64,000 nt of DNA from Fimbriimonas ginsengisoli Gsoil 348. GTDB taxonomy: Bacteria; Armatimonadota; Fimbriimonadia; Fimbriimonadales; Fimbriimonadaceae. The stretch spans positions 3,038,001-3,102,000 of the forward strand of contig NZ_CP007139.1 of the NCBI RefSeq assembly GCF_000724625.1, given 5' to 3'. Each line of letters starts with the position of its first letter. Position 1 is the stretch's first letter. This document shows, one piece after another, positions 1 to 64,000 of this stretch. The notes under the pieces were generated by a model, which was not told where the DNA came from, searched no databases, and was given only the letters and a program-made list of their open reading frames with translations. Made by a program: the position numbers and the translations under genes.

Positions 1-347
1 AACCAGTGGAATGCCTGGCCGGCGACGATCAGGTCCACGCTCCGGACGGGAAGTCCGGTTGCCTCGGCGGTCCCCTCCATGCTCCTGAAATTAGCCCGAT
101 CGCCAAGCATCGCCTCGGCGGCTTCCCTCATTTCGCGGTTCGGTTCGATCGCGTAGACGACGGCGCCCGATTGGAGCAGAAGCTCGGTCGAAATGCCGGT
201 CCCCGACCCGATATCGGCGACGACGCTCGCCGGGCTCAAACCGCATTCGATCCTCAGCAGATCGAGAACCGCGTCCGGGTAGTGCGGCCGGTACTTGACG
301 TAGTTTTCTACACGGCTGGAGAAGCGCTCGGTCGGTGCGAGTCCCAT
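1..347 (-). CDS. Class I SAM-dependent methyltransferase (N-terminal part)
   Basis: Reading the minus strand from the ATG at 347-345 gives an open frame of 115 residues that leaves the window. It contains a glycine-rich SAM-binding motif I (VADIGSGTG, about residues 39-47) followed by an acidic end of strand 2 (AIEPN), as in Rossmann-fold methyltransferases. The opening 'RFSSRVENYVKYRP' is typical of the small UbiE/Methyltransf_11-like group. The substrate cannot be read from this fragment. It is transcribed away from the carboxypeptidase gene, with only 25 bp between the two starts, so both promoters must overlap. Confidence 0.8.
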   Translation of the reverse strand, partial: MGLAPTERFSSRVENYVKYRPHYPDAVLDLLRIECGLSPASVVADIGSGTGISTELLLQSGAVVYAIEPNREMREAAEAMLGDRANFRSMEGTAEATGLPVRSVDLIVAGQAFHW

Positions 348-372
348 GGCTAAAGTATGGCCAGAATAGGCG

Positions 373-1263
373 ATGCTTCCACGCCCGATCGCTCCCGGCG
401 CTACCCTCGGCCTCGTCTCACCGGCCTCGCCCCTTCCGGATGGGGAGCTGGAAGCCGGGAGAGCGGCGGTAGAGGCGATGGGCTTCCGCACGAAGCTGAT
501 GCCGCACGCCTGCGATCGGCACGATTCGTACGCCGGAACCGATTCCGACCGGGCGGCGGACCTGCATCGCGCCTTCGACGATCCTCAGGTGGACGGCGTC
601 CTATGCACCCGTGGCGGCTACGGCTGCGCACGGCTCATCCCTTATTTGGACCTGGACCGATTGGCGGCTTCGGATAAGCCGTTTATCGGCTTCAGCGATA
701 TTACGACTCTTCACCTCGCGCTCAATCGCCGCGGCCGCGTCACCCTGCACGGCCCGATGATCTACACCTTCGCCAAGCCCCGCGCGGAATGGGTCTCGAC
801 CTCTTTCATCGAGGCGTTAGCCGGCCGTTTCAAAACCCCGTTGGAAGCCCCCTCCGGCGTCACCGTTCGCCCCGGCGTTGCCCGCGGAGAGCTCTCCGGC
901 GGGTGCCTCACACTCCTGGCCGATAGCCTGGGAAACCGAGACGCTTTCGTCGGCCGCGGCAAGCTCGTGGTGCTGGAGGATGTCGGCGAGCAGCCTCACC
1001 GGGTCGACGCCCAACTGACGCACCTACTCAACGCCGGGGCTTTCGATGGAGTAGCCGGCTTCGTCGTCGGCGAATTCACCGAAACCGATGAGAAGCGGCG
1101 CGACATCGACCTTGACTGGCGAACGATCGTCCGCGAACGCCTCGATCCGCTCGGCGTGCCGATGATCTTCAACTACCCGATCGGGCACATCGATGCCATG
1201 TTAACTCTCCCGCTCGGCCACCCCGCCACCCTGGACGCCAACGCTGGCGCCTTATCGTATTAA
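373..1263 (+). CDS. LD-carboxypeptidase, peptidase family S66 (copy 1)
   Basis: A 296-residue cytoplasmic protein of the S66 family (LdcA/MccF). This family removes the terminal D-alanine from muropeptide tetrapeptides during wall recycling, or cleaves peptide-nucleotide toxins in the MccF branch. The catalytic set is visible: Ser108 in GFSDIT, Glu202 in VLEDVGEQPHR and His272 in GHIDAMLTLPLG; the oxyanion-side TRGGYGCAR lies near 79-87. There is no signal peptide. A paralogue of the same length follows after 38 bp, so the two are probably cotranscribed. LdcA and MccF functions cannot be separated from sequence alone. Confidence 0.9.
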   Translation: MLPRPIAPGATLGLVSPASPLPDGELEAGRAAVEAMGFRTKLMPHACDRHDSYAGTDSDRAADLHRAFDDPQVDGVLCTRGGYGCARLIPYLDLDRLAASDKPFIGFSDITTLHLALNRRGRVTLHGPMIYTFAKPRAEWVSTSFIEALAGRFKTPLEAPSGVTVRPGVARGELSGGCLTLLADSLGNRDAFVGRGKLVVLEDVGEQPHRVDAQLTHLLNAGAFDGVAGFVVGEFTETDEKRRDIDLDWRTIVRERLDPLGVPMIFNYPIGHIDAMLTLPLGHPATLDANAGALSY

Positions 1264-1301
1264 GGCGAACCCTAAAGGCTCGTTCCAGTCACAATCGAAC
1301 G

Positions 1302-2216
1302 ATGCCACTTCGACTTCTTCGGCCAGGCGACACCGTCGCTTTGGTGACTCCCGCTTCCCCCCTGAGCGCGGAGAAGCTGGAGTTTGTCACCGAAGTGCTG
1401 GTCGCGGAAGGGTACCGAGTCAAGGTGATGCCCCACGCACTGGAAGTCGATGACTACCTCGCCGGCGACGACGCCTCTCGGGCGAAGGATCTGCAAGAGG
1501 CGTTCGATGACGACGAGGTCGGCGCCGTGTTCTGCACCCGGGGCGGATACGGGTGCGCCCGTCTTCTCCCACATCTCGATCTAGACCGGATCGTGGGTGC
1601 TAACAAGATGCTGCTCGGCTTCAGCGACGTCACCACCCTTCACGTGGCGCTCAACCGCCGTGGCATGCCCACCGTGCACTCCCCGATGGCTCTCACCCTT
1701 TTCTATCCGCGGGAGCCATGGGTAATCGAGTCGCTACGCCGGGTGCTCCGAAACGACTTGACGCTACCGGCCGAAGCCCCCAAGCCGGTAACCGTCGTCG
1801 GCGGGATTGCGGAGGGACCGGTCGTAGGGGGGTGCATGTGCCTCCTGACCGACTCGATCGGCACACCGGAGCCGCTGGAAACCGAAGGGAAAATCCTACT
1901 GATCGAGGACGTCGACGAGCATCCTCACCGTATCGACGCCATGCTGACCCACCTGTTGAACTCCGGTCTCGCGCAAAGAGCGGCCGGATTCCTCGTTGGA
2001 GAAATGACGCGGACCGACGAGCGAGTCGACGAAGCGATCGGCGGAAAGCCTTGGCGCACGATTTTTCGGGAGCGCCTCGGCTCCCTTGGTAAGCCGATGG
2101 TTACCGACTTCCCTTTAGGCCACGCGAAGAATATGCTTACGTTACCCCTGGGGATTCGGGCTCGCCTGGATGCTACGGACGGCACCCTTACCTATCTGGA
2201 ACCGCTATGCGCCTAA
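1302..2216 (+). CDS. LD-carboxypeptidase, peptidase family S66 (copy 2)
   Basis: A 304-residue tandem paralogue of the upstream gene, aligned nearly end to end (shared TRGGYGCARL, GFSD, HPHRIDAMLTHLLN). The catalytic residues are kept: Ser108, Glu202 in IEDVDEHPHR and a His near 274 in LGHAKNMLTLPLG. The two copies differ in the stretch between the Ser and Glu motifs, which shapes the substrate pocket in this family, so they may have split specificity. The last 10 nt overlap the start of the phosphodiester glycosidase gene, which suggests translational coupling. Confidence 0.9.
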   Translation: MPLRLLRPGDTVALVTPASPLSAEKLEFVTEVLVAEGYRVKVMPHALEVDDYLAGDDASRAKDLQEAFDDDEVGAVFCTRGGYGCARLLPHLDLDRIVGANKMLLGFSDVTTLHVALNRRGMPTVHSPMALTLFYPREPWVIESLRRVLRNDLTLPAEAPKPVTVVGGIAEGPVVGGCMCLLTDSIGTPEPLETEGKILLIEDVDEHPHRIDAMLTHLLNSGLAQRAAGFLVGEMTRTDERVDEAIGGKPWRTIFRERLGSLGKPMVTDFPLGHAKNMLTLPLGIRARLDATDGTLTYLEPLCA

Positions 2217-3625
2217 TCTATCGCCCGTTCGCCGCCGCATTGCTCGCGTTCGCCCCGTTCCACGCCGGGCCATGGCGGCCGGCCCAGGTTTGGGAAAAGA
2301 CGCTCGCCCCCGGTTTGGTCTATCGCATGGAGGTCGACCCGAACCTGCCACGTACGGTGCACGCCCTGAGGATCTCTCCGGGGAGTCCGGTGCTACGGTG
2401 GTCGGCCGAGTTGGCGGGGAAGACGATTAACGAGGAGGGAACGGTGAAAGGGAAGCTCACGCCGACCCTGATGGCCGTTCAGTCGGGCGCGATCGCCGCC
2501 GTCAACGGCGACTTCTTCTCGTACGACCACGGAGCGCCGATCGGCCAGATGGTTCGTGCGGGCGAGTTGATCACGACCGCCACGCGCCCTCGAGCCGTGT
2601 TTGGTTGGGGTCCGAAAGATGTCGCGGTTGGCTTCGCCAGCTCGTCGGGAACGGTCGACAGCGGCGAGGGGTCTCCCGTGCGGTTGGAGAGCGTGAACCA
2701 GCCGGTGAGCGCCAACGGGGTGGTGCTTTACACCCCGGCCGTCGGGATCGCCGCGACGGATAAGCCGAACGTGACCTTGGTGCTAAAGATCGCCGACGCG
2801 CACATTTCGCCCAGCACGTCGATCGAGGCAACGCTCGACTACGCGCTTCCCGATAGCCACCGAACGCCGGTTCCGGCGGGCCGAGCGCTGCTCATCGCCA
2901 CCGGCGACGCAATGGCCAAAATTGCCGCCTTCCACCCCGGCGAGCGGATCAAGATCCGCCTGAAAACGGATGGATTCGACTGGGAGAAGTACGAGAACGT
3001 CATTGGCGGTGGGCCGGTGTTGCTGCGCGATGGAGACCAGGTAGTCGACGCCGCCGAAGAAGGTTTCAAGAGCGACTTCCTCGTTCGCCACCCGAGGACG
3101 GCGATCGGAAAGACTCCCGAGGGGGACGTGTGGATCGTAACCGTCGACGGCCGACAGGCTTGCAGCGTTGGAGCGACGCTGGAAGAGATGGCTCAGCTAA
3201 TGAAGCGGCTTGGCTGCGTGGATGCCATCAATCTCGATGGCGGCGGAAGTAGCGCCTTAAACCTCTTCGGAGTGACCGTCAACCGGCCGAGCGACGGAGT
3301 CGAGCGACCGGTTGCGAACGGAATTCTCATCTTTGGCCCTCGTCCGGCGCCCACCGTAGGCGCGCGCAAGATCCTGGTGCGCCCTAACCCGAACGGGACG
3401 TTGCAGGCCAGAGTCGAAATCGGCGGAAAGCCGGTGGAGAACGCCGACGTTCTCTGGACCGCCCGAGGCGCCGCTTGGATCGACCAAGGCGGTCTAGTCC
3501 ACCCCATCCACGCCGGTAAAGCCCGCATCCTCGCCCGAGCCTTCGGCGAGCCGGCCGACATCGAGGTAACGATTCCCGGAGCCGTCCGCGACCCTAGGCA
3601 GGTGCCAGCCGCGGATCGAGGGTAA
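2207..3625 (+). CDS. Secreted phosphodiester glycosidase (NAGPA/DUF2233-like)
   Basis: A 472-residue protein with an N-terminal signal peptide (MRLIYRPFAAALLAFAPFHA). The core, about residues 85-385, has the features of the phosphodiester alpha-GlcNAcase (NAGPA, DUF2233) fold: AVNGDFFS, RTAIGKT, VDGRQ and the conserved C-terminal INLDGGGSSAL with PVANGI. Family members cleave GlcNAc-phosphodiesters or act on cell-surface glycans. The last ~90 residues look like a beta-sandwich add-on. The start overlaps the second carboxypeptidase by 10 nt, so three wall- or glycan-processing genes form one operon. The exact substrate is unknown. Confidence 0.82.
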   Translation: MRLIYRPFAAALLAFAPFHAGPWRPAQVWEKTLAPGLVYRMEVDPNLPRTVHALRISPGSPVLRWSAELAGKTINEEGTVKGKLTPTLMAVQSGAIAAVNGDFFSYDHGAPIGQMVRAGELITTATRPRAVFGWGPKDVAVGFASSSGTVDSGEGSPVRLESVNQPVSANGVVLYTPAVGIAATDKPNVTLVLKIADAHISPSTSIEATLDYALPDSHRTPVPAGRALLIATGDAMAKIAAFHPGERIKIRLKTDGFDWEKYENVIGGGPVLLRDGDQVVDAAEEGFKSDFLVRHPRTAIGKTPEGDVWIVTVDGRQACSVGATLEEMAQLMKRLGCVDAINLDGGGSSALNLFGVTVNRPSDGVERPVANGILIFGPRPAPTVGARKILVRPNPNGTLQARVEIGGKPVENADVLWTARGAAWIDQGGLVHPIHAGKARILARAFGEPADIEVTIPGAVRDPRQVPAADRG

Positions 3626-3631
3626 GAGAAG

Positions 3632-3839
3632 CGTAGCATCGGCACCCTGCCGATGAGCCTGAGGGCGTTGGGCGTTGGGCGTTGGGCGTTGGGCGTTGGG
3701 CGTTGGGCGTTGGGCGTTGGGCGTTGGGCGTTGGGGCGAGCCTCATTAGCAGGACAGAGTTAGATCCGGGTTAACGCCCAACGCCTTAACGCCTAACGCC
3801 ACGAACCCGGATTTTCATCGGCAGGGTGCCGATGCTACG
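3632..3839. repeat. Composite nested palindrome with inverted heptamer arrays
   Basis: The 23-bp left end (3633-3655, GTAGCATCGGCACC...) is the exact reverse complement of the right end (3817-3839). Inside, ten perfect tandem copies of GGGCGTT (3663-3732) are followed after about 40 bp by opposite-orientation AACGCC units (3775-3802). The whole could fold into a nested stem. It lies between convergent genes. The next bases, TAGGGCGTT read on the minus strand, hold the stop codon of the GH16 gene. Confidence 0.85.
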
Positions 3840-3847
3840 GTAACGCC

Positions 3848-4657
3848 CTACGCCTTCCTAAACACTTTCACCCAGTCCACCGTCAGCCGCTGAGGAAGCT
3901 GGGTGGTGGCGTCGGGGTTTCCGCCGTAGTTTCCGCCTACCGCCATGTTCAGGATGATGAAGAATGGGTGGTCGTACACCCACTTCTTACCTCCGAGGTC
4001 CGCCGGGGTGACGGTGTGGTAGCAGTGGTCGTCCAAGAACCACCGGATCTGGTTCGGCTCCCATTCGATCGCGTAGGTGTGGTAGCCGTCGGCGAGGGTT
4101 CCTTCTTTCAGCTCGGTTTTCCCGCTCTTGCACTGATCCCCTGAGTATCCGGGGCCGTGGGCGCTGCCCACTTGGACCTTGGGGTGCTGCCCTCGGTACT
4201 CCATGATGTCGACTTCGCCGCAGGTCGGCCAACCGACGTGGCCGATATCGTCCCCCAGGAGCCAAAACGCCGGCCAAATCCCTTGCCCGATCGGTTGCTT
4301 GATCCTCGCCTCGAACCGTCCGTAAGCCTGGGAGAATTTCCCCCTTGTAACCAGTCGGGCGGAGCTGTACTCACGGGCGATGCCGTCCGGTCCGGTGGTC
4401 GGCTCTTTGCGGGCTTCGATGATCAGATGCCCTTTCCCGTCGTGAAAAGCGTTCTTGCTGCCGGCGGTGTAGCTTTGGAGCTCGTTATTTCCAAATCCGC
4501 CTCCACCCACTTCGTGGGTCCACTTCTTTGGGTCAGGGGGCGACGAGATGGGAGCATTGAACTCGTCGGAGAAAGCAAGCACCCACTTGGTACCCTCGCG
4601 CGGTTCGTTGATCAAGCTCATGGATTTGGTCGCTAGCAGACAAAGAATCGACAGCAT
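3848..4657 (-). CDS. Glycoside hydrolase family 16 beta-glucanase (laminarinase-like)
   Basis: A 269-residue GH16 enzyme. The family signature GEVDIMEYRG holds the nucleophile Glu148, the helper Asp150 and the acid/base Glu153. WPAFWLLG (about 128-135) and the C-terminal PFFIILNMAVGG are also typical. The layout fits the endo-1,3(4)-beta-glucanase branch. The N-terminus is weakly hydrophobic, so export is likely but the signal peptide is poor; a slightly different start is possible. Two LacI-type palindromes lie upstream, suggesting sugar-controlled expression. The stop codon TAG is part of a TAGGGCGTT repeat unit. Confidence 0.9.
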   Translation of the reverse strand: MLSILCLLATKSMSLINEPREGTKWVLAFSDEFNAPISSPPDPKKWTHEVGGGGFGNNELQSYTAGSKNAFHDGKGHLIIEARKEPTTGPDGIAREYSSARLVTRGKFSQAYGRFEARIKQPIGQGIWPAFWLLGDDIGHVGWPTCGEVDIMEYRGQHPKVQVGSAHGPGYSGDQCKSGKTELKEGTLADGYHTYAIEWEPNQIRWFLDDHCYHTVTPADLGGKKWVYDHPFFIILNMAVGGNYGGNPDATTQLPQRLTVDWVKVFRKA

Positions 4658-4667
4658 AGTCTTGTGA

Positions 4668-4677
4668 GAAACGTTTC
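4668..4677 (-). promoter_or_regulatory. LacI-type operator, proximal half of a pair
   Basis: The palindrome GAAACGTTTC sits 11 bp upstream of the GH16 start. Its AACGTT core is typical of LacI/GalR-family operators. A longer perfect copy lies 140 bp further upstream. Confidence 0.6.
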
Positions 4678-4808
4678 GGAACGTCCCGAGTCACGGCGTT
4701 TTTGCTGGGCCGAGGGACGCGTTTGAGACGCAGACACGGCGATTCCCGCCCTCGAGAGGCGGGGATCCCGAGAATTTGGCGCGTTGTGGCATACCATGAC
4801 GACGACTT

Positions 4809-4824
4809 TGCGAAACGTTTCGCA
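4809..4824 (-). promoter_or_regulatory. LacI-type operator, perfect 16-bp palindrome
   Basis: TGCGAAACGTTTCGCA is a perfect palindrome in the only intergenic space upstream of the GH16 gene. Together with the copy at 4668 it could support DNA looping by a LacI-family repressor. No LacI-type gene with a LacI HTH is in the window. Confidence 0.7.
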
Positions 4825-4860
4825 TTGTACGTCAAGTTACGGGTCCGCGCAAGCGGACTC

Positions 4861-6093
4861 TTACTTGAACACGTCGGGGTGCCCGAACTTCTGACCCAAA
4901 ACGATTTCCGAATCGCCGCCCATCCACTGATCCAAGGTCGCCGCGTACACTCCGCGGAAATCCTGAGTGAACATGACGTCGCCGTCCGCCAGCGCTTGGA
5001 GATCCGGTACCGGGCCATGGATTCCGCCTTTGACTTTGCTACCGATCAAGAACATCGGAGCGGCTTGGCCGTGGTCCGTACCCTGGCTGGCGTTCTCGGC
5101 CGCTCGGCGTCCGAATTCGGAGAAGACCACGGTGACCACCTTATCGGCTTTGCCAACCGCTTCCAACTCCTTCTGGAACGAGTTGATCGCATCGCCGAAC
5201 CCGGTCAGAAGCTTTGCGTGCGTGTCCGGCTGGCGGGCGTGGGTGTCGAAGCCGCCGGCGGAGAAGTAGACCACCCGCGTTTGGGGCGAGGTGGCGATGA
5301 GCTGGGCGATTTGCTTGAACCCCATGCCGAACGCGTCGTTGCCGTAAGTCTCCTTCGGCGTATACCCGCCAAGCTGCTTCTGCAGAATCGAAATCACGTC
5401 GAGCGCGGATTTGCTCGCCTGTTGCACGGCGTGGGTCGCCGTCCCCTGCATGGCGTCCATCCCTTGGATCTCCCGGAGCATTCGCTCCGTATCCGGGTCG
5501 CCGACCATGTTCTTTAGGTCCGCAAGGCTGGCGAAGCATGGGATGCTGGCGCTCTGGGCATTCAGCGCGAGCGGCTTATCGGTCGAAAGGCCGAGTCCCA
5601 CGACCGGATTGAGCGGCCCGTGCCGGAGCTGCTCGTCGAAGTGGCGGCCGATCCAGCCCCCCTTCATCGTTCCTTCCGGGCTGGCCGACTGCCAAATCTC
5701 CATGCTCTTGAAGTGAGAGCGATTCGCCTTGGGATAGCCGACGTTGTTGATGATGGCGACTTTGCCCTGTTGGAAAAGCTCGTGGAGCCCCTTAAGCCCG
5801 GGATGAAGCCCTTGGCTCTCGTTCAGCTTCAGGATCTTGTCCTCGGTGAGGCCGAGGGTTGGGCGGAGCGTGTAATAAGCTTTGTTAGCGTATGGCACGA
5901 CCGTGTTCAGCCCATCGTTGCCGCCAGAAAGCTGGCAGACGACAAGGACGGTGTCTCCGGTCGCCTTTCCGCCCTGCCCGACGCGGATCATGTCCGCCTG
6001 AGCGATCGTCGATAGCCACCGCGGCGCCACCAGGCCGACGGCGATCATCGTTCCGCCTTTAATCAAGTCTCGTCTCGTGAACAGATCGCTCAT
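4861..6093 (-). CDS. DUF1501 family TAT-exported protein
   Basis: A 410-residue DUF1501 protein with a twin-arginine type start (MSDLFTRRDLIKGG). I chose the ATG at 6093 over the one at 6120 because AAAGGAAAAGAG just upstream gives a ribosome-binding site and the TAT motif then sits at the very N-terminus. DUF1501 belongs to the alkaline-phosphatase/sulfatase superfamily; VCQLSGGNDGLNTVVPY, GGFDTHARQ, VVFSEFGRR and DHGQAAPMF are recognisable. The biochemical role is not established. Its usual partner DUF1800 is missing from this neighbourhood. Confidence 0.85.
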   Translation of the reverse strand: MSDLFTRRDLIKGGTMIAVGLVAPRWLSTIAQADMIRVGQGGKATGDTVLVVCQLSGGNDGLNTVVPYANKAYYTLRPTLGLTEDKILKLNESQGLHPGLKGLHELFQQGKVAIINNVGYPKANRSHFKSMEIWQSASPEGTMKGGWIGRHFDEQLRHGPLNPVVGLGLSTDKPLALNAQSASIPCFASLADLKNMVGDPDTERMLREIQGMDAMQGTATHAVQQASKSALDVISILQKQLGGYTPKETYGNDAFGMGFKQIAQLIATSPQTRVVYFSAGGFDTHARQPDTHAKLLTGFGDAINSFQKELEAVGKADKVVTVVFSEFGRRAAENASQGTDHGQAAPMFLIGSKVKGGIHGPVPDLQALADGDVMFTQDFRGVYAATLDQWMGGDSEIVLGQKFGHPDVFK

Positions 6094-6223
6094 CTCTTTT
6101 CCTTTCAAGGGGACGCCCAATCGATTATAGGAATAATCGGCCGCGCTTCATCCCTCATTCTCCAGTACTGAGTGTAAACGCGTGGTCAGATCAATGGTTC
6201 AGCGGCAGAGGTAATCTGCCCCC

Positions 6224-6655
6224 GTGGCGGCAGGATCCCGGCGACTTTGGGCCTACCTCGCGGCAGCCGGGTTATGCCTACTGACGCTCGCCGTCTTGTA
6301 TCCGCTCCAAGACTACGGACCGGAAAGTGCCATTCGCCGGTTTCACGTAGCCATCTCCCACGACGACGGGGTCGAGCTTCAGCGGGTTACCGCGCAGCCG
6401 ATCCAATCGGAAAACGTTCAGTGGCTGGCGCGTCAGGTCCAGGGGCTGATGAAGGCCGGCGCGCGTTACCAACTCCTACGAATGCAGCGATGGCCGACCC
6501 AGGTGCGTGCGGCGATCGTGTACACGTCCCCTTCCGACGAACGCTTCCCCATGATCTGGGTCGTAGAGAAACGGGGGCGAATTTGGAGGGTGGACGCTGA
6601 TAAAACAGTGACGATCATGCGCGATTCGCTAGGTATCAGGCTTCGACGCCCATGA
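6224..6655 (+). CDS. Membrane-anchored protein of unknown function
   Basis: A 143-residue protein starting at GTG, with GAGG about 12 nt upstream. Residues 8-27 form one transmembrane segment. The rest, about 30-140, looks like a small extracytoplasmic alpha/beta domain of the DUF4878/NTF2-like kind (ESAIRRFHVAISHDDG...WRVDADKT), seen here only as a general pattern. Its stop overlaps the next start by 4 nt (ATGA), and the next protein has the same architecture, so the two probably act together. I do not recognise a function. Confidence 0.65.
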   Translation: MAAGSRRLWAYLAAAGLCLLTLAVLYPLQDYGPESAIRRFHVAISHDDGVELQRVTAQPIQSENVQWLARQVQGLMKAGARYQLLRMQRWPTQVRAAIVYTSPSDERFPMIWVVEKRGRIWRVDADKTVTIMRDSLGIRLRRP

Positions 6656-7134
6656 ACGGGAACGCGGGAGGCTCCAGTAAGGTTAAATACGGACGCATGA
6701 AAGGTTCAGGCCGTGTGAGCCTCGTTGGATTATTGGCGGTTTTCGCACTTGCGATCGTCATCGCCGTCTTTTTCTTTGGGCGCGAGTCGCTGACGACCGT
6801 TGGCGCGCGCTTCATGAATGCGCTCGCTCACGGCGACGTCGACACGTTGACGAAGATGTCGTACGTAGGGAACAAACCTCCCGAGGAAATGCGCAAAGAC
6901 TGGGAGTTCGCGGTGAACACCGCGGGCAAGTATTACAACTTCAGTTGGAAGATCACTAGCTCTGCCCAAGCCGACGCCACGAATGCCAGCATCCGGCTGC
7001 AGGTGATCCGCAACCTCACAAACCCTGGGTCCTACGAGGAGAACTACCAGCTCCCGCTGATCAAGGTCGGCGACGAGTGGAAAGTAGACGTTCGCGGAAT
7101 CAACCGCGAGATGTACCCCGCCCTCCCCCGCTAG
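6652..7134 (+). CDS. Membrane-anchored protein of unknown function (partner of previous gene)
   Basis: A 160-residue protein with a short basic N-terminus, a transmembrane helix at about 21-42 (VSLVGLLAVFALAIVIAVFF) and an extracytoplasmic domain. The domain has the same order of elements as its neighbour: a helix with FMNALAHGDVDTL, then strands ending in GDEWKVDVRGI. This resembles DUF4878/NTF2-like lumazine-binding folds. Start and stop overlap as ATGA with the upstream gene, which indicates translational coupling. Function unknown. Confidence 0.65.
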   Translation: MNGNAGGSSKVKYGRMKGSGRVSLVGLLAVFALAIVIAVFFFGRESLTTVGARFMNALAHGDVDTLTKMSYVGNKPPEEMRKDWEFAVNTAGKYYNFSWKITSSAQADATNASIRLQVIRNLTNPGSYEENYQLPLIKVGDEWKVDVRGINREMYPALPR

Positions 7135-7157
7135 CCGTGAGCAGACTAACTTCCCCC

Positions 7158-7464
7158 GCCCGTAGCCCGGGGATTTTGGTCATTGACAAATAAGGTTCAT
7201 TTCCCTTATCTGATTTCACCCGTAGCCCGTGGCTTCAGCCGCGGTTCAAGGTTCTACCGGGGATAAATCCCCGGGCTACGGGTGAACCTGGATTGTCAAA
7301 CTATTTGGTTGATAACCATGAAGCCAGTGGGTCCCAAGGGCATCTCTGCCCTTGGTCAATACACACGACCAAGGATGGTCGTGGGGTTCATCGGCTGGGA
7401 GCCGATGCTACGTTTACACGACCAGGATGGTCGTGATACACATGGGCTGGAAGCCCATGCCACG
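7158..7464. repeat. Intergenic string of palindromic repeat modules
   Basis: This gene-free stretch is almost entirely repeats. CCCGTAGCCCGGGGATTT at 7159-7176 recurs inverted at 7265-7282, with a third half-copy at 7219. Small hairpins follow: CCAAGGGC...GCCCTTGG (7335-7356), CGACC...GGTCG, CATCGGC...GCCGATG and CATGGGC...GCCCATG. The block 7371-7414 matches 14363-14411. The block 7416-7464 matches the reverse complement of about 51281-51329. The string ends exactly at the S9 peptidase stop. Confidence 0.8.
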
Positions 7465-9849
7465 TCAACGCCGGTACGGCCCCCACCATTTGTTGATGAA
7501 CCCGAGGTAAATCGCGTGGCGGTCGCGGGTGTCGATATCTCCGCCGAGACCGTGGCTACCGGTCGGGTCGAAGGCGAGTTCCACAAGCGGACCACGGCCG
7601 TACTGCAGGAGCTTTCGGTACACCTTGATCGTGTCCTGGAACAACACGTTCGTGTCCTCCATGCCGTGCAGCAGCAGGAGCGGAGACCGTAGGTTCTTGG
7701 CTAGGTACGTGAGCGAGTACTTGTCCAGATCGTCCGGCTTGGCGTTTGGCACGGGACCGATGGTGCCGGTCGAGTACCAGTTATTGTAATTCTGCCACTC
7801 CGTCGGCCCCGCGCCGGCGATGCCGAGCGTGAAGACGTCGGGCGCGGTGTACATGCACATCTGGGTCTGAAACCCGCCGAAGCTCCAACCGTTTACGGCG
7901 ACCTTTTTCGAGTCGACGCCGAAGTTGGAGACTAGATACTTCACCCCGTCGGTGAGATCCTCGACCTGCGCCTTACCCGGCTGTTCGTAGTTCGCCTTGC
8001 CGAAGACGTTCCCGTACCCGCTCTGGCCCCGTGGGTCGATGGTGACGGTAACGTAGCCGAAAACCTTGGCCAGGTACATGTTGAACAGGTACGCGGAGGA
8101 GTTGAACGCCCCCACTTCGACCGACTTGCTCGTTCCGAGCGGACCGCCGTAAACGTAGATCATCAACGGGCGACGATCGCTCTTCTTCCAACCCGGGGGC
8201 AGGAACATAAAGCCATGGATCGTCTGTCCATTCCGGTTTTTGTACGTGAAGAGCTTCGGTTTGAGCGTGTTGATCTTCTCGAAAGCCCCTACCCGGTGAG
8301 AATCGGTGATCTTCTCTTCCCGCCCGCCGTCGAGCACATACAGTTCCGAAGGCGAGTCCCAGCTAACGAAAGTGGTGGCCAATCGGCTGCCGTCGTCCGA
8401 GACGGCGGGACGTCCGTAGTTCCCCTCCCGATGCGTCATTCGCTCCATGGCTCCGGACGCGATCTCCACGCGGTACACATCCATCCGGGCTGAATCTTCC
8501 TTCTGTGCGGTTACGATGAGCGTTTTCCCGTCCGCCGATTGCTTGACCGGGTAGACCTCGAAGTCTCCCTTGGTTAAAGGCGTGGCTCCTTCGGTGGCCG
8601 GGTCGAGTAGCCATGCGTGGCGAAATCCGCTCGTGTCGAGCAGAGCGATCACCTGGTTCCCGTCTTTGGTGAAGAACGGATCCGCCATCCCGGGGGTGTT
8701 CATCTCGCCGTCCGGCTTCCCCTTGTAGATCGACTTCAATGTCTTCTTTTCGGTATCGGCGACGATGATCTCTTGCTCGCGCGCGGTGCGCCGCCAGGTG
8801 CCGAAGACCAATCGCTTCGAGTCGGGTGACCACGGCTGGTCGTTGACGGCGGTCTGTTGCCACTCCTTGCCGCCGGGCCATTTCCAAACTTCCCAAGGCT
8901 TGCCTTCCCCCTTCACCTCGTCCAGGGAGTCTTGGGTCAGATCGTAGATGTAAACGTAAGCCTCGCCGCTAAACGGATCGTCGGCCACTTCACGCTCCGC
9001 TTTCTTCGCCTGAGCGAACCGTTCTCGGTAAGAAATGTAGTCCACCATTCGGCTCTGCGGACCCGGCTTGGAGCCGGTAACCATCAGCTTCGTTCCGTCG
9101 GGAGAAAGGCTATAGCCGGTGTAGGAGACGCCGGTAGGGAGCTCCGGATTCAACTGCTCCATCGCTCCGGTGTCGAATCGAACTCGGAAGACGCCACCGC
9201 TACGCTGGAACGTGTACCCTTCCGCGTTTGGAAGCCATTTGATGCCGTTCTCCGACTCTTTAGTGCGAGTCAGCCGGATGAGCTTGCTCTCCGCGACGTT
9301 GGTTCTGAACACATCCCCTTTCCACGTGAACAGAAGGTCGTGACCTTTCGGGCTCCACTCCAATTCGCCGACGCCCGGGTAGCTCGGGAGCGGTTCTTTT
9401 CGCTTTTCGTCTTCTTCCTTGCGTTTGAGGCGCCACTCTCGGAATTCGAGGTCGTTCATGCGCAGCATCCGCGCTTCCTCGTCGGTCTCTTTCTTGTACC
9501 GCTCGACCGCCTTCGCGATGTCGCGATCGAACCGTCCCATCACCTCGGGGCTGGTCAAACGGGTGGTTTTGTGCTCCTGAGCGTCGTAAATATAGAGGTC
9601 GCTACCCCCTTTGGTGTCGTAAGGCGCCCAAACGTAAGCCAGGTACCGGTTATCCTTCGACCACTCGCTCCCCGTTGCCCCACGCCCGAAAAACGGCTTG
9701 CGAGGATAAAGATCGTCGAGGTGAAGCCCCGCCGCACTCTCCGCGGCGGCGATGACGGGATTGGAGTTGAGAGGCGGCTCCGTCGGCGTTGTAACCGCCT
9801 GCTGAAATGAAAGCGCGGCAAAAACCGCCGCCGAATAGATCAAGGGCAT
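7465..9849 (-). CDS. S9 family peptidase (dipeptidyl-peptidase IV type)
   Basis: A 794-residue secreted prolyl-oligopeptidase-family enzyme with a signal peptide (MPLIYSAAVFAALSFQQAV). An N-terminal beta-propeller covers about residues 60-540, with many strand repeats such as 'WSPDSKRLVFGT' and 'VSDDGSRLATT'. The C-terminal alpha/beta-hydrolase domain carries the triad Ser656 in GWSFGG, Asp732 in GMEDTNVL and His766 in GSHGL. The length matches DPP IV-like bacterial exopeptidases. It probably trims peptides in the periplasm or outside the cell. The TGA stop is followed directly by a CGTGGCATGGGC palindrome module. Confidence 0.92.
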   Translation of the reverse strand: MPLIYSAAVFAALSFQQAVTTPTEPPLNSNPVIAAAESAAGLHLDDLYPRKPFFGRGATGSEWSKDNRYLAYVWAPYDTKGGSDLYIYDAQEHKTTRLTSPEVMGRFDRDIAKAVERYKKETDEEARMLRMNDLEFREWRLKRKEEDEKRKEPLPSYPGVGELEWSPKGHDLLFTWKGDVFRTNVAESKLIRLTRTKESENGIKWLPNAEGYTFQRSGGVFRVRFDTGAMEQLNPELPTGVSYTGYSLSPDGTKLMVTGSKPGPQSRMVDYISYRERFAQAKKAEREVADDPFSGEAYVYIYDLTQDSLDEVKGEGKPWEVWKWPGGKEWQQTAVNDQPWSPDSKRLVFGTWRRTAREQEIIVADTEKKTLKSIYKGKPDGEMNTPGMADPFFTKDGNQVIALLDTSGFRHAWLLDPATEGATPLTKGDFEVYPVKQSADGKTLIVTAQKEDSARMDVYRVEIASGAMERMTHREGNYGRPAVSDDGSRLATTFVSWDSPSELYVLDGGREEKITDSHRVGAFEKINTLKPKLFTYKNRNGQTIHGFMFLPPGWKKSDRRPLMIYVYGGPLGTSKSVEVGAFNSSAYLFNMYLAKVFGYVTVTIDPRGQSGYGNVFGKANYEQPGKAQVEDLTDGVKYLVSNFGVDSKKVAVNGWSFGGFQTQMCMYTAPDVFTLGIAGAGPTEWQNYNNWYSTGTIGPVPNAKPDDLDKYSLTYLAKNLRSPLLLLHGMEDTNVLFQDTIKVYRKLLQYGRGPLVELAFDPTGSHGLGGDIDTRDRHAIYLGFINKWWGPYRR

Positions 9850-9880
9850 CGTGTACTGGAGATTACACCGATCGACCGCC

Positions 9881-10070
9881 GTAGCATCGGCACCTTGCCA
9901 ATGAGGGGCGGTGGGGCGTTAGGCGTTAAGGCGTTAAGGCGTTAAGGCGTTAAGGCGTTGCCTGCTTAGTGCTTTACCCTTTCCCAACGCCCAACGCCCA
10001 ACGCCCAACGCCCAACGCCCAACGCCCAACGCCCAACGCCCAACGCCCAACGCCCAACGCCCAACGCCTA
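9881..10070. repeat. Composite repeat: palindrome end plus inverted octamer/heptamer arrays
   Basis: GTAGCATCGGCACC...(9881-9903) is followed by octamers GGCGTTAA (9922-9953, four copies and a variant). Then come eleven AACGCCC units in the opposite orientation (9986-10062) and a last variant, AACGCCT. The order matches the left part of the element at 3632. The acetamidase stop codon lies in the terminal TAGGCGTT unit. Confidence 0.85.
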
Positions 10071-11009
10071 GCCCCTCACCGCCCCATCCCTCAACACCGC
10101 ATGCACCCCGCGGACGCCGTTTACGATCTGAGTGATTCGTAGGTCGACGACTAGGCTTGCGAGGGCATAGGCGTCGCCTCTGGAGAAGCCGTGCTCTCGG
10201 ACCATCAGGTCGAGCATCGCTTCGATCGCTCGGTAGGTGGCTTCCTGAAGATCCTCGTGAAGTCCAAGGGTGATCCAAGCGTCTGGCGCTCGCGCGTGCG
10301 GGGTGGCGATAGGGAAGTCGTCTCGGAGCCGAAAGGTGAGTTGGACACGCTCCATGGGGCACTCGATCGCGGTGACGCATAGCTCCCCGTCTCCCTGCGC
10401 GGCGTGGCCGTCGCCGACGGAAAAGAGCGCTCCTGGTACCTCAACCGGAAGGTAGAGGGTGGTTCCCTGGACGAGCTCTTTGCAATCGAGGTTGCCGCCG
10501 GTTGCGCGAGGCGGAGCCGTGGAGTACTCTCCCGGTTCATCCGTCGGCATCCCCATGACGCCCATAAATGGCCGCAGAGCGACTTCATGTCCGTGCTGAT
10601 TCCGGCCGACCATCCGATCGCGATCCAAGGACCAGAGCATGAAAGTCTCGCCGCTATCCACAAACCCCAAGCGTTTGTGACAGTCATGAGGCCATCCGCC
10701 GGCCGAAGTCCATCCCCAAGAGCCGATCTGAATTTCATCGATCGAGACCTCCAAGGTCATGCCTGCTTTCGCGCCGCGGATCGCGATGGGCCCCGTCAGC
10801 GCATGCCCCGTCCACGAAGGATCCCGCGGCGCCAGTTTGCGGGGGCGGTCGTTAGGCTCGGCGGAAGTGCGGGGTTCGACGCTCCATCCGGCGTCAAGAG
10901 TTTGAAAAACCACGGTGTCTCCCGAGTCGATCGTGAGTACGGGGGAAACATCCCGCGAAAAAACCCCGTGAACCGTCTCTCGGTTCGGCTCAAGACGCCA
11001 TGTGCTCAT
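10068..11009 (-). CDS. Acetamidase/formamidase family protein
   Basis: A 313-residue protein of the acetamidase/formamidase (FmdA_AmdA) family, which hydrolyses short-chain amides to ammonia and the acid. Family features include a beta-rich N-terminal domain, GPIAIRGAKAGMTLEV, the conserved GGNLDCKELVQGTTLYLPV and GALFSVGDGHAAQGDGE. I place the start at MSTWRLE (11009), because the frame above it runs through the repeat array at 11034-11074. The stop TAG falls in the repeat array downstream, so the last residues (VRG) border on repeat sequence. Cytoplasmic. Confidence 0.88.
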   Translation of the reverse strand: MSTWRLEPNRETVHGVFSRDVSPVLTIDSGDTVVFQTLDAGWSVEPRTSAEPNDRPRKLAPRDPSWTGHALTGPIAIRGAKAGMTLEVSIDEIQIGSWGWTSAGGWPHDCHKRLGFVDSGETFMLWSLDRDRMVGRNQHGHEVALRPFMGVMGMPTDEPGEYSTAPPRATGGNLDCKELVQGTTLYLPVEVPGALFSVGDGHAAQGDGELCVTAIECPMERVQLTFRLRDDFPIATPHARAPDAWITLGLHEDLQEATYRAIEAMLDLMVREHGFSRGDAYALASLVVDLRITQIVNGVRGVHAVLRDGAVRG

Positions 11010-11033
11010 GGTGCGGGAGAGTACCGGTTTGCG

Positions 11034-11074
11034 AGGCGTGAGGCGTTGCGCCCAACGCCCAACGCCTACGCCTA
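11034..11074. repeat. Short inverted GGCGTT/AACGCC array
   Basis: GAGGCGTGAGGCGTT on one side and CCCAACGCCCAACGCC on the other form a small inverted pair of the heptamer family. The DinB stop codon is the TAG of the TAGGCGTAGGCGTT edge on the minus strand. Confidence 0.75.
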
Positions 11075-11527
11075 CCGGCTCCCCCACTCCCAAGCGCCGT
11101 AGGCGGATTTGTCGTCGAGCGGGATTCCCGCTTGCCGCAGCGCGATCTCGACCATGGCACGGTGAAACGACTCGTGGGCGATGAGATAGCCGACGAAGGC
11201 GGCGGCATGCGGCTTAAATCCCTTGATCTTCCCATCGGGAGTTCCCGCCCGCCGGACCAGCTCTTCGATCGCCATTCCGGACGAGGTAATCCGCTCGGTA
11301 AGCGCCGCATGGTCGACCGGCTCCTTATCGAATTTCGTCTGCCCTTCGTGCAGATCGGGGGCGGCGGCTTTGAGCCACATTAGGCGCACGTTGTGAATGT
11401 GGGTCAGATTTCCCGATACCGATTTTCCCTTTGAAAGCGCGGTTGCCAACGCCTCGGGAGGAATGGAGTCAAGCAAATAACGATTAATCCGATCGTTGAT
11501 GCGCCAGGTATCCAACAACGCTTCCAT
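11072..11527 (-). CDS. DinB family protein
   Basis: A 151-residue four-helix-bundle protein of the DinB/DUF664 superfamily, whose members are metal-dependent and often act in thiol-linked or detoxification chemistry. The putative metal-binding histidines are in 'NLTHIHNVRLMWL' (about residue 42) and 'AHESFHRAMVEIALRQAG' (about 120). There is no signal peptide. It is upstream of the acetamidase on the same strand but separated by a repeat array. Its stop codon is inside that array. No specific substrate can be named. Confidence 0.82.
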   Translation of the reverse strand: MEALLDTWRINDRINRYLLDSIPPEALATALSKGKSVSGNLTHIHNVRLMWLKAAAPDLHEGQTKFDKEPVDHAALTERITSSGMAIEELVRRAGTPDGKIKGFKPHAAAFVGYLIAHESFHRAMVEIALRQAGIPLDDKSAYGAWEWGSR

Positions 11528-11702
11528 TGAAGACCTAGTCTATCAATTCAGGCCCTCTGCCTCTTCCCTCGCGACCCTTTTAGGGACTTTCACACAGGCA
11601 GTAAAAATACCGGATCGTCTCGGGAGCGGCTTTTGGACAAAGTTGAAGCGAATTCTCTCCAGTAAAGTAATCCCAGCGGGACACAAAACCCTGCTGAATT
11701 TG

Positions 11703-11708
11703 CGATAA
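11703..11708 (+). promoter_or_regulatory. Possible -10 element upstream of the lipoprotein gene
   Basis: GATAAT preceded by TGC gives an extended -10 (TGCGATAAT) 34 bp before the ATG at 11742. The matching -35 region (GACACA at about 11680) is weak. AGGA about 10 nt before the ATG may serve for ribosome binding. Confidence 0.35.
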
Positions 11709-11741
11709 TAGGAAAGCGGCCTACCCGCACAGGATTGCGTT

Positions 11742-12536
11742 ATGTTGAACAAGAATTCTATTACTAGGTTTGTGGCCCTGGGGCTAATCATTGCTGCGAT
11801 CGGCTGCGGCGGAAGCGGCGGCGGCGTCCAATTACAGGGGCCACCCCCTGGCGGAGTGAACTTCGCGGGCCACGACACCAACGCGGACACCCCGACCTCC
11901 TCGGCGGTCGTTCCTCCTGCGGGCGGCACGACGGTCACTACGACTTCGAACGGTACTGTAACCGTGCCGTCAGGTGTGCCTGACACTAACATCACCCCGG
12001 CGGATACTCTCGCGATCATTCCGATCAATACCGGCTTCTTGGGCGCCGTCCCGGCAGGGTCGCAGTTGATCGTCAACGGAACCGCCAACTCCGGCGCGTT
12101 CGTCAACACGAACGGCCTTCTGGCGCAGAGCGTCGGACTGCCTGTCACCGAGGCGGGTACGGACTACACGCTCGAATTTCCAGATGCGGACCTGAATACG
12201 AACCGTGTTCTCACCGTCCACCACACGATCTTCTCGGGCAAGTTCTATCTTCAGCTTAACCCGCTTCGGATCATCTCTCCGGTTCCGGTCGACCTCGTTG
12301 GACGAATCCCGAACAACGGCCAGAACGCGGCTGGTTCGGTCGTCACTGCTCTGTTCGGCCCGGGTAACAATGGCCGATCTGCCCGCTTGTTCATCGATTA
12401 CGGCAATGGGTTTGCGCTCGACAAGACCGTTACCATCGCGAACAATCGTGCTGTATTCGCCAATATTCAACACGACAACTCAAACGTTCCGGTCACCGGT
12501 GTCGAGACGCTTGCGTTCATCATCGGCGACCTCTAA
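11742..12536 (+). CDS. Lipoprotein of unknown function
   Basis: A 264-residue exported lipoprotein. The N-terminal signal ends in a lipobox (IAAIGC, Cys about residue 22) followed by a GGSGGG flexible linker. The mature part is rich in Thr, Val, Asn and Pro and looks all-beta, with repeats such as VPAGSQLIVNGTANSGAF. No catalytic motif is visible. It stands alone with a strong intrinsic terminator right after the stop. Cell-surface or periplasmic location is inferred from the lipobox. Confidence 0.75.
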   Translation: MLNKNSITRFVALGLIIAAIGCGGSGGGVQLQGPPPGGVNFAGHDTNADTPTSSAVVPPAGGTTVTTTSNGTVTVPSGVPDTNITPADTLAIIPINTGFLGAVPAGSQLIVNGTANSGAFVNTNGLLAQSVGLPVTEAGTDYTLEFPDADLNTNRVLTVHHTIFSGKFYLQLNPLRIISPVPVDLVGRIPNNGQNAAGSVVTALFGPGNNGRSARLFIDYGNGFALDKTVTIANNRAVFANIQHDNSNVPVTGVETLAFIIGDL

Positions 12537-12546
12537 GGCTCGTCAA

Positions 12547-12583
12547 AAAGCCCGTCCCGGATTCTCCGGGACGGGCTTTTTTT
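12547..12583 (+). terminator. Intrinsic terminator
   Basis: A GC-rich stem AAGCCCGTCCCGG / CCGGGACGGGCTT with a 5-nt loop is followed by seven T residues. It ends the lipoprotein gene. The matching A run on the other side means it may also terminate the convergent FAD oxidase gene. Confidence 0.95.
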
Positions 12584-12587
12584 GTTG

Positions 12588-13991
12588 TTAGGCAAGACCG
12601 ACACTGCTGAATCGGAACCGGTTCTCCGGGTCGATAGACCGCTTGATACTCGTCAACCGCTCGAACGATGGTTGGTTGAACACCGCCCGCACCGACGCTG
12701 CCTCCACGTCCCCCTCTCCCACAAAGTTGAGTGGACCACGGCACAGTGTGTGGGGCGCGATCGCATCGATGACGTGGTTTGCGTGCTCTCTCATCGCTTC
12801 CGCAGGGACGAACGGATTCGGCACCCCCAAGAAGTAGATCAGGTACTTCGCTTCCCGGCGGCAGCCAACCGGGGTTTCGTCGTGAGCTACCCGCGCCATT
12901 GCCCCGCCGAGGTGCCGAAGCTGGATGTTCACCTGTGGAGAACGCTCCACCGGACCAATCGCTCCAAGCAGGCGGGAGATCATCTGCGGCGTCATTTCCG
13001 TTAGAAGCACGCCCCGGCCGGTCGCCGGCAAAGGGTCGATCGGGTCGTTGTAGACTCGGGCGGACTCCGCGTAAGGGAATTCGCCCCACATATCGAGGAT
13101 CGGCTGGCCAAGCTCTCGCATCGGCTGTACATGTGCCTGGGCGTTCTGAAGATCGCCGCAAACGCAGGCGTTAATATTGATCACCGCCTTTCCGCGAAGC
13201 GGCTCGGGGACGATCGGGAGCGGCGGGAGGTTCATGAGCTGAATGCAAGAGCTCACCTCCTCTGGCAAATCGGCCGTCCATTTGGCGTAGGCGTTGTAGA
13301 TCTCCTCCACGTTCTCAGCCGGATAGATGGTGGCGCCGCCGTAGACCATCGGCTGTGGAACCAGCTCCATTTCGATCTCGACGATCACGCCAAACGCTCC
13401 CCCTCCGCCTCGGATGGCCCAGAACAGGTCCGTGTTCTCCTTGTCGGTTGCCCGAACGAGCTCCCCTTCGGGAGTGACGATCGTGGCGCCGCGGACGCTG
13501 TCGATCGCAAGTCCGTGCTTGCGGATCATAAGGCCGAAGCCGCCGCCCAGCGTGTATCCCACCACCCCGACATGCGGCGCGGAGCCCGATAGCGGGGCGA
13601 GCCCGTGCGGCTGCGCGACCGCGAAGACGTGTTTGAACTGAGCGCCGCCCCCGATCTTCGCGATCCTCGTCTTCGGATCGACGGCTACGGAGCTCATCTG
13701 CCGCGTGAGGATCAACACTCCCTTGTCGCACCCTCGTGGCAATCCGTGGCCGGTGGTCATCACCCCGATCGGCAATCCGGCATTCTTGGCGAACCGCACT
13801 GCGGCCTGGACGTCTTCCGCATCTATAGCATCGACCACCACGAGCGGATGCTGGACAATCGCCAGATTCCATCCTTGCCGCGCCCCGTCGTACCCTTCGT
13901 CTCCGGGCACGTAAACCGCCCCTTTCACCCGGTCCCGCAGATCCTGCGACCGAGTGATTTTCATCTCGATAACCTGATTTCCTTCTTGCAT
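12588..13991 (-). CDS. FAD-linked oxidase (berberine-bridge-enzyme-like)
   Basis: A 467-residue flavoprotein with an FAD-binding type 4 (PCMH) domain in the first ~210 residues: PLVVVDAIDAEDVQAAVRFA, the TTGHGLPRGC site and GYTLGGGFGLMIRKHGLA. A C-terminal BBE domain follows (about 405-450). The His of TTGHG corresponds to the usual 8-alpha histidyl-FAD position. Start chosen at 13991, where GAGGAACG gives a clear ribosome-binding site; a longer frame to 14066 lacks one. Family members oxidise sugars or alkaloids; the substrate here is unknown. No signal peptide. Confidence 0.88.
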   Translation of the reverse strand: MQEGNQVIEMKITRSQDLRDRVKGAVYVPGDEGYDGARQGWNLAIVQHPLVVVDAIDAEDVQAAVRFAKNAGLPIGVMTTGHGLPRGCDKGVLILTRQMSSVAVDPKTRIAKIGGGAQFKHVFAVAQPHGLAPLSGSAPHVGVVGYTLGGGFGLMIRKHGLAIDSVRGATIVTPEGELVRATDKENTDLFWAIRGGGGAFGVIVEIEMELVPQPMVYGGATIYPAENVEEIYNAYAKWTADLPEEVSSCIQLMNLPPLPIVPEPLRGKAVININACVCGDLQNAQAHVQPMRELGQPILDMWGEFPYAESARVYNDPIDPLPATGRGVLLTEMTPQMISRLLGAIGPVERSPQVNIQLRHLGGAMARVAHDETPVGCRREAKYLIYFLGVPNPFVPAEAMREHANHVIDAIAPHTLCRGPLNFVGEGDVEAASVRAVFNQPSFERLTSIKRSIDPENRFRFSSVGLA

Positions 13992-14170
13992 CGTTCCTCG
14001 TCTTCCCTTGGCTCCCGTTCCGTAGTCGGGAGCACAAAGAGTGTGTCTAGAGGCAAACCCCACCAATCGCCGATTCGGACTTTGGACCCTTCACAATGCG
14101 GCGCAAGGTTGGCCCAAAAGCCGGGCTCCTGGGTCATCTCTCCCCAGTTTCCGGATGCGGCACTGTCTTC

Positions 14171-14344
14171 CAGCCCAATGCCATGCAGTTTTTGTGTCGG
14201 CTGCCCATATAGACTGGGGTGGCTTGCCACCGCTTTCCATTAGCGAGCCTGCGAGCGCGGAACCGAGTCTCTATGGATCCCGATTCTATGGCATCGTCTG
14301 AAGGAAAACGGCGGCAAATCTTGCCCCCTCAACAAAATACTGGT
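14171..14344. repeat. Dispersed ~172-bp element, copy 1
   Basis: The stretch matches 28368-28540 in order and spacing over its whole length, including CCCATATAGACTG.GGTGG, AGCGAGCCTGCGAGCGC, CGAGTCTCTAT.GATCCCGA and GGAAAACGGCGGCAAA. Inside it ATATAGACT and AGTCTCTAT can pair around a GGTGGC/GCCACC hairpin, so a folded RNA or a MITE-like element is possible. It lies upstream of the FAD oxidase gene. No ORF is shared. Confidence 0.8.
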
Positions 14345-14361
14345 TAGCGCTCGGCCCTGTT

Positions 14362-14411
14362 CACACGAGCAGGATGGTCGTGGGGTTCATCGGCTGGGAG
14401 CCGATGCTACG
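14362..14411. repeat. Palindromic repeat module at the GH5 stop codon
   Basis: CACGAGCAGGATGGTCGTG plus ATCGGCTGGGAGCCGAT form two small hairpins. The block is a near copy of 7371-7414 and begins directly after the TAA stop of the GH5 gene (minus strand). Confidence 0.8.
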
Positions 14412-15401
14412 TTACACGCGGGCTTCCATCACGAGCTTAAACAAATCGATGTCGACGTTGTAGCCGTCGATCTGCTCGTAGCGGGCGCCGGGGCGGCCGT
14501 GGTCGACGATGCCGAACGGGCCGTCGAAATTCCAGAAGGAGAATCCCCAGCTGTACTCGTGCCAGAGGGAGAAGAGGTCGGCGAACCAGCGGAGGGCGAC
14601 GTCGTTCGGGGTTTGGTTGTAGCAGCCGAACTCGCCCATGTGGATGCGCACCCCCATCCGCTCGACGTCGCGCCAGGTCTCGAATAGCTCGCGTAGCGTC
14701 TCCTTGTCCCAGATCTTGCCTTCCCACGGCGTACCTGGATAGATCGGCTCGGGCAACGACATTCCAGGTCCCCACCACGATGCGTGGTAGTGGCTGACCG
14801 GCATCGGCTGGTAGCCTCGCCCGCTATGGACCACTCCAAGGTCCGCCAGCTCCGGCATCGCGTAGTGCCCGCCTCCAATGCCGTCGAGCACAATCTCCCG
14901 GTCGGGATCGATGGCGCGGATGGCCCCCACCGTCCGCCGCATCACCCGCTGGTGGATATCGCGCGTGAACCCGTACTCTCCCTCGTTCGGCGGCTCGTTC
15001 AAGAGGTCGAAGCTTAGCTGGCTACTCGGAACCCCTTTGTATCGCCGGGCGAAGGTCTCCCAAAGGTGGACGAAAGCGTCCTGGGCGATCTCGTCCTTCC
15101 AAAGATTATGTCGCTCTAGATCGTTACGGTTAATACAGTATCCCGGAGCCCGATGGACGTTGAGCGACATGTGCAGCCCGCGAGAGCGCAATGCCTCCAG
15201 ATAACCATCAAGATGCTCAAAGACCGGCTCATCGAGGTTGAAATAGTCGAAGTCGTGTGTCCACTGACGATAGTCGGTCGGAATACGAACGAAGTTGAAC
15301 CCGTTATGAACCAAAAAATCCAACGCCTTCTCGTCCGCCGGAAGGGGAGGTCTATCGGGAGACCAGGTGTACATCCAAAGAAAATTAAAGCCGTAGAACA
15401 T
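14412..15401 (-). CDS. Cytoplasmic glycoside hydrolase family 5 (beta-mannanase/glucanase type)
   Basis: A 329-residue (beta/alpha)8 enzyme of GH5. The acid/base Glu136 is in FDLLNEPP, the nucleophile Glu257 in HMGEFGC, and substrate-binding residues appear in NFVRIPTDY and NVHRAPGY. It has no signal peptide, so it should act on oligosaccharides already imported. It is the last gene of the operon that encodes the regulator, GH2 beta-mannosidase and ABC importer, and begins 3 nt after the permease stop. In this setting manno-oligosaccharides are the likely substrate; cello-oligosaccharides are possible. Confidence 0.88.
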   Translation of the reverse strand: MFYGFNFLWMYTWSPDRPPLPADEKALDFLVHNGFNFVRIPTDYRQWTHDFDYFNLDEPVFEHLDGYLEALRSRGLHMSLNVHRAPGYCINRNDLERHNLWKDEIAQDAFVHLWETFARRYKGVPSSQLSFDLLNEPPNEGEYGFTRDIHQRVMRRTVGAIRAIDPDREIVLDGIGGGHYAMPELADLGVVHSGRGYQPMPVSHYHASWWGPGMSLPEPIYPGTPWEGKIWDKETLRELFETWRDVERMGVRIHMGEFGCYNQTPNDVALRWFADLFSLWHEYSWGFSFWNFDGPFGIVDHGRPGARYEQIDGYNVDIDLFKLVMEARV

Positions 15402-15404
15402 TGT

Positions 15405-16238
15405 CTATCCCTCCTTAAGGCCACTACTCGCGAGGCTCTGGACGATCTGGCGTTGGAAGATGAAGAAGAGGATCAGCACGGGGAGGATGGAGATCATGGC
15501 GCCGGCCATTTGCATGTTATCCTTACCGGGGAAGCGACCTTGGAGCATCGCTACCACCAAAGGGAGGGTGAATTTCTTCTCGTCGAGCAGAATGATCAAC
15601 GGCCCGAGGAACGAGTTCCAGGAACCTAGAAAGGACATGATGCCGAGGGTGGCCAGTAACGGCTTCGAAAGCGGCAACACGATCTGGAAGAAGATACGCC
15701 ACTCGCCACTCCCCTCGATCTTTGCGCACTCGATCAAGGAGTCCGGGATCTTTTCCATGAATTGGCGGGCAAGGAAAACTCCGAAGGCGCCCGCCAAGCC
15801 AGGAATGATGAGCGGCAGCCACGTATCGAGCCACCCGAAGTCGCGAAGCAGGAGGAAACTCGGAACGAGCAACACGCTCCCAGGGATCATCATCGTGGCG
15901 AGCAGGACCATGAAGATGGCCTCCTTGCCAGGAAACCGGTGTTTGGCAAACGCGTAACCGGCCAAAGTGCAGAGCAGCATGGTGCCGCCGGTAGCGAAAA
16001 TACCGATTACAAAGCTGTTCCAAGTCGCACCGACGACCAAGTGCGAGGGGTCGTTCAGAAGGTCGACGTATGGCTGGACGGTCGGCTTCTTTACGAGCAT
16101 GCTCATGCCCGGCTCGGCGATCTCGTTCATCGATTTAAACGAGGTGATGAGCATGTAGTAGAACGGGAGCGCCAACACAATCGCCCCAAAGGCCAGCAAA
16201 GTGTAGACGATCCACATCTCTCGCCTGGGTGCTTTCAT
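15405..16238 (-). CDS. Sugar ABC transporter permease (MalG/CUT1 type)
   Basis: A 277-residue inner-membrane permease with about six helices. The cytoplasmic EAA loop that contacts the ATPase is at about 166-190 (PDSLIECAKIEGSG...IVLPLSKP). The C-terminus (QRQIVQSLASSGLKEG) is typical of MalG-type subunits. Its start overlaps the stop of the upstream binding-protein/permease fusion by 4 nt, so the two half-transporters are translationally coupled. The ATPase must come from elsewhere, probably a shared MsmK/MalK-type subunit. Confidence 0.92.
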   Translation of the reverse strand: MKAPRREMWIVYTLLAFGAIVLALPFYYMLITSFKSMNEIAEPGMSMLVKKPTVQPYVDLLNDPSHLVVGATWNSFVIGIFATGGTMLLCTLAGYAFAKHRFPGKEAIFMVLLATMMIPGSVLLVPSFLLLRDFGWLDTWLPLIIPGLAGAFGVFLARQFMEKIPDSLIECAKIEGSGEWRIFFQIVLPLSKPLLATLGIMSFLGSWNSFLGPLIILLDEKKFTLPLVVAMLQGRFPGKDNMQMAGAMISILPVLILFFIFQRQIVQSLASSGLKEG

Positions 16239-18709
16239 GAACGTGCCTCCGCACGGCGGTAGAAGAACGCCTGAGCGGCGGTGAGGAGCAAGATCACCGC
16301 AAATAGCACGTAAGCGATGGCGGCCGATTTGCCCATTTCATAGGTCTCGAAGGCGGTATGAAAGATCAAAGGTACGACCGTAAGCGCGGAGTCGTTCGGC
16401 CCGAATCTCGCGCCGGCATCCCCGCTCTTTCCGGCCAAGGTATAGATCACCTCGAAAACCTGAAACGAACCGATGAGGCCTAGTACTGTGACGAAGAACA
16501 ATTGCGGACGGATGCCCGGTAACGCGATATGCCAAAACCGCCGGCTGGTCCCCGCGCCGTCGATCTCGGCCGCTTCATAAAGGGCATCGGGCACCTGCTG
16601 GAGTCCGGCAAGGAATACCAGGATGGTGAACGCCAGCCCTTGCCAAATCGCGAGAATGATGACGCAGTCGAGAAAGTAGTGCTCGGAGGTAAGGAACTGA
16701 ATCGGGTCCTTGACCAGGTGCAACTTCATCAATAACGCGTTTAGCCACCCCTGGGGACCGCCGAGGAAAAGCTGGCCGAAGATCAGCGCAATCGACACCA
16801 CGCTGGTGACCAGCGGCGAGAAGTACAGGAAGCGCCAAAATCGCTGCCCCTTCAACTTATAGTTCAGCAGGTAGGCGCACACCAGCGAAATCACAATGCC
16901 CACCGGCATCGAGAAAAGCGCGTAAACGATGGTGCGCCCAAAGCTGGCGGTTAGGTCGCCGGAATGGACGATCGTTTTGTAATTTTCGGTCCCCACCCAG
17001 GCTGCGGTCGAGAGCGGCAGCACGGGATGGTAGTCCGTCATCGAGAGAAAGAGGGCGACGACCGCCGGAACGAACACGAAGACGATGGCCAGGACGAGCG
17101 GAGTGGCGACGAAGAGATAGGAGATCGCGTGCTTGCGGTATTTAGGGCGCCCTACGACCAGGGCCGTGAGTCCAAACAGCACCGCCGCCGCGGCCCACTT
17201 AACGTAGTCGAGAATGTTCGTTTGCCTCTCGAGCTGCGGCAGACGATCGATAATGTCTCCGTACCGAGCCTGATAGCGGGCAGTTTCGGAGCGCAGCAGT
17301 TCAAGGGCCTTGGGAGCGATCTCTCCGTATCCCTTCTTAAGCTGGGCGGCGATGTCCTGCTCTAACGCGGCGTGCTCATCGGTAAATTTCCCCGCTCCGA
17401 ACGCCCGGATCAGCTCCGATCGCGACATCCCCTTTTGTCGGGCGAGCCCATCGAGGTGGTCCAGGATGTATGTGCCCATTTGGTCGAGCAGGTTCGACTC
17501 CAACCGGTTCGCCTCGGTCGATCCGTGGATCGGCTCGACGGTCGCGAACGAAGGGTAGACCGAGCGAAGGACGTCGAAAAGCTTTCGGCTCGAAGCCAGG
17601 GACGGCTGGTTCCAAAACGATTCGGCTTCGTTCGACCACATCGATTTCGGCGAGGGGAGCGGCATTCCCAGATCGGTCGAGCGCTGCAGGTGCATCAGCA
17701 CCATCTTTTCCTGAACCGGGTTTGAAAGGAGGTAGCGCATCCAAGCCATCGCTTCCCGTTTCATCTTCGATTTTCGAAAGATGACGTACGAAGTGCCGCC
17801 CATAACGTTGTACGGCCTCCCGTCGTCCGCCTTGGGCCAGGGAGCGATGTCCCACTTTCCGTCTAGCTCCGGCACATCGTGGTGGATGCCGCTGAAGTTG
17901 GTGTGGAGTTCCAACATCAGTGGGATCGCTTCGCCGGGGTTGTCCGACCGGAACATGCCGACGACGCGGCTGCCCAGATCCTTCCCCGGCGAGTTGTGCA
18001 TGTGCCAAAGGCGGAGCGCCTCCATCACCGCTTCTTGGTACTTGGGATTTTCCCAGTTCACCGTCAGCGTGCCGTCCGGCTTTCGCTGGAGTCCCGGGAG
18101 CCCGTACGGCATTGTGTACAGGCCGATCGCCCACTGGGCGCCGTTCGTGAATCCGAAGTAGTACTGGTAGCCGTTCGCCTCGAGGGTTCCGATCGTCTTA
18201 TTCAGCTCCGACCAGGTTTGCGGCGCCCGCAGGCCGAGCTTCTTAAAGATATCGGTTCGGTAATAGGTGACCAGCGTCGAGAGATCGCATGGGATCCCGT
18301 ACAGCTTCCCGCCGACACCGAACATCTCCAGCAGCTTTGGGTCGAACTGCTTTTCGAGCTCCTTCGCCTCTTCAGGAAAGTCGGCCAGCAGGTCGACGAG
18401 CCCGCCGACGGTTCCGTAGTCGAATGGCCCTCCCAGGTTGGTCACCCCGATATCCGGCGGAAGGCCGGCCGCCATCGCGGTGAAGTACTTCATCTGGAAG
18501 TTTCCCCACGCGATCGGTGTCACTTCCACGTGAACGTTGTTTGCTCGTTCGAAGTCGCGAGCGATCGACCGGTACATTTCCACGTCGAGCACGCTGCCGG
18601 TGACCGCCCAAAACTTGAGGGTCCGCTGTGCCGGAGCCTGCGCCAAGAGGAGAAGCAAAAAGACGAAGAAGCTTGAGAGCCGGCGGTAGAACCTGGGCGA
18701 CTTTTCCAT
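16235..18709 (-). CDS. Solute-binding protein fused to MalF-type permease (CUT1 ABC importer)
   Basis: One 824-residue frame holds two importer parts. A signal peptide (residues 1-27) leads into a family 1 extracellular sugar-binding domain (about 28-430: TLKFWAVTGSVLDVEMYRSIA, WPKADDGRPYNVMGGTSYVI). A helical linker (about 430-505) follows. The C-terminal MalF-like permease spans about 505-815, with an EAA loop near 707-736 (PDALYEAAEIDGAGTSRRFW...LPGIRP). The binding protein would thus be tethered to the outer face of the membrane. Tethered binding proteins are known in other ABC classes such as OpuA; in CUT1 sugar systems this is uncommon. The context suggests manno-oligosaccharide uptake. 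Confidence 0.9.
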   Translation of the reverse strand: MEKSPRFYRRLSSFFVFLLLLLAQAPAQRTLKFWAVTGSVLDVEMYRSIARDFERANNVHVEVTPIAWGNFQMKYFTAMAAGLPPDIGVTNLGGPFDYGTVGGLVDLLADFPEEAKELEKQFDPKLLEMFGVGGKLYGIPCDLSTLVTYYRTDIFKKLGLRAPQTWSELNKTIGTLEANGYQYYFGFTNGAQWAIGLYTMPYGLPGLQRKPDGTLTVNWENPKYQEAVMEALRLWHMHNSPGKDLGSRVVGMFRSDNPGEAIPLMLELHTNFSGIHHDVPELDGKWDIAPWPKADDGRPYNVMGGTSYVIFRKSKMKREAMAWMRYLLSNPVQEKMVLMHLQRSTDLGMPLPSPKSMWSNEAESFWNQPSLASSRKLFDVLRSVYPSFATVEPIHGSTEANRLESNLLDQMGTYILDHLDGLARQKGMSRSELIRAFGAGKFTDEHAALEQDIAAQLKKGYGEIAPKALELLRSETARYQARYGDIIDRLPQLERQTNILDYVKWAAAAVLFGLTALVVGRPKYRKHAISYLFVATPLVLAIVFVFVPAVVALFLSMTDYHPVLPLSTAAWVGTENYKTIVHSGDLTASFGRTIVYALFSMPVGIVISLVCAYLLNYKLKGQRFWRFLYFSPLVTSVVSIALIFGQLFLGGPQGWLNALLMKLHLVKDPIQFLTSEHYFLDCVIILAIWQGLAFTILVFLAGLQQVPDALYEAAEIDGAGTSRRFWHIALPGIRPQLFFVTVLGLIGSFQVFEVIYTLAGKSGDAGARFGPNDSALTVVPLIFHTAFETYEMGKSAAIAYVLFAVILLLTAAQAFFYRRAEARS

Positions 18710-18731
18710 GACGTCTCGGCTCCGTTGCCGC

Positions 18732-21146
18732 TTAATCCATCGATATCTCGTGCTCGCCGGCCAAGGATCTCGCTCTCAACCGAACCGGCCTAGAAGCCAG
18801 GTTGTAGATCACCGCGGTATTTGCGGCAGTCATCGCTTCCCAGCCCTCTTCGCAGTCTATACGGTTCCTCACGGCAAACAGGTCGTCATCGTCCCACACC
18901 ACCAGATCGGCCACGAATCCGCCGACCTCGACCGATAGTTCTTCGCTGGCTCTTGCCGTCAATCGGACCGGTTTCAGTTGAAGATCTTTAGGCTCGCAGA
19001 GCCAGGCCCAGCGTTCGCTTCCGTCTTGCCCGGCGATCGCCGCCCGGATCGCGGTGCGGTTCCTCGTGAATCGAGCAATCGCGATCGAAAGCTTTGCCCG
19101 GCCCCCCGGGCAGACGGTAACTGGAAAAGCTCCCAGCGGGGTTCGCTCGCCGGTGAGGGTGTCGAATGCATCGACGGTAGCGTTTCCGTCGAACGGCTCC
19201 GGGCCCTCGTGAGCGACATAAAGCTCGGCGTCCGACTCTCCGACGGCTAGCGAGAGCATCGTCGGTGCGTACAGCCGCCGCAGTTCGTGCCCCGCGGGTT
19301 TAAGAAGTCTTGAATAGTCCTCGACCGCCCAACTCTGCACCGGCCAGCAATCGTTCATCTGCCAAATCAGCGTTCCCCGGCAAAGCTCGTTTCGCCGGAA
19401 ATATTCGATGCCGTGCCGGAGCGCATCGCGCTGGTTGAGCTGCGAGATGTACGTCCAATTTTCCAACGTTTGTGGCTCCGGGTAGTGCAGCCCGGCGTAA
19501 CCCCGGAAAACCTCCGGCGTTTTCCCGGTCTTGTTATGCCACCAAGCAACTTCCGAGTCGACTTCCGACCCCGCGCCGATCTGCCGCCAAGCGTCTAACG
19601 ATGGCGAAGAGGCAAAGCCGAACTCGGAGGAGAAACGGGTCTGAGAATCGGAGTAGTGGACCCAGTCCCCTCGCCCGTGCCACACGTCCCAGTAGTGGGC
19701 ATCGCCCCAATTTTCCTCGGTAAGCCCGGGAACCTCTTCTTCCGGCTCCACCGCCGTAGGGCTGGTTCTTATGTAGTCGTGGGCCGGATCGAGCTCCTCG
19801 ACTACGTCTCGTAGCACCTCCGAGTAGATCTCCTCGCCGAAGTACCTGGGCGGAGCCAGCTCCGCGCCGCCCCATTTGCCCAGCCACAACGCCTCGTTTT
19901 CGTTGTTCCCGCACCAAAGCGCTAGGCTCGCGCGATCGCGCAAGCGCAGGACTTGCTCCGTCGCTTCTTTGCGGACGATCTCCTTCTCAGCCGCTCCGTC
20001 CGGATAGTAGCTGCACGCGAACGGAAAATCTTGCCAGACCAAGATCCCGCGCAGGTCGCATTCGTCGTAGAACGCCTCGGACTCATAAAATCCTCCGCCC
20101 CACACCCGCAGCATGTTCAGCCCAAGCCCTTTGTAACGGGCGATCTGGGTGGAAATGTCGCATGGGCAGATGCGGGAAGGGAACGAGTCGTTCGGAATCC
20201 AGTTCGCCCCCCGGGCGTAGATTCGCCGTCCGTTGACTTCGAATTCGAACGAGCGCCCGTGGTCGTCCCGCTCCCGAAGGAGCCGCGCGGTTCGAAACCC
20301 GATCTGCTTCTCGACTCGATGCCCCGTGTCCATCGTGGCGATGGCCGGATAAAGGGTTTGCGCTCCCTCGCCGTTCGGCCACCACAGTTCGGGCGCGAGC
20401 TCGAACTCCAACGGGTCGCCGCCCGATCGGGTTTGATCGCCGAAGGCGACTGCCAGCCTCCCTTCTCCTTCAATCTCCGGTTCGGCGACGACGCGAAACC
20501 TGCCAGATGAGAGTCGCTCCTGCAGATAGCTGATCCGTCGGATCCGCCCCCGGAACTCGAGAAGCTTGACCGGCTGCCAGATGCCGCACGACACCAGCCT
20601 AGGGCCCCAATCCCATCCGGACATGTATTGGGCTTTACGAACGAATGCTCGCTCGTCGAACCACTGGGTTTTCCAGTCGATGCCGTTGGCATCGAAATAT
20701 TCCCGCCGGCGTCCCTGCCCGACCTTGACCGCCGACTCGAAGTCGATCCGTAGCTCGTTCTTCCCACGTTGGAGCCGCGATGTCACGTCGATCTCCAGCG
20801 GCACAAACATATTGTCGTGACGGGCGACCGACTCTCCATTTAGGAACACCTCGCAAACCGTGTCCAGCCCCTCGAATCGAAGCACGCGGATCGGGTGATC
20901 CGGAGAAGGAGTCCACTCGAAGGTGGTCTCGTACGACCAGCGCCGCTCATCTACCCAGGCAACTCCAGGCTCGTGCATCGCGATGAACGGGTCCGGAATG
21001 ATTCCGTGACGCACCAGGTCGAGATGCACGCAACCGGGGACCTCCGCTTCTCGAAAACCGACCCGCTGAAGCTGCGGTTGGTGGTAGTCGGGCGCCTCGT
21101 CGAGGCAGCGGAAGCGCCAGCCGGAATCAAGTGATCGAGTACGCAT
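18732..21146 (-). CDS. Glycoside hydrolase family 2 beta-mannosidase
   Basis: An 804-residue GH2 enzyme with the beta-mannosidase domain order: N-terminal sugar-binding jelly roll (about 5-195), Ig-like domain (200-290), TIM barrel (295-620) and C-terminal beta domains. The acid/base Glu416 is in ALWCGNNENEA and the nucleophile Glu508 in RFSSEFGF. The stretch GVAWVDERRWSYETTF and QYMSGWDWGPRL are typical of beta-mannosidases. No signal peptide, so it splits mannobiose and mannosides inside the cell. It starts just after the regulator stop and lies 22 bp from the transporter gene. Confidence 0.92.
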   Translation of the reverse strand: MRTRSLDSGWRFRCLDEAPDYHQPQLQRVGFREAEVPGCVHLDLVRHGIIPDPFIAMHEPGVAWVDERRWSYETTFEWTPSPDHPIRVLRFEGLDTVCEVFLNGESVARHDNMFVPLEIDVTSRLQRGKNELRIDFESAVKVGQGRRREYFDANGIDWKTQWFDERAFVRKAQYMSGWDWGPRLVSCGIWQPVKLLEFRGRIRRISYLQERLSSGRFRVVAEPEIEGEGRLAVAFGDQTRSGGDPLEFELAPELWWPNGEGAQTLYPAIATMDTGHRVEKQIGFRTARLLRERDDHGRSFEFEVNGRRIYARGANWIPNDSFPSRICPCDISTQIARYKGLGLNMLRVWGGGFYESEAFYDECDLRGILVWQDFPFACSYYPDGAAEKEIVRKEATEQVLRLRDRASLALWCGNNENEALWLGKWGGAELAPPRYFGEEIYSEVLRDVVEELDPAHDYIRTSPTAVEPEEEVPGLTEENWGDAHYWDVWHGRGDWVHYSDSQTRFSSEFGFASSPSLDAWRQIGAGSEVDSEVAWWHNKTGKTPEVFRGYAGLHYPEPQTLENWTYISQLNQRDALRHGIEYFRRNELCRGTLIWQMNDCWPVQSWAVEDYSRLLKPAGHELRRLYAPTMLSLAVGESDAELYVAHEGPEPFDGNATVDAFDTLTGERTPLGAFPVTVCPGGRAKLSIAIARFTRNRTAIRAAIAGQDGSERWAWLCEPKDLQLKPVRLTARASEELSVEVGGFVADLVVWDDDDLFAVRNRIDCEEGWEAMTAANTAVIYNLASRPVRLRARSLAGEHEISMD

Positions 21147-21148
21147 GG

Positions 21149-22333
21149 CTACTTCAGAATCGAATCGGTCGCGCTATCGCCCTGGACATCCCAGCGAGAG
21201 GTGTATTGATATCGGGATCGGGGAACCGGTAGGTCGCCACCAAAGCCGCTGAGCCGCTCCGGAGCCGGCGTCCACGCTTCGCGAGGAGCTCCGCACAAAC
21301 CGCGAACGATAAGCCGGTGCGGCACGATGCGCGTACGAGCCGGTTGATTCGGGTTCGCGATGCGGTCCAATAGCAGGCGGAACGCTTCGTCGGCCATCGA
21401 ATCCCAATCGAACGCGATCGCGGTAAGCCCTACGCCGTCCACCGTAAGGTCGATATCGTCGCCGAGGGCGGTCACCTTGAGGTCGTGCGGAAGGGAAAGC
21501 CCACACCGTAGGGCTGCCTCGACGGCGGGCGGAACGAGGAAATCCTGAAGGACGAGTAGGCCGTCGGGCCGGTCCGGTTTTCGCAACCTGGATTCGAGCG
21601 GATAAGGGTCGGGGTCGGTCGTGCCACTTGTCATGCAGAAGACGAAGTCCCTCGGTTGAGGTTGTAGTCCGTGCGCGAACATCGCCCGCATGTACCCACG
21701 GAACCGCTGGTGAGTGATCTCCAGCGCGTCCATCATCCCGGTTACCGCGATGCGCCGGCAACCTTGGGCAATGAGCCTCGTAGTCGCATCGGCGGCGGCC
21801 GTTTCGTGGTCGAAGGTCACGAGGTCCGTTTCCGCCCCTTCCAGACGGTGGTCCAGCGACACGATCGGCAGTTGGCCGGCGGCTCTCGAGATGAATTCGT
21901 TATCTGGAAACGAGCGGTAGGGCCACACGATAGCGCCGGAGAAGTCGTTATCCAGCGCAGTCTGGAGCGCGTATTCGGTTGGATACTCGACGCTGCCGCC
22001 GAGGTGAACCAGGTACATCCCTTCGTCGCGAAGCCGCTCGGCGAACCGCATCCCCATCACCCGGAGCACATACGAGCCGGAATCGATGAGGGCGACGTTG
22101 CCGGTGCGACGGGATAGATTCGCCCGCCCCGCGACCACGCCTCGGTTGGGCACGCTTTGGGCGTACCCCGATTCGACCAGATGGGCCAACGCGCGGCGAA
22201 CCGTGCTCCGGCTGGCTTCGAATTCACCCTGGAGCTCTCGCTCCGTCGGCAGCAGGGAGCCGGACTCGACCGTCCCCGCATCGATCCGTTTCCGCAATTC
22301 CGCGGCGATTCGTTGGTAACTGTTGCGCAGCAT
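21149..22333 (-). CDS. GntR-type regulator with LacI-like sugar-binding domain (mannan locus)
   Basis: A 394-residue regulator of the AraR type. A GntR winged helix covers about 1-70 (LLPTERELQGEFEASRSTVRRALAHLVESGYA). A periplasmic-binding-protein-like effector domain covers about 75-345 (GNVALIDSG, RRIAVTGMMDALEITHQRFRGYM, FVFCMTSG). It is the first gene of the minus-strand mannan operon and diverges from the GH26 mannanase, so it most likely controls both sides through sites in 22334-22500. A paralogue with the same FVFCMTSG signature is at 25572. Confidence 0.92.
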   Translation of the reverse strand: MLRNSYQRIAAELRKRIDAGTVESGSLLPTERELQGEFEASRSTVRRALAHLVESGYAQSVPNRGVVAGRANLSRRTGNVALIDSGSYVLRVMGMRFAERLRDEGMYLVHLGGSVEYPTEYALQTALDNDFSGAIVWPYRSFPDNEFISRAAGQLPIVSLDHRLEGAETDLVTFDHETAAADATTRLIAQGCRRIAVTGMMDALEITHQRFRGYMRAMFAHGLQPQPRDFVFCMTSGTTDPDPYPLESRLRKPDRPDGLLVLQDFLVPPAVEAALRCGLSLPHDLKVTALGDDIDLTVDGVGLTAIAFDWDSMADEAFRLLLDRIANPNQPARTRIVPHRLIVRGLCGAPREAWTPAPERLSGFGGDLPVPRSRYQYTSRWDVQGDSATDSILK

Positions 22334-22350
22334 AAACCGCTAACATTCTA

Positions 22351-22383
22351 TATCGATGATTTGAATATTGCGAGACAAATTGT
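22351..22383. promoter_or_regulatory. Candidate operators between the divergent mannan genes
   Basis: Two motifs sit here: TATCGATGAT (22351-22360), which recurs at 25549 near the paralogous regulator, and the near-palindrome ACAAATTGT (22375-22383), which recurs 88 bp away at 22463. Both lie just upstream of the regulator start. Binding by the local GntR-type regulator is inference. Confidence 0.45.
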
Positions 22384-22455
22384 ATGCAACGCAAAAACCC
22401 CGTAGCGTCGGAGCCCCGCCGATGAACGTTCCAGCTGCCGAACCCAGATCCGACG

Positions 22456-23883
22456 GTGAGATACAAATTGTTTACGAGATTTTTCGGTAGTCTGAAGCCG
22501 GTGACATCGATGCTGACGCTCGCCCTACTTCTCGGAATCCAGACGCCCCGTATCTCCATCCGCCTCGAGGCGGAGAACGGAACCTTGAGCGGACCGGTCC
22601 AAGAGGCGCTCGGGACCGGGTATTCCGGGACCGGCTACGTCACCGGCTTCACCCATGGCAGCGACTGGGTGACCTGGCGCTACCCGGCGCATCCCGGGAT
22701 CTACGACGTGGCCATCGGGTATCGGGCCGGAAGCCAGAAGGGGTTCGACCTTCGCGTGAACGGACACTCTCAGACCGGAATGTTTGCTGCCACCGGTGAG
22801 CGGTTCGGCGTCGCGGAAGCCGGGAAAGTCGAGCTCGTGGAGGGGGACAACGAAATTGCCCTCGGCAAAGGATGGGGATATTACGACATCGACTACATCG
22901 AGCTCCGCCCATCCAAACCATTTCCCGCGCCCAAGAGACCGCCGCTTCGACTGAGCGACCCACTTGCCTCGCCCCATACCCGCGACCTGATGCGCCGGCT
23001 AATCGGCGCGTACGGACGCCGGACGTTTACCGGCCAGTACGAGCTGCCAGATTCGGACTTCGTGCGCACAAAGGTCGGAGTTACCCCCGCGATCATTGGC
23101 GGTGACTTCATGACATATTCGCCTTCGCGCGCGGAGCACGGCGAGAAACCGAGCGGCATCACCGAGACCTTGATCGACGAGGCAAAGAAAGGCTCGATCG
23201 TTACCCTCTCGTGGCATTGGAACGCTCCCGTCGGCCTTCTCGATAAGAAATACAAAGATGCTCAGGGCCGAGAGATCGATGCGAGCTGGTACAAGGGGTT
23301 CTACACCAACGCCTCCACGTTTGACGTGGCGAAGGCGATGGCCGACCCCGCTTCCGAGGAGCGTCGTCTGCTCCTTCGCGACATCGACGTCATTGCCGTC
23401 GAACTAAAGAAGTTCGCCGCCCTCGACATCCCGGTTCTCTGGCGGCCGCTGCACGAAGCCGAGGGCGGATGGTTCTGGTGGGGAGCCAAAGGCGCCGAGC
23501 CGACTAAACAGTTGTGGCGCCTGCTGCGTGAGCAGCTTATCGGCAAGCACGGCCTGCACAACCTGATCTGGGTCTACAACTCGGTGAACCCGAGTTGGTA
23601 TCCCGGTGACGACGCCGTCGATATCATGGCGATCGACCGTTATCCGGGCGACCGCACCGACCCGCTAACCGGCGATTGGTCCGATCTTCAACGTCGATTC
23701 GACGGCAAGAAGCTCCTCGCCATCGCCGAATTCCCCGGCGCCCCCGACATCGAGCGGATGCACCGCTTCGGCGCCCGATGGTCCTTCTTCGTCTCTTGGG
23801 TGGGTGACCTGGGAGCAAGAGGTACCGACCCCGCCCTGCTGGAGCGGACCTACAAGTCAAAAAGGGCCGTTAACCGTAAGTAG
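22456..23883 (+). CDS. Secreted beta-mannanase, CBM35-GH26
   Basis: Up to 475 residues. The order is signal peptide, a CBM35-like carbohydrate-binding domain at about 35-152 (IRLEAENGTLSG...GWGYYDIDYIELRP), then a GH26 catalytic domain at about 170-470. The acid/base Glu334 is in LWRPLHEAEGGWFWWG and the nucleophile Glu425 in AIAEFPGAP. It should cut beta-1,4-mannan outside the cell and feed the importer encoded divergently. GTG 22456 gives a good basic n-region; starts at 22501 or 22510 are possible and would free the upstream operator. The stop TAG is the first TAG of a palindromic repeat. Confidence 0.9.
   Translation: MRYKLFTRFFGSLKPVTSMLTLALLLGIQTPRISIRLEAENGTLSGPVQEALGTGYSGTGYVTGFTHGSDWVTWRYPAHPGIYDVAIGYRAGSQKGFDLRVNGHSQTGMFAATGERFGVAEAGKVELVEGDNEIALGKGWGYYDIDYIELRPSKPFPAPKRPPLRLSDPLASPHTRDLMRRLIGAYGRRTFTGQYELPDSDFVRTKVGVTPAIIGGDFMTYSPSRAEHGEKPSGITETLIDEAKKGSIVTLSWHWNAPVGLLDKKYKDAQGREIDASWYKGFYTNASTFDVAKAMADPASEERRLLLRDIDVIAVELKKFAALDIPVLWRPLHEAEGGWFWWGAKGAEPTKQLWRLLREQLIGKHGLHNLIWVYNSVNPSWYPGDDAVDIMAIDRYPGDRTDPLTGDWSDLQRRFDGKKLLAIAEFPGAPDIERMHRFGARWSFFVSWVGDLGARGTDPALLERTYKSKRAVNRK
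22463..22471. promoter_or_regulatory. Second ACAAATTGT site
   Basis: A second copy of ACAAATTGT, preceded like the first by GAGA. It overlaps the first codons of the GH26 frame if GTG 22456 is used, but would be in the 5' leader if translation starts at 22501 or 22510. Confidence 0.4.
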
Positions 23884-23906
23884 CATCGGCTCCCAGCCGA
23901 TGCTAC
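23880..23906. repeat. Perfect palindromic repeat carrying the GH26 stop codon
   Basis: GTAGCATCGGC and GCCGATGCTAC pair perfectly over 11 bp around TCCCA. The TAG of the left arm is the stop codon of the GH26 gene. Confidence 0.85.
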
Positions 23907-24399
23907 GACTAGACTTCCTTCGCCTGGGAAGTTGATCCCAATCGCCTTTTTCCGCCTTCTCCGCGCGACTACCGGCGAACGCGCCGGAGCGGGTGCCTAG
24001 CGGATTCACCGAACTGCTACTTAAATTGTTGCACGAGTATGCAAGAAACGTGTCAAAAACGATTTGAACGTCGCCCTCGGAGTTCCGGTTTCCATGGGTC
24101 TGGAATTTCGTATCTCGGACCGCCTCTCTCGCCACCATCCGGTCCGGATGGTTATCTCTGCGCTGCCCTGCTGAAACACGGAAGCCACTGAAAAATGCTT
24201 TCGGGTGAGGTGTTTTTGCGCAGTCGAGCGCAATGAATTCGAAAAATGTAATTCAAACCAACAAGGATGGATTTTGAACGAACCTAATTGCCTTCACAAC
24301 CGTTCTTGCATGGAAGGATCAGGGAAGGCGAGTTAAACTGCGCGATTTTCTGACGAGAGGTCCTAAGGCTAACGGCCGATGGGTGCACAAACATAGCTT
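23907..24399. other. Gene-free spacer between the two carbohydrate loci
   Basis: No convincing coding frame is visible on either strand; the open frames lack homology signals and run through repeat sequence. The stretch is richer in A+T than its surroundings between about 24015 and 24310. It ends in an orphan plus-strand terminator, so a short RNA transcribed toward that terminator is possible. Confidence 0.5.
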
Positions 24400-24435
24400 G
24401 CCCGCAGATCGGAAACGATCTGCGGGCTTATTTTT
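24400..24435 (+). terminator. Strong hairpin followed by T-rich tract
   Basis: GCCCGCAGATC and GATCTGCGGGC form a perfect 11-bp stem with a GGAAAC loop, followed by TTATTTTTG. The U-tract is on the plus strand, where the nearest upstream gene ended about 500 bp earlier. On the minus strand it lies just past the small lipoprotein gene. Confidence 0.7.
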
Positions 24436-24453
24436 GCGTTCGATTTCTTGGCG

Positions 24454-24657
24454 TTACTTGGACGGAGGAGGAGCGATCCCCGGTCCGCGGGCCCCCGCGG
24501 GAGGGCCTCCTGGTTGCCCAGGACCCTTCCATCCCGCCGGCGGGGCCGACTTCTTCCAGTCCTGCGGTTTGTCGCCGAACTCTTCCTTCTTTTCCGAGCA
24601 TCCGCCCAGGCCGGCGAGGGCGGCAACGACGACGAACAGCGTGAAGAAGCGCTTCAT
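24454..24657 (-). CDS. Small proline-rich lipoprotein
   Basis: A 67-residue lipoprotein: signal peptide MKRFFTLFVVVAALAGLGGC with the lipobox Cys at position 20, then a charged stretch and a Pro/Gly-rich tail (PPAGWKGPGQPGGPPAGARGP). It begins 8 nt after the stop of the pseudopilin gene and is probably cotranscribed with it. Small tails of this kind often span the wall or bind a partner, but nothing specific is recognisable. Confidence 0.75.
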   Translation of the reverse strand: MKRFFTLFVVVAALAGLGGCSEKKEEFGDKPQDWKKSAPPAGWKGPGQPGGPPAGARGPGIAPPPSK

Positions 24658-24665
24658 TTACATTC

Positions 24666-25466
24666 TCAGTAGTCGCGGAGCGAGTCCCACATCTTGGTGA
24701 ACTTATGCGAGATGGCGCCCCCGGCGCCCGGCGCCCCCATGTCGACGGTCTGGGACGGCTTCATCGCCTTGGCATGCCCATCGACGAACGAGAAAACCGA
24801 CTGGCCGGAATAGGTGTCGTCGATGAGCCCCTTATAAGTGGGGTCAGGCTTGCCCCACGGGTCCGGTTTTTGTCCCGGTAGCACCACGCCCATGTCGGTG
24901 CCGTCGGCGATCGTGATGATGCCGTCCCACGGGGAAAACGCTCCTTCGAGAGTGGTCTGCCAAGATCCGGGAGCGACCTTCGTTCGGGTGCAGAACATGA
25001 TCGTTTCGGCCGGTTTGGTCACCGCGGTTCCGCTTCGAGGGTTCATTTCGAACCAGCTTCGGCTCGCGTTGATCACGCCTCGGAATTCCCAACCGTTGCC
25101 CCAACCCAGGATTCCGTTGGCCCAATAGCTGTAACGCGGGCCGGTGCCGTCGACGATCGCATGGGTATCGCTCGGGTCGCGCAGCATGTCCATGTTCTTC
25201 ATGTACGGCTGCACGTGAACGGTCCAGGTCATCTGCCAGCCCCAGCCGTTATCCGGACCGGGCTCGCCGTTTGCCACAAATACGTCGTCGCTGTCGTTGT
25301 TGTACATCAGCGTCGCCAGGGCAACCTGTTTGATGTTCGACAGAGATTGGGTCTTCTTGGCCGCGGCCTTCGCCTGCGCGAAGACGGGGAAGAGGATGGC
25401 GGCCAAGATCGCGATGATTGCGATGACGACGAGAAGCTCGATGAGCGTAAAGGCCTTTTGCTTCAT
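24666..25466 (-). CDS. DUF1559-type pseudopilin (type II secretion/type IV pilin-like)
   Basis: A 266-residue protein with a class III prepilin signal: [20 protein letters not shown], cleaved before Phe, with Glu5 of the mature protein present. A hydrophobic helix continues to about residue 30. The C-terminus has the FVDGHAK motif of the 'H-X9-DG' pseudopilin group found in Planctomycetes and Armatimonadota. Such proteins are thought to be extracytoplasmic pseudopilins with a large C-terminal domain; their role is unclear. It lies downstream of a sugar-responsive regulator and shares TATCGATGAT-type upstream sequence. Confidence 0.9.
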
Positions 25467-25516
25467 TGCAGGACTCCTATGGAAATGAGTGCAAGGATAC
25501 GAACGGTGAACCGCTC

Positions 25517-25571
25517 CTATACACTATACCAAGGAACTCGCCATTGTGTATCGATGATGTAATCACTACGT
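25517..25571. promoter_or_regulatory. Candidate regulator-binding region
   Basis: The spacer upstream of the pseudopilin gene holds CTATACACTATACC (25517-25530) and GTGTATCGATGATGTA (25547-25562). The GTGTAT/ATACAC half-sites resemble those in the palindrome at 28300 and in TATGTATCGA at 26801. Confidence 0.4.
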
Positions 25572-26771
25572 CTACAAGGGCACCAGCGGCGGCGTCGAGT
25601 GGATCGTATCGGACCGTAGATGGACCTGGTCGCTCTGGGGCCGCCAGCGCGGACCCGAAGCTACATCGGCCCGAAATGACGGTAGGGTTCCCCATTTGTC
25701 GCGTGGAGCGCCGCACGACCCGCGGACGACGAGCGAAACCGTCAACACCACCCGATCAAAAGTCTCCAGCGGGGTCCGGAGTCGACTTTGGAGAACCCGA
25801 ACGCACTCTTTAGCAAACTCCGACCAATCGATGGCGACGGTCGTAAGCCCGACATCGTCGATCGCGATCGGTGTTTCCCCGCCGAACGACGCGACGGCGA
25901 CATCCTCCGGCACCCGAAGCCCCGCGGCGAAGATCGCCTCGACCACCGGGGGAACCAGCATGTCTTGGAGCACGAAGACGGCGTCCGGCCGATCGGGATC
26001 GCCGAGCCGTTTTGCCAGCAGTTCGGTATCCGGAGACTCGTACCCGCTTGTCATGCAGAAGACGAAGTCGCGTGGCCGAGGTGTCAAGCCGTTGTCGAAC
26101 AGCCCGCTGAGAAAGCCGGAGAAACGATCGTGGTTGATCTCCAGCATGTCCATCATCCCGCTAATGGCGATGCGCCGCCGCCCCTGATTCGCAAGGTGGT
26201 TTGCGATCGTTCGCGCGCCGCCGAAATTGTCTTCCGTGATCAGGTCGGTGGAGACCCCCTTGAGTCCGTGATCGAGGGCAATGAGGGGAAGTCGGCGCTG
26301 AACGGCTCGCACCCGCTCCGTATCTGGGAACCCGACCTTAGACCAAACGAAGGCGGCGACGAACCCCTGATCCGCCGCATACTCCATGGCCCCTTCCACG
26401 CCAAACACCCGCGAGTCGACGTGGATCAAGTGCAGTCCCGTGCCTTGCAGGGCTCGACTGAGGCCAAAAAACAGTCTCTCGTTGACGACGTCCGCGTGGT
26501 CGATGAACGCCACGTTTCCGCCGATTTCTTGCGCGGGACCCAGCTTGGCCGCTACCCCCCGCTTAGGCTTAACCTCGGCCCACCCGCTTTCCGCCAAAGC
26601 GGACAGCGCCCGCCGAACTGTGCTCCGGCTAACTCGGAACGTCTCCTGGAGTTCCCGTTCCGTGGGCAAAAACGCCCCTGGTAAGTACAGACCGGCCCGA
26701 ATCTGGTCCCGAAGCTCGTCCGCGATCGCCTGATAGCCCCGCCCGGATTCGTCTCTTGGTTCTTCCGCCAC
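25572..26771 (-). CDS. GntR-type regulator with LacI-like sugar-binding domain (second copy)
   Basis: A 399-residue paralogue of the mannan-locus regulator. The GntR winged helix is at about 10-80 (FLPTERELQETFRVSRSTVRRALSALAESGWAEV). The periplasmic-binding-like domain is at about 85-355 (GNVAFIDHADV, RRIAISGMMDMLEINHDRFSGFL, FVFCMTSG). It lies between the GH172 gene and the pseudopilin gene on the same strand. GTGTAT-like sites are found upstream of itself, of GH172 and of the pseudopilin, so it probably controls this cluster in response to a sugar. Confidence 0.92.
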   Translation of the reverse strand: MAEEPRDESGRGYQAIADELRDQIRAGLYLPGAFLPTERELQETFRVSRSTVRRALSALAESGWAEVKPKRGVAAKLGPAQEIGGNVAFIDHADVVNERLFFGLSRALQGTGLHLIHVDSRVFGVEGAMEYAADQGFVAAFVWSKVGFPDTERVRAVQRRLPLIALDHGLKGVSTDLITEDNFGGARTIANHLANQGRRRIAISGMMDMLEINHDRFSGFLSGLFDNGLTPRPRDFVFCMTSGYESPDTELLAKRLGDPDRPDAVFVLQDMLVPPVVEAIFAAGLRVPEDVAVASFGGETPIAIDDVGLTTVAIDWSEFAKECVRVLQSRLRTPLETFDRVVLTVSLVVRGSCGAPRDKWGTLPSFRADVASGPRWRPQSDQVHLRSDTIHSTPPLVPL

Positions 26772-26848
26772 GTTAAGAGTATACGGCCAAGGTAGTCACT
26801 ATGTATCGACGGGGATACCGCATTCTTGCGGTGTTGTCTATGCGGGCC

Positions 26849-28303
26849 TTAGCGCCGCAACGGTTGCACGATCATCCCATCCAAACCGAACCACCGCCCT
26901 TGCGACGCCGGATCTTTCCCCACGCAGCGAACGGTCAGCACATGAGCCCCCGCGGACAGCGGCCAAAAGGGAAACGTAATCTCCCGGTGCATGTCGTAGC
27001 CCGCACTGTAGAACGATGCTTTACCGATCCGTTGCCCGTCGACCAGGAACTCGGCCAGGCCGCCGTCCCACCTGAACGTGCCCAAGACGTAGAGCTGGTT
27101 AAGGCCGGCTTGCTTCACCGTAAACGGAACCCTTAGTTCCTCGCCGTCTTGTGGAGCGAGCCACTCGAGCTCGGCATTCCCCCGTAGCCCGTTCACCTTT
27201 GCCGTCTCGACCTTGCCGGTCGAAGTGGTAACTTGCCCGGCCAAACTTTCCATCTCGACGAAATTCCGGTAGTCGAACGGCAATCGGTCCGGTCCGCTCG
27301 GCATCGGCGGAAAAGGAGCATGGGGCTCCATTTGGTACCAAAACGCGGTCGAGGAATACTCGTCCGCCCGCTCGTTGTTATTGCCAAGATCCTTGCCGTC
27401 CGCGCCGAACGCCACTCCCTTATGTTCGATCTCCACTTTCAGGCTGCGTCGAAAGCGAACGGGATCGGGAATGTGCCAACGGTAGGCGGTGGCGCGGGCC
27501 CCGGTCTCCATATCTTCCAGAACCGGTACGCCCGAGTACAACCCCGACCCCCTATGAAGCCCCCACGCCTCTCCGAAGTAATCCTCTAACCCGGTGCCTC
27601 GTAGCGAGGGATCCCGCTCGCCGTCGATAGAGAAGAAATCGTCCCCCTCGCCCCACCAACCTGGCGACGTCGACCGAACGCTGAGCACCGTTCCCACGTA
27701 ATGGCCGTTCCCCCGCAGATCGGCAATGACGTAGTTGCCGGGGCGGCAAGGGAACTGTTGCCGATAGGAGGCGTGGAAGTACGGCGCCGTGGGATTAACG
27801 CGCCCACACTCCCAGTCCACCATGTAATAGAACCCCCACGTGGCTTGGGTGCCGTCGTTCGTCACCGTGATTCGGGCCGACTTACGGAACGGCATGGCCC
27901 ATACGCAACTCCGCGCCTTCCCATCGGCCGATGCGCGGACTGGCGCCGATTCAAACGGAGCGTCAATCCCATGCCCTACTCCGAAGAAGTCCCCCAGCGG
28001 CGACTCCACGCTTGGCGATTCCTCGCCGTCCCAATAGATGCGGATCGTCATGAGCCGCGAGTAGGCCGGTTCTGAAGGCAGAACCGTTAGCCAGATCCGG
28101 CGCACCGTGCCGGGTCCTTTCGCGTCGAGCAAGGTTAGGCTCTCGCCAGGCTTAATGAACCTGAAGTCGACGTTCGAGGTCCGGAAATCCTTGCTGGACG
28201 AGGAGCTTCGCTGGCTCCGGACGTCCCGAAGTCGCGTCAGATCCTCCAGACCTTGTTGAAACAAAACGAGCGCGGCAACGGCGAGCACGATGCTGCCAAG
28301 CAT
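26849..28303 (-). CDS. DUF2961 protein / glycoside hydrolase family 172
   Basis: A 484-residue exported protein. DUF2961 now includes the GH172 family (alpha-D-fructo/arabinofuranosidases). Typical pieces are GPGTVRRIWLTVLPSEP, RIYWDGEESPSVESPLGDFFGVGHG, NDGTQATWGFYYMVDWE, GEGDDFFSIDGE and GTGLEDYFGEAWG, where the acidic residues are candidate catalytic groups. I start it at 28303 (signal peptide MLGSIVLAVAALVLF); the longer frame to 28426 reads through a dispersed repeat. A perfect GCATACAC-C-GTGTATGC palindrome overlaps the start codon, a likely operator. Confidence 0.87.
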   Translation of the reverse strand: MLGSIVLAVAALVLFQQGLEDLTRLRDVRSQRSSSSSKDFRTSNVDFRFIKPGESLTLLDAKGPGTVRRIWLTVLPSEPAYSRLMTIRIYWDGEESPSVESPLGDFFGVGHGIDAPFESAPVRASADGKARSCVWAMPFRKSARITVTNDGTQATWGFYYMVDWECGRVNPTAPYFHASYRQQFPCRPGNYVIADLRGNGHYVGTVLSVRSTSPGWWGEGDDFFSIDGERDPSLRGTGLEDYFGEAWGLHRGSGLYSGVPVLEDMETGARATAYRWHIPDPVRFRRSLKVEIEHKGVAFGADGKDLGNNNERADEYSSTAFWYQMEPHAPFPPMPSGPDRLPFDYRNFVEMESLAGQVTTSTGKVETAKVNGLRGNAELEWLAPQDGEELRVPFTVKQAGLNQLYVLGTFRWDGGLAEFLVDGQRIGKASFYSAGYDMHREITFPFWPLSAGAHVLTVRCVGKDPASQGRWFGLDGMIVQPLRR

Positions 28304-28316
28304 ACACCGTGTATGC
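28300..28316. promoter_or_regulatory. Perfect palindrome overlapping the GH172 start codon
   Basis: GCATACACCGTGTATGC is an 8+1+8 perfect palindrome covering the ATG. A repressor bound here would block initiation directly. The GTGTAT half-site also appears near 25547 and, degenerately, at 26801, next to the other genes of the cluster. Confidence 0.6.
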
Positions 28317-28367
28317 CTGGAGAGCCACCTTGTCGTCAAACGATTTGCGGTTGTAGCAGGGGCGGCC

Positions 28368-28540
28368 CGCCCAATGACATCCAGTTCTCGTGCCGCCCGC
28401 CCATATAGACTGCGGTGGCCTGCCACCGCTTTCTGTCAGCGAGCCTGCGAGCGCGCCGGCGAGTCTCTATCGATCCCGATTCTCAGGCTCCGTCGGCAGG
28501 AAAACGGCGGCAAAGCATGGCCCCGAACAAAACTGATGGT
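28368..28540. repeat. Dispersed ~172-bp element, copy 2
   Basis: Counterpart of 14171-14344 in the same orientation. It sits between the GH172 start and the divergent HAF-repeat gene. As at copy 1, the nearest downstream gene on the minus strand encodes an enzyme whose long upstream frame reads through the repeat. Confidence 0.8.
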
Positions 28541-28602
28541 ATAGAGCACCCCGCCCGAGTGAGACGCTTGAACCCACCAATTAGCATGCGACACTCATCA
28601 GC

Positions 28603-29601
28603 ATGATCTTGCAGGCAATTATCTCGTCCGCATTCCTGTTGGGTGCTTCGCCCCCTAGCGTTAAGCCCGTATACCGCGTCACCGTCCTCCCGGAGTTGCC
28701 CGGCGGAGACTACTCTTCCGCCGCTGCGATCAACGGGCGAGGCGACGTCGTAGGTCTCTGCAGCACCGGGAAAACGCTCGTTGAAGGTCTTCTGCGAGAT
28801 ACGCGGGCGGTCCTCTGGCGAGATGGAAAGGCGATCGATCTCATCGGCAAGTCCCAGTCTTCTCCGGCCGCCTTCGCGGTGAACGACCTGGATCAGGTGC
28901 TCATCCAGCCGCAGTACATCGGAGCCTCCCGCCCCGGATCCATCCCGCCGCCGATGCCCTATGTCGTTCTCTGGGAAGTGGGGAAGACTCGACTTTGGAA
29001 GGACCCTTCCCAATTTCGACCCCAGGCGATCAACAATCATGGCGACCTCGCCGGCTTTTCGGGAGGGTTTGCGCAGACGCTCATCGGGGAAAAAATCGAG
29101 TCGTTAATCCCTCCCGTCGATAAGGCGCAGGCCTGGGGTTGGTCCATCAACGACGCCGGAATGGTCGGAGGAACCTTCCAGGTAGGCGTCACCTCGCGCG
29201 GATTTATTACCACCGGAGGAAAGCTCCTCGACCCGGTTCCGGAGACCACGGAGTGCTTCGGAGGTTTTCGCGTAAGCCCCATCGGCCATGCTGCCGAGGC
29301 GGCGCGGACCTCCTCCCGCAGCACCTACCTGTTTCTGTGGAAAGAGGGAGCCGTCCAAAACCTGGTCCCCCTTGGCCGATACGGGTCCGTGAGCGGAATC
29401 AACTCCAAAGACCAGATCGTCGGCAATGCCAACGGCCTACCGTTCCTCTTTTCGCAGGGTCGTCTCTTCCATATGGGGGAAGTCGTTCACGACAAACGGA
29501 TGGTTGTGGAAACCGTTACGGGCATTAACGAAGCCGGACAAATCTCGGCGTCGGCAAGGATCGGTAATCGGTATCACGCGGTTCGGCTCGATCCAATCTG
29601 A
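28603..29601 (+). CDS. Secreted HAF-repeat protein
   Basis: A 332-residue exported protein (signal peptide MILQAIISSAFLLGA) built from about six HAF-type beta-propeller-like repeats. Their signature 'xINxxGxVVG' is easily seen: AINGRGDVVG, AFAVNDLDQVL, AINNHGDLAG, SINDAGMVGG, GINSKDQIVG and GINEAGQIS. HAF repeats occur in large secreted proteins of environmental bacteria; the molecular role is not established. No enzyme domain is attached. It is transcribed alone, divergent from the GH172 cluster. Confidence 0.85.
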   Translation: MILQAIISSAFLLGASPPSVKPVYRVTVLPELPGGDYSSAAAINGRGDVVGLCSTGKTLVEGLLRDTRAVLWRDGKAIDLIGKSQSSPAAFAVNDLDQVLIQPQYIGASRPGSIPPPMPYVVLWEVGKTRLWKDPSQFRPQAINNHGDLAGFSGGFAQTLIGEKIESLIPPVDKAQAWGWSINDAGMVGGTFQVGVTSRGFITTGGKLLDPVPETTECFGGFRVSPIGHAAEAARTSSRSTYLFLWKEGAVQNLVPLGRYGSVSGINSKDQIVGNANGLPFLFSQGRLFHMGEVVHDKRMVVETVTGINEAGQISASARIGNRYHAVRLDPI

Positions 29602-29665
29602 GTCGAAGCGAGGGAGTCGGCTAGCTGCCTCGCCCGTTCGAGCGCGTCTTGGAGAGCTCCTGCTT

Positions 29666-29842
29666 CTAGCGTCGAGCGCGCCGTGCCTGCTCTCGGTGCA
29701 GAGCGTTAGCAAGACCGCCGCGTTCCCGCTCGGGAACGCCGGTCGCCGCCACGGAGAACACCACGTACGCGGTGATCGCCGCCGTGAACACTCCATATCC
29801 TCCAAGGAACACGGCGCAGGCGACCCACCCCGCGACCAACAT
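29666..29842 (-). CDS. Small membrane protein or gene remnant
   Basis: A 58-residue frame from ATG 29842 encodes one or two hydrophobic helices (VACAVFLGGYGVFTAAITAY, then VVFSVAATGV) and an Arg-rich cytoplasmic-type tail (EQARRARR). The frame is open for another ~23 codons upstream with no standard start codon, and that part also reads like membrane protein sequence (ASLITAG...TLGIL). It could therefore be the 3' remnant of a longer gene. No ribosome-binding site is obvious. Confidence 0.35.
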   Translation of the reverse strand: MLVAGWVACAVFLGGYGVFTAAITAYVVFSVAATGVPERERGGLANALHREQARRARR

Positions 29843-29980
29843 GAGGATTCCGAGGGTGCTGGGCGAGGGGTGAAGCCCGGCCGTGATCAGTGAGGCGAAG
29901 CACCTTGTCTAGGCTCACCGGTCTTCACAGTGTGAAGAAATCCTCGCCTAAAGGTCTTCGATCCTATTCACTTATCATGT

Positions 29981-30574
29981 ATGATAGCGATATCAATCGT
30001 GAGAACTGAGACTCTAACAAAGGGAGAGGTGGTCATCCACCCGGCTCGACTGCGAATCGTGCAGACGCTGCAAGGGAGAAAAATGACGACTCGCCAAATT
30101 GGTGAGGCGGTCCCCGATCTGCCTCCGGCGTCGCTCTACCGTCACCTGAAACTTCTCAAAGATCACGGCATCGTCGAGGTGGTCGAGCAGCATCCGCGTA
30201 ACGGGATATCCGAGTCCGTCTACGCTCTCGTACGCGGCTCGACTCGCCTAAGTCGCGAGGAATTCGCCGCGATCTCGGGCGAAGCCCATCAGAGGTATTA
30301 CGCCGTGTTCCTGGGGGCGCTGTCCACCGTCGTCAACCGCTACTTCGAAGAGCCGGAACGCGATACGACGCGCGACGGGATGACCTACTTCATCGCCAAC
30401 CTGAATCTTTCGGACGACCAACGGCAACGGCTCCGCTTAGACCTACTCGACCTTATCCGCCGTTACTCGGCCGAGCCGATCGCCGACGAACACCGTCCCA
30501 CCCAGGTTGGAATCTCACTGTCGCCCGACCTTCTCGCCGTTGCACCCGCTCTCGACTCCGAGCCATCCCAATGA
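29981..30574 (+). CDS. ArsR-like winged-helix transcriptional regulator
   Basis: A 197-residue protein with an N-terminal winged helix (about 18-85: HPARLRIVQTLQGRKMTTRQIGEAVPDLPPASLYRHLKLLKDHGIVEVVEQ) and a helical C-terminal part that may bind a ligand or form dimers. An alternative start at GTG 30031 (VVIHPARL) is possible. Its last 4 nt overlap the start of the serine hydrolase gene (ATGA), so it probably controls that operon, including itself. Confidence 0.85.
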   Translation: MIAISIVRTETLTKGEVVIHPARLRIVQTLQGRKMTTRQIGEAVPDLPPASLYRHLKLLKDHGIVEVVEQHPRNGISESVYALVRGSTRLSREEFAAISGEAHQRYYAVFLGALSTVVNRYFEEPERDTTRDGMTYFIANLNLSDDQRQRLRLDLLDLIRRYSAEPIADEHRPTQVGISLSPDLLAVAPALDSEPSQ

Positions 30575-31977
30575 CCACCCTTGCTCTTATGTCACTTGCC
30601 TTCGCTTCCGCCGCCGCGCCTCCATCCGATTTCAAATCTCGGATCGACAAGTTCCTTCGAGTCTCGGCGGAATCGATGGGGATCCCGGGGTTTGCCTATG
30701 CCGTCGTAAAGGACGGCAAAGTGATCTGCCAGGGGGCGCATGGACTGTCGAATCTCACCTACAAGGTTCGCGCGACACCCAAGACCCCGTTCCTTCTCGC
30801 GTCGATTACGAAGCAGTTCACCGCAGCCGCGATCATGCGTTTGGCCGAACAGGGCAAGGTCAAGATCGACGAGCCGATCTCCACGTACCTGGCCGACGCC
30901 CCGGAGTCCTGGCATGCAATCACCGTGCGGAACTTGCTCAACCATACGGGGGGCCTCAAAGATCGCTTCGAGGAGAAAAACACCTCGCTGTGGCGGCTGA
31001 ACTATTCGGAGCTGGCCATGTACGAAGCTGCCAAGTCTACGCCCGTCGATTTCGCTCCCGGCACCGCGTGGCAATACACCGACCAGGGCTATTTCCTTCT
31101 CGGACGCATCATCGAAGAGGTCTCTGGGCAGAAGTACCGAGCGTTTCTGGAGGAGAGCTTCTTCAAACCGCTTGGGATGACCTCCACGACCACGATCGCG
31201 ATGAAGGAAATCGTTCCCAATCTGGCGGAAGGTTATGCCATGGAAGGTGGCAAGATCATCCATAACCACCGCCGCACCGACTACGGCCTGGTGTCACATT
31301 TCGGCGTGATCTCGACCGTTGGGGACCTCGCGAAGTGGGTAATCGCGATGAATTCTGGGAAAGCTCTGAAGCCGGAGACGGTGAAAGAGATGTGGACCCC
31401 CGCCCGATTGGCGGACGGCTCCGAGGTGACAGGGACGTCGGGCTCGTATGGACTCGGCTGGTTTCTTGAATGGCTCAACGGCCATCGCGTCGTTCAACAC
31501 GGCGGCGCGACCGGAACCGCCCTCTACACCTTGCCCGACGACCACTTGGCCGTGATCGTGTTGACTAATCTGGAGCAGCTCTCCGGCGGCAACGCCACCT
31601 CTCTCGCCCAAAGCGTGGCCAAGTTCATGGTGCCAGACGCGTCGTGGGGGAGCTTGCGCCCGCTTGAGGATCAAGGTCAGCATGCCGAGTTCACGACCGA
31701 GCTACGGCATGTGCTATCCGCGGAAAACGCGAACGAGTCGCTTTACGATCCGACTTTCTACCGCCTCTACCGCACGGCCCTGGCGTCCCAGAAAGCCCAG
31801 CTTGCCCAGTTAGGGAAGCCGCTTTCCGTCGACCTGCTATTCGTACGGCCAACCGGCTCCGTCCACACCCTCGGTTACCGGGTCAAGTACAAAGACCTCA
31901 CCCTCTACGCCACCGTCCGCGTCGGCGCCGACGGCAAAATCCGCTACCTCGGCGCGGAAAACGAAGAGCTGCCCTAA
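30571..31977 (+). CDS. Serine hydrolase of the beta-lactamase class C / esterase family
   Basis: A 468-residue exported protein (signal peptide to about Ala16). The penicillin-binding-type motifs are Ser78-x-x-Lys81 (ASITKQF), a Tyr169-x-Asp171 in place of the usual YxN (QYTDQGYFLLG) and HGG near 310 (VVQHGGATG). About 100 extra C-terminal residues follow the catalytic domain. This family covers class C beta-lactamases, D-aminopeptidases and esterases, and this sequence alone does not prove lactamase activity. The gene is translationally coupled to the regulator upstream. Confidence 0.87.
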   Translation: MTTLALMSLAFASAAAPPSDFKSRIDKFLRVSAESMGIPGFAYAVVKDGKVICQGAHGLSNLTYKVRATPKTPFLLASITKQFTAAAIMRLAEQGKVKIDEPISTYLADAPESWHAITVRNLLNHTGGLKDRFEEKNTSLWRLNYSELAMYEAAKSTPVDFAPGTAWQYTDQGYFLLGRIIEEVSGQKYRAFLEESFFKPLGMTSTTTIAMKEIVPNLAEGYAMEGGKIIHNHRRTDYGLVSHFGVISTVGDLAKWVIAMNSGKALKPETVKEMWTPARLADGSEVTGTSGSYGLGWFLEWLNGHRVVQHGGATGTALYTLPDDHLAVIVLTNLEQLSGGNATSLAQSVAKFMVPDASWGSLRPLEDQGQHAEFTTELRHVLSAENANESLYDPTFYRLYRTALASQKAQLAQLGKPLSVDLLFVRPTGSVHTLGYRVKYKDLTLYATVRVGADGKIRYLGAENEELP

Positions 31978-32083
31978 TCAAAGCTGAGGCATCTCGTGCC
32001 ATTGGCGCTTTGCCGATGATCCCGAGGACGTTCGGGGTTTGACTAGCGTTTTGAGCGTATCTTGCGAGTTGTCCGGTTCGCTC

Positions 32084-33469
32084 CTAGCTCGATTCCTGCC
32101 GGGCTTGCTCGCAGATCTCAACCAGCCGCTCCACGTCTTCCGACCGCGTGTGAATGCTGGTGATACACGCCCGGAGGGCGCGGCGGCCGGGGCGGAGTGG
32201 GGCGATCGAGATCCAGGCGTCGTTTTGCGCGTAAACCCGGTCGAGCACTTCCTCGAAGGTGGCCTTTCCCGACTCGATCGACGGGTGCGAGAAGAGGACG
32301 AGTGGCAACTCGGTTCGGTTCAACACGATCCAGCCGGCGCTCACAAGTCGCTCGCGCAACTCGTCCGCCAGAGAGAACTGCCGCTCCACGATGTCGGCGT
32401 AGCCGTCCCAACCGAGGTGGGCCAGGCTCATCGCCACCTTCATCCCCGTGAAGCGGCGCGACCATTGAAGCGAGCTGACGAACGGATCCAGACCGTGCTC
32501 GGTTCGATTGGGCATATAGCCGGCCGCAACTCGGAACGTCTCTCCGACCGTAGCCGCGTGCCTGGTAAAGATCATCCCCGCCCCCATCGGCACCGAGAGC
32601 CATTTGTGAGCGTCGAAGGTCACCGAGTGGGCCCGGTCGATCCCGGTCATGAGCGAACGTCGCCGCTCCGAAATGAGCGCGCCACCGCCCCAGGCCGCAT
32701 CTACGTGGAACCAGAGCCCCTCGTCTTCCGCGAGCAAGGCCAAACCTTGGAGCGGATCGATCGCCCCGCCCGCCGTCGTCCCCGCCGTCCCAACGACCAT
32801 AAACGGCACCGATCCCCCAGCCCGGTCCTCCGCGATCGCCTCCCGAAGCGACGGCATATCCATTCGCAGGTCTTCGTCGACTGGGACTTTCCGCACCGCC
32901 CGGCGTCCGATACCGGCCGAATGGGCAATCTTGGTAAACGAGTCGTGCGCCAGCTCCGACACATACATTCGTGGAGCACCGGGCAGGGAGGCGGCCCCAT
33001 CGTCACCGAAGGAAGGGAAGTGGTGGGTGAGGGCGAGTAGAACCGCCGTTTGATTCGCCTCCGAGCCCCCCGAGGTGAAGTGCCCGGTCGTCGCCTCCGG
33101 TAACCCCATGCGCGATGCCAGGGCGCGAATCGTATGCCGCTCGATCTCCTGCGCGGCCGGTGAATGGGAATAGGCGGCAAGCTGCGGGTTGAATGCGGCT
33201 ACCAGCGCGTCTCCCGCGACCGAACCCTCCGTAACCGCCGGATTGAACAGCCCGAAGTAGCGGGGGTGCGGGGTATGAACCGCTCCGTCGCGGAGCAATC
33301 CCGCCGCTAGGCCGATCAGATCCGGCAATGCGTGCGGCCTATCGAAGTCGAATCCATTGCTGACCCTTCGCCTAAGGTCTTCCACCGAGGCGACTGGCAA
33401 CGCCGGCAACTCCTCCACACGAAAGGCGGAAAGGATTGCTTCGTTAAGAGCTTGAAGGGAGTCGTTCAC
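32084..33469 (-). CDS. PLP-dependent group II decarboxylase-like protein
   Basis: A 461-residue fold-type I PLP enzyme of the pyridoxal-dependent decarboxylase group II family (glutamate, DOPA, diaminobutyrate or phenylalanine decarboxylases). The Schiff-base Lys289 is in TFDAHKWLS, the ring-stacking His175 in SELAHDSF and the cofactor Asp257 in WFHVDAAWGGG. FTSGGSEANQT marks the phosphate site. The N-terminal YFGLFNP is typical of the tyrosine/phenylalanine-like branch. It could decarboxylate an aromatic or acidic amino acid. Monocistronic; cytoplasmic. Confidence 0.87.
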   Translation of the reverse strand: MNDSLQALNEAILSAFRVEELPALPVASVEDLRRRVSNGFDFDRPHALPDLIGLAAGLLRDGAVHTPHPRYFGLFNPAVTEGSVAGDALVAAFNPQLAAYSHSPAAQEIERHTIRALASRMGLPEATTGHFTSGGSEANQTAVLLALTHHFPSFGDDGAASLPGAPRMYVSELAHDSFTKIAHSAGIGRRAVRKVPVDEDLRMDMPSLREAIAEDRAGGSVPFMVVGTAGTTAGGAIDPLQGLALLAEDEGLWFHVDAAWGGGALISERRRSLMTGIDRAHSVTFDAHKWLSVPMGAGMIFTRHAATVGETFRVAAGYMPNRTEHGLDPFVSSLQWSRRFTGMKVAMSLAHLGWDGYADIVERQFSLADELRERLVSAGWIVLNRTELPLVLFSHPSIESGKATFEEVLDRVYAQNDAWISIAPLRPGRRALRACITSIHTRSEDVERLVEICEQARQESS

Positions 33470-33514
33470 CGTCGGATAGCATAGCCGCCGTAGACCGAAA
33501 CGGTCCCCGCCGAC

Positions 33515-34123
33515 TCACTCCTCGGGGAAGCGCCCGTGCTCGTCGACGAACTTCACCACGTCGCTCAAGCGGAAGCGGCGCTGGCCGCCGGTGGTGCGGT
33601 GGTGGGCCAGCCACCCTCGGTTGGTGTAGCGGCGAACCGTAGCGGGACACACGCCGAGCAATCGGCTCGTCTCTTCCAGGGAAAGCTCGGGGTCGAGCAA
33701 GCGCCGGATGAGATCCTGACGGGTCTCCTTGAACTCGCCTCGGTAATAATTCTTGGTCACCGAGTCGTCGTAGAAGCTGCAGAGGAACGCAACGTTCTTC
33801 GGCAACGCCTGCCAAACCGTCCGTAGCTCCGGATCGATCGTCTGCTCGGTATCGCCTTCCAGCTTTCGAGATCGCCGGGGACGTGGGGCGCTCATCACCG
33901 TCTTGCGAAACTTCGCCCGCTTCTCCGGCTCGCCCGCCTCGGGGATATCTTCTCTCGGGTCGACGATGCTGATCGAAGCCCGGCCACCAGTTAGATAGTC
34001 GGTGATCGAGGGGATCGTAAGGGTGTCAAGGTCACGACCCTCCACATGCTCGTCGCGCTCGCCCTCCTTGTCGAGGAACGCGCTTTCAATATAAGCAAGT
34101 GGATCAAAATTGTTCGTTCTCAA
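33515..34123 (-). CDS. DNA-binding protein with C-terminal MerR-like HTH
   Basis: A 202-residue protein. The C-terminal ~60 residues form a MerR/excisionase-type helix-turn-helix (SLEETSRLLGVCPATVRRYTNRGWLAHHRTTGGQRRFRLSDVVKFV). The N-terminal ~130 residues are charged and of unknown fold, with a basic patch (APRPRRSRK) and a short hydrophobic block 'NVAFLCSFYDDSVTKNYY'. The HTH part resembles helix-turn-helix domains used by regulators and plasmid or phage proteins. It follows queA by 61 bp on the same strand. Target unknown. Confidence 0.78.
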   Translation of the reverse strand: MRTNNFDPLAYIESAFLDKEGERDEHVEGRDLDTLTIPSITDYLTGGRASISIVDPREDIPEAGEPEKRAKFRKTVMSAPRPRRSRKLEGDTEQTIDPELRTVWQALPKNVAFLCSFYDDSVTKNYYRGEFKETRQDLIRRLLDPELSLEETSRLLGVCPATVRRYTNRGWLAHHRTTGGQRRFRLSDVVKFVDEHGRFPEE

Positions 34124-34184
34124 GCGGTTATCCCTCAGATTGCCCCGTCAGCATTGTACTTAATCTCATTCTTCCATGCACCGA

Positions 34185-35189
34185 TTAGAGGATCAGCATT
34201 GAGTCTCCAAAGCTCAAAAAGCGATAGCTTTCCGATAGCGCTTCGCGATATGCCTTCATCACATTCTCCCGCCCGGCCATCGCCGAAATCATCATCAGCA
34301 TCGTCGTGCGGGGCATGTGAAAGTTGGTGAACATCCCGTCGACGATCCGAAAATCGTATCCGGGCCTTATATAGAGCCTCGACACCCTCTCTCCCGGCTC
34401 TACCCGGCGACGGTCCACGGCGAACGTCTCGAGCGTACGAACCGATGTCGTTCCTACTGCGATGATTCTGCCCCGCGCCCCGTTTATCTTTGATGCGGTT
34501 TCTTGCGATATATCGCATCTCTCGCCATGAATGGGATGATCGGACGGGTCTTCGGCCTGGACCGGTCGAAACGTGTCTAGCCCTACATGCAGCGTCACGC
34601 GCGCCGTCTCCACCCCCTTCCGAGCCAATACATCGAAGATCTCCGGCGTAAAATGGAGCCCCGCCGTCGGCGCGGCCGCGCTGCCTTCGTGGCGGCCATA
34701 AACCGTCTGGTATCGCTCCTTATCCCGGAGCGCCTCATGGATGTACGGAGGGAGCGGCGCGAGGCCGAAAGTGCTCAACCGGTCTTTGAGGTCCGCTTGG
34801 GGCGCGAACTGAAGCAATTTTCGACCCTCTTCTCGTTCCTCCAAAACTTCGGCCTGAAGCTCTCCCTCGAACAAAACCTCGGCTCCCGGGCGCATCCGCC
34901 GGCCCGGCTTAATCAGCGCCTCGTAAACCCCCGGCGCCTCCTCCCGTAGCAGCAGTGCCTCGACCGTTCCGCCGGTCGGCTTGTGCCCGATCAGCCGCAC
35001 CGCGGAGACCCGCGTATCGTTCAGCACCAGGAGGTCGCCCTCGCGTAGGAGGTCCACCACCTCCCGGAACGCCCGATGGCGCACTTCACCGGTGGAGCGG
35101 TCCAGGTGGAGTAGGCGAGAGGCGGCCCGGTCCACGAGCGGGGTTTGGGCGATCCGCTCTTCCGGGAGGACGTAGTCGTAGTCGCTCAG
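34185..35189 (-). CDS. queA: S-adenosylmethionine:tRNA ribosyltransferase-isomerase
   Basis: QueA builds epoxyqueuosine in tRNA by transferring the ribosyl part of SAM to preQ1. The frame shows the family hallmarks: LVLNDTRVSAVRL, PLPPYIHE, YQTVYG...GSAAAPTAGLHFT, VTLHVGLDTFRPV and NFHMPRTTMLMM. The conserved N-terminus (SDYDYVLPEERIAQTP) is encoded upstream of the first GTG (35135), and no ATG, GTG or TTG precedes it in frame. The likely start is therefore a CTG at 35189 that overlaps the HAD stop as CTGA, with GGAG 4 nt before it. That gives 334 residues, close to family length. Confidence 0.93.
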   Translation of the reverse strand: MSDYDYVLPEERIAQTPLVDRAASRLLHLDRSTGEVRHRAFREVVDLLREGDLLVLNDTRVSAVRLIGHKPTGGTVEALLLREEAPGVYEALIKPGRRMRPGAEVLFEGELQAEVLEEREEGRKLLQFAPQADLKDRLSTFGLAPLPPYIHEALRDKERYQTVYGRHEGSAAAPTAGLHFTPEIFDVLARKGVETARVTLHVGLDTFRPVQAEDPSDHPIHGERCDISQETASKINGARGRIIAVGTTSVRTLETFAVDRRRVEPGERVSRLYIRPGYDFRIVDGMFTNFHMPRTTMLMMISAMAGRENVMKAYREALSESYRFLSFGDSMLIL

Positions 35190-35890
35190 GCGCTCCAGGC
35201 GAAACCCTCCGGCAACTCGTCCAGGCTGCGGATGACTCCGGGACGCGACTTCTCCGCACGGCGGTCGAGTAGCAGCGCGCGTATCCCGGCCGCCTGGGCC
35301 CCATCGATATCGTCCCTCGGGCTGTCGCCAACGTGCACCACCTCGTTAGGCTCCACCCCTAGGCGTTCCAAGGCGATCCGGAAAAGAGCGGGATCGGGCT
35401 TCTCCGGACCCTCCTCTAACGAAGCGATGACCCGTTCGAAGTAGGCCAACAGATCGATCGACTCCAAGACCCGCGAAAGGGAAAGGTCCCAGTTCGAAAC
35501 GACTGCCATCCGCATCCCCTGGTTGCGAAGCCGCTCCAGACAAGGGCGGGTGTCCGGAAACGGGGGAAACCAGGTGTCTCCGCCACTGTAAGCGAGCTCC
35601 TCGCCAAGCACCAAAAACCGCTCGGCCAGCGCCGCCGGGTACCCGTGAAGTTCGAGCCATGTCCGATAAAGCGCCGACCAAAATTCCCGAAGCTGAGCCG
35701 GGTCGCGAGTAAGGTTGGCACGCTCATAGTGCGGCCTCCACTCCAAGAACAGCTCGCCGTAGGCGGCGAACGCCTCATCCGGTAGCTCCAAGCCGAGTCG
35801 CCCGGTCATCAGGCGGACGGAGCCTGAGGGGGACCATTTCAAGTCGACGAGGGTCGCGGCGCAATCGAAGGTGACGAGCTTGGGAGTCAA
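35186..35890 (-). CDS. HAD superfamily hydrolase (subfamily IA)
   Basis: A 234-residue haloacid-dehalogenase-fold protein with an alpha-helical cap. Motif I is FDCAATLVD: the nucleophile Asp is present, but the +2 general acid Asp of typical phosphatases is Ala. Motif II is VVSNWD, motif III Lys is in EKPDPALF, and motif IV is HVGDSPRDDIDGA. The changed motif I raises doubt about phosphatase activity or suggests another chemistry, since dehalogenases have Tyr there. Its stop codon overlaps the presumed CTG start of queA, implying coupling. Confidence 0.87.
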   Translation of the reverse strand: MTPKLVTFDCAATLVDLKWSPSGSVRLMTGRLGLELPDEAFAAYGELFLEWRPHYERANLTRDPAQLREFWSALYRTWLELHGYPAALAERFLVLGEELAYSGGDTWFPPFPDTRPCLERLRNQGMRMAVVSNWDLSLSRVLESIDLLAYFERVIASLEEGPEKPDPALFRIALERLGVEPNEVVHVGDSPRDDIDGAQAAGIRALLLDRRAEKSRPGVIRSLDELPEGFAWSA

Positions 35891-36013
35891 CGGAGATATT
35901 TAACCTTTCCCGTAACAGGCGGCACCGTTCGGAAGTATAGATGCATAGATGGCCAGCCGCTTTTCGGGTTCCGAGACAGCGTAAACTCTGGCGGTAAAGG
36001 ATTAGAGAAAAAC

Positions 36014-36730
36014 ATGAGGACCAGAATTCACGCGATCGGAATCCTCGCTGTCATTGCCTTGTCGACCGTTGCATTCGCGGCCGTCGACGGCTTCAGCGTA
36101 GCCCGTAAGGCCAAGAAAGACGAAGTTCACAAGTATTCGATGAAGGCCGACGTCGACTACAGCGGGGTTCCCGTCGTCGTCAACGCCACCATTTCAGAGA
36201 AGGTGACCGACGTCGCCGCCGACGGGGCATACACCCTGGAGCAGATGCAAGTCGATGGCAAGGTGACGATCAACGGATCGACCAGCGATATGCCCGGCGG
36301 ACCGCCGACCTCGATGATCTACAAAGCGAACGGCGAGGTCTCCAAAATCCTCGGCGACAAAGCTCAGGCGACCGGAGGCGCATATCGAATGGCGAACCTC
36401 GGACTCCTTGTCGACCCCGGCAAAGCGCTCGCCGTCGGCGACGCTTGGACCTTCGATGTCAAGGCAGACAAGACCCTTGGAACGGTTGCCGCCAAAGCCG
36501 ACTTCAAACTTCTCGGCGAGGAGAAGATCGGAACTCACGATACGCTAAAGGTCAAGGCGACCGTGAAAGAAACCGAAGGCGACGCCCCCGCAACCAGCGA
36601 CGGCACGATGTGGATCGACAAAGCAGATGGTTCCATGATCAAAACCGAAGTCAAGTGGACCAACGCCCCCTTCCCAGGCTCGCCCGCCCCGTTAAACGCA
36701 ACGGTAAAGATCGAGAGAGTAGACAAGTAG
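36014..36730 (+). CDS. Secreted protein of unknown function
   Basis: A 238-residue exported protein (signal peptide MRTRIHAIGILAVIALSTVAFA). The mature part appears all-beta with alternating charged/hydrophobic strands: VHKYSMKADVDYSG, ISEKVTDVAADGAYTLEQMQVDGKV, TLKVKATVKETEGD. This resembles the DUF6263-like group that binds or buffers something in the periplasm, but I cannot name a function. It has no neighbour on its strand and is followed by a composite repeat element. Confidence 0.72.
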   Translation: MRTRIHAIGILAVIALSTVAFAAVDGFSVARKAKKDEVHKYSMKADVDYSGVPVVVNATISEKVTDVAADGAYTLEQMQVDGKVTINGSTSDMPGGPPTSMIYKANGEVSKILGDKAQATGGAYRMANLGLLVDPGKALAVGDAWTFDVKADKTLGTVAAKADFKLLGEEKIGTHDTLKVKATVKETEGDAPATSDGTMWIDKADGSMIKTEVKWTNAPFPGSPAPLNATVKIERVDK

Positions 36731-36732
36731 GA

Positions 36733-36907
36733 CGTAGCGTCGGCGCCTCGCCGATGCTTTCGTTCATGGCGTTAAGGCGTTGGACGTAAAGGCGTTATCG
36801 GATAAGGCTTCACCTGAGCAATGGGACGAATGTGACGATTGGGTCATCTGGGACCCATGAGTCCCATCTGTCCCATTCGTCCCATCAGGGGCATCGACCA
36901 ACACCTA
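36733..36907. repeat. Composite repeat: palindrome, GGCGTT units and 12-bp inverted repeat
   Basis: A CGTAGCGTCGGCGCC...palindrome end (36734-36756) is followed by GGCGTTAAGGCGTTGG units (36764-36797). A 12-bp perfect inverted repeat comes next (ATGGGACGAATG at 36821, CATTCGTCCCAT at 36874). Opposite-orientation AACGCCTAACGCC units (36907-36919) run into the thymidine kinase gene, where they encode its last residues and stop codon. Confidence 0.8.
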
Positions 36908-37483
36908 ACGCCTAACGCCTCGCACCTTATAACAGCGCCGGCACCGCGCCTCGTACGATTCGGTGGCTCCGATCAGAATAATCGGATCGTCCCAGTGGGC
37001 CGGTTTGCCGTTGATAACTCGGTAGGTGTGGCTTGCCGGGGCGCCGCACTTCATACAGATGGCGCGGAGCTTAATGACCTCGTCGGCGACCGCCATTAGC
37101 TTAGGCATCGGTCCAAAGGGTTGGCGTCGAAAATCTTGGTCTAACCCCGCGAGGATTACTTCGCGCCCCGCGTCGGCCATTTCCACCGCGAAGTCGACGA
37201 TCGAATCGTCGAAGAACTGCGCCTCCTCCACCAACACGACCTGCGTCTCTTTCTCCACCTGTTCGCGGATCTCGCGTACCGATTTCACCGGCGCCGCCTC
37301 ATGCGACACCCCCATATGCGTCACGACCATCGCTTCGTCGTAGCGAATGTCGATGGTCGGCTTAAACACCTGCACCACCTTCCGCGCATACAAAGCCCTC
37401 CGAGCAAGCCGAATCAACTCCTCACTCTTCCCCGCGAACATGGAGCCGCAGACGACGGTTATCTTTCCCATTTGCTTGGTCAT
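36905..37483 (-). CDS. tdk: Thymidine kinase (type II)
   Basis: A 192-residue salvage enzyme that phosphorylates thymidine. It has a P-loop GSMFAGKS (about 13-20), the catalytic Glu in LVEEAQFF (about 87), the lasso loop and four zinc cysteines (CMKC near 142-145, CRRC near 180-183). I start it at 37483, where ATGA overlaps the upstream gene's stop; MGK at 37471 is an alternative. The last residues, VRGVRR-stop, are encoded by TAGGCGTT-type repeat units, so the natural C-terminus may have been altered by repeat insertion. Confidence 0.93.
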   Translation of the reverse strand: MTKQMGKITVVCGSMFAGKSEELIRLARRALYARKVVQVFKPTIDIRYDEAMVVTHMGVSHEAAPVKSVREIREQVEKETQVVLVEEAQFFDDSIVDFAVEMADAGREVILAGLDQDFRRQPFGPMPKLMAVADEVIKLRAICMKCGAPASHTYRVINGKPAHWDDPIILIGATESYEARCRRCYKVRGVRR

Positions 37484-37899
37484 GTGGACTGTGGCTTGTG
37501 AATTGTGGACTGAGGTTGCTCCCGTAAGCACCATTGGGCAGAGTGAAATTGCATAGCTCTCAACGTTGACAAAACCTTGGAATAGCCTTCGTCAAGTTCA
37601 TCGAAGGTGGACGAGTCGATGTACCCGCATGCAAATGCGAAGTCGAGCCACTCTTGCGTCTCCGCCGCTTCAGCGCAAGAATCGGAAAGCTTGGCGCAAA
37701 AGGCTGCTTCGTACCGCCTTTTCTGCCACGCCTCCGCCATATTCGCGGTCACCGAGCGTGATGAGCGCCTTATTTGGTCGGTCAGGGCGTAACGCTCTTC
37801 CTTTGGAAAGGAAGAAGACAGTTCGAAAATGCGCATTGCCAAAGCAAACGCCTTTTTTCGTACCTCCAGATCGCGATGATGCTTTACCGGCTCAGCCAT
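37480..37899 (-). CDS. Four-helix bundle protein of the 23S rRNA intervening-sequence (IVP) family
   Basis: A 139-residue protein of the S23/IVP four-helix bundle group: KHHRDLEVRKKAFALAMRIF, ALTDQIRRSSRSVTANMAEAWQKR, and a third helix around TQEWLDFAF. Relatives are encoded in 23S rRNA intervening sequences and as accessory proteins of diversity-generating retroelements, but most stand-alone copies have no known role. Inverted heptamer arrays flank the gene. The right one gives its GAGGGG ribosome-binding site. The left one encodes the odd tail EQPQSTIHKPQST, the stop and the ATG of tdk. Confidence 0.88.
   Translation of the reverse strand: MAEPVKHHRDLEVRKKAFALAMRIFELSSSFPKEERYALTDQIRRSSRSVTANMAEAWQKRRYEAAFCAKLSDSCAEAAETQEWLDFAFACGYIDSSTFDELDEGYSKVLSTLRAMQFHSAQWCLREQPQSTIHKPQST
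37481..37515. repeat. TGGACTG heptamer array, left flank of the IVP gene
   Basis: Four 7-bp units TGGACTG, TGGCTTG, TGAATTG, TGGACTG run from 37485, within CATGTGGACTGTG...GTGGACTGAGG. The same sequence minus one unit, inverted, is found at 37908-37934. Confidence 0.8.
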
Positions 37900-37907
37900 G
37901 CCAACCC

Positions 37908-37934
37908 CTCAGTCCACAGTTCACAGTCCACATG
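37908..37934. repeat. TGGACTG heptamer array, right flank (inverted)
   Basis: The reverse complement reads CATGTGGACTGTGAACTG followed by TGGACTGAGG, matching the left flank except for one missing 7-bp unit and one substitution. It carries the ribosome-binding sequence of the IVP gene. Confidence 0.8.
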
Positions 37935-37942
37935 GCCACAGG

Positions 37943-38272
37943 CTACTCTTCATCCCCGCCCTCCCCCGCCATGTCCGCCTCGAACATCTCCTCCATTTCG
38001 CCGGACACATCCTCGTCCATCGCCCGTCCCATTTCTTTCATCATCTCTCGCATCTGAGCCGGGGAGTCGGGTTCTCCCATCGTCTCCAGCCGGTCCGCTA
38101 TCTCGTCGACTCGGTCGTCCTCGTTCCGGTACCGAGCAAACCGGCTTACCAGCTTCGCGGTGTCGGAGCTGCCGCAATGGGGGCACTTTTCGTCGTCAGG
38201 TTCGGCGGTCATTCCGACGAGGGCCGAAAACTTTCGGTGGCAGCTCTGGCATCGGTATTCGAAAACGGGCAC
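37943..38272 (-). CDS. FmdB family zinc-ribbon protein
   Basis: A 109-residue protein. The first ~45 residues form the CxxC...CxxC zinc ribbon of the FmdB/CxxC_CXXC_SSSS family (MPVFEYRCQSCHRKF, then EKCPHCGSS). The rest is a highly acidic helical tail (EMMKEMGRAMDEDVSGEMEEMFEAD). Members are small putative regulators or nucleic-acid-binding proteins with no proven function. It is upstream of the IVP and tdk genes on the same strand. Confidence 0.85.
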   Translation of the reverse strand: MPVFEYRCQSCHRKFSALVGMTAEPDDEKCPHCGSSDTAKLVSRFARYRNEDDRVDEIADRLETMGEPDSPAQMREMMKEMGRAMDEDVSGEMEEMFEADMAGEGGDEE

Positions 38273-38361
38273 CTATCAAGGATACCGATCGACCGGGAGC
38301 TGGCCCATTCCCTCGCAGACAAACCTGGTTATTGCTCTTGTATTAAGGGGTTGAATCCAAC

Positions 38362-38400
38362 CTTAACTTCTACTTAACTTTCTCTAAATATTGTTAAGGG
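38362..38400 (+). promoter_or_regulatory. 11-bp direct repeats upstream of the porin (PhoB/OmpR-type box)
   Basis: CTTAAC occurs at 38362 and 38373, and a related CTAAAT at 38384, exactly 11 bp apart each time. That is the spacing of direct repeats bound by OmpR/PhoB-family response regulators. TAAATA at 38385 could serve as the -10 box, with transcription starting just before the GTG at 38402. Confidence 0.55.
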
Positions 38401-38401
38401 C

Positions 38402-39670
38402 GTGACGTGCCGTCTTTCGCCACTTGTTTTTCTCGCCATCGCCACGACCGCTTCTGCCCAAAGCCCAACGCCCAACGTAAAGAAGGAAGCCGAGCGGCTC
38501 CGCATCTCTGCCGAAGCTAAGGCGAAGGAAATCGGCAAGCTGACGGCCGGCGGGAATCTTACGAGCAGCGACGAGGCGCTTCGCCTCCTCCAGCAGGCGG
38601 TCGACGAGCTGAAAGAGATCCGCATGCGGTTAAAGGCACTGGAAGGGCACTCCTCAGCGCCGGATAACTCGGCTTCCGCGCCCTCCCGGGTGAATCTCGG
38701 GGGATACATGCAGTTCCAGTATCAAGACACGGATCGAAAGGGATCCAGTCAGTTCGACGCCTTTCGTTTTCGCCGAGTCGAACCTTCGCTTGAAATCACC
38801 GATTCGCTTCGGTTGGCCGGCAAGATTACTTTCGATCTCGCAACCGGTGGCAACCAAACCCAGGCTCAGCTTCGGGACGCTTGGGTTCGGTACGACTTTG
38901 GCGGCGGAGCTCACCTTGGACACGACCGAGCGTTCGCCGGCCAGATGGCGATTCCCGTGGGATACGAGCTCGAGCGATCCCCCAGCGAAATAGAGCTCCC
39001 CGAGCGGGCTGAATACAACCAAATCCTGTTCGCTACCGAGCGGAGCCGCGGCCTCAAGGTCCGCCGCGAGGGGCGCGACGGGATGTTGCAGGCGTCGGTC
39101 ATGAATTCGCTGACGATCGGCGATCCGGAGCAAGCCAACCTAGCGCCCGGACCGGGCAACCGGCTCGCCGTCACCCTCGGCGGGAGGTTCGTGCGAGGCA
39201 ACACTTCCGTGGGCCTCTCGGGAATGGCTGGCGACCGCCCCGCCTACACTTCCGGGGGACCAACCTCGCCCAAAGTTTCACGAAGGTTCGCTTTCCTAGA
39301 TTTGGAGCAGCGGCATCTGCTCTTTCCCCGTTTCAACCTTCACGCCGAAGTGATGCGCGGTAACGACCGTCTTCCCACGGCGACCTCGGCCGCGACGAAT
39401 GTGGACCACCCTCTGAGCGGATACCACCTCCTGGGGACCTATCAACTCTCCGCAATGGACGAGCTCGCCGCAAGATGGGAAGGGTTCGATCCAAACCTGG
39501 ATTCGGCCGGAAACGCTTTTCACGGTATGGGACTGGCCTATATCCGCAATCTCTCCCGAGATATGAAGCTCACCTTCGCTCACGAAGTCTTCATCGACGA
39601 GTCGAGAACCACGCCATTCCACCAAACCCGCTACGGCCAGTCCACCATCCGCCTCCAAGTCCGCTTCTAG
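38402..39670 (+). CDS. Outer-membrane porin (OprO/OprP phosphate-porin-like)
   Basis: A 422-residue protein starting at GTG. The order is signal peptide (to TASA-Q, about residue 20), a coiled-coil periplasmic region (about 27-83: EAERLRISAEAKAKEIG...LKEIRMRLKALE), then a beta-barrel from about 95 (VNLGGYMQFQYQDTD) to the C-terminal Phe (RLQVRF), as required for barrel insertion. The arrangement matches phosphate-selective porins. The heptamer repeat CCCAACGCCCAACG (38463-38476) lies inside the coding sequence just after the cleavage site. The operator-like repeats upstream suit phosphate control. It implies a diderm envelope. Confidence 0.85.
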   Translation: MTCRLSPLVFLAIATTASAQSPTPNVKKEAERLRISAEAKAKEIGKLTAGGNLTSSDEALRLLQQAVDELKEIRMRLKALEGHSSAPDNSASAPSRVNLGGYMQFQYQDTDRKGSSQFDAFRFRRVEPSLEITDSLRLAGKITFDLATGGNQTQAQLRDAWVRYDFGGGAHLGHDRAFAGQMAIPVGYELERSPSEIELPERAEYNQILFATERSRGLKVRREGRDGMLQASVMNSLTIGDPEQANLAPGPGNRLAVTLGGRFVRGNTSVGLSGMAGDRPAYTSGGPTSPKVSRRFAFLDLEQRHLLFPRFNLHAEVMRGNDRLPTATSAATNVDHPLSGYHLLGTYQLSAMDELAARWEGFDPNLDSAGNAFHGMGLAYIRNLSRDMKLTFAHEVFIDESRTTPFHQTRYGQSTIRLQVRF

Positions 39671-40343
39671 CCCCTGGGACAAATTCCGGAGCCCCCTCTC
39701 CCTCCTTCGGATGTATGTGCCGAACGAGGGAGAGGGGGTTGGGGGTGAGGGAGTCCGGAACCGTAGCATCGGCTCCCAGCCGATGCTACGGTTCACGACC
39801 ATCCGACACCGCCCCTGACCCGGAGGGTCACCGAGCATAGCCAGGGTGTCAGCAGACCCCTGGTAAAGAGTCACCTATGATCCCCCGACCCGGACGGGTC
39901 GGAGAATCTTCTAAACGCCCTCCCAACCATCCTGGTCGTGTGAACGTGACCAAGCGCATCCATGAACTCTGCATCCCCGATCCCGGGTTAGCCGCCCACC
40001 ACCATCGACCATGAAGGGGTGGCGGAATCCCTTCAACCCCTCCGTGTCAACTCCCCGCAGAGACCGGGCGAGACGCCCGGGGTCCGGGGAGCGGACGAGG
40101 ACGCCCGCGCTCCGGGAGAGCCCGCTACCTTGCCTTCCTCAGAAAACGAGACCTACTGACCAGAGGTGAGGGAGCGCTAGCTTCAGCTTGCATGCAGCGT
40201 CGAGCTCAGTCGGCGCCCTCAGGAATGCAAGGAGACGCGGGCTGAAGTCCGCGCTCCATTTGCTCGAACCCCACCAGAAACCGGCGAGGCAACGAGTCAA
40301 ACCTCCAACCACCGTCCTTCGGTAAACTTGCTGCGAGCAGGCT
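39671..40343. other. Gene-free, repeat-rich spacer
   Basis: No coding frame is convincing. CCCCCTCTCCCTC (39692) pairs with GAGGGAGAGGGGG (39726), with outer arms TTCCGGA/TCCGGAA (39684, 39754). A perfect CGTAGCATCGGC...GCCGATGCTACG palindrome is at 39762-39790. Smaller GC-rich palindromes are scattered to about 40260 (for example GCGGGCTGAAGTCCGCG at 40227). The last ~80 bp must contain the promoter of the RNase gene. Confidence 0.7.
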
Positions 40344-42227
40344 GTGGCGAAACGGGTGGCAAAGAGTGGGCCGCCGAAGCAGCCGGCGAGACCGCCGAGA
40401 ACGCTAATGAGCAACCTAAAGAGCGGGCGCGGACGCAGAAGCGCGCGCCCCAATCAGAATTCTTCCTCCGAATCAGCCGGGTACGGCCCAAGATCCGCAG
40501 GAAACCGTAAAGAAATCATCGTCAACGTCTCGAATCGCGAGACCCGTATCGCTCTCCTCGAGGACAGCAAGCTAACCGAATACCGCGTCGAGCGCGAAGA
40601 GCGCGTCGTCGGCTCCATCTTCAAGGGAATCGTCCAAAACGTCCTCCCCGGAATGGACGCCGCCTTCGTCGACATCGGCCTGGAACGAAACGCGTTCCTA
40701 TACGTCGCCGACATCATTCCCGACGACGCGGGCGACAATTCCCCCGCCAGCGTCAAGCGTAGCGAACTGCGTCGCCGCAAGATCAAGGACCTCCTCAAAC
40801 CCGGCCAGCAGGTCATGGTGCAGGTCACCAAGGGCCCGCGCGGAACCAAGGGCGCCCGCGTCTCCACCCGGATCGCTCTGCCGGGGCGCTACGTCGTCCT
40901 CATGCCGGAGGCCGGTTCGGTTGGCGTGAGCCGCAAGATCGAAGATCGGAGTGAGCGCGAGCGGCTCCGCAAGATCGGCGACCGGATCATTCCCGACGGC
41001 TTCGGTCTCATCCTTCGCACCGAGTGCGAAAGCCGCACCGAAGCGGAGCTCAAGGCCGACGTAGGATTCTTGCAGCACCTTTGGGCCGACGTCCTCAAGA
41101 CCGCCAAGAAGATGCGCGCCCCTGCGTGCGTTCACAAGGACCAGACCCTGTTGTTCAGGACCGTGCGCGATATGTTCGGCGAGAACATCACCCGCATGGT
41201 GATCGACGATCCGGACGAGTACGAGAAGGTCCACCTCGTGGCTAGCCAGGTCGCGCCGCAGATGCGGGACAAGATCGAACTCTACGATCGCGACACCCCC
41301 CTCTTCGACCACTACGGAATCGAGAAAGAGCTCGAGCGGATCATGCAGCACAAGGTGCCGCTCAAGGCCGGCGGCTCGCTTGTCATCGACGAGATGGAGG
41401 CGCTGACCGCCATCGACGTCAATACAGGAAAGAATGTCGGCAGCTCTTCGCTGAACGACACCATCCTCCGCCAAAACTTGGAAGCCGCCGACGAGATCTT
41501 CCGCCAGTTGCGGCTCCGCGACATGGGCGGCATCATCGTCTGCGACTTCATCGACATGGAGTCGGAAGCAGATCGTAAGAAGCTGCTCGACCACTTCGTC
41601 GCCGGCCTCGCCAACGACCGGGCCCGCACCCGGGTCGGCCGCGTATCCTCCCTCGGTCTCATCGAGCTCACCCGCAAGCGCACCGGCGAGTCCGTTACTC
41701 AGGAGATCACCGAGATCTGCCCGATGTGCACCGGCATCGGTCGCATCGCCAGCAAGGAGACCGTCTCTCTCTGGATCGAGCGCGATATGTGGCGAAAGAT
41801 CCACGAAGCCGGGAACGCGTTCCTTATCGAGTGCCACCCCTCCGTGGTTGAGGCCCTGATCGGGCTTGACGGCGAGAACGTGGAGGAACTGGAGCACGAG
41901 ATGCGACGCGGTATCTACATCCGCGCCAACTTCGACATGGAGTACGAGGAGTACGAGATCCGCTCCGGCACCATCGAAGAGTTCGACCGCCAGTTCATGG
42001 GTTACCGCCGGGCGCAGGTGCTCGAAGCCAACGTCCGCCGCTCCGCGTTTGAAAACTCGAATAAGGTCATCGGCTGGACCGACTCCGGCTTCTACATCGA
42101 GCTGCTCGACGGCAACGAGTACCTCGGCGGCCGCGCCAAAGTCTGTCTCCAAGACATCCGCCGCTCCTACGCCGTCGCCGACGTCATCCTCCCCGGCACC
42201 GGCGCGCCGGTCCGAAGCCTGGCGTAA
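40344..42227 (+). CDS. rng: Ribonuclease E/G family endoribonuclease
   Basis: Up to 627 residues. The RNase E/G catalytic core begins at about residue 53 (KEIIVNVSNRETRIALLE). It has an S1-like domain (VGSIFKGIVQNVLPGMDAAFVDIG), the DNase-like catalytic part with the metal Asp in LTAIDVNTG and CDFIDM, and the zinc-link motif EICPMCTGIGRI. It cleaves single-stranded RNA in rRNA, tRNA and mRNA processing. There is no long RNase E scaffold tail, so RNase G is the better name. The first ~50 residues are basic and low-complexity; ATG 40407 is an alternative start. Confidence 0.92.
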   Translation: MAKRVAKSGPPKQPARPPRTLMSNLKSGRGRRSARPNQNSSSESAGYGPRSAGNRKEIIVNVSNRETRIALLEDSKLTEYRVEREERVVGSIFKGIVQNVLPGMDAAFVDIGLERNAFLYVADIIPDDAGDNSPASVKRSELRRRKIKDLLKPGQQVMVQVTKGPRGTKGARVSTRIALPGRYVVLMPEAGSVGVSRKIEDRSERERLRKIGDRIIPDGFGLILRTECESRTEAELKADVGFLQHLWADVLKTAKKMRAPACVHKDQTLLFRTVRDMFGENITRMVIDDPDEYEKVHLVASQVAPQMRDKIELYDRDTPLFDHYGIEKELERIMQHKVPLKAGGSLVIDEMEALTAIDVNTGKNVGSSSLNDTILRQNLEAADEIFRQLRLRDMGGIIVCDFIDMESEADRKKLLDHFVAGLANDRARTRVGRVSSLGLIELTRKRTGESVTQEITEICPMCTGIGRIASKETVSLWIERDMWRKIHEAGNAFLIECHPSVVEALIGLDGENVEELEHEMRRGIYIRANFDMEYEEYEIRSGTIEEFDRQFMGYRRAQVLEANVRRSAFENSNKVIGWTDSGFYIELLDGNEYLGGRAKVCLQDIRRSYAVADVILPGTGAPVRSLA

Positions 42228-42262
42228 CTCGGACCGCTCGTCTCCAGACTGGCTTATTCCGG

Positions 42263-42313
42263 AATTCGGCATTCCCTCGGGGAATGCCGAAGGGGAACCG
42301 GTCCGGAGACCGG
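42263..42313. repeat. Hairpins downstream of the RNase gene
   Basis: TTCGGCATTCCC/GGGGAATGCCGAA forms a long stem and CCGGTC-CGGA-GACCGG a second one. Neither is followed by a T tract. They lie between the convergent RNase and lipoprotein genes and could slow or end transcription on both strands. Confidence 0.6.
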
Positions 42314-42319
42314 CGCTCC

Positions 42320-44185
42320 TTACCGAACTTGGAAGATGGTACCGGCGCCCACCGGGCTCTTGGTGACCGCGAAACCGGCGCTGTTATCTCGGATGTCGAC
42401 GAAGCTGAACGTATCGGCTCCATCGGTCACGAGGTAGTTATCGTTGTAGGCCCAATGGGCACTCAAACCCACCGGATAGGGCTGGAAGTAAGCTCCAGTC
42501 ACCAGATCGGTAACTCTTGCGTCACCGTTCCTATTAAAGTACAGAATGCGGTTTCCGGATGGACTGAAGGTGGCGAACGGGATGGCGAGGCTGGGGAGGT
42601 CGTAACCGACTATTACCCTGGTTGAAGTCCCCGAAAACAGCACTACCTGTAGGGCGGTGTATCCGAGGACGTCTCCGTTGCGAGCCACATCGAGAGCCAA
42701 GAAACGTTCGGGCGGATCGACGTCGCTAACGGCACGAGTTTTGTCCGTCAGGACATCCACCGCTCCGCCCGGCTCGAACGCGAGCAGGCGATCTCGGACC
42801 TGAGTGTTCGCATTGTCCGTCAGTCGGACCGATACCGCGATGCGGTTTGAAGCTCCGTTGCGAGTCGAGCGAGCCGCCTGCAAGCTGCTGACGTGCCAGC
42901 CCGGATCGGCAACGACTGTCAGCAGGGTCGTGACGGTGCCGTTCGACGCATCGATCTTGACAATATCTCCCTGAGTGGGCGGCAAGATACCGTTGATAAG
43001 GCGCTCTCCGAGGAAGGAATGGTCATCTAGCCGGAATCCGCCATCGACGGTAATGCTCTGAGCGGCCAGCGGGCCGGTGGCCAAGGAGTACAGCCGGCTC
43101 GACTGCATCGCGCCCGCATCCTCCGTATAGATGTCGAGACTCGATCCATTTTGTTTGATCCAATCGATCTTAAGCGGGTGGGAGAAATAACCCAGGGTCC
43201 ACGAGTAAGAGAGGTTGCCGATCGCATTGATGGAAGTCGTTGCTGTCCGGGCGTCGTGGTCCAACACCGGAATGAACGGGATGATCCCGTGATCGATCAC
43301 CTTTTGGAACGTGCGCACTAGACCCCAGTTTGCGTCCGGTACTGAGCCGGCGGGCGCCTGGATGGTTGCAACAAATCCTCGGCCGGGAGCCGTGACTGAG
43401 AAACGGCCGTGGGTCACCGTGTAGGATCCGTGAGGTACCGCGACCCAGTCGCCCGGGACGCTCATGGCGGAATTTTCGGTTGGCGTGGCTCGCGTTACGT
43501 TGTCAATGCCACCATCGGGCAAGCTGACGGTGAGGTTGTTGAACCAGAACGTTCCCGCGGCGGTCCAATCCCAATCGCCGTTTGGATTGGCCAGCATCAC
43601 GAGGTTGGAAAGTCCGCCCATGCCTGGGCTCCTGGCCTTCTTGGCATCGCGGTCGAGGAAGGTGGCTAGTGGGAGCCACTGACCGTTATCGAGCTTTCTG
43701 AACAGTCGACCGTTTGGCGGCATGGTCGAAGTAGGGAACGAGAGGGTCAGCTCGGCCCCCTTACTAAGCGTCGTCGGGGTCATCGACCACCCCGAGTTCG
43801 GGACGTATTCCCGTCCGGACTGAGGCGGCGGCGGGGTTGCGAGCGGTGCGACCGCAACTGTTACGTTGCCAGCCACCGAATTCGGTGGCACGACCGCCTG
43901 GAGCGCCCCTGAACCGGCCACGAAGGTTCCGCCCGAGGGACCGATCGTCCAAGAAGTACCCGACGACGTGGTTCCTGCGGTAGCCGTAGTTCCGGCAGTT
44001 GCTGAGGTTCCCGCAGTGGCTGTAGTTCCAGCCGTAGCCGTCGTTCCGGCGGTTGCCGTAGTACCCGCAGTGGCGGTCGTTCCTGCTGTAGCCGTCGTTC
44101 CGCCGGAACCGCCGCCCGAACCTCCGCAAGCCACGAGGGCTCCCAAGGATCCGACAACGACGAGGCATAAGAAAGCGGGTTTCAC
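42320..44185 (-). CDS. ZU5-like lipoprotein with TTATAG repeat linker
   Basis: A 621-residue lipoprotein (lipobox LVAC, then GGSGGGSGG). A linker made of seven TTATAG hexapeptides (about residues 29-70) precedes a ZU5-like beta domain (about 78-175: WTIGPSGGTFVAGSGALQAVVPPNSV...). A long C-terminal part (about 190-620) has propeller-like strands (TFSPSGNRILYFNRNGDARV). A paralogue is encoded at 44979 on the same strand, with an acetyltransferase gene between them on the other strand. The role is unknown; the design suggests a surface-displayed sensor or binding protein. Confidence 0.75.
   Translation of the reverse strand: MKPAFLCLVVVGSLGALVACGGSGGGSGGTTATAGTTATAGTTATAGTTATAGTTATAGTSATAGTTATAGTTSSGTSWTIGPSGGTFVAGSGALQAVVPPNSVAGNVTVAVAPLATPPPPQSGREYVPNSGWSMTPTTLSKGAELTLSFPTSTMPPNGRLFRKLDNGQWLPLATFLDRDAKKARSPGMGGLSNLVMLANPNGDWDWTAAGTFWFNNLTVSLPDGGIDNVTRATPTENSAMSVPGDWVAVPHGSYTVTHGRFSVTAPGRGFVATIQAPAGSVPDANWGLVRTFQKVIDHGIIPFIPVLDHDARTATTSINAIGNLSYSWTLGYFSHPLKIDWIKQNGSSLDIYTEDAGAMQSSRLYSLATGPLAAQSITVDGGFRLDDHSFLGERLINGILPPTQGDIVKIDASNGTVTTLLTVVADPGWHVSSLQAARSTRNGASNRIAVSVRLTDNANTQVRDRLLAFEPGGAVDVLTDKTRAVSDVDPPERFLALDVARNGDVLGYTALQVVLFSGTSTRVIVGYDLPSLAIPFATFSPSGNRILYFNRNGDARVTDLVTGAYFQPYPVGLSAHWAYNDNYLVTDGADTFSFVDIRDNSAGFAVTKSPVGAGTIFQVR
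43976..44101. repeat. 18-bp coding minisatellite (TTATAG x7)
   Basis: Seven in-frame 18-bp units encode (T/S)TATAG hexapeptides right after the lipobox region. Unit number is likely to vary between strains by slippage, changing linker length without breaking the frame. Confidence 0.85.
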
Positions 44186-44207
44186 GGCAATTCAGGGGGC
44201 CGGTCAA

Positions 44208-44213
44208 ATTATA
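44208..44213 (-). promoter_or_regulatory. Consensus -10 box for the ZU5-like lipoprotein gene
   Basis: TATAAT on the minus strand lies 22 nt upstream of the ATG at 44185. No good -35 hexamer is found at the usual distance. Confidence 0.4.
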
Positions 44214-44432
44214 CGGCGGTACCGGTTACTTTACGGGGATTCAACAGTAACCGACAATGCTACGCACACACTGGTGTCATGGGGAGTTAGGCCATGGAAG
44301 ACGACCTTCGAGATCATGACTGTCTAATGACCCAAGCGAAGCAACTTCATCGCCGCGAGAAGTACCACCGGCCAAACATCATGTGAAGTGAGCCCGATGC
44401 AGAATGATCGATATGGCGGTCGGAGGTCTCTA

Positions 44433-44969
44433 ATGCGGCTGAAAACGAAGCGTCTGCTACTGAGACCCTTCGAAACGGTCGATGTGGAGGACAGCCTCGA
44501 ATACAGAAACGATTCGGAGTTTGCCCGTTACCTAGCGCACGTTCCGCAGCCCTTCACAAGATCCGACGCCGAGGAGTTCGTGCGCGTCAACATGGCCGAA
44601 CCCTTCGACCGAAGCGCAACCTTCGCCGTTGTGCTGGATGGCAAGGTCATCGGAAGCATCAACCTCGAAATCGATGAGGCCACCCGAACCGCGATGCTGG
44701 GCTACGGCATCAGTCGCAGCTACTGGAATCTCGGGCTGACCACCGAAGCCGCCGAGGCGGTCTTGGAGTGGGGCTTTGGAACTCTGAACTTGACCCTGAT
44801 CTGGGCATCCACAAGCCTCGGCAACCTTCGCTCGCAACGAGTGCTGCAGAAGCTCGGCATGACTCCCCAGCCTTGGACGAAAGAGCCCAAGTTCGCGGTC
44901 ACCAACGAAGAGTGGCTGACCCTTCACCTTCGAGTCTCCGCTCAACCTAAGTTAAGAGGCGAAGCCTGA
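44433..44969 (+). CDS. GNAT acetyltransferase (RimJ/RimL type)
   Basis: A 178-residue GNAT-fold protein. The start ATG 44433 has GGAGG 8 nt upstream and gives the family opening MRLKTKRLLLRPF; the longer frame to 44388 lacks both. Motif A is around GYGISRSYWNLGLTTEAAEAVL, and motif B around WASTSLGNLRSQRVLQKLGM. Relatives acetylate ribosomal protein N-termini or small molecules and toxins. It is inserted on the opposite strand between two paralogous lipoprotein genes. Confidence 0.9.
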   Translation: MRLKTKRLLLRPFETVDVEDSLEYRNDSEFARYLAHVPQPFTRSDAEEFVRVNMAEPFDRSATFAVVLDGKVIGSINLEIDEATRTAMLGYGISRSYWNLGLTTEAAEAVLEWGFGTLNLTLIWASTSLGNLRSQRVLQKLGMTPQPWTKEPKFAVTNEEWLTLHLRVSAQPKLRGEA

Positions 44970-44978
44970 CCGGAATTG

Positions 44979-46757
44979 TTACCGAACCACGGCCACATGC
45001 GCCGCGCCCGAAGGCGTCCGTGGAATCGTGAAGTTATTGGTGTGCGTCCGCACGTCGATCATCGTAAAGACATTCCCGCCGTCCAGCACGAGGTAGTTGT
45101 CGTTGTGTGCCCAATGGGCGCCGAGACCCACGGGGTACGGCTCGTAACTTGTACTGGTGGCGAGATTGATGACTCTGGCGTCGCCGTTGCGGTTGAAGTA
45201 CAGCACGCTGCTTCCGGAGGGGCTAATCGAAGCGGTGCGAAGCACCTCATCGTCCCGGTCGTAGCTGTAGATCGTTTGAGATCCGCCCGCCTTATACAAC
45301 ACCTGAGCCATGTCGACAAAGGCCAGCACCTCTCCGTTCGGCCCGACGTCGCAAGCCTTGTACGGCCCCATGGCGCCAATGGCGCGCGTCTCGTCCTTTA
45401 GAACGTCGACTCCCGCAACCCCCGGGGTGAACGCGATCAACTGATCCCGAACCTGGGTGTTGGCGTTATTTACGAATCGGATGGCGACCGCGACCCGGGT
45501 CGATGTGCCCGAACGCGAGCATCGAACCGTCTGCAGGCCGCCGAGATACCAACCGGAGTCGGCGTTGATCGGTAACAGATCGATCACGTTGCCCGAGGAA
45601 GCGTCGATGCTGACAACCGATCCACTCGTCGGCTGACTGCCCGATCCCAACTTGTGACCGATGTAGGCGTGGTCGTCCATTCGGAAGCCGCCATCCAAAA
45701 CAACCCCCTGAGCCTCGACCGGACCGATCTGCAGGGTGTAGAGCAGGGTCGACTGTAAGTGGCCGGCATCCTGCGTGTAAACCTCCCAGGTGGTGCTGGT
45801 TTGCCGGACCCAGTCCACCTTAACCGGATGGCTGAAATAGGCGAGCGACCAAGCATAACCGAGGTGGCCCATCTCGTTAATCGAGGTCGTCGCCGTTTGC
45901 GCCACCGGATCCAGCGTCGGAACGAAAGGCTGCGTTCCCTGGTTGACGACCTTTTGGAAGGTCCTCAAGAGCCCCCAATTATCGGCCGGAACGAAGCCGG
46001 CCGGAATCTGGATTGTAGCAATCGCCCCCCGGCCAGGAAGCACGACCGAGTAACGGTTATGGCTTATCGCATAGCTTCCGTGAGGTACCGCGACCCAATC
46101 TGCCGGCGGTGCGGGTGTAATCTCGCTCGGCTTCACGGGAGCGGCGAGGCCGCTGTCGGGAAGATTGAGGGTGAAGCCGCGGTACCAAAACGTGCCTGGC
46201 GCGCTGCAATCCCAGTCGCCGTTTGGATACGAAAAGACGGCGAAGTCGGACACCGTACCGACCGACGGCACGGTGGCGGTTTTCGCCGCGCGGTCGATGA
46301 ACGTCGCAACCGGAGACCACCTGTTGCCCACGTATTGGAAAATGCGCCCGTTGTCCGGTAGCGCGGTGGTCGGAAATCCGAACGTTAGTTGAACGCCCTT
46401 GGAAAATGTGGTCGGCGTAAGGGACCAGCCCGAGTTCGGAACGTAATCCTCTCCCGATTGAGGACCCGGCGCGATCGCGACCGGTGAGACAAAAACCGTT
46501 TTCGTTCCGCTCGCAACCGCGTTCGGCGGCGCCGTCAGCTTTACGGCTCCCGAAGCGGCGGTAAAGGTTCCTCCCGCCGGTCCGATCGTGAAACGATTAC
46601 CCGCCGTAGTCGTACCGCCCGCGGTCGAGGTGGCGGTAGTGCCACCACCGGTTGCGCTGCCGCTCGTCGACCCGCCTCCACCTCCCGAGCCCCCGCCGCA
46701 AGCGATCAGCGATCCTAGAAGAACTACCGCTACCGATAAAGTAAGAATAGACCTCAT
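44979..46757 (-). CDS. ZU5-like lipoprotein (paralogue)
   Basis: A 592-residue paralogue of the lipoprotein at 42320, collinear over most of its length (shared YVPNSGWS, DWVAVPHGSY, YPVGLGAHWAHNDNYLV). The lipobox is SLIAC followed by GGGSGGGGG. The linker here is a degenerate Gly/Ser/Thr/Ala stretch without the regular hexapeptides. A ZU5-like domain follows (FTIGPAGGTFTAASGAVKL). The two genes probably arose by tandem duplication, with the acetyltransferase gene in between. Function unknown. Confidence 0.75.
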   Translation of the reverse strand: MRSILTLSVAVVLLGSLIACGGGSGGGGGSTSGSATGGGTTATSTAGGTTTAGNRFTIGPAGGTFTAASGAVKLTAPPNAVASGTKTVFVSPVAIAPGPQSGEDYVPNSGWSLTPTTFSKGVQLTFGFPTTALPDNGRIFQYVGNRWSPVATFIDRAAKTATVPSVGTVSDFAVFSYPNGDWDCSAPGTFWYRGFTLNLPDSGLAAPVKPSEITPAPPADWVAVPHGSYAISHNRYSVVLPGRGAIATIQIPAGFVPADNWGLLRTFQKVVNQGTQPFVPTLDPVAQTATTSINEMGHLGYAWSLAYFSHPVKVDWVRQTSTTWEVYTQDAGHLQSTLLYTLQIGPVEAQGVVLDGGFRMDDHAYIGHKLGSGSQPTSGSVVSIDASSGNVIDLLPINADSGWYLGGLQTVRCSRSGTSTRVAVAIRFVNNANTQVRDQLIAFTPGVAGVDVLKDETRAIGAMGPYKACDVGPNGEVLAFVDMAQVLYKAGGSQTIYSYDRDDEVLRTASISPSGSSVLYFNRNGDARVINLATSTSYEPYPVGLGAHWAHNDNYLVLDGGNVFTMIDVRTHTNNFTIPRTPSGAAHVAVVR

Positions 46758-46841
46758 CGCTTCAAATCCCCGCCAAACACTCGCAAGAATATCGGCACGT
46801 TTTATTGTCCGCCAAGGTCTTGGAAAAAAGGCGGTCGACCA

Positions 46842-46967
46842 CTAGGAAGCTGGCAACCAGTCACCGATTTGCCCGCGCGTCTCCGGCGCCAACGCCACCG
46901 CTTCCGGCAGTGGCCGAAAGGCGGCAAGCCAGCGTTGTGCCTGGGCCAACTCCTCGAGGCGGGTCAT
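46842..46967 (-). CDS. Possible 41-residue protein
   Basis: A short frame from ATG 46967 to TAG encodes a mildly helical peptide (MTRLEELAQAQRWLAAFRPL...GQIGDWLPAS). Its composition is protein-like and unlike the repeats around. It could be a real small protein or the broken N-terminal end of a longer gene; Fic-type proteins open in a similar way, but that is only a resemblance. No clear ribosome-binding site. Confidence 0.3.
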   Translation of the reverse strand: MTRLEELAQAQRWLAAFRPLPEAVALAPETRGQIGDWLPAS

Positions 46968-47006
46968 GAGTTCATGTTAGTCGGAAACTGGTAAGACGAG
47001 ACACTT

Positions 47007-47963
47007 ATGAAAGTTCTCATCACCGGAGCGGCCGGAATGATCGGAAGGAAGCTGACCGAGCGAATCGCGGCCGATGGGAACGTAGGCGGCGCGGCGATAG
47101 AAGTTCTACTTCTCCACGACGTCGTGCCCCCGTCCCCCGTGCCCGGAAGCCGAGTCGACACCTCCGATCTTGGACAGCCGGGAGCGACCGACCGCCTCTT
47201 GGCGGAGCGGCCCGATCTGATTTTTCATCTGGCCGCCGTCGTCTCGGGCGAAGCGGAGGCCGACTTCGAGAAAGGTTATCGAGTCAACCTCGACGCGACC
47301 CGCGCCCTCTTCGAGTCGATCCGGCTGATGGGAGAGGGTTACTGCCCTCGGGTCGTATTCGCCTCGTCCATCGCCGTTTTCGGCAAGCCATTCCCCGACA
47401 CGATCGACGACGAGTTCCTCTTGGCGCCTCTAACCAGTTACGGAACTCAGAAGGCGATCGGTGAATTACTCCTCTCCGACTATTCCCGTCGAGGGTTCTT
47501 CGACGGCATCGGGATTCGGCTTCCGACGATCTGCGTACGGCCCGGCAAGCCGAACAAAGCCGCTTCCGGCTTCTTTTCCAACATCATCCGCGAGCCGCTG
47601 AACGGGGAAGAGGCGGTACTGCCGGTTCCCGAGGATGTCCGCCACTGGTTTGCCTCCCCTCGCTCGGCCGTCAATTTTCTGCTGCATGCCGCCTCGCTCG
47701 ACGGAAACGCTTTAGGCAGCCGCCGAAACCTCTCCATGCCTGGGCTGTCCGCGACCGTCGGCGAGCAGATCGACGCCCTCCGCCGGATCGCCGGCGACTC
47801 GGTCGTGGCGCGAATCCGTCGAGAGCCGGACGAGACGATCACGCGCATCGTTGGCGGCTGGCCGCAGAATTTCGTCGCCAGGCGGGCGACCGAGCTCGGA
47901 TTCCGATCCGAGTCCTCCTTCGACGAGATCATTCGCGTCCATATCGAAGACGAGCTAACGTAG
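47007..47963 (+). CDS. NAD-dependent epimerase/dehydratase (DenD-like)
   Basis: A 318-residue extended-SDR protein. The NAD-binding motif is GAAGMIGRKL (8-17). The active-site Ser-Tyr-Lys set is in FASSIAVFG and LTSYGTQKAIGE. The overall pattern, including GIRLPTICVRPGKPNKAASGFFSNIIREPL, matches D-erythronate dehydrogenase DenD, which starts catabolism of C4 sugar acids, though partner kinase and isomerase genes are not here. The stop codon is the TAG of a CGTAGCATCGGC palindrome that begins right there. Confidence 0.85.
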   Translation: MKVLITGAAGMIGRKLTERIAADGNVGGAAIEVLLLHDVVPPSPVPGSRVDTSDLGQPGATDRLLAERPDLIFHLAAVVSGEAEADFEKGYRVNLDATRALFESIRLMGEGYCPRVVFASSIAVFGKPFPDTIDDEFLLAPLTSYGTQKAIGELLLSDYSRRGFFDGIGIRLPTICVRPGKPNKAASGFFSNIIREPLNGEEAVLPVPEDVRHWFASPRSAVNFLLHAASLDGNALGSRRNLSMPGLSATVGEQIDALRRIAGDSVVARIRREPDETITRIVGGWPQNFVARRATELGFRSESSFDEIIRVHIEDELT

Positions 47964-47990
47964 CATCGGCTCCCAGCCGATGAACCCCTT
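47960..47990. repeat. Palindromic repeat carrying the DenD-like stop codon
   Basis: CGTAGCATCGGCTCCC and its pairing arm GCCGATG are followed by AACCCC, matching the reverse complement of the module at 14370-14411. The TAG stop of the epimerase gene is within it. Confidence 0.8.
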
Positions 47991-48732
47991 AGCCACGCCC
48001 GATGTAAGGCATCTTCGTGGCCATGACCGTCATGAATTGAACGTTCGCATCGAGCGGCAGGCTCGCCATGTAGACGACCGCCTTGGCGATATGAGCCACG
48101 TCGATCACCGGCTCCGTCGCTAGCTCTCCGTTCGGCTGGAGCATCCCCAGCTTCGTCCGCTCCGTCATTTCGCTTTCCGCGTTGCCGATGTCGATCTGCC
48201 CGCAGGCGATGTCGAACGCTCGCCCTTCGAGCGAGAGTGCCTTCGTGAGCCCGGTAATCGCGTGCTTCGTCGCCGTATAAGGAACGGAGTAAAGCCGCGG
48301 AACGTGAGCCGAGATCGACCCGTTGTTGATGATCCGGCCCCCCATCGGAGACTGAGTCTTCATCAAGCGGAAAGCCTCGCGGGCGCAAAGAAACGACCCG
48401 GTGAGGTTCGTATCCACGACCGCCTGCCATTGCGAAAGCGATAGCTCGTCGATGGGCACCGCCGGCGAGCTCGTACCGGCATTGTTAAACAACAGGTCCA
48501 ACCGCCCGAAACGCTCAAAAACCCTCTCAAACCCCCGGGCAACCTGCCGCTCGTCCGCCACGTCGGCCACCACTACCGTCACCCGCTCCCCAATGACCTC
48601 CGCCACCGGAGCAAGCCGATCTTCCCGCCGCCCCATCAAAGCCACCGCGAACCCCGCCTCCCCCAACGCGATCGCGGAAGCCCTGCCGATCCCACTCCCC
48701 GCCCCCGTAACCACGGCGATTCTCCGATCCAT
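47989..48732 (-). CDS. Short-chain dehydrogenase/reductase
   Basis: A 247-residue classical SDR. The cofactor motif is [10 protein letters not shown] (about 9-18). NNAG precedes the active-site Ser...Tyr-x-x-x-Lys: [24 protein letters not shown]. The start at 48732 has a purine-rich GATGGGGG before it, whereas the longer frame to 48786 runs through palindromes. The preference for NADP or NAD is unclear. It converges with the epimerase gene and both could act on sugar-derived alcohols, but this is only contextual. Confidence 0.88.
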
Positions 48733-48734
48733 CC

Positions 48735-48790
48735 CCCATCGTGGCACGGGCGGCTCGCCCGTGGGTCCCATGGGCGGCCCGCCCATGTCC
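48735..48790. repeat. GGGCGG palindrome pair
   Basis: CACGGGCGGCTCGCCCGTG and ATGGGCGGCCCGCCCAT are two adjacent perfect hairpins between the SDR start and the GH51 stop. They are of the same kind as the modules at 7317 and 51281 but with different arm sequences. Confidence 0.7.
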
Positions 48791-48817
48791 CGGAGTACGT
48801 TCGGTACTCCGGATCCC

Positions 48818-51250
48818 CTACCTCGCCCGCAGCCGGATCACCGTTACCGAATGGGCCGGGAACGTGTGGCCGAACGATCGCCCCACGTCGGTGAGAGTAA
48901 TCGCTTGTGGCGCCACTTTGACCGGATTCTGAACCGAGTTCACGTCGTCCAGGTCGCCTGAAAGCATCCAACCGGATGCCTTCGACGCAATCCGGGAAAC
49001 CCCGGTCAGGTCCACTTGGGTCGCCATCGGCTCCGCCGAGAAGTTGACCACTTTCAGAATGATCTCGCCCGTTCGGCTCATTCGGCTCGCCGCTACATAA
49101 AGCGGCTTGGCCGGAGGCCGGTTCGTCTCGTTCACCTCGGTGATAAGCTTCCCGTCGAGGTACCCGCGGATTCGGCCGCCTTGCAGCTCGATCCGGATGT
49201 CGTACCACCGGCCGGTCTCGACGGTGGTCGGCGTCGCTTCGCCGACTTCGTCGACTCCGCCATCCTCGTGGCGCTGAATCGCCGATCGGGTGTTATTCCA
49301 TCCACCGATGTTCCAGTGCCAGTAGTTGCGTCCGTCGAGAACATGGAACGCGACCATGAACCCTTCCGCTCCGCCCAGCTTCCTGGCTTTGACGTGGATC
49401 GTGTAGTCGGTCCAATTCTTGTCCCCCGCGTACGCCTGAACGTCCGGAGCGTTGCTGGTCTGGCGCAGCGCGCCGTCGACCACGCTCCAGCGCCCGCCTC
49501 GCGTTCCCCAGCCATCCATCCCCTGGCTGAAATCCTTTTGGTACAGCGTCGTTCCGTCGTGGGTGACTTCGACGTCTTTGTATTCGGATTGCGTCCGGTA
49601 GGTCCCCACGCCGATCGCCCCGTGTGGAGCTGGAGTCGAGGTTGCCGCTTTGGATGCCAGCGCGATTTCGGCCGGCAGCACCACGTCGCCGGTGTTCTGC
49701 CCGAACATCGTCTGCACGTAATACGCGGGCGAACCGTAGCTGGTGAGCGCGTCGTAGCCGATAAGGTTCGTCGGCCACTGGGCGCCGCCCGGATTCACGT
49801 TCACCAGGAGCGGGGCATAGCATTCCATCACCACCAAGTCGGAGTTTCGCTCCAGACCAGTCAGCCAGGCCGCGTCCCCAAGGGCCGCCTCAAAGGTAGG
49901 CGTCGGCCTGCCCATGACCGTCGCCCATTCGCCCACGAAGATCTTAGGCCCCTTCCGGTCGTATCCGTCGTAGTGCCCCGAGTCGCGAGCCATCTCCACC
50001 GCTGACCGGTAATAGTGGTCGTCCAAGAGGTCCATCTTTCGCGAACGGACCGCAGCCGTCGCGATTAGCTGCAGTCGCGGGTACTTCGCCTTGATGGCGT
50101 CATAGAACTGCGCGAACCTCCCGTCGTAGCTACCCGACCGGTCGAACCCGTCTTCGTTGCCGATCTCGACATACTTCAGCGGAAACGGCTTCGGATGCCC
50201 GTCTTGCGCGCGTCGAGCCCCCCATTTGGTGTGAACGTCGCCCGTCACGTACTCGATTTCGTCCAACGCGTCTTGGACGAACGGAGCCAACTTGGGACCC
50301 GGATCGATGTGCTGACCCTCCAGCGCATACCCGGCGAACACCGCCAATACCGGCTGCGAGTGCAGGTCCTCGGCCCACTGCAAGAATTCCAACAGTCCAA
50401 GCCCGTCCGACGACCGGTACCCCCAAGGCCCCTGGTGCCCCCGGCGCATCGCCGGATCGCCCAACGTCGCCTTCCAATCGAATCTCTCCGCGATAGTGTT
50501 CCCCTCGAGATAATTCCCGCCGGGGAACCGGAGGAATGTAGGCCGCATCGCCGAAAGCTTGTCCATCAGGTCGATCCGATTGCCGTTCCGGTGGTTCTTG
50601 TAGGTTGGAGGGAAAAGCGAAACGTTGCGCAGCCAGATCGTTCCCGGATTGGCGGCGGTGATAAAGAATCGGTTGTCGAGCGACGCGGGTGCCCGCCCGA
50701 CCCGCAGGTCGGTTTCGTACCGACGCCAGTCGGCGCCCGACACCGCGATTTGCCGGCTCGCCTGATCCGCCCCGCCTTTCGTCGGCTCGATGCCGACCTC
50801 CACCGCTCGCATACCGGGCGAAACCTTCGCAATGAACGAAACATGGTAGGTGGTGTTCGGTTTAACTGGAACCCCCCAGTAACCGCCGTTCGCCACTCCC
50901 ACCCGCTGCCCCTTATCCACTCGCTCGATATCGACGCGGAGGCTCGGGTCGAGTCCTGGTTCGAGGGAAATCTTTCCGGCCCCTCCCCCATCGGAGATCA
51001 GAGACCAGTGCCGGGGCGCCCTCGAGTCGTCGCGAAAAGCTCGGTTCTGAAGAAGCTCGCCGTAGAGGCCGCCATCGTAAGAGTGGTTGATCTCCTCCGT
51101 CATTAGCCCGTAGAACGTCGGGCTGATCCTGGGTCCTGGCCGATCGGCCCGCACCGTGATCCGGTTTTCCGCTCCCTGGCCGCTTGCCACCGCACCCACG
51201 AGAAGGATCAAAGCAGGGGTGAGAAGGCCACGGCCAAATAAAGAAGGCAT
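48818..51250 (-). CDS. Secreted GH51 alpha-L-arabinofuranosidase with lectin-like insert
   Basis: An 810-residue exported enzyme (signal peptide [24 protein letters not shown]). An N-terminal CBM4/9-like domain covers about 35-215. The GH51 barrel at about 220-560 has the acid/base Glu366 in [10 protein letters not shown] and the nucleophile Glu441 in FVGEWAT. A LamG/3-keto-disaccharide-hydrolase-like domain at about 580-730 ([15 protein letters not shown]...[12 protein letters not shown]) precedes the C-terminal beta domain. Start chosen at 51250, where TGAGGTAAC gives a ribosome-binding site. It removes arabinose side chains from plant polysaccharides. Confidence 0.88.
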
Positions 51251-51280
51251 ATCTATAGTTACCTCAGAATCCGCCACCGT

Positions 51281-51428
51281 GGCATGGGCTTCCATCCCAT
51301 GTGTATCACGACCATCCTGGTCGTATGACCGGGCCAAGGGCAGGATGCCCTTGGGACCCACTGGCAAGATGCCAGTGGCACGAGCATCGGCTTCCCGCTG
51401 ATGGGCCCTACGACCGTCCTGGTCGCGT
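51281..51428. repeat. String of six short palindromic modules
   Basis: Hairpins follow one another: CATGGGCTTCCATCCCATG, ACGACCATCCTGGTCGT, CCAAGGGCAGGATGCCCTTGG-type, ACTGGCAAGATGCCAGT, a CATCGGC/GCTGATG one and a second ACGACC/GGTCG. The first 49 bp are the reverse complement of 7416-7464 with very few changes. Confidence 0.8.
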
Positions 51429-51500
51429 AAGAATCGAATGTCTCGAGATTTCCCCACGACTTATCCCCATTTGCCTGTGGAAAAAAACTTGAAATAACCC

Positions 51501-51529
51501 TTGGCATCGGATTCAAAAAGGCGTATCTT
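51501..51529 (+). promoter_or_regulatory. Sigma-70 promoter for the structured ncRNA
   Basis: TTGGCA (51501-51506), a spacer of exactly 17 bp, and TATCTT (51524-51529). Initiation would fall near 51536. No good protein start with a ribosome-binding site follows. Confidence 0.65.
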
Positions 51530-51535
51530 AAACAT

Positions 51536-52035
51536 GCGAACCGCGGTGGAGAATGGTCCACCGGAAGACGGAGAAATCCAGAAGAAATCGAGGCACCGCC
51601 TCGAACGGAGAGCACGCAACGAGCGGCGGGGAACTCCCGCCGGTGGCTCCGCAAGGAGTCAAGCCGGGCAGTACTTGGACGTCCGGTGCGATGCGTCAGC
51701 CGACCGCGACTGTATCGGGGCCTCTTGGACCAGTGCCCAGATTCTAGTAGCGCCGAAGAGCCAAGCTCCTCTTCGGAAGCAACGGGAGGTTTTTGGTTTT
51801 CTGCTCCCTTGGCCGGGACGTGACGACTGAGACGGCCGAGTGTAGGAACGAACGGGTGTACATCCGCAGTTTCGCCCAGAAAACCATGGCTTAGGTGAGA
51901 GAGGTCGCCGTAAGGTGGCGCTCGATCCGAAAGCCAGCTCCGAGCGGGGCCATTCCTTCGGGAGGCCGTTCCGCCAGGAGTAAAAAAGCGTGAGCGCGCC
52001 GACAGGCTTGCCTGTCGGCGCGCTCCGTGTTTGTT
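51536..52035 (+). ncRNA. Candidate large structured non-coding RNA (~490 nt)
   Basis: The stretch is bounded by a promoter and a strong terminator and is full of local hairpins with stable tetraloops. Examples are GGTGGA/TCCACC (51545), GAGGC/GCCTC (51590), GGCTCC-GCAA-GGAGTC (51645), CCGAAGAG/CTCTTCGG (51753), GGGAG/CTCCC (51784) and a CC-TTCG-GG loop in GGCC...GGCC (51949). GGGCA (51666) can pair with TGCCC (51733), and GAACGG (51603) with CCGTTC (51967). I find none of the conserved blocks of RNase P RNA, tmRNA, 6S RNA or SRP RNA. Identity unknown. Confidence 0.55.
51992..52035 (+). terminator. Terminator of the ncRNA
   Basis: GAGCGCGCCGACAGG and CCTGTCGGCGCGCTC form a perfect 15-bp stem with a CTTG loop, followed by CGTGTTTGTT. 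Confidence 0.8.
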
Positions 52036-52041
52036 AGCCCG

Positions 52042-52062
52042 TGGCGTCGGCGCCTCGCCGAT
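52042..52062. repeat. CGTCGGCGCCTCGCCGATG palindrome
   Basis: Same family as the palindrome at 36733 (GTAGCGTCGGCGCC...). It lies just after the ncRNA terminator. Confidence 0.6.
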
Positions 52063-52171
52063 GTCCGCATCCCGAGCCGCTGCAAGAACGCTAGGCCCCT
52101 TCCCGCGTCTACCTTTCTTGGTGATTAAAAGAGAATTGAACGCAAGTAAAAATACTAGGGTCAAAGCGTGT

Positions 52172-53035
52172 ATGGTGCTGCCCGCGCTGATTATCGGCCT
52201 TGCGATCAGCGCTGCCGGCTGCCAAAACAAGCCGACCGCCGCACCTCCGGCCGCGCCGACCTTGGTGGAAGCCGACCTGCCCACCGGCACAAAGATTCAA
52301 GGCATGCTGGCAAAGCAGCTCGAGTCGGGCGTCGACGACGAAGGGAGTGTGGTCCCGATGATCGTCGCCGCCGATGTGAAAGATTCAGCCGGCCATGTTC
52401 TGATTCCCAAGGGAACCCCGATGCAGGGGCACGTGACCTGGTCCCGGCGAGAAGGAACCCTCGGCAGCCTGGTGAATCGCCCGGCTCGACTTAAGTTCGC
52501 CTTCGACACCACCGTTGCCGCCGATGGCCAACCTGTCGATATCTGCGCCGACCCAAACAAGGTGGACGAGCCCTTCGAGCTGAATCGAGGAAATACCGGC
52601 ATCGCGGGAGCGGCCGTCGAGCTGGATTCGGTCCCCCTCGATTCTCGAGACGAGACCACGTTGACCGCAATGACCCAACTGTTCGAGAACGGCGACGCCC
52701 GCGATCTCGAATCCGCCGAGGGCCGCGCCCGCCTTCAAGCGCTCGCGGAAAAGCTGCGCCTTCCCGGCCTCCAAAACCTGGCCCAGCAGAACGACGTCGG
52801 CAAAGTCCGCGGTTTGCTCGACCAGCTTCGCAAAGGGAACTCCCTCGCCCGCCTCGCCCCCGCCGCGATGGACGGCCCGATGACAATGGCCGCGGTAATG
52901 GAAATGTCCCAACTCGCCCAAAAAGTCAACGACCGCCTCAACAAGGCTTCCCACGGAAGAAACATCAAGGCCTACATCGGCACCCCCGTCGTCGCCTACG
53001 TGAAGGCTCCGCTGAAGGTAAAAGTTCAGTCCTAG
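52172..53035 (+). CDS. Lipoprotein of unknown function
   Basis: A 287-residue lipoprotein starting at ATG 52172 (MVLPALIIGLAISAAGC, lipobox Cys 17). A GTG at 52121 in the same frame would add a longer n-region. Residues about 30-130 (LPTGTKIQGMLAKQLES...VVPMIVAADVKDSAGHVLIPKGTPMQGHV) resemble the small beta-barrel seen in TrbI/VirB10-like proteins and related 'GT-I-L/ IPkGS' modules, a loose resemblance only. The rest is helical. No partners nearby suggest a secretion system. Confidence 0.7.
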   Translation: MVLPALIIGLAISAAGCQNKPTAAPPAAPTLVEADLPTGTKIQGMLAKQLESGVDDEGSVVPMIVAADVKDSAGHVLIPKGTPMQGHVTWSRREGTLGSLVNRPARLKFAFDTTVAADGQPVDICADPNKVDEPFELNRGNTGIAGAAVELDSVPLDSRDETTLTAMTQLFENGDARDLESAEGRARLQALAEKLRLPGLQNLAQQNDVGKVRGLLDQLRKGNSLARLAPAAMDGPMTMAAVMEMSQLAQKVNDRLNKASHGRNIKAYIGTPVVAYVKAPLKVKVQS

Positions 53036-53202
53036 GACGTCTCATTTCCGGGATTCACCCTCCCGGCCACCTTCACGAATCCCTTTGCGACTTAGCGCCT
53101 TTGCGTGACCCTCCGTACCCAACCCGATAGGTGGTCGCTTGAACTCACTAGGAGCCTAAGCGAGGAAGGTCACGAAAAGAAAGCGACTGGGGGATCGGCA
53201 GA

Positions 53203-53754
53203 TCAAGCGCCAGACTTGATCACGACCGCCATCTCGTTCGGATGCCAGTCGACCGTAGCGCCCAGACTCTCTCCAAGGAAACGGAGCGGAACCAGTGCGC
53301 GACCGTAGATGACCACCGGCGGCATATCGAGGTTTACGGTTTGCCCTCCGACCGTTGCGGTCGAACCATTCAGCGGGAGCTTCACCGTTCGCTCGCCCCG
53401 AGTGGCGATCACGGTGTTCGTGTCCCGGTCCCATACGACGTTAGCGCCCATCTTCTCAAAGACGCCGCGGAGCGGAACCAGCACCCGGCTTCCGCGCATC
53501 ACCGGCCCCTGGTCGACGAATTTCACCGGGTCCCCATCTACGGTGACGGCAATGTTGGCCGCCCGGACCGTGCCCCCGCTCCGGCGACGGCTGCCACGCT
53601 CGGTCCTCGTAGTATCGACATGCTTTCGCGTGACCTCGACCCCTTTGAGGCTAACTCCGACCTTGGTCTCGGTCGATTTGCTGGTCGTCGTTTGAGCCGA
53701 CGCTAATGTAAGACCGAGAACGACGACGCTGCCCAGAGAAAGAATGGTTTTCAT
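53203..53754 (-). CDS. Secreted protein with copper-amine-oxidase N-like (stalk) domain
   Basis: A 183-residue exported protein (signal peptide MKTILSLGSVVVLGLTLASA). After a basic linker it carries two halves of the Cu_amine_oxidN1 'stalk' domain: ITVDGDPVKF...SRVLVPLRGVFEKMGANVVWD and its match VIYGRALVPLRFLGESLGATVDWH. This domain is a non-enzymatic wall- or peptide-binding module found in many secreted proteins. Here it stands alone. The start at 53754 gives a good signal peptide; there is no clear ribosome-binding site. Confidence 0.82.
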   Translation of the reverse strand: MKTILSLGSVVVLGLTLASAQTTTSKSTETKVGVSLKGVEVTRKHVDTTRTERGSRRRSGGTVRAANIAVTVDGDPVKFVDQGPVMRGSRVLVPLRGVFEKMGANVVWDRDTNTVIATRGERTVKLPLNGSTATVGGQTVNLDMPPVVIYGRALVPLRFLGESLGATVDWHPNEMAVVIKSGA

Positions 53755-53892
53755 AAATATTTTCGCTTTTGTAGGGCCAAATTGCCCTCTAATCCAATGA
53801 CCTCCCGGCAAAGTGCCCGGTTCCGTCAACCTTTTTTGGCTGGAGGGGGGTCTAAGAAATGGATCGCGTTGAATACGCGATCCGATTCGACC

Positions 53893-54108
53893 ATGAACTT
53901 CTTCTTTTGCTACCTTTCTCGACTCGCGATCGTGGCCTTGTTTGTCACTGGCCTGCTCGTATGTATAGGTCTGCCTACACTATGCGCCGCGCTCTTCGGA
54001 CTGGCGATCGTCGATTTCGGCGCCATTCACTATTTGGGGCGAACCACCCCCAAAAATAAAGCATGCCGTCCCCTGCGCTCGACCAACGTGCCGATCTACC
54101 TCAACTAG
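53893..54108 (+). CDS. Small membrane protein
   Basis: A 71-residue protein with two adjacent hydrophobic helices (LAIVALFVTGLLVCIGL and LCAALFGLAIVDFGAI), then a short basic tail ending in PLRSTNVPIYLN. The ATG at 53893 begins at the hydrophobic part; upstream codons in the same frame lack a ribosome-binding site. It precedes the DUF2071 gene by 18 nt and may be cotranscribed. Function unknown. Confidence 0.55.
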   Translation: MNFFFCYLSRLAIVALFVTGLLVCIGLPTLCAALFGLAIVDFGAIHYLGRTTPKNKACRPLRSTNVPIYLN

Positions 54109-54126
54109 AATACGGTTGAGGAACCC

Positions 54127-54855
54127 ATGCGCCTATCCACGATCTCGGGGCTCATCAAGCGACGGCTTTTGATCAACTACCGTGCCGACCCAACGGTAGT
54201 TCAGCGGCTTCTGCCGGAAGGTTTTCGTCCTCAGACCCAAAGAGGATTTGCGATCGTCGGCATGTGCCTAATTCGATTGGAGCATATGCGTCCGCACGGT
54301 CTTCCCGGGTTCCTCGGTGTCTCAAGCGAAAATGCCGCCCACCGCATCGCGGTCGAATCCGAACACGGTTTGGGTGTGTACATAGTTCGGCGTGACACCG
54401 ATTCTCGGTTGAACCAACTCGCCGGTGGCCGGATCTTCTCGAGCGAGCACCACATGGCCCGCATCGAGGTTACAGATGGGGAAGGACGGATCGAATACTC
54501 GCTGCGGTCCGAGGACGGCGCATTCTCCGTAAGAGTCGAGGCCTCCGAAGCGGACGCATTACCCCCGGAATCTTGCTTTGCCTCTCTGGCCGAGTCATCC
54601 GCCTTCTTCGAAGCGGGAGATCGAGGTTACACCCCTAGCCCAGACGGTAGCCGCTTGGATGGGCTTCAGTTACGAACCCACGGCTGGAGGGCTCGCCCTC
54701 TGAAGGTTGCGAGCCTCCACTCCAGCTATTGCGAGGACCCGGGAAACTTTCCCAAGGGTTCGATCGAGTACGACCATGCCCTGGTCATGCGCGACATCGA
54801 GCACGAGTGGTCCACCGTCCATGCCCCCGAGGCCGCCTCAACAGTCTCACAATAG
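54127..54855 (+). CDS. DUF2071 family protein (YqjF-like)
   Basis: A 242-residue protein of the DUF2071/acetoacetate-decarboxylase-like beta-barrel superfamily. Family features are the opening RRLLINYRADPTVVQRLLPEGFRP, FAIVGMCLIRLEHMRP, and the C-terminal LHSSYCEDPGNFPKGSIEYDHALVMRDIEHEW. An Arg/Lys-lined pocket is known in related folds, but no reaction has been assigned to most members. Cytoplasmic. It converges with the alcohol dehydrogenase gene across a GGGTGGCTC/GAGCCACCC hairpin. Confidence 0.82.
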   Translation: MRLSTISGLIKRRLLINYRADPTVVQRLLPEGFRPQTQRGFAIVGMCLIRLEHMRPHGLPGFLGVSSENAAHRIAVESEHGLGVYIVRRDTDSRLNQLAGGRIFSSEHHMARIEVTDGEGRIEYSLRSEDGAFSVRVEASEADALPPESCFASLAESSAFFEAGDRGYTPSPDGSRLDGLQLRTHGWRARPLKVASLHSSYCEDPGNFPKGSIEYDHALVMRDIEHEWSTVHAPEAASTVSQ

Positions 54856-54871
54856 CTGGCCCCTGTGATAC

Positions 54872-54893
54872 GGGTGGCTCGCCTGAGCCACCC
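54872..54893. terminator. Hairpin between convergent genes
   Basis: GGGTGGCTC and GAGCCACCC form a 9-bp perfect stem with a GCCT loop. There is no T tract, so it is either a weak bidirectional terminator or one more palindromic repeat. Confidence 0.45.
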
Positions 54894-54926
54894 CCCTTCT
54901 AAACCGAGGGTGCCCAAGTAAACGAA

Positions 54927-56102
54927 TTAGCCAGGCTTCATCACGACCTTTATGCACTCGCTCTTCTGATTTCGAAACGTCTTATACATCTCCGGCGCCT
55001 CGTCCAGCCTCGCATGATGGGTGATGACGAACGAGGGATCGATCTCGCCGTTCTGAATCCGCTGCATCAAGGGCTCTAAATATCTGTGAACGTGCGTCTG
55101 TCCCATCTTGAACGTGAGACCCTTGTTGAACGCGGCCCCGAAGTTAATGGAGTCAATGATCCCGCCGTAGACCCCCGGGATAGAGATCGTGCCCCCCTTT
55201 CGGCACGCCGTCATCGCCTGCCGAAGCACGTTGGGACGGTCGCTTTGCAACCGGGCCAATTGCTTTACATAGTCGAGAATCGCCCCCGGACCATGGCCGA
55301 ACGCCTCGGTCCCCACGCAGTCGATGCAAGAGTCGGCCCCGCGTCCGCCGGTTCGGTCGAGGATCTCCTCCACCGAGTAGTGAGACTCGAAGTTGACCGT
55401 CTCCACGTTCGGGCTCGCCCGCTCCGCCATCTGAAGCCGAGCCGGCTCCCGATCGATGGCGATCACCTTCGCCGCGCCCAGCATGAGTGCGCTTCGGATC
55501 GCGAATTGCCCCACCGGTCCGCAGCCCCAGATCGCCACGGTATCCCCCTCTTCGATCGCCGCATTCTCCGCCGCCATGTAGCCGGTGGGGAAGATATCGG
55601 TGAGGAAGACCACCTTCTCGTCCGGTACCCCATCGGGAATCTTTAGGGGTCCTACGTCGGCGTACGGCACTCGCACGTACTCCGCTTGCCCCCCGTCATA
55701 CCCGCCCATCATGTGTGAGTAGCCAAATAGGCCAGAAGGAGAGTCCCCGTAAACCTTCGCCGTCATCGCCGAATTCGGATTGGAATTGTCGCAAAGTGAA
55801 AACTGCTTTCGCTGGCAGAAGAAGCAGTTCCCGCACGCAATAGCGAAGGGAACCACCACGCGGTCCCCCTTTTGGAGGTTCTTCACCCCCGCGCCGACTT
55901 CGACCACCTCGCCCATGAACTCGTGGCCGAGAATGTCTCCGGGCATCATCGTGGGGATAATCCCGTCGTAAAGATGGAGGTCCGAGCCGCAAATGGCGGT
56001 GGTGGTCACCTTGATGATCGCATCGCGGGGGTTGATTAGGCGCGGATCGGGGACCGTCTCCACCCGGACGTCGTACTTCCCGTTCCAACAAACCGCTTTC
56101 AC
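54927..56102 (-). CDS. Zinc-dependent alcohol dehydrogenase (formaldehyde dehydrogenase-like)
   Basis: A 391-residue medium-chain dehydrogenase. Catalytic zinc ligands are in [11 protein letters not shown] and [12 protein letters not shown]. The structural zinc cysteines are in [15 protein letters not shown], and the cofactor motif is [15 protein letters not shown]. The sequence belongs to the glutathione-independent formaldehyde dehydrogenase/threonine-dehydrogenase-like group ([12 protein letters not shown]). The GTG start at 56102 overlaps the stop of the upstream gene as GTGA and has GAGGAGG upstream. The physiological substrate is not clear. Confidence 0.92.
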
Positions 56103-56893
56103 CTTGCCGCCTCCTCGTTTGGCACCGGCTCCAGATCCGAGCCGGGCAATCCAGGCCCAAGGGGCCGCATTCCGATCCACCTTTTTGCCTTTCGAACTCG
56201 GTCGCTCGGCTGCCCTTCGATCGAAGGAACCTCGCCCGCCTCCAGCAGCGACCGAAGTCGCCGCAAGTCGTCGGCAATTTGGCCATGCGGCTCTTCGCCA
56301 AACATCCTGGCTACCGCCGCGCCAAAGACCCCCGCCGGAGGCCGGTACGTCAGTTGCACCCGAATGATAGAGCCCCTTCCGCCCGGTGCGTCTTCAAATT
56401 GCACTTCGCCGGTGTTCTCGATGGTGGACCCCGGCAACGATCTCCAGGCGATCAACTCGTTGGGTCGGTCGACAGTCACTTCCGCATCCCACGAGACGTC
56501 CTTTCCCGCCGGTCCTCGCGCCTTCCAGTGAGATAGTCGCTCGGATTCGACGGCCACCGCTTCGAGGTGTCGCATGAACTGAGGAAGATTTTCGAAGTTA
56601 CGCCAGAACGCGTAGATCTCCTCTCGCGGTTTGGAGATGACGATCGATTCCCGCACGAAGATTCCTCGCTGCCAGGGATGTCGATCCGACTCCTCCGGAA
56701 CGGCGCCCAGTGCCTCCGCGATCCCAAGGTGTCCCTTCGCCGCTCGCAGGATAAGTGCGCCGCCAACTAAGCTCGTGACGACGCGCACGGCGCTGTTTCT
56801 CCTCATGCCAAGCGCCAAGAGCACACCGCCCGCAACCAAGCAAACGGCTCGCTCAGCCTGGTTGCCGCGGCAACTTTGCGATGCGCACTCCAC
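56099..56893 (-). CDS. Membrane protein with SRPBCC (cyclase/dehydrase-like) domain
   Basis: A 264-residue protein. Residues about 10-55 form a YgaP/DUF2892-like pair of short membrane helices ([35 protein letters not shown]). An SRPBCC lipid- or polyketide-binding-like domain follows at about 75-225 ([32 protein letters not shown]). This pairing is common next to stress and dehydrogenase genes. Its stop overlaps the dehydrogenase start (GTGA), so the two form an operon. Its ligand is unknown. Confidence 0.85.
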
Positions 56894-56894
56894 G

Positions 56895-57197
56895 TCAGAA
56901 CCTCCCTTGGTCCGCGGGATCGCCTAGCGGGTCCTCCGACGCCGGCCGGACGTTCTGGCCCGAAAGATAACCATACGAACGCTGGTTTGAGTTGCCGGGA
57001 GAGGCGAAATCGGCGGGATCCCCAAGCGGATCCTCGGAAGCGGGCCGGATTCCCCTCTGCTCTAATTGCTGTTGGTGCTGCCCGAACAACCCCTCGATCT
57101 GCCCAATGAGCCCCGAAGGGTCGAATCCGGGCCGGTGCGGCGTCGTCGGATCGTTGAAAATGGCATTCTTAACCTGGTTGAGAAGTGCTTGAAGCAT
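56895..57197 (-). CDS. Small protein with two RPASEDPLGDPAD repeats
   Basis: A 100-residue protein without signal peptide. The N-terminal half is a short helix (MLQALLNQVKNAIF) and a Gln-rich stretch (GQHQQQLEQRG). The C-terminal half has two exact copies of RPASEDPLGDPAD separated by 20 residues. The acidic, proline-containing repeat looks like a linker or metal/partner-binding motif. It lies directly upstream of the SRPBCC-domain gene (gap 1 nt) and downstream of a lipoprotein gene, so it belongs to the same operon. Unknown function. Confidence 0.65.
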   Translation of the reverse strand: MLQALLNQVKNAIFNDPTTPHRPGFDPSGLIGQIEGLFGQHQQQLEQRGIRPASEDPLGDPADFASPGNSNQRSYGYLSGQNVRPASEDPLGDPADQGRF

Positions 57198-57209
57198 GCT
57201 CGGATCTCC

Positions 57210-57704
57210 TTATTCGATCCCGAGACCCGTGAGGTCCCTTCCTGTGGATTGATTGTTGTAGCCCTGGTAGTCGCGATACTGTTGCGCTTCGTCGTACGGC
57301 ACCTGGATCCCCTGCGGTGGCGGGGTAACCCAGTGGGCCTGCCCGCTCTGGTCGCGGTAATAAACTCGTCCGTTCTTGGAAAGGAAGTAGGTCGGTTGCC
57401 CATTAAGCTGCCCCGCCTCCTGCCGCTGCTTGTTCTTTCGATACATGTAATAGAGAGCCGCCGCGCCCGCTAAAATTGCGACCTTGGTCTTCGTGGACAT
57501 TCCCCGGTTTTGTTGCGGGGCTTGGCCGTATCCATAGCCGCTGTTGCTCATCGTTTGCGGCCGGCTATCGTCGACCGGGGGAAGATTCGCCCCGCTGTTA
57601 CTTCCTCCGCTGCCGCACCCGGCGACCATCGGAGCGACGAGGACGCTTGCGGCGACGATGGCGAGAGCTCGAGATGCGAGCCAAGGCTTACGATCGATCA
57701 TCAT
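57210..57704 (-). CDS. Lipoprotein with internal transmembrane segment
   Basis: A 164-residue protein beginning at ATG 57704 (GGGAG 8 nt before). The signal peptide ends in a lipobox (MVAGC). After a Ser/Asn-rich linker comes a second hydrophobic helix (VAILAGAAALYYMYRKNK, about 80-97). A C-terminal part follows with aromatic residues (PTYFLSKNGRVYYRDQSGQAHWVTPP). It is the first gene of the run lipoprotein, repeat protein, SRPBCC protein and dehydrogenase, all within a few nt of each other. Unknown function. Confidence 0.7.
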   Translation of the reverse strand: MMIDRKPWLASRALAIVAASVLVAPMVAGCGSGGSNSGANLPPVDDSRPQTMSNSGYGYGQAPQQNRGMSTKTKVAILAGAAALYYMYRKNKQRQEAGQLNGQPTYFLSKNGRVYYRDQSGQAHWVTPPPQGIQVPYDEAQQYRDYQGYNNQSTGRDLTGLGIE

Positions 57705-57877
57705 TTTCGTGACTCCCTTCACTGAAACGGACAATTGGCTCTAGCCTGATAAAATTGCTAGGCTAACACGCGTGACCCTTCCCGGCAATACGTTGTTCCT
57801 GGGCACGGTCCTTTCGAACCGCCGCCAGCCGGTTTGCGAGCGCGACTTTGAAGTTCTAAGCGGCGTAAACTTTGCTT

Positions 57878-58492
57878 ATGAGCGACGTTAGGCTTACGAT
57901 CCTGGGAGCGGGGAGCCTTCGCTGCGCACCGGCCATTGTGGGCACGCTTGCCGGCTATTTCGGCGAGCGCCCGTTACAGATCAGGATGTACGACGCCGAC
58001 GAAGAGCGGCTCGACCTCTTCGATCGCCTTGCTAGGATGTGCTTCATTGCTACCTACGTCCCCCACGAGCTGCTCTCCACCACCGATCCCGGAGAGGCGT
58101 TGCACGAGACCGACGGAATCGTCGTCGCCGTCGGCGCCAATTGCGCCCGTCGCTACCTTCGAGCAACCCGACAAGCCGGGATCGCGGACGTGGGCGATCT
58201 CGGAATGGTGGAACAGGCGGTGACCGATATTCTTGGCCCTGTGCCGCCGGCGATCCCTGTCCTGAGCCTGCTGGATCCGGAGGTTCAGCTTCCGCGGGCT
58301 ACGTACCAGCGGTTGGATTGGCCCGGACCGCTCGAAGCAAATGATCGGCAAACCCTCCCATTCCAGATCCTGCGATGGCTCAAAAAGGAGGAACCGGTCA
58401 CTGACCTAATCTCGGTGTACGACCAAAGCCCCCTAAAAGCCTGGCTCGACGACCCAAGATCCGCCGAAGTGATTCTGGGCACGCCTGCGTAG
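57878..58492 (+). CDS. Short GH4-like NAD-binding protein (probably incomplete)
   Basis: A 204-residue protein. The N-terminus (VRLTILGAGSLRCAPAIVGTLAGYF) is the NAD-binding start of family 4 glycosidases and LDH-like folds, followed by MYDADEERLDLFDRLAR and GIVVAVGANCARRYLRA. Active GH4 enzymes have about 420-460 residues and a conserved Cys-His metal site. That half is missing: the sequence turns into a short tail with no such motifs. It is therefore either a degraded GH4 gene or a cut-down binding protein. Confidence 0.6.
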   Translation: MSDVRLTILGAGSLRCAPAIVGTLAGYFGERPLQIRMYDADEERLDLFDRLARMCFIATYVPHELLSTTDPGEALHETDGIVVAVGANCARRYLRATRQAGIADVGDLGMVEQAVTDILGPVPPAIPVLSLLDPEVQLPRATYQRLDWPGPLEANDRQTLPFQILRWLKKEEPVTDLISVYDQSPLKAWLDDPRSAEVILGTPA

Positions 58493-58502
58493 CTGCCAAC
58501 CG

Positions 58503-59606
58503 TTAACCAGGCACGAATTTCGGCCGCTCCGCAGCGTCGCCGAGCTTCGTCAGGTCCCGCCGGGTCATCGCCAGAATGGAGGCTTGCTGGGCAAGTTTGC
58601 CGGCGATATCCTTGAAAGCCTGAGCCTGCGGCCGCTCCGGGTTGGCGATGATCGCCGGCACCCCGCGGTCTCCCGCATCGCTCACGCCCGGATCCAACGG
58701 TACGGAACCGAGATACGGCACCTTTAGCTGAGTCGAAAGCTCTTCACCCGAGGTGCCGGCAAAGATATTCGAGACCTCGCCGCAATGGGGACAAACGAAG
58801 CCGGCCATGTTCTCCACGACCCCCATGATTGGCGCGTTGAGCCGCCGGAATAACTGCACCGACTTGCCCGCGATATTAGCCGCCACATGGTGAGGCGTCG
58901 TCACGATGACCACCCCCGTCAACGGCGCGAGTTGGGCCAACGACATCGGCGCGTCACCGGTTCCGGGGGGCAGGTCCACAAGCAGATAGTCGAGATCGCC
59001 CCACGCCACGTCGGCCAACAACTGCCTCACCGTTCCCGCGACCATTGGACCGCGCCAAAGAACGGCTTGCCCTTCCTCCAGGAGGAACCCCAGCGACATC
59101 ATGTGAATGCCGTATCGTTGGATCGGAATGATCTTGTTTCCCTGAGTGAAAGGCTTCTCGTTCACCGCCCCCATCATGAGCGGAATCGACGGCCCATAGA
59201 CGTCCGCGTCCATAAGCCCAACCTTGGCGCCCGTTTGGGCGAGGGCAATGGCTAAGTTGACGGTGACCGTGCTCTTGCCCACGCCCCCTTTGCCCGAGGC
59301 GATCGCGATGCAATGCTTCACCCCAGGGATGAGATCGTCCTGCGGCGTTTGCCGTTGCCGAACCTGGGCCGTCATCGTGACCCGGACACTGGTTACCTCT
59401 GGTACCGCCCGAACATGCTCCTCCGCCTGCGCCTGTAGCTCCTCGCGAACCGGGCAAGCGGGGGTCGTGAGCTCGATGGTAAAGGAGACATTCCCGCCCT
59501 CGATAACTAGGTCCTTTACGAACCCGAGCGTGGCGATGTCGCGGTGGAGATCCGGATCGACCACGTTGCGCAGTGCTTCGAGGACCTGAGATTCGGTAAC
59601 GGGCAT
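58503..59606 (-). CDS. Mrp/ApbC-type iron-sulfur cluster carrier ATPase
   Basis: A 367-residue P-loop protein of the Mrp/NBP35 family. An N-terminal DUF59-like domain (about 1-85, VLEALRNVVDPDLHRDIATLGFV) precedes the deviant Walker A ASGKGGVGKST (about 103-113), DADVYGPS, DLPPGTGD and the Cys pair CPHC (about 272-275) that holds the bridging Fe-S cluster between two subunits. It loads or transfers [4Fe-4S] clusters to target enzymes. Ends near a convergent short GH4-like gene. Confidence 0.94.
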   Translation of the reverse strand: MPVTESQVLEALRNVVDPDLHRDIATLGFVKDLVIEGGNVSFTIELTTPACPVREELQAQAEEHVRAVPEVTSVRVTMTAQVRQRQTPQDDLIPGVKHCIAIASGKGGVGKSTVTVNLAIALAQTGAKVGLMDADVYGPSIPLMMGAVNEKPFTQGNKIIPIQRYGIHMMSLGFLLEEGQAVLWRGPMVAGTVRQLLADVAWGDLDYLLVDLPPGTGDAPMSLAQLAPLTGVVIVTTPHHVAANIAGKSVQLFRRLNAPIMGVVENMAGFVCPHCGEVSNIFAGTSGEELSTQLKVPYLGSVPLDPGVSDAGDRGVPAIIANPERPQAQAFKDIAGKLAQQASILAMTRRDLTKLGDAAERPKFVPG

Positions 59607-59689
59607 CTACCCTTCAGGGTACCCGGAGGCTTAGTCTCGCCCGCCCCGAGCCTCAGTGAAGACATAACTCGTCCTACCGTCCCGATTTG

Positions 59690-59858
59690 CAATTAAAGCA
59701 GTTTATTGTGACAAAAGATGTAGATGCCAAAGTTGCCGCTTTCCGATGCGGATTGGTAATCCTTAGTAGTATGTTCGGGAGCTAAATATGCCCGACAATC
59801 AAAAATTAGTATACAATATGACTGTTGGCGAGCGCAGAATATAATCGCCGGAGAAGCC
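59690..59858. other. AT-rich intergenic region
   Basis: A markedly AT-rich stretch, with few G or C runs and repeated TTAAT/TATAAT-like words (for example GTATACAATATG near 59808 and GAATATAAT at 59837). It probably contains the promoter of the two membrane-protein genes downstream. Confidence 0.5.
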
Positions 59859-60125
59859 GTGCTGTTGAACCAAAGTCCAAATGACAAAACTCCCGATGAG
59901 GTTCGGAATCAGATTTACCGCTTTTTGATGATGATGCTTTGGATCGTCACTCCCGTCCTCCTTGTGTGCAATCTTGTTTACTTTTTCGTCGCAATATTTG
60001 CCTTTGTGCGTGGTGGTTCCGACCAGCTTCTTTATTCGGTAGCCGGGTCGGGCTCGTCGCTCCTCTCTTTCGGGGGGCTCACGATGTTCGTGGGCCGGGT
60101 ACTTGGCTACATTAGGAGTGTGTGA
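59859..60125 (+). CDS. Small membrane protein
   Basis: An 88-residue protein starting at GTG 59859, with GGAGAA just upstream. Two hydrophobic helices, about 22-48 (FLMMMLWIVTPVLLVCNLVYFFVAIFAF) and 60-80, lie in a mostly low-GC gene that differs from its neighbours. It ends 1 nt before the start of the next gene. It may be the membrane partner of the coiled-coil protein that follows; no family is recognised. Confidence 0.55.
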   Translation: MLLNQSPNDKTPDEVRNQIYRFLMMMLWIVTPVLLVCNLVYFFVAIFAFVRGGSDQLLYSVAGSGSSLLSFGGLTMFVGRVLGYIRSV

Positions 60126-60126
60126 G

Positions 60127-60858
60127 ATGAACGGCCTCAATCCCGAATCCATCCAGAGTATTCGTCTTCGGGTCGGATGGAGCGCCGCCGCACTGGTTAT
60201 TGGGAGCGTGGCGCTTGTGGCGGCACTGGGCGGCTTCGGAAGCCGGATCTCGGCTCTTCGGTCGGAAGCCGCTGCTCTTTACCTGGATGTCGACAAGCTT
60301 CAGGCCACCAAAATTGGCTTAGAGAAAGATATCGTTGCACGGAAGGCACAGTATCAGGAGACGGTTTCTGCCTTAAAGCCGCTCGCCGTGGCGGGCGTGG
60401 CGAAGATTCATGAAGAGGCGACGGCAGACGTTACGAAGAACAACGTCCCTCATGCCGAACTAAGCCACAAAGTCGTGGACGCCACGGAGAACTTCATTGC
60501 CAAGAACAAGGCCGGAGCGGTGCCCCGTGTGTATATTCAGGCCTTCCGCGACGATCCGGACGCAGTCGAGAGTGCTAACAAACTCATGGCAAAGCTCAAC
60601 GGCGGGGCTTCCCCGACGGGGATCGCGATTCTTGCTCCAGGAGTGGAGAGGGTGGATCGCCTCCACACCCCGAAAGGCATCAGCGAAATCCGATACAAGC
60701 CTGGTGATAATCAGCAGGAAGTGCTAGATCTCCTGCAAGCGGCTCTGCAGGAGCTTGGATACCAATCGAAAGCGAAGAAGCTTTCCCCTGCCGATGCCCG
60801 GCGAGCCCGGCCGGATCACTATGAGGTCTGGCTGGGACTTCAAAAGTCACCTCCGTAG
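60127..60858 (+). CDS. Membrane-anchored coiled-coil protein with LytR_C/SPOR-like domain
   Basis: A 243-residue protein. A transmembrane helix (about 22-43) is followed by a coiled coil (about 45-85: RISALRSEAAALYLDVDKLQATKIGLEKDIVARKAQYQ). A C-terminal alpha/beta domain at about 130-240 (RVYIQAFRDDPDAVESANKLMAKLNGG...EVLDLLQAALQELGYQ) resembles LytR_C or peptidoglycan-binding SPOR-like folds. The start ATG follows a GGAG about 12 nt upstream; a frame to 60103 is longer but overlaps the previous gene. Role in envelope maintenance is only inferred. Confidence 0.68.
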   Translation: MNGLNPESIQSIRLRVGWSAAALVIGSVALVAALGGFGSRISALRSEAAALYLDVDKLQATKIGLEKDIVARKAQYQETVSALKPLAVAGVAKIHEEATADVTKNNVPHAELSHKVVDATENFIAKNKAGAVPRVYIQAFRDDPDAVESANKLMAKLNGGASPTGIAILAPGVERVDRLHTPKGISEIRYKPGDNQQEVLDLLQAALQELGYQSKAKKLSPADARRARPDHYEVWLGLQKSPP

Positions 60859-61108
60859 CCCTGGTGGTTGAGCAAATTCTAGTGGACGAGCACCGCCTTA
60901 AGGATTCGTTTCCTGCGGGACGTCCCTCGAGGCGGGAGCCCGTGGGCTCATTGCCAAGCCGGTGCTTAACATTCATTGCTACTTGGAAGGGCCGCGACGG
61001 ATCCTTAAAGTTCGCCGGCTATTATGGTCCCGAACGTTTTGGACGTAACGCCGGGCCGAACTTGGGTGCTCCAAGGGGGAATCGGCGCGACGTTGCGCCG
61101 GCCCTCGA

Positions 61109-61669
61109 TTAGTTCAGAACGAGCTGGAGATCCTTCTTGAGCATCGCCCGGGCTCGGAACAGCCAGCTCTTGATCGTGCCTTCCGGCTTGTGCAACTCGT
61201 CCGCGATCTCGTTGACGTCCATGTGCCGGAAGTGGCGCATGACGATGATTCGGCGGTACTTGTCCGGAAGTCGCTCGATCGCGGCCATGACCTGACCCTC
61301 GCGGATCGAACCCGATGCGGTGGCGTCCACGCTCTCGCCGTCGTCGGCAAGCATGTACTCGTGTTGATCGAGCGATTCGCCGTCTCGCTTTCGCGATCGA
61401 ACGGCGTCGACGCAGCAGTTGGTGCAGATCCGGCAGAGCCACGGCTTCAAGGGGCGGTCCGGATCGAAATCGTGGATGGCGCGGAACGCTTTGACCAGCG
61501 TGTCCTGCACGGCGTCATTCGCGTCGTCGGGATTGCGGAGCATGCGCAAGGCGAGGCTCATCAGCACCGGACGATACATGTCGGAGAGCAGCTCGAAAGC
61601 CACTTCGTCTCTTTCCGCGGCGCGGAGGATAAGGTGAGACTCCCAACTAATAACACGAGCGTTTATCAT
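61109..61669 (-). CDS. ECF-type sigma-70 family RNA polymerase sigma factor
   Basis: A 186-residue sigma factor. Region 2 is at about 20-85 (YRPVLMSLALRMLRNPDDANDAVQDTLVKAFRAIHDFDP...WLCRICTNCCVDAVRSRKR). Region 4 is at about 130-180 (LPDKYRRIIVMRHFRHMDVNEIADELHKPEGTIKSWLFRARAMLKKDL). AGGAGG lies 10 nt before the ATG. A zinc anti-sigma factor is not next to it. The gene has an upstream AT-rich promoter region shared with the divergent gene at 61850. Confidence 0.93.
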   Translation of the reverse strand: MINARVISWESHLILRAAERDEVAFELLSDMYRPVLMSLALRMLRNPDDANDAVQDTLVKAFRAIHDFDPDRPLKPWLCRICTNCCVDAVRSRKRDGESLDQHEYMLADDGESVDATASGSIREGQVMAAIERLPDKYRRIIVMRHFRHMDVNEIADELHKPEGTIKSWLFRARAMLKKDLQLVLN

Positions 61670-61702
61670 TTTCTAAGTGCCTCCTAATCGAAGGACAAGA
61701 TA

Positions 61703-61708
61703 ATCATA
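61703..61708 (-). promoter_or_regulatory. Extended -10 for the ECF sigma gene
   Basis: On the minus strand TGCTATGAT is an extended -10 (TATGAT, preceded by TGC) 33 bp upstream of the sigma ATG. The -35 hexamer is poor. Confidence 0.4.
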
Positions 61709-61849
61709 GCACAGCTTTAAGAATTTTAAAGTCTTTTTTAGTTTTCTTTGAGTCCTCTTATTCGACCCCGTATTTCTTCTGGGTCCTCTGGCAATCCTCC
61801 GAACCGAAGGAGCCCGAAAGAGGACTAAGCATCAGGAGAGTCATCGCTC

Positions 61850-62767
61850 ATGAATGCCCGCACCCGGGATCCATTGATTTTCATTGCCCACGAGAGCCGC
61901 CCCGGTCGCCGATTCTTTGCCAAATTCATGCTCGCCGTTCCGGCGTTGATGACCCTGGCGGTTTCGGTGCAGTCGAAAGGCACGCCGGAGATCTTGCCGA
62001 CCGCACTAGAGAATGAGTACGACGCCCGGGTGCGTGACTACATCCCGGTGCTCCAAACCTCTTCCTGGTCTCTCACCGACCAAGACCCGATCCCTGTCGA
62101 TCAAGCCCGCACCACCGCCACCGTCTGGGCCCGAGGGATCGAAAAGGGGACTTTAAAGCCAATTCCCCTCACCAGATATCAAGATTCCATCTTCGATGGA
62201 GCGGCCGGACAGATAGTTCGAACCGGCTTTTCCATCGCCACTACTCTTATCGATGCTGCCGCCAAACGTGCGGAAAGCGGAAAAGCCGATCGAGCCGTCG
62301 ACGACGTTCTCTTAGGAATGAAGGTCTGCCGGGGTCTTCAATATTCAGATCCTCTGACGAACTCCCTCGCCAGCGCCCGGTATCGAAAAGCCCTATGGGT
62401 GATCCGTATGGCCGCGAAAGAGCTGAGCCCGCAGGAACGGGCCAAGGCGAAGGCGGGGCTCGTGGGCTTTCGCGGTGACCGAGCCGCAACCACCGGGATG
62501 CTGCTGAACATGTACGGCCTGTACATCAAAGACAATCCGCTCGATAGAGGCGGGCTCCTGACGCTGACCGACGTGGCCAGGCTCCAATCAACTTGGCAGC
62601 TTCCGTCCAAAGCAGCGGTGATCGAAATCGTAACGGGGGACTCCTCGAAAATGAGAAGGCCGAAAACCGAGGTCCCTTTCGACCCGTTTCTCATGCTCGC
62701 TTTTCGTTCGGTTCAGAACGACCGCACTACAGATGCCGAGCTAGAGCAAACCTTGGCGACCCTTTAA
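61850..62767 (+). CDS. Exported protein of unknown function
   Basis: A 305-residue protein with a long N-terminal region and a hydrophobic stretch at about 26-40 (KFMLAVPALMTLAVSV), so it is either exported or membrane-anchored. The rest is mostly helical (AGQIVRTGFSIATTLIDAAAKRAESGKADRAVDDVLLGMKVCRG...). No motif is recognised. It is divergent from the first ECF sigma gene and ends in a terminator shared with the anti-sigma-like gene. Confidence 0.6.
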   Translation: MNARTRDPLIFIAHESRPGRRFFAKFMLAVPALMTLAVSVQSKGTPEILPTALENEYDARVRDYIPVLQTSSWSLTDQDPIPVDQARTTATVWARGIEKGTLKPIPLTRYQDSIFDGAAGQIVRTGFSIATTLIDAAAKRAESGKADRAVDDVLLGMKVCRGLQYSDPLTNSLASARYRKALWVIRMAAKELSPQERAKAKAGLVGFRGDRAATTGMLLNMYGLYIKDNPLDRGGLLTLTDVARLQSTWQLPSKAAVIEIVTGDSSKMRRPKTEVPFDPFLMLAFRSVQNDRTTDAELEQTLATL

Positions 62768-62768
62768 C

Positions 62769-62811
62769 AAAAAAACGGCGCTGTCCGAAATGGACAGCGG
62801 CCGTTTTTTGT
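62769..62811. terminator. Bidirectional terminator
   Basis: A run of A residues, the stem ACGGCGCTGTCC/GGACAGCGGCCGT with a GAAAT loop, then TTTTTTG. It lies between the convergent exported-protein and anti-sigma-like genes and can work in both directions. Confidence 0.9.
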
Positions 62812-62813
62812 TA

Positions 62814-63656
62814 CTAGCGATCCATCAGCGAGAGAACTCCGTTCCCCCGCTGATCTACGACAAACTCCTGATCCTTCAGCACCGCGCTTGCCGCTTCCCG
62901 GGGATCTGCCCCGTCCAGTTTCCAACTCAGCCGCTTCTGGTCGTCTCGAGTGCTCAGGATCACCGGCATGTGGTACCGGTCGGCGATCGCCACCGCGAAG
63001 TCCCGAATCGTTCCCATCCCCGAAGCCGCCGAGCTGGCGCCCGAGCCGGGAAGTGCCAGCAAGGTCGAATCCTTCTCTCCCTGGAGCTGGATTTGGAACA
63101 GGGCAGTTCCCGCAAGGCGGTTTTCAAACGGGTGGGCCGGCGAGTCGCCGGTGGCGGTGAACCGCTGAAGCTCTCTTCCGGTAACGCCGGAAGAGACGAT
63201 CACCGTCTTCTCCGACCGCGGCCGGAAGCTCATCGAGACCGTCGACCCCGCGCCGGAAAAAGTCGGCTGGGCGTCACCGGTGGTGCTCCCCACGATTCCC
63301 GCATTGGCGACCGGTCCACGCGACTGCATCGAGATCACCGCGCCCGTGATCGCTACCGCCGCAAGACCCGAGAATGCGAGACCTCGAATCCAAAGCGACC
63401 AGACCGGAACTCGGATCGTCTTTCGCGCGCGCTCCTCATCTAGACGGGTCGCGATACGGTCGCTGAGGAAGATGGGAATCTCGATCTCTTCGCGTGGAAG
63501 AGCCTCGAGCTCCTGCATCGTCTCCACAAACGCCGCGTAATCTGCCTGAAGGTTGGCATCGTTGCGCAGTCGCTGCTCGAGGGTTTGGCGCAGACCCGGT
63601 TCCAGGGTCTCCTCGTAATGTGCGGAGAAAAATTCGCGTGCCTTATCCTGGTTCAT
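62814..63656 (-). CDS. Anti-sigma-factor-like membrane protein with STN-like periplasmic domain
   Basis: A 280-residue protein. The N-terminal ~60 residues (MNQDKAREFFSAHYEETLEPGLRQTLEQRLRNDANLQADYAAF) have the helix layout of an anti-sigma domain, but the HxxxCxxC zinc ligands are absent. A transmembrane helix (about 105-123) leads into an extracytoplasmic part ending in an STN-like domain (about 220-280: IRDFAVAIADRYHMPVILSTRDDQKRLSWKLDGADPREAASAVL), as in FecR partners and secretins. It follows an ECF sigma gene after 156 nt. Confidence 0.75.
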   Translation of the reverse strand: MNQDKAREFFSAHYEETLEPGLRQTLEQRLRNDANLQADYAAFVETMQELEALPREEIEIPIFLSDRIATRLDEERARKTIRVPVWSLWIRGLAFSGLAAVAITGAVISMQSRGPVANAGIVGSTTGDAQPTFSGAGSTVSMSFRPRSEKTVIVSSGVTGRELQRFTATGDSPAHPFENRLAGTALFQIQLQGEKDSTLLALPGSGASSAASGMGTIRDFAVAIADRYHMPVILSTRDDQKRLSWKLDGADPREAASAVLKDQEFVVDQRGNGVLSLMDR

Positions 63657-63812
63657 TGATTTTCTGGTGCCCGGCGTGACCCGGAAGTAAAACAAGCTAT
63701 GAAAGATCGAGTGGCGATACGCGTCGCAGTCTCGAGCCTCTCCCTTGCTCTTCTCGTCGACGTCCGGCTCCAGCGGTCTTCCAACCGTAAGAACCCTACG
63801 TACTTCGACTCT

Positions 63813-64000
63813 CTAGCGGCGGAAAAGTTCCTCGTGACGCACTAAAATATCGCGAAGGCTGATTCTTGCTCGATTAAGCCTACTCTTGACCGTTCCTATC
63901 GGTAGGTCCAACGCCGCGGAGATATCCTCGTAGCTCATCTCCTCCGAGTGGTACATCACGATCATCGCCCGCTGGTAGTCGGGCAGCATCGAGATCGCCT
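63813..64000 (-). CDS. ECF-type sigma factor, region 4 (partial)
   Basis: Minus-strand reading from the window edge gives 61 residues that end at TAG 63813-63815: AISMLPDYQRAMIVMYHSEE, then a helix-turn-helix around MSYEDISAALDLPIGTVKSRLNRAR. This is sigma region 4 of the ECF type, with the TVKSRL motif. The N-terminal part lies beyond the window. It is upstream of the anti-sigma-like gene in the same direction, so the pair probably forms a sigma/anti-sigma system. Confidence 0.88.
   Translation of the reverse strand, partial: AISMLPDYQRAMIVMYHSEEMSYEDISAALDLPIGTVKSRLNRARISLRDILVRHEELFRR

Follow-up and report, generated by a model that had tools for sequence, protein, structure and literature searches.

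A predicted family of large structured RNAs in the Fimbriimonadaceae with a conserved operator-like promoter element

Introduction

Membership of the 6S RNA class rests on binding of the RNA polymerase holoenzyme and templating of pRNA, and membership of the OLE, ROOL, and GOLLD classes on the formation of RNA homo-oligomers. 6S RNA (RF00013) and Ms1 (RF02566) are encoded by stand-alone structured RNA genes, and RNase P RNA and tmRNA are bacterial RNAs of a similar size range to the one described here. OLE, ROOL, and GOLLD are long, elaborately folded, noncoding bacterial RNAs whose function is poorly understood (PMC12286853).

Here we analyze a locus of Fimbriimonas ginsengisoli Gsoil 348 that lies in a 64-kb window of its chromosome (the whole stretch of DNA that was analyzed; plain positions refer to it). 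Like 6S RNA and Ms1, the Fimbriimonas RNA has a structured, stand-alone gene, but it is not matched by their models and differs from them in fold and size. By kind it is akin to the other poorly understood large structured bacterial RNAs (PMC12286853), with an unusual promoter element; it differs from OLE, ROOL, and GOLLD in having no covariance match to them, in not being linked to phages, in its range of a single family, and in the DnaA-box-like element at its promoter. We found no published description of this RNA in the open-access literature.

DnaA is a known transcription factor with the box TTATCCACA and binds the ftsZ promoter in Caulobacter, whereas the boxes that precede ftsZ in E. 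coli proved inactive; a review of DnaA makes no mention of a small RNA under its control (PMC8203912). The DnaA-regulated ftsZ and gcrA genes of Caulobacter carry 9-mer DnaA boxes at the promoter (PMC8203912), as does the locus described here, where, however, the predicted product is an RNA.

Results

A predicted stand-alone transcription unit with a stable fold

The original prediction proposed a new large class of noncoding RNA with its own promoter and terminator, a view that is supported by the absence of any matching Rfam family and by clear covariation among homologues. The gene was first delimited as 51501-52035; its upstream limit is better set at 51461, because a conserved operator-like inverted repeat, overlooked at first, is located there (Table 1). 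It lies at 3.09 Mb of a genome consisting of a single contig of 5,231,762 bases.

Both the predicted promoter and the predicted 15-bp terminator stem are present. Within the window taken alone, the promoter matches at only 9 of 12 positions, with one such site found against 0.4 ± 0.6 expected. A counterpart of the -35/-10 pair is found at all 16 homologous loci, its distance from the core roughly constant, with a spacer of 17 nt in 15 of them and 16 nt in one. Fifteen of these loci terminate in a strong 3′ hairpin, followed in most by a T-run; the T-tract on the plus strand of the F. ginsengisoli copy is weak (CGTGTTTGTT).

The dense structure noted originally is borne out by folding: the transcript has an energy of -238.5 kcal/mol compared with -204.6 ± 6.9 in shuffled sequences (z = -4.9), and none of 100 shuffles is as low. 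Thirteen of the 16 homologues have z-scores of -3 or less, and the scores are weaker for L060 (-1.25), L069 (-2.4), and L070 (-0.9). The two tetraloops that had been read from the sequence are also there: the GNRA loop GCAA at 51651-51654, in the context CTCC-GCAA-GGAG, and UUCG inside 51948-51967.

Table 1. Features of the RNA gene, with positions in the window
Feature	Position	Strand	Evidence
Inverted repeat TTATCCCCA-N6-TGTGGAAAA, two DnaA-box-like 9-mers	51461-51484		Layout kept in 9 of 16 loci
Sigma70-type promoter TTGGCA-17-TATCTT	51501-51529	+	-35/-10 pair at 16 of 16 loci
ncRNA, about 500 nt	51536-52032	+	Ends inferred from -10 box and terminator; fold, homologues, covariation
P1 hairpin (CGGUGGA/UCCACCG)	51544-51563	+	15 sequences; 19 cells changed on both sides, shuffled mean 4.1
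P3 hairpin (UCGAGGC/GCCUCGA)	51588-51604	+	Fold; local hairpin by eye in several homologues
P4 hairpin (CGGCGGG/CCCGCCG)	51624-51642	+	11 sequences; 19 cells changed on both sides, shuffled mean 8.3
P5 hairpin, GCAA loop	51645-51660	+	11 sequences; 12 cells changed on both sides, shuffled mean 4.1
P6 hairpin (CCGGGC/GUCCGG)	51664-51686	+	Recurring hairpin by sequence reading, no separate score
P7 core stem, conserved apical loop CUUGGACCAGU	51705-51752	+	13 pairs, 91.8% paired (16 sequences), both-side changes at 6
CUUGG, 5′ half of proposed pseudoknot	51724-51728	+	Complement of 51761-51765; pairing possible in 97.5% of cells, almost invariant
P9 core hairpin (CCGAAGA/UCUUCGG)	51753-51776	+	7 pairs, 91.1% paired, both-side changes at 5
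CCAAG in P9 loop, 3′ half of proposed pseudoknot	51761-51765	+	Pairs with CUUGG at 51724-51728
P10 hairpin (CUUGGCCG/CGGCCGAG)	51808-51840	+	8 sequences; 11 cells changed on both sides, shuffled mean 2.5
Small hairpin GGGUGUACAUCC	51854-51865	+	UGUACA/UGCACA loop recurs in seven homologues, by reading
Intrinsic terminator, 15-bp stem	51992-52034	+	Stem itself 51992-52025, 12 GC, loop 4

A conserved core in a variable molecule

Covariation among homologues, by which the original prediction was to be checked, is found both in a central core and in helices P1, P4, P5, and P10, the arms of these four having been picked by eye. The core consists of P7 with its apical loop CUUGGACC followed directly by P9 with its CCAAG loop. 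Across 16 sequences, 91.6% of the cells in the core pair, and 11 of the 20 pairs are altered on both sides. The covariation score is 0.389; shuffles give 0.163 ± 0.019, and slid controls never exceed 0.115. The alignment was fitted to the structure and so favors it.

The apical loop of P7 and the loop of P9 may additionally form a pseudoknot, a possibility tempered by the near invariance of CUUGG and CCAAG. Outside the core, the 3′ domain of the RNA varies from genus to genus. The loop of the small hairpin reads UGUACA in L002-L005, L018, and L056 and UGCACA in L057.

Neither a coding region nor a known RNA

The original statement that the region holds no credible open reading frame agrees with the comparative data. 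Open reading frames of 109, 64, and 343 amino acids (the last antisense) have no Pfam match, and those of the window run into stops when read through in the relatives. A coding function is rejected because the gaps between homologues, mostly not multiples of three, shift the frame, and because the substitutions show no codon phase. The covarying pairs and the lack of coding constraint together characterize a structured noncoding RNA.

The RNA falls outside every Rfam 15 family when compared by covariance. The whole 64-kb window has no match at the gathering cut-off, a permissive scan of the RNA region returns chance matches only, with no T-box or riboswitch among them, and a scan of seven homologous loci detects two tRNAs and nothing else. 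The absence of housekeeping RNA signatures noted originally also fits the genome, which encodes RNase P RNA and tmRNA elsewhere (256 bits and 159 bits, respectively), so that a divergent form of either was discarded as an identity for the locus.

Homologues are patchy and confined to one family

A nucleotide search of 61 genomes identified five relatives, all in the same genus as F. ginsengisoli; a sixth came from R1, a covariance model built on the core, and two further loci from scanning 84,980 species with a pattern. Across all 85 Fimbriimonadaceae genomes, covariance model R2 detects 16 loci, spread over 15 genomes and 5 out of 32 genera, with scores (44-105 bits) well apart from noise. 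A search of 291 genomes of the phylum gave only two weak extra matches (L058 and L059, 25-27 bits), and a third model (R3) found no new locus above 24 bits in the remaining genomes of the family. These two matches and the weaker ones to R3 (24 bits or less) lack the promoter and core, resemble ordinary unrelated DNA, and were rejected. The results of the covariance and pattern searches thus mark this, at the level of sequence, as a real family, patchy and confined to the Fimbriimonadaceae within the genomes searched. Only seven of the 20 genomes of the Fimbriimonas genus have the RNA, and this patchiness means that it is not essential across the family.

The RNA is 335-517 nt long over the 15 terminated loci, and 481-517 nt in eleven of them. 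The exception, L060 (G019), has lost its 3′ half, in place of which it continues into a PQQ-repeat protein gene. There is a single copy in 14 out of 15 genomes; G031 is the sole genome with two (L056 and L057), which are much diverged from each other. The sequence at L034 (JADZEW010000008.1) is titled Methanoregulaceae archaeon, but its RNA and genes are near-identical to those of the Fimbriimonadaceae metagenome-assembled genome at L039, and the title is probably wrong.

The flanking genes are ordinary and diverse (leucyl-tRNA synthetase, aldo/keto reductase, citrate synthase, enolase, and glycosyltransferase, among others), and we found no neighbor common to the RNA loci. Downstream of the RNA in G012, the gene at L063:9767-10555 has a weak Pfam match (31 bits) to the anthrax lethal factor N/C domain, and its product is probably a metallopeptidase-fold relative. 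In the window, two 42-nt intergenic repeat units, 74% alike and 102 nt apart (51282-51425), sit between an arabinofuranosidase gene and the RNA.

An inverted repeat of DnaA-box-like half-sites

The right half of the inverted repeat ends 16 nt ahead of the -35 box, and the center of the repeat lies ~64 nt ahead of the start site. The family consensus is TTWTCCACA-N6-TGTGGAWAA. Nine of the 16 loci have both halves at the same position with a gap of 6-7 nt, and 13 have the right half there. At 11 loci the repeat outscores every control window of its own locus (among them L062 and L074, where the gap is longer). The two g12 genomes have the right half-site only, and the repeat is weak at L067, L070, and L073. 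Allowing up to two mismatches, the 5.2-Mb F. ginsengisoli genome has one site, which is the RNA locus. At three mismatches there are five further sites, uninformative since the reversed control gives two.

Each half of the repeat matches the DnaA box at eight of nine positions in F. ginsengisoli, and one half matches at all nine in several relatives. The F. ginsengisoli genome paper reports only three exact DnaA boxes (PMC4072686), which we located at 4343474, 4555912, and 5202800. The last is intergenic, upstream of mraZ-rsmH, and is preceded at 41 bp by TTATTCACA, a spacing unlike that of the repeat; this pair, TTATTCACA...TGTGGATAA, occupies L127:12615-12955 (G000:C1 near 5.2028 Mb). The repeat also has a perfect copy (TTATCCACA-N6-TGTGGATAA) in G017, a genome without the RNA, where it lies with a third box upstream of ftsZ (L122:1730-1915, G017:C5); a hairpin and then a T-run come between them. 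The identity of the half-sites and the mraZ and ftsZ cases favor DnaA-type control, and judged from the 9-mer, the protein acting at this candidate site is most likely DnaA. A replication origin at this position was rejected, since the genome has dnaA at 0.4 kb and its predicted origin at 5.13 Mb (PMC4072686), compared with 3.09 Mb for the RNA.

A second set of RNAs is predicted in G002, a genome without the Fimbriimonas RNA. The stretch L121:1480-2690 (G002:C6:1656479-1657689) carries three structured RNAs in tandem, related to one another, about 220-280 nt long, and each with a terminator-like hairpin at its end. They match neither R3 nor Rfam, and their 3′ hairpins covary. Upstream of each is an inverted repeat of the TTATNCACA type together with a promoter; in two of them, as read from the sequence, the repeat once more lies 16 nt from the -35 box and the promoter spacer is 17 nt. 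These look like a second RNA family under the same control.

Discussion

By sequence comparison, we have shown the promoter, terminator, conserved helices, conserved core, and noncoding nature of what is, on these predictions, a new structured RNA family with a conserved operator-like element. The explanation that we propose, to which we give an even chance, is that it is a single-copy, independently transcribed, trans-acting RNA under DnaA-type control that acts through its fold. A regulator bound to the inverted repeat would set the level of the RNA, and the best candidate, DnaA, would tie it to replication or the cell cycle. The RNA might then act on a protein, as its scaffold or decoy, with RNA polymerase, the ribosome, and some cell-cycle factor as examples of such a partner; such a role appears likeliest because conservation resides in the fold and two loops and not in a long unpaired segment. 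The near-invariant loops of P7 and P9 may be the active site, or a pseudoknot that holds the core together.

The identity of the regulator is the part of this explanation with the most substantial competitor. It is quite conceivable, if short of probable, that a dimeric regulator other than DnaA binds the repeat and that the RNA serves its stress or metabolic response: the site is symmetric and very rare, and its constant 6-nt gap and constant distance from the -35 box are typical of a dimeric activator. Yet both half-sites match the DnaA box, and the further occurrences seen precede mraZ and ftsZ. As to what the RNA binds, a role like that of 6S RNA or Ms1, replacing a 6S RNA apparently missing from the family, seems to us unlikely. 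It is kept open because none of the 85 family genomes has a 6S match, which is weak evidence since the same model detects 6S RNA in only four of the 14 control genomes, a set that includes four archaea; the size and the stand-alone, strongly terminated gene would also fit. Against it, the Fimbriimonas RNA has no covariance match to RF00013 and does not show the long hairpin of the 6S type, with its open central bubble; its Ms1 score is 14 bits where the cut-off is 162, and it is missing from most of the 6S-lacking relatives too.

Other modes of action fare worse. That the RNA belongs to a mobile element (as omega RNA, retron, or intron) or is an ornate RNA borne by phages is disfavored and in our judgment very improbable; the patchy distribution and a transposase fragment near one copy (L072) would be in keeping with mobility, but the copies are nearly always solitary, share no flanking protein, and have no match among viral contigs, phages, and plasmids. 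The original prediction also raised the possibility of a long leader RNA for the lipoprotein gene at 52172; a leader of this kind would be a riboswitch or an attenuator. The lipoprotein gene does lie downstream in the same direction, as does a homologue in one other genome only (G016, L062), but over the 16 loci there is no conserved same-direction downstream gene such as a cis-acting leader or T-box would have: neighboring genes differ, and at seven loci the next one downstream is convergent. With this, the terminators, and the lack of a T-box or riboswitch match, the leader reading is refuted as a general explanation, and we hold it to be exceedingly improbable. We would put a CsrB/RsmZ-type sponge holding CsrA on repeated GGA loops lower still; the length is similar and some P1 loops contain GGAGG, but the GGA count departs from shuffles by no more than 2 SD in 15 of the 16 RNAs, and hairpin loops contain few of the copies.

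Returning to the DnaA-controlled structured RNA, we tentatively suggest a broader scheme, itself rather unlikely as it stands, in which DnaA would control a large structured RNA dedicated to linking chromosome replication with cell division in the Fimbriimonadaceae, with exchangeable RNA parts. The scheme draws on at least one relative, G002, where three tandem RNAs of different sequence would be driven from promoters laid out alike. Large structured bacterial RNAs are rare, and this one comes from a poorly studied phylum; its host is a cultured type strain, so the RNA is testable. If the predicted DnaA control is true, the RNA would be placed inside the circuit that connects replication and division.
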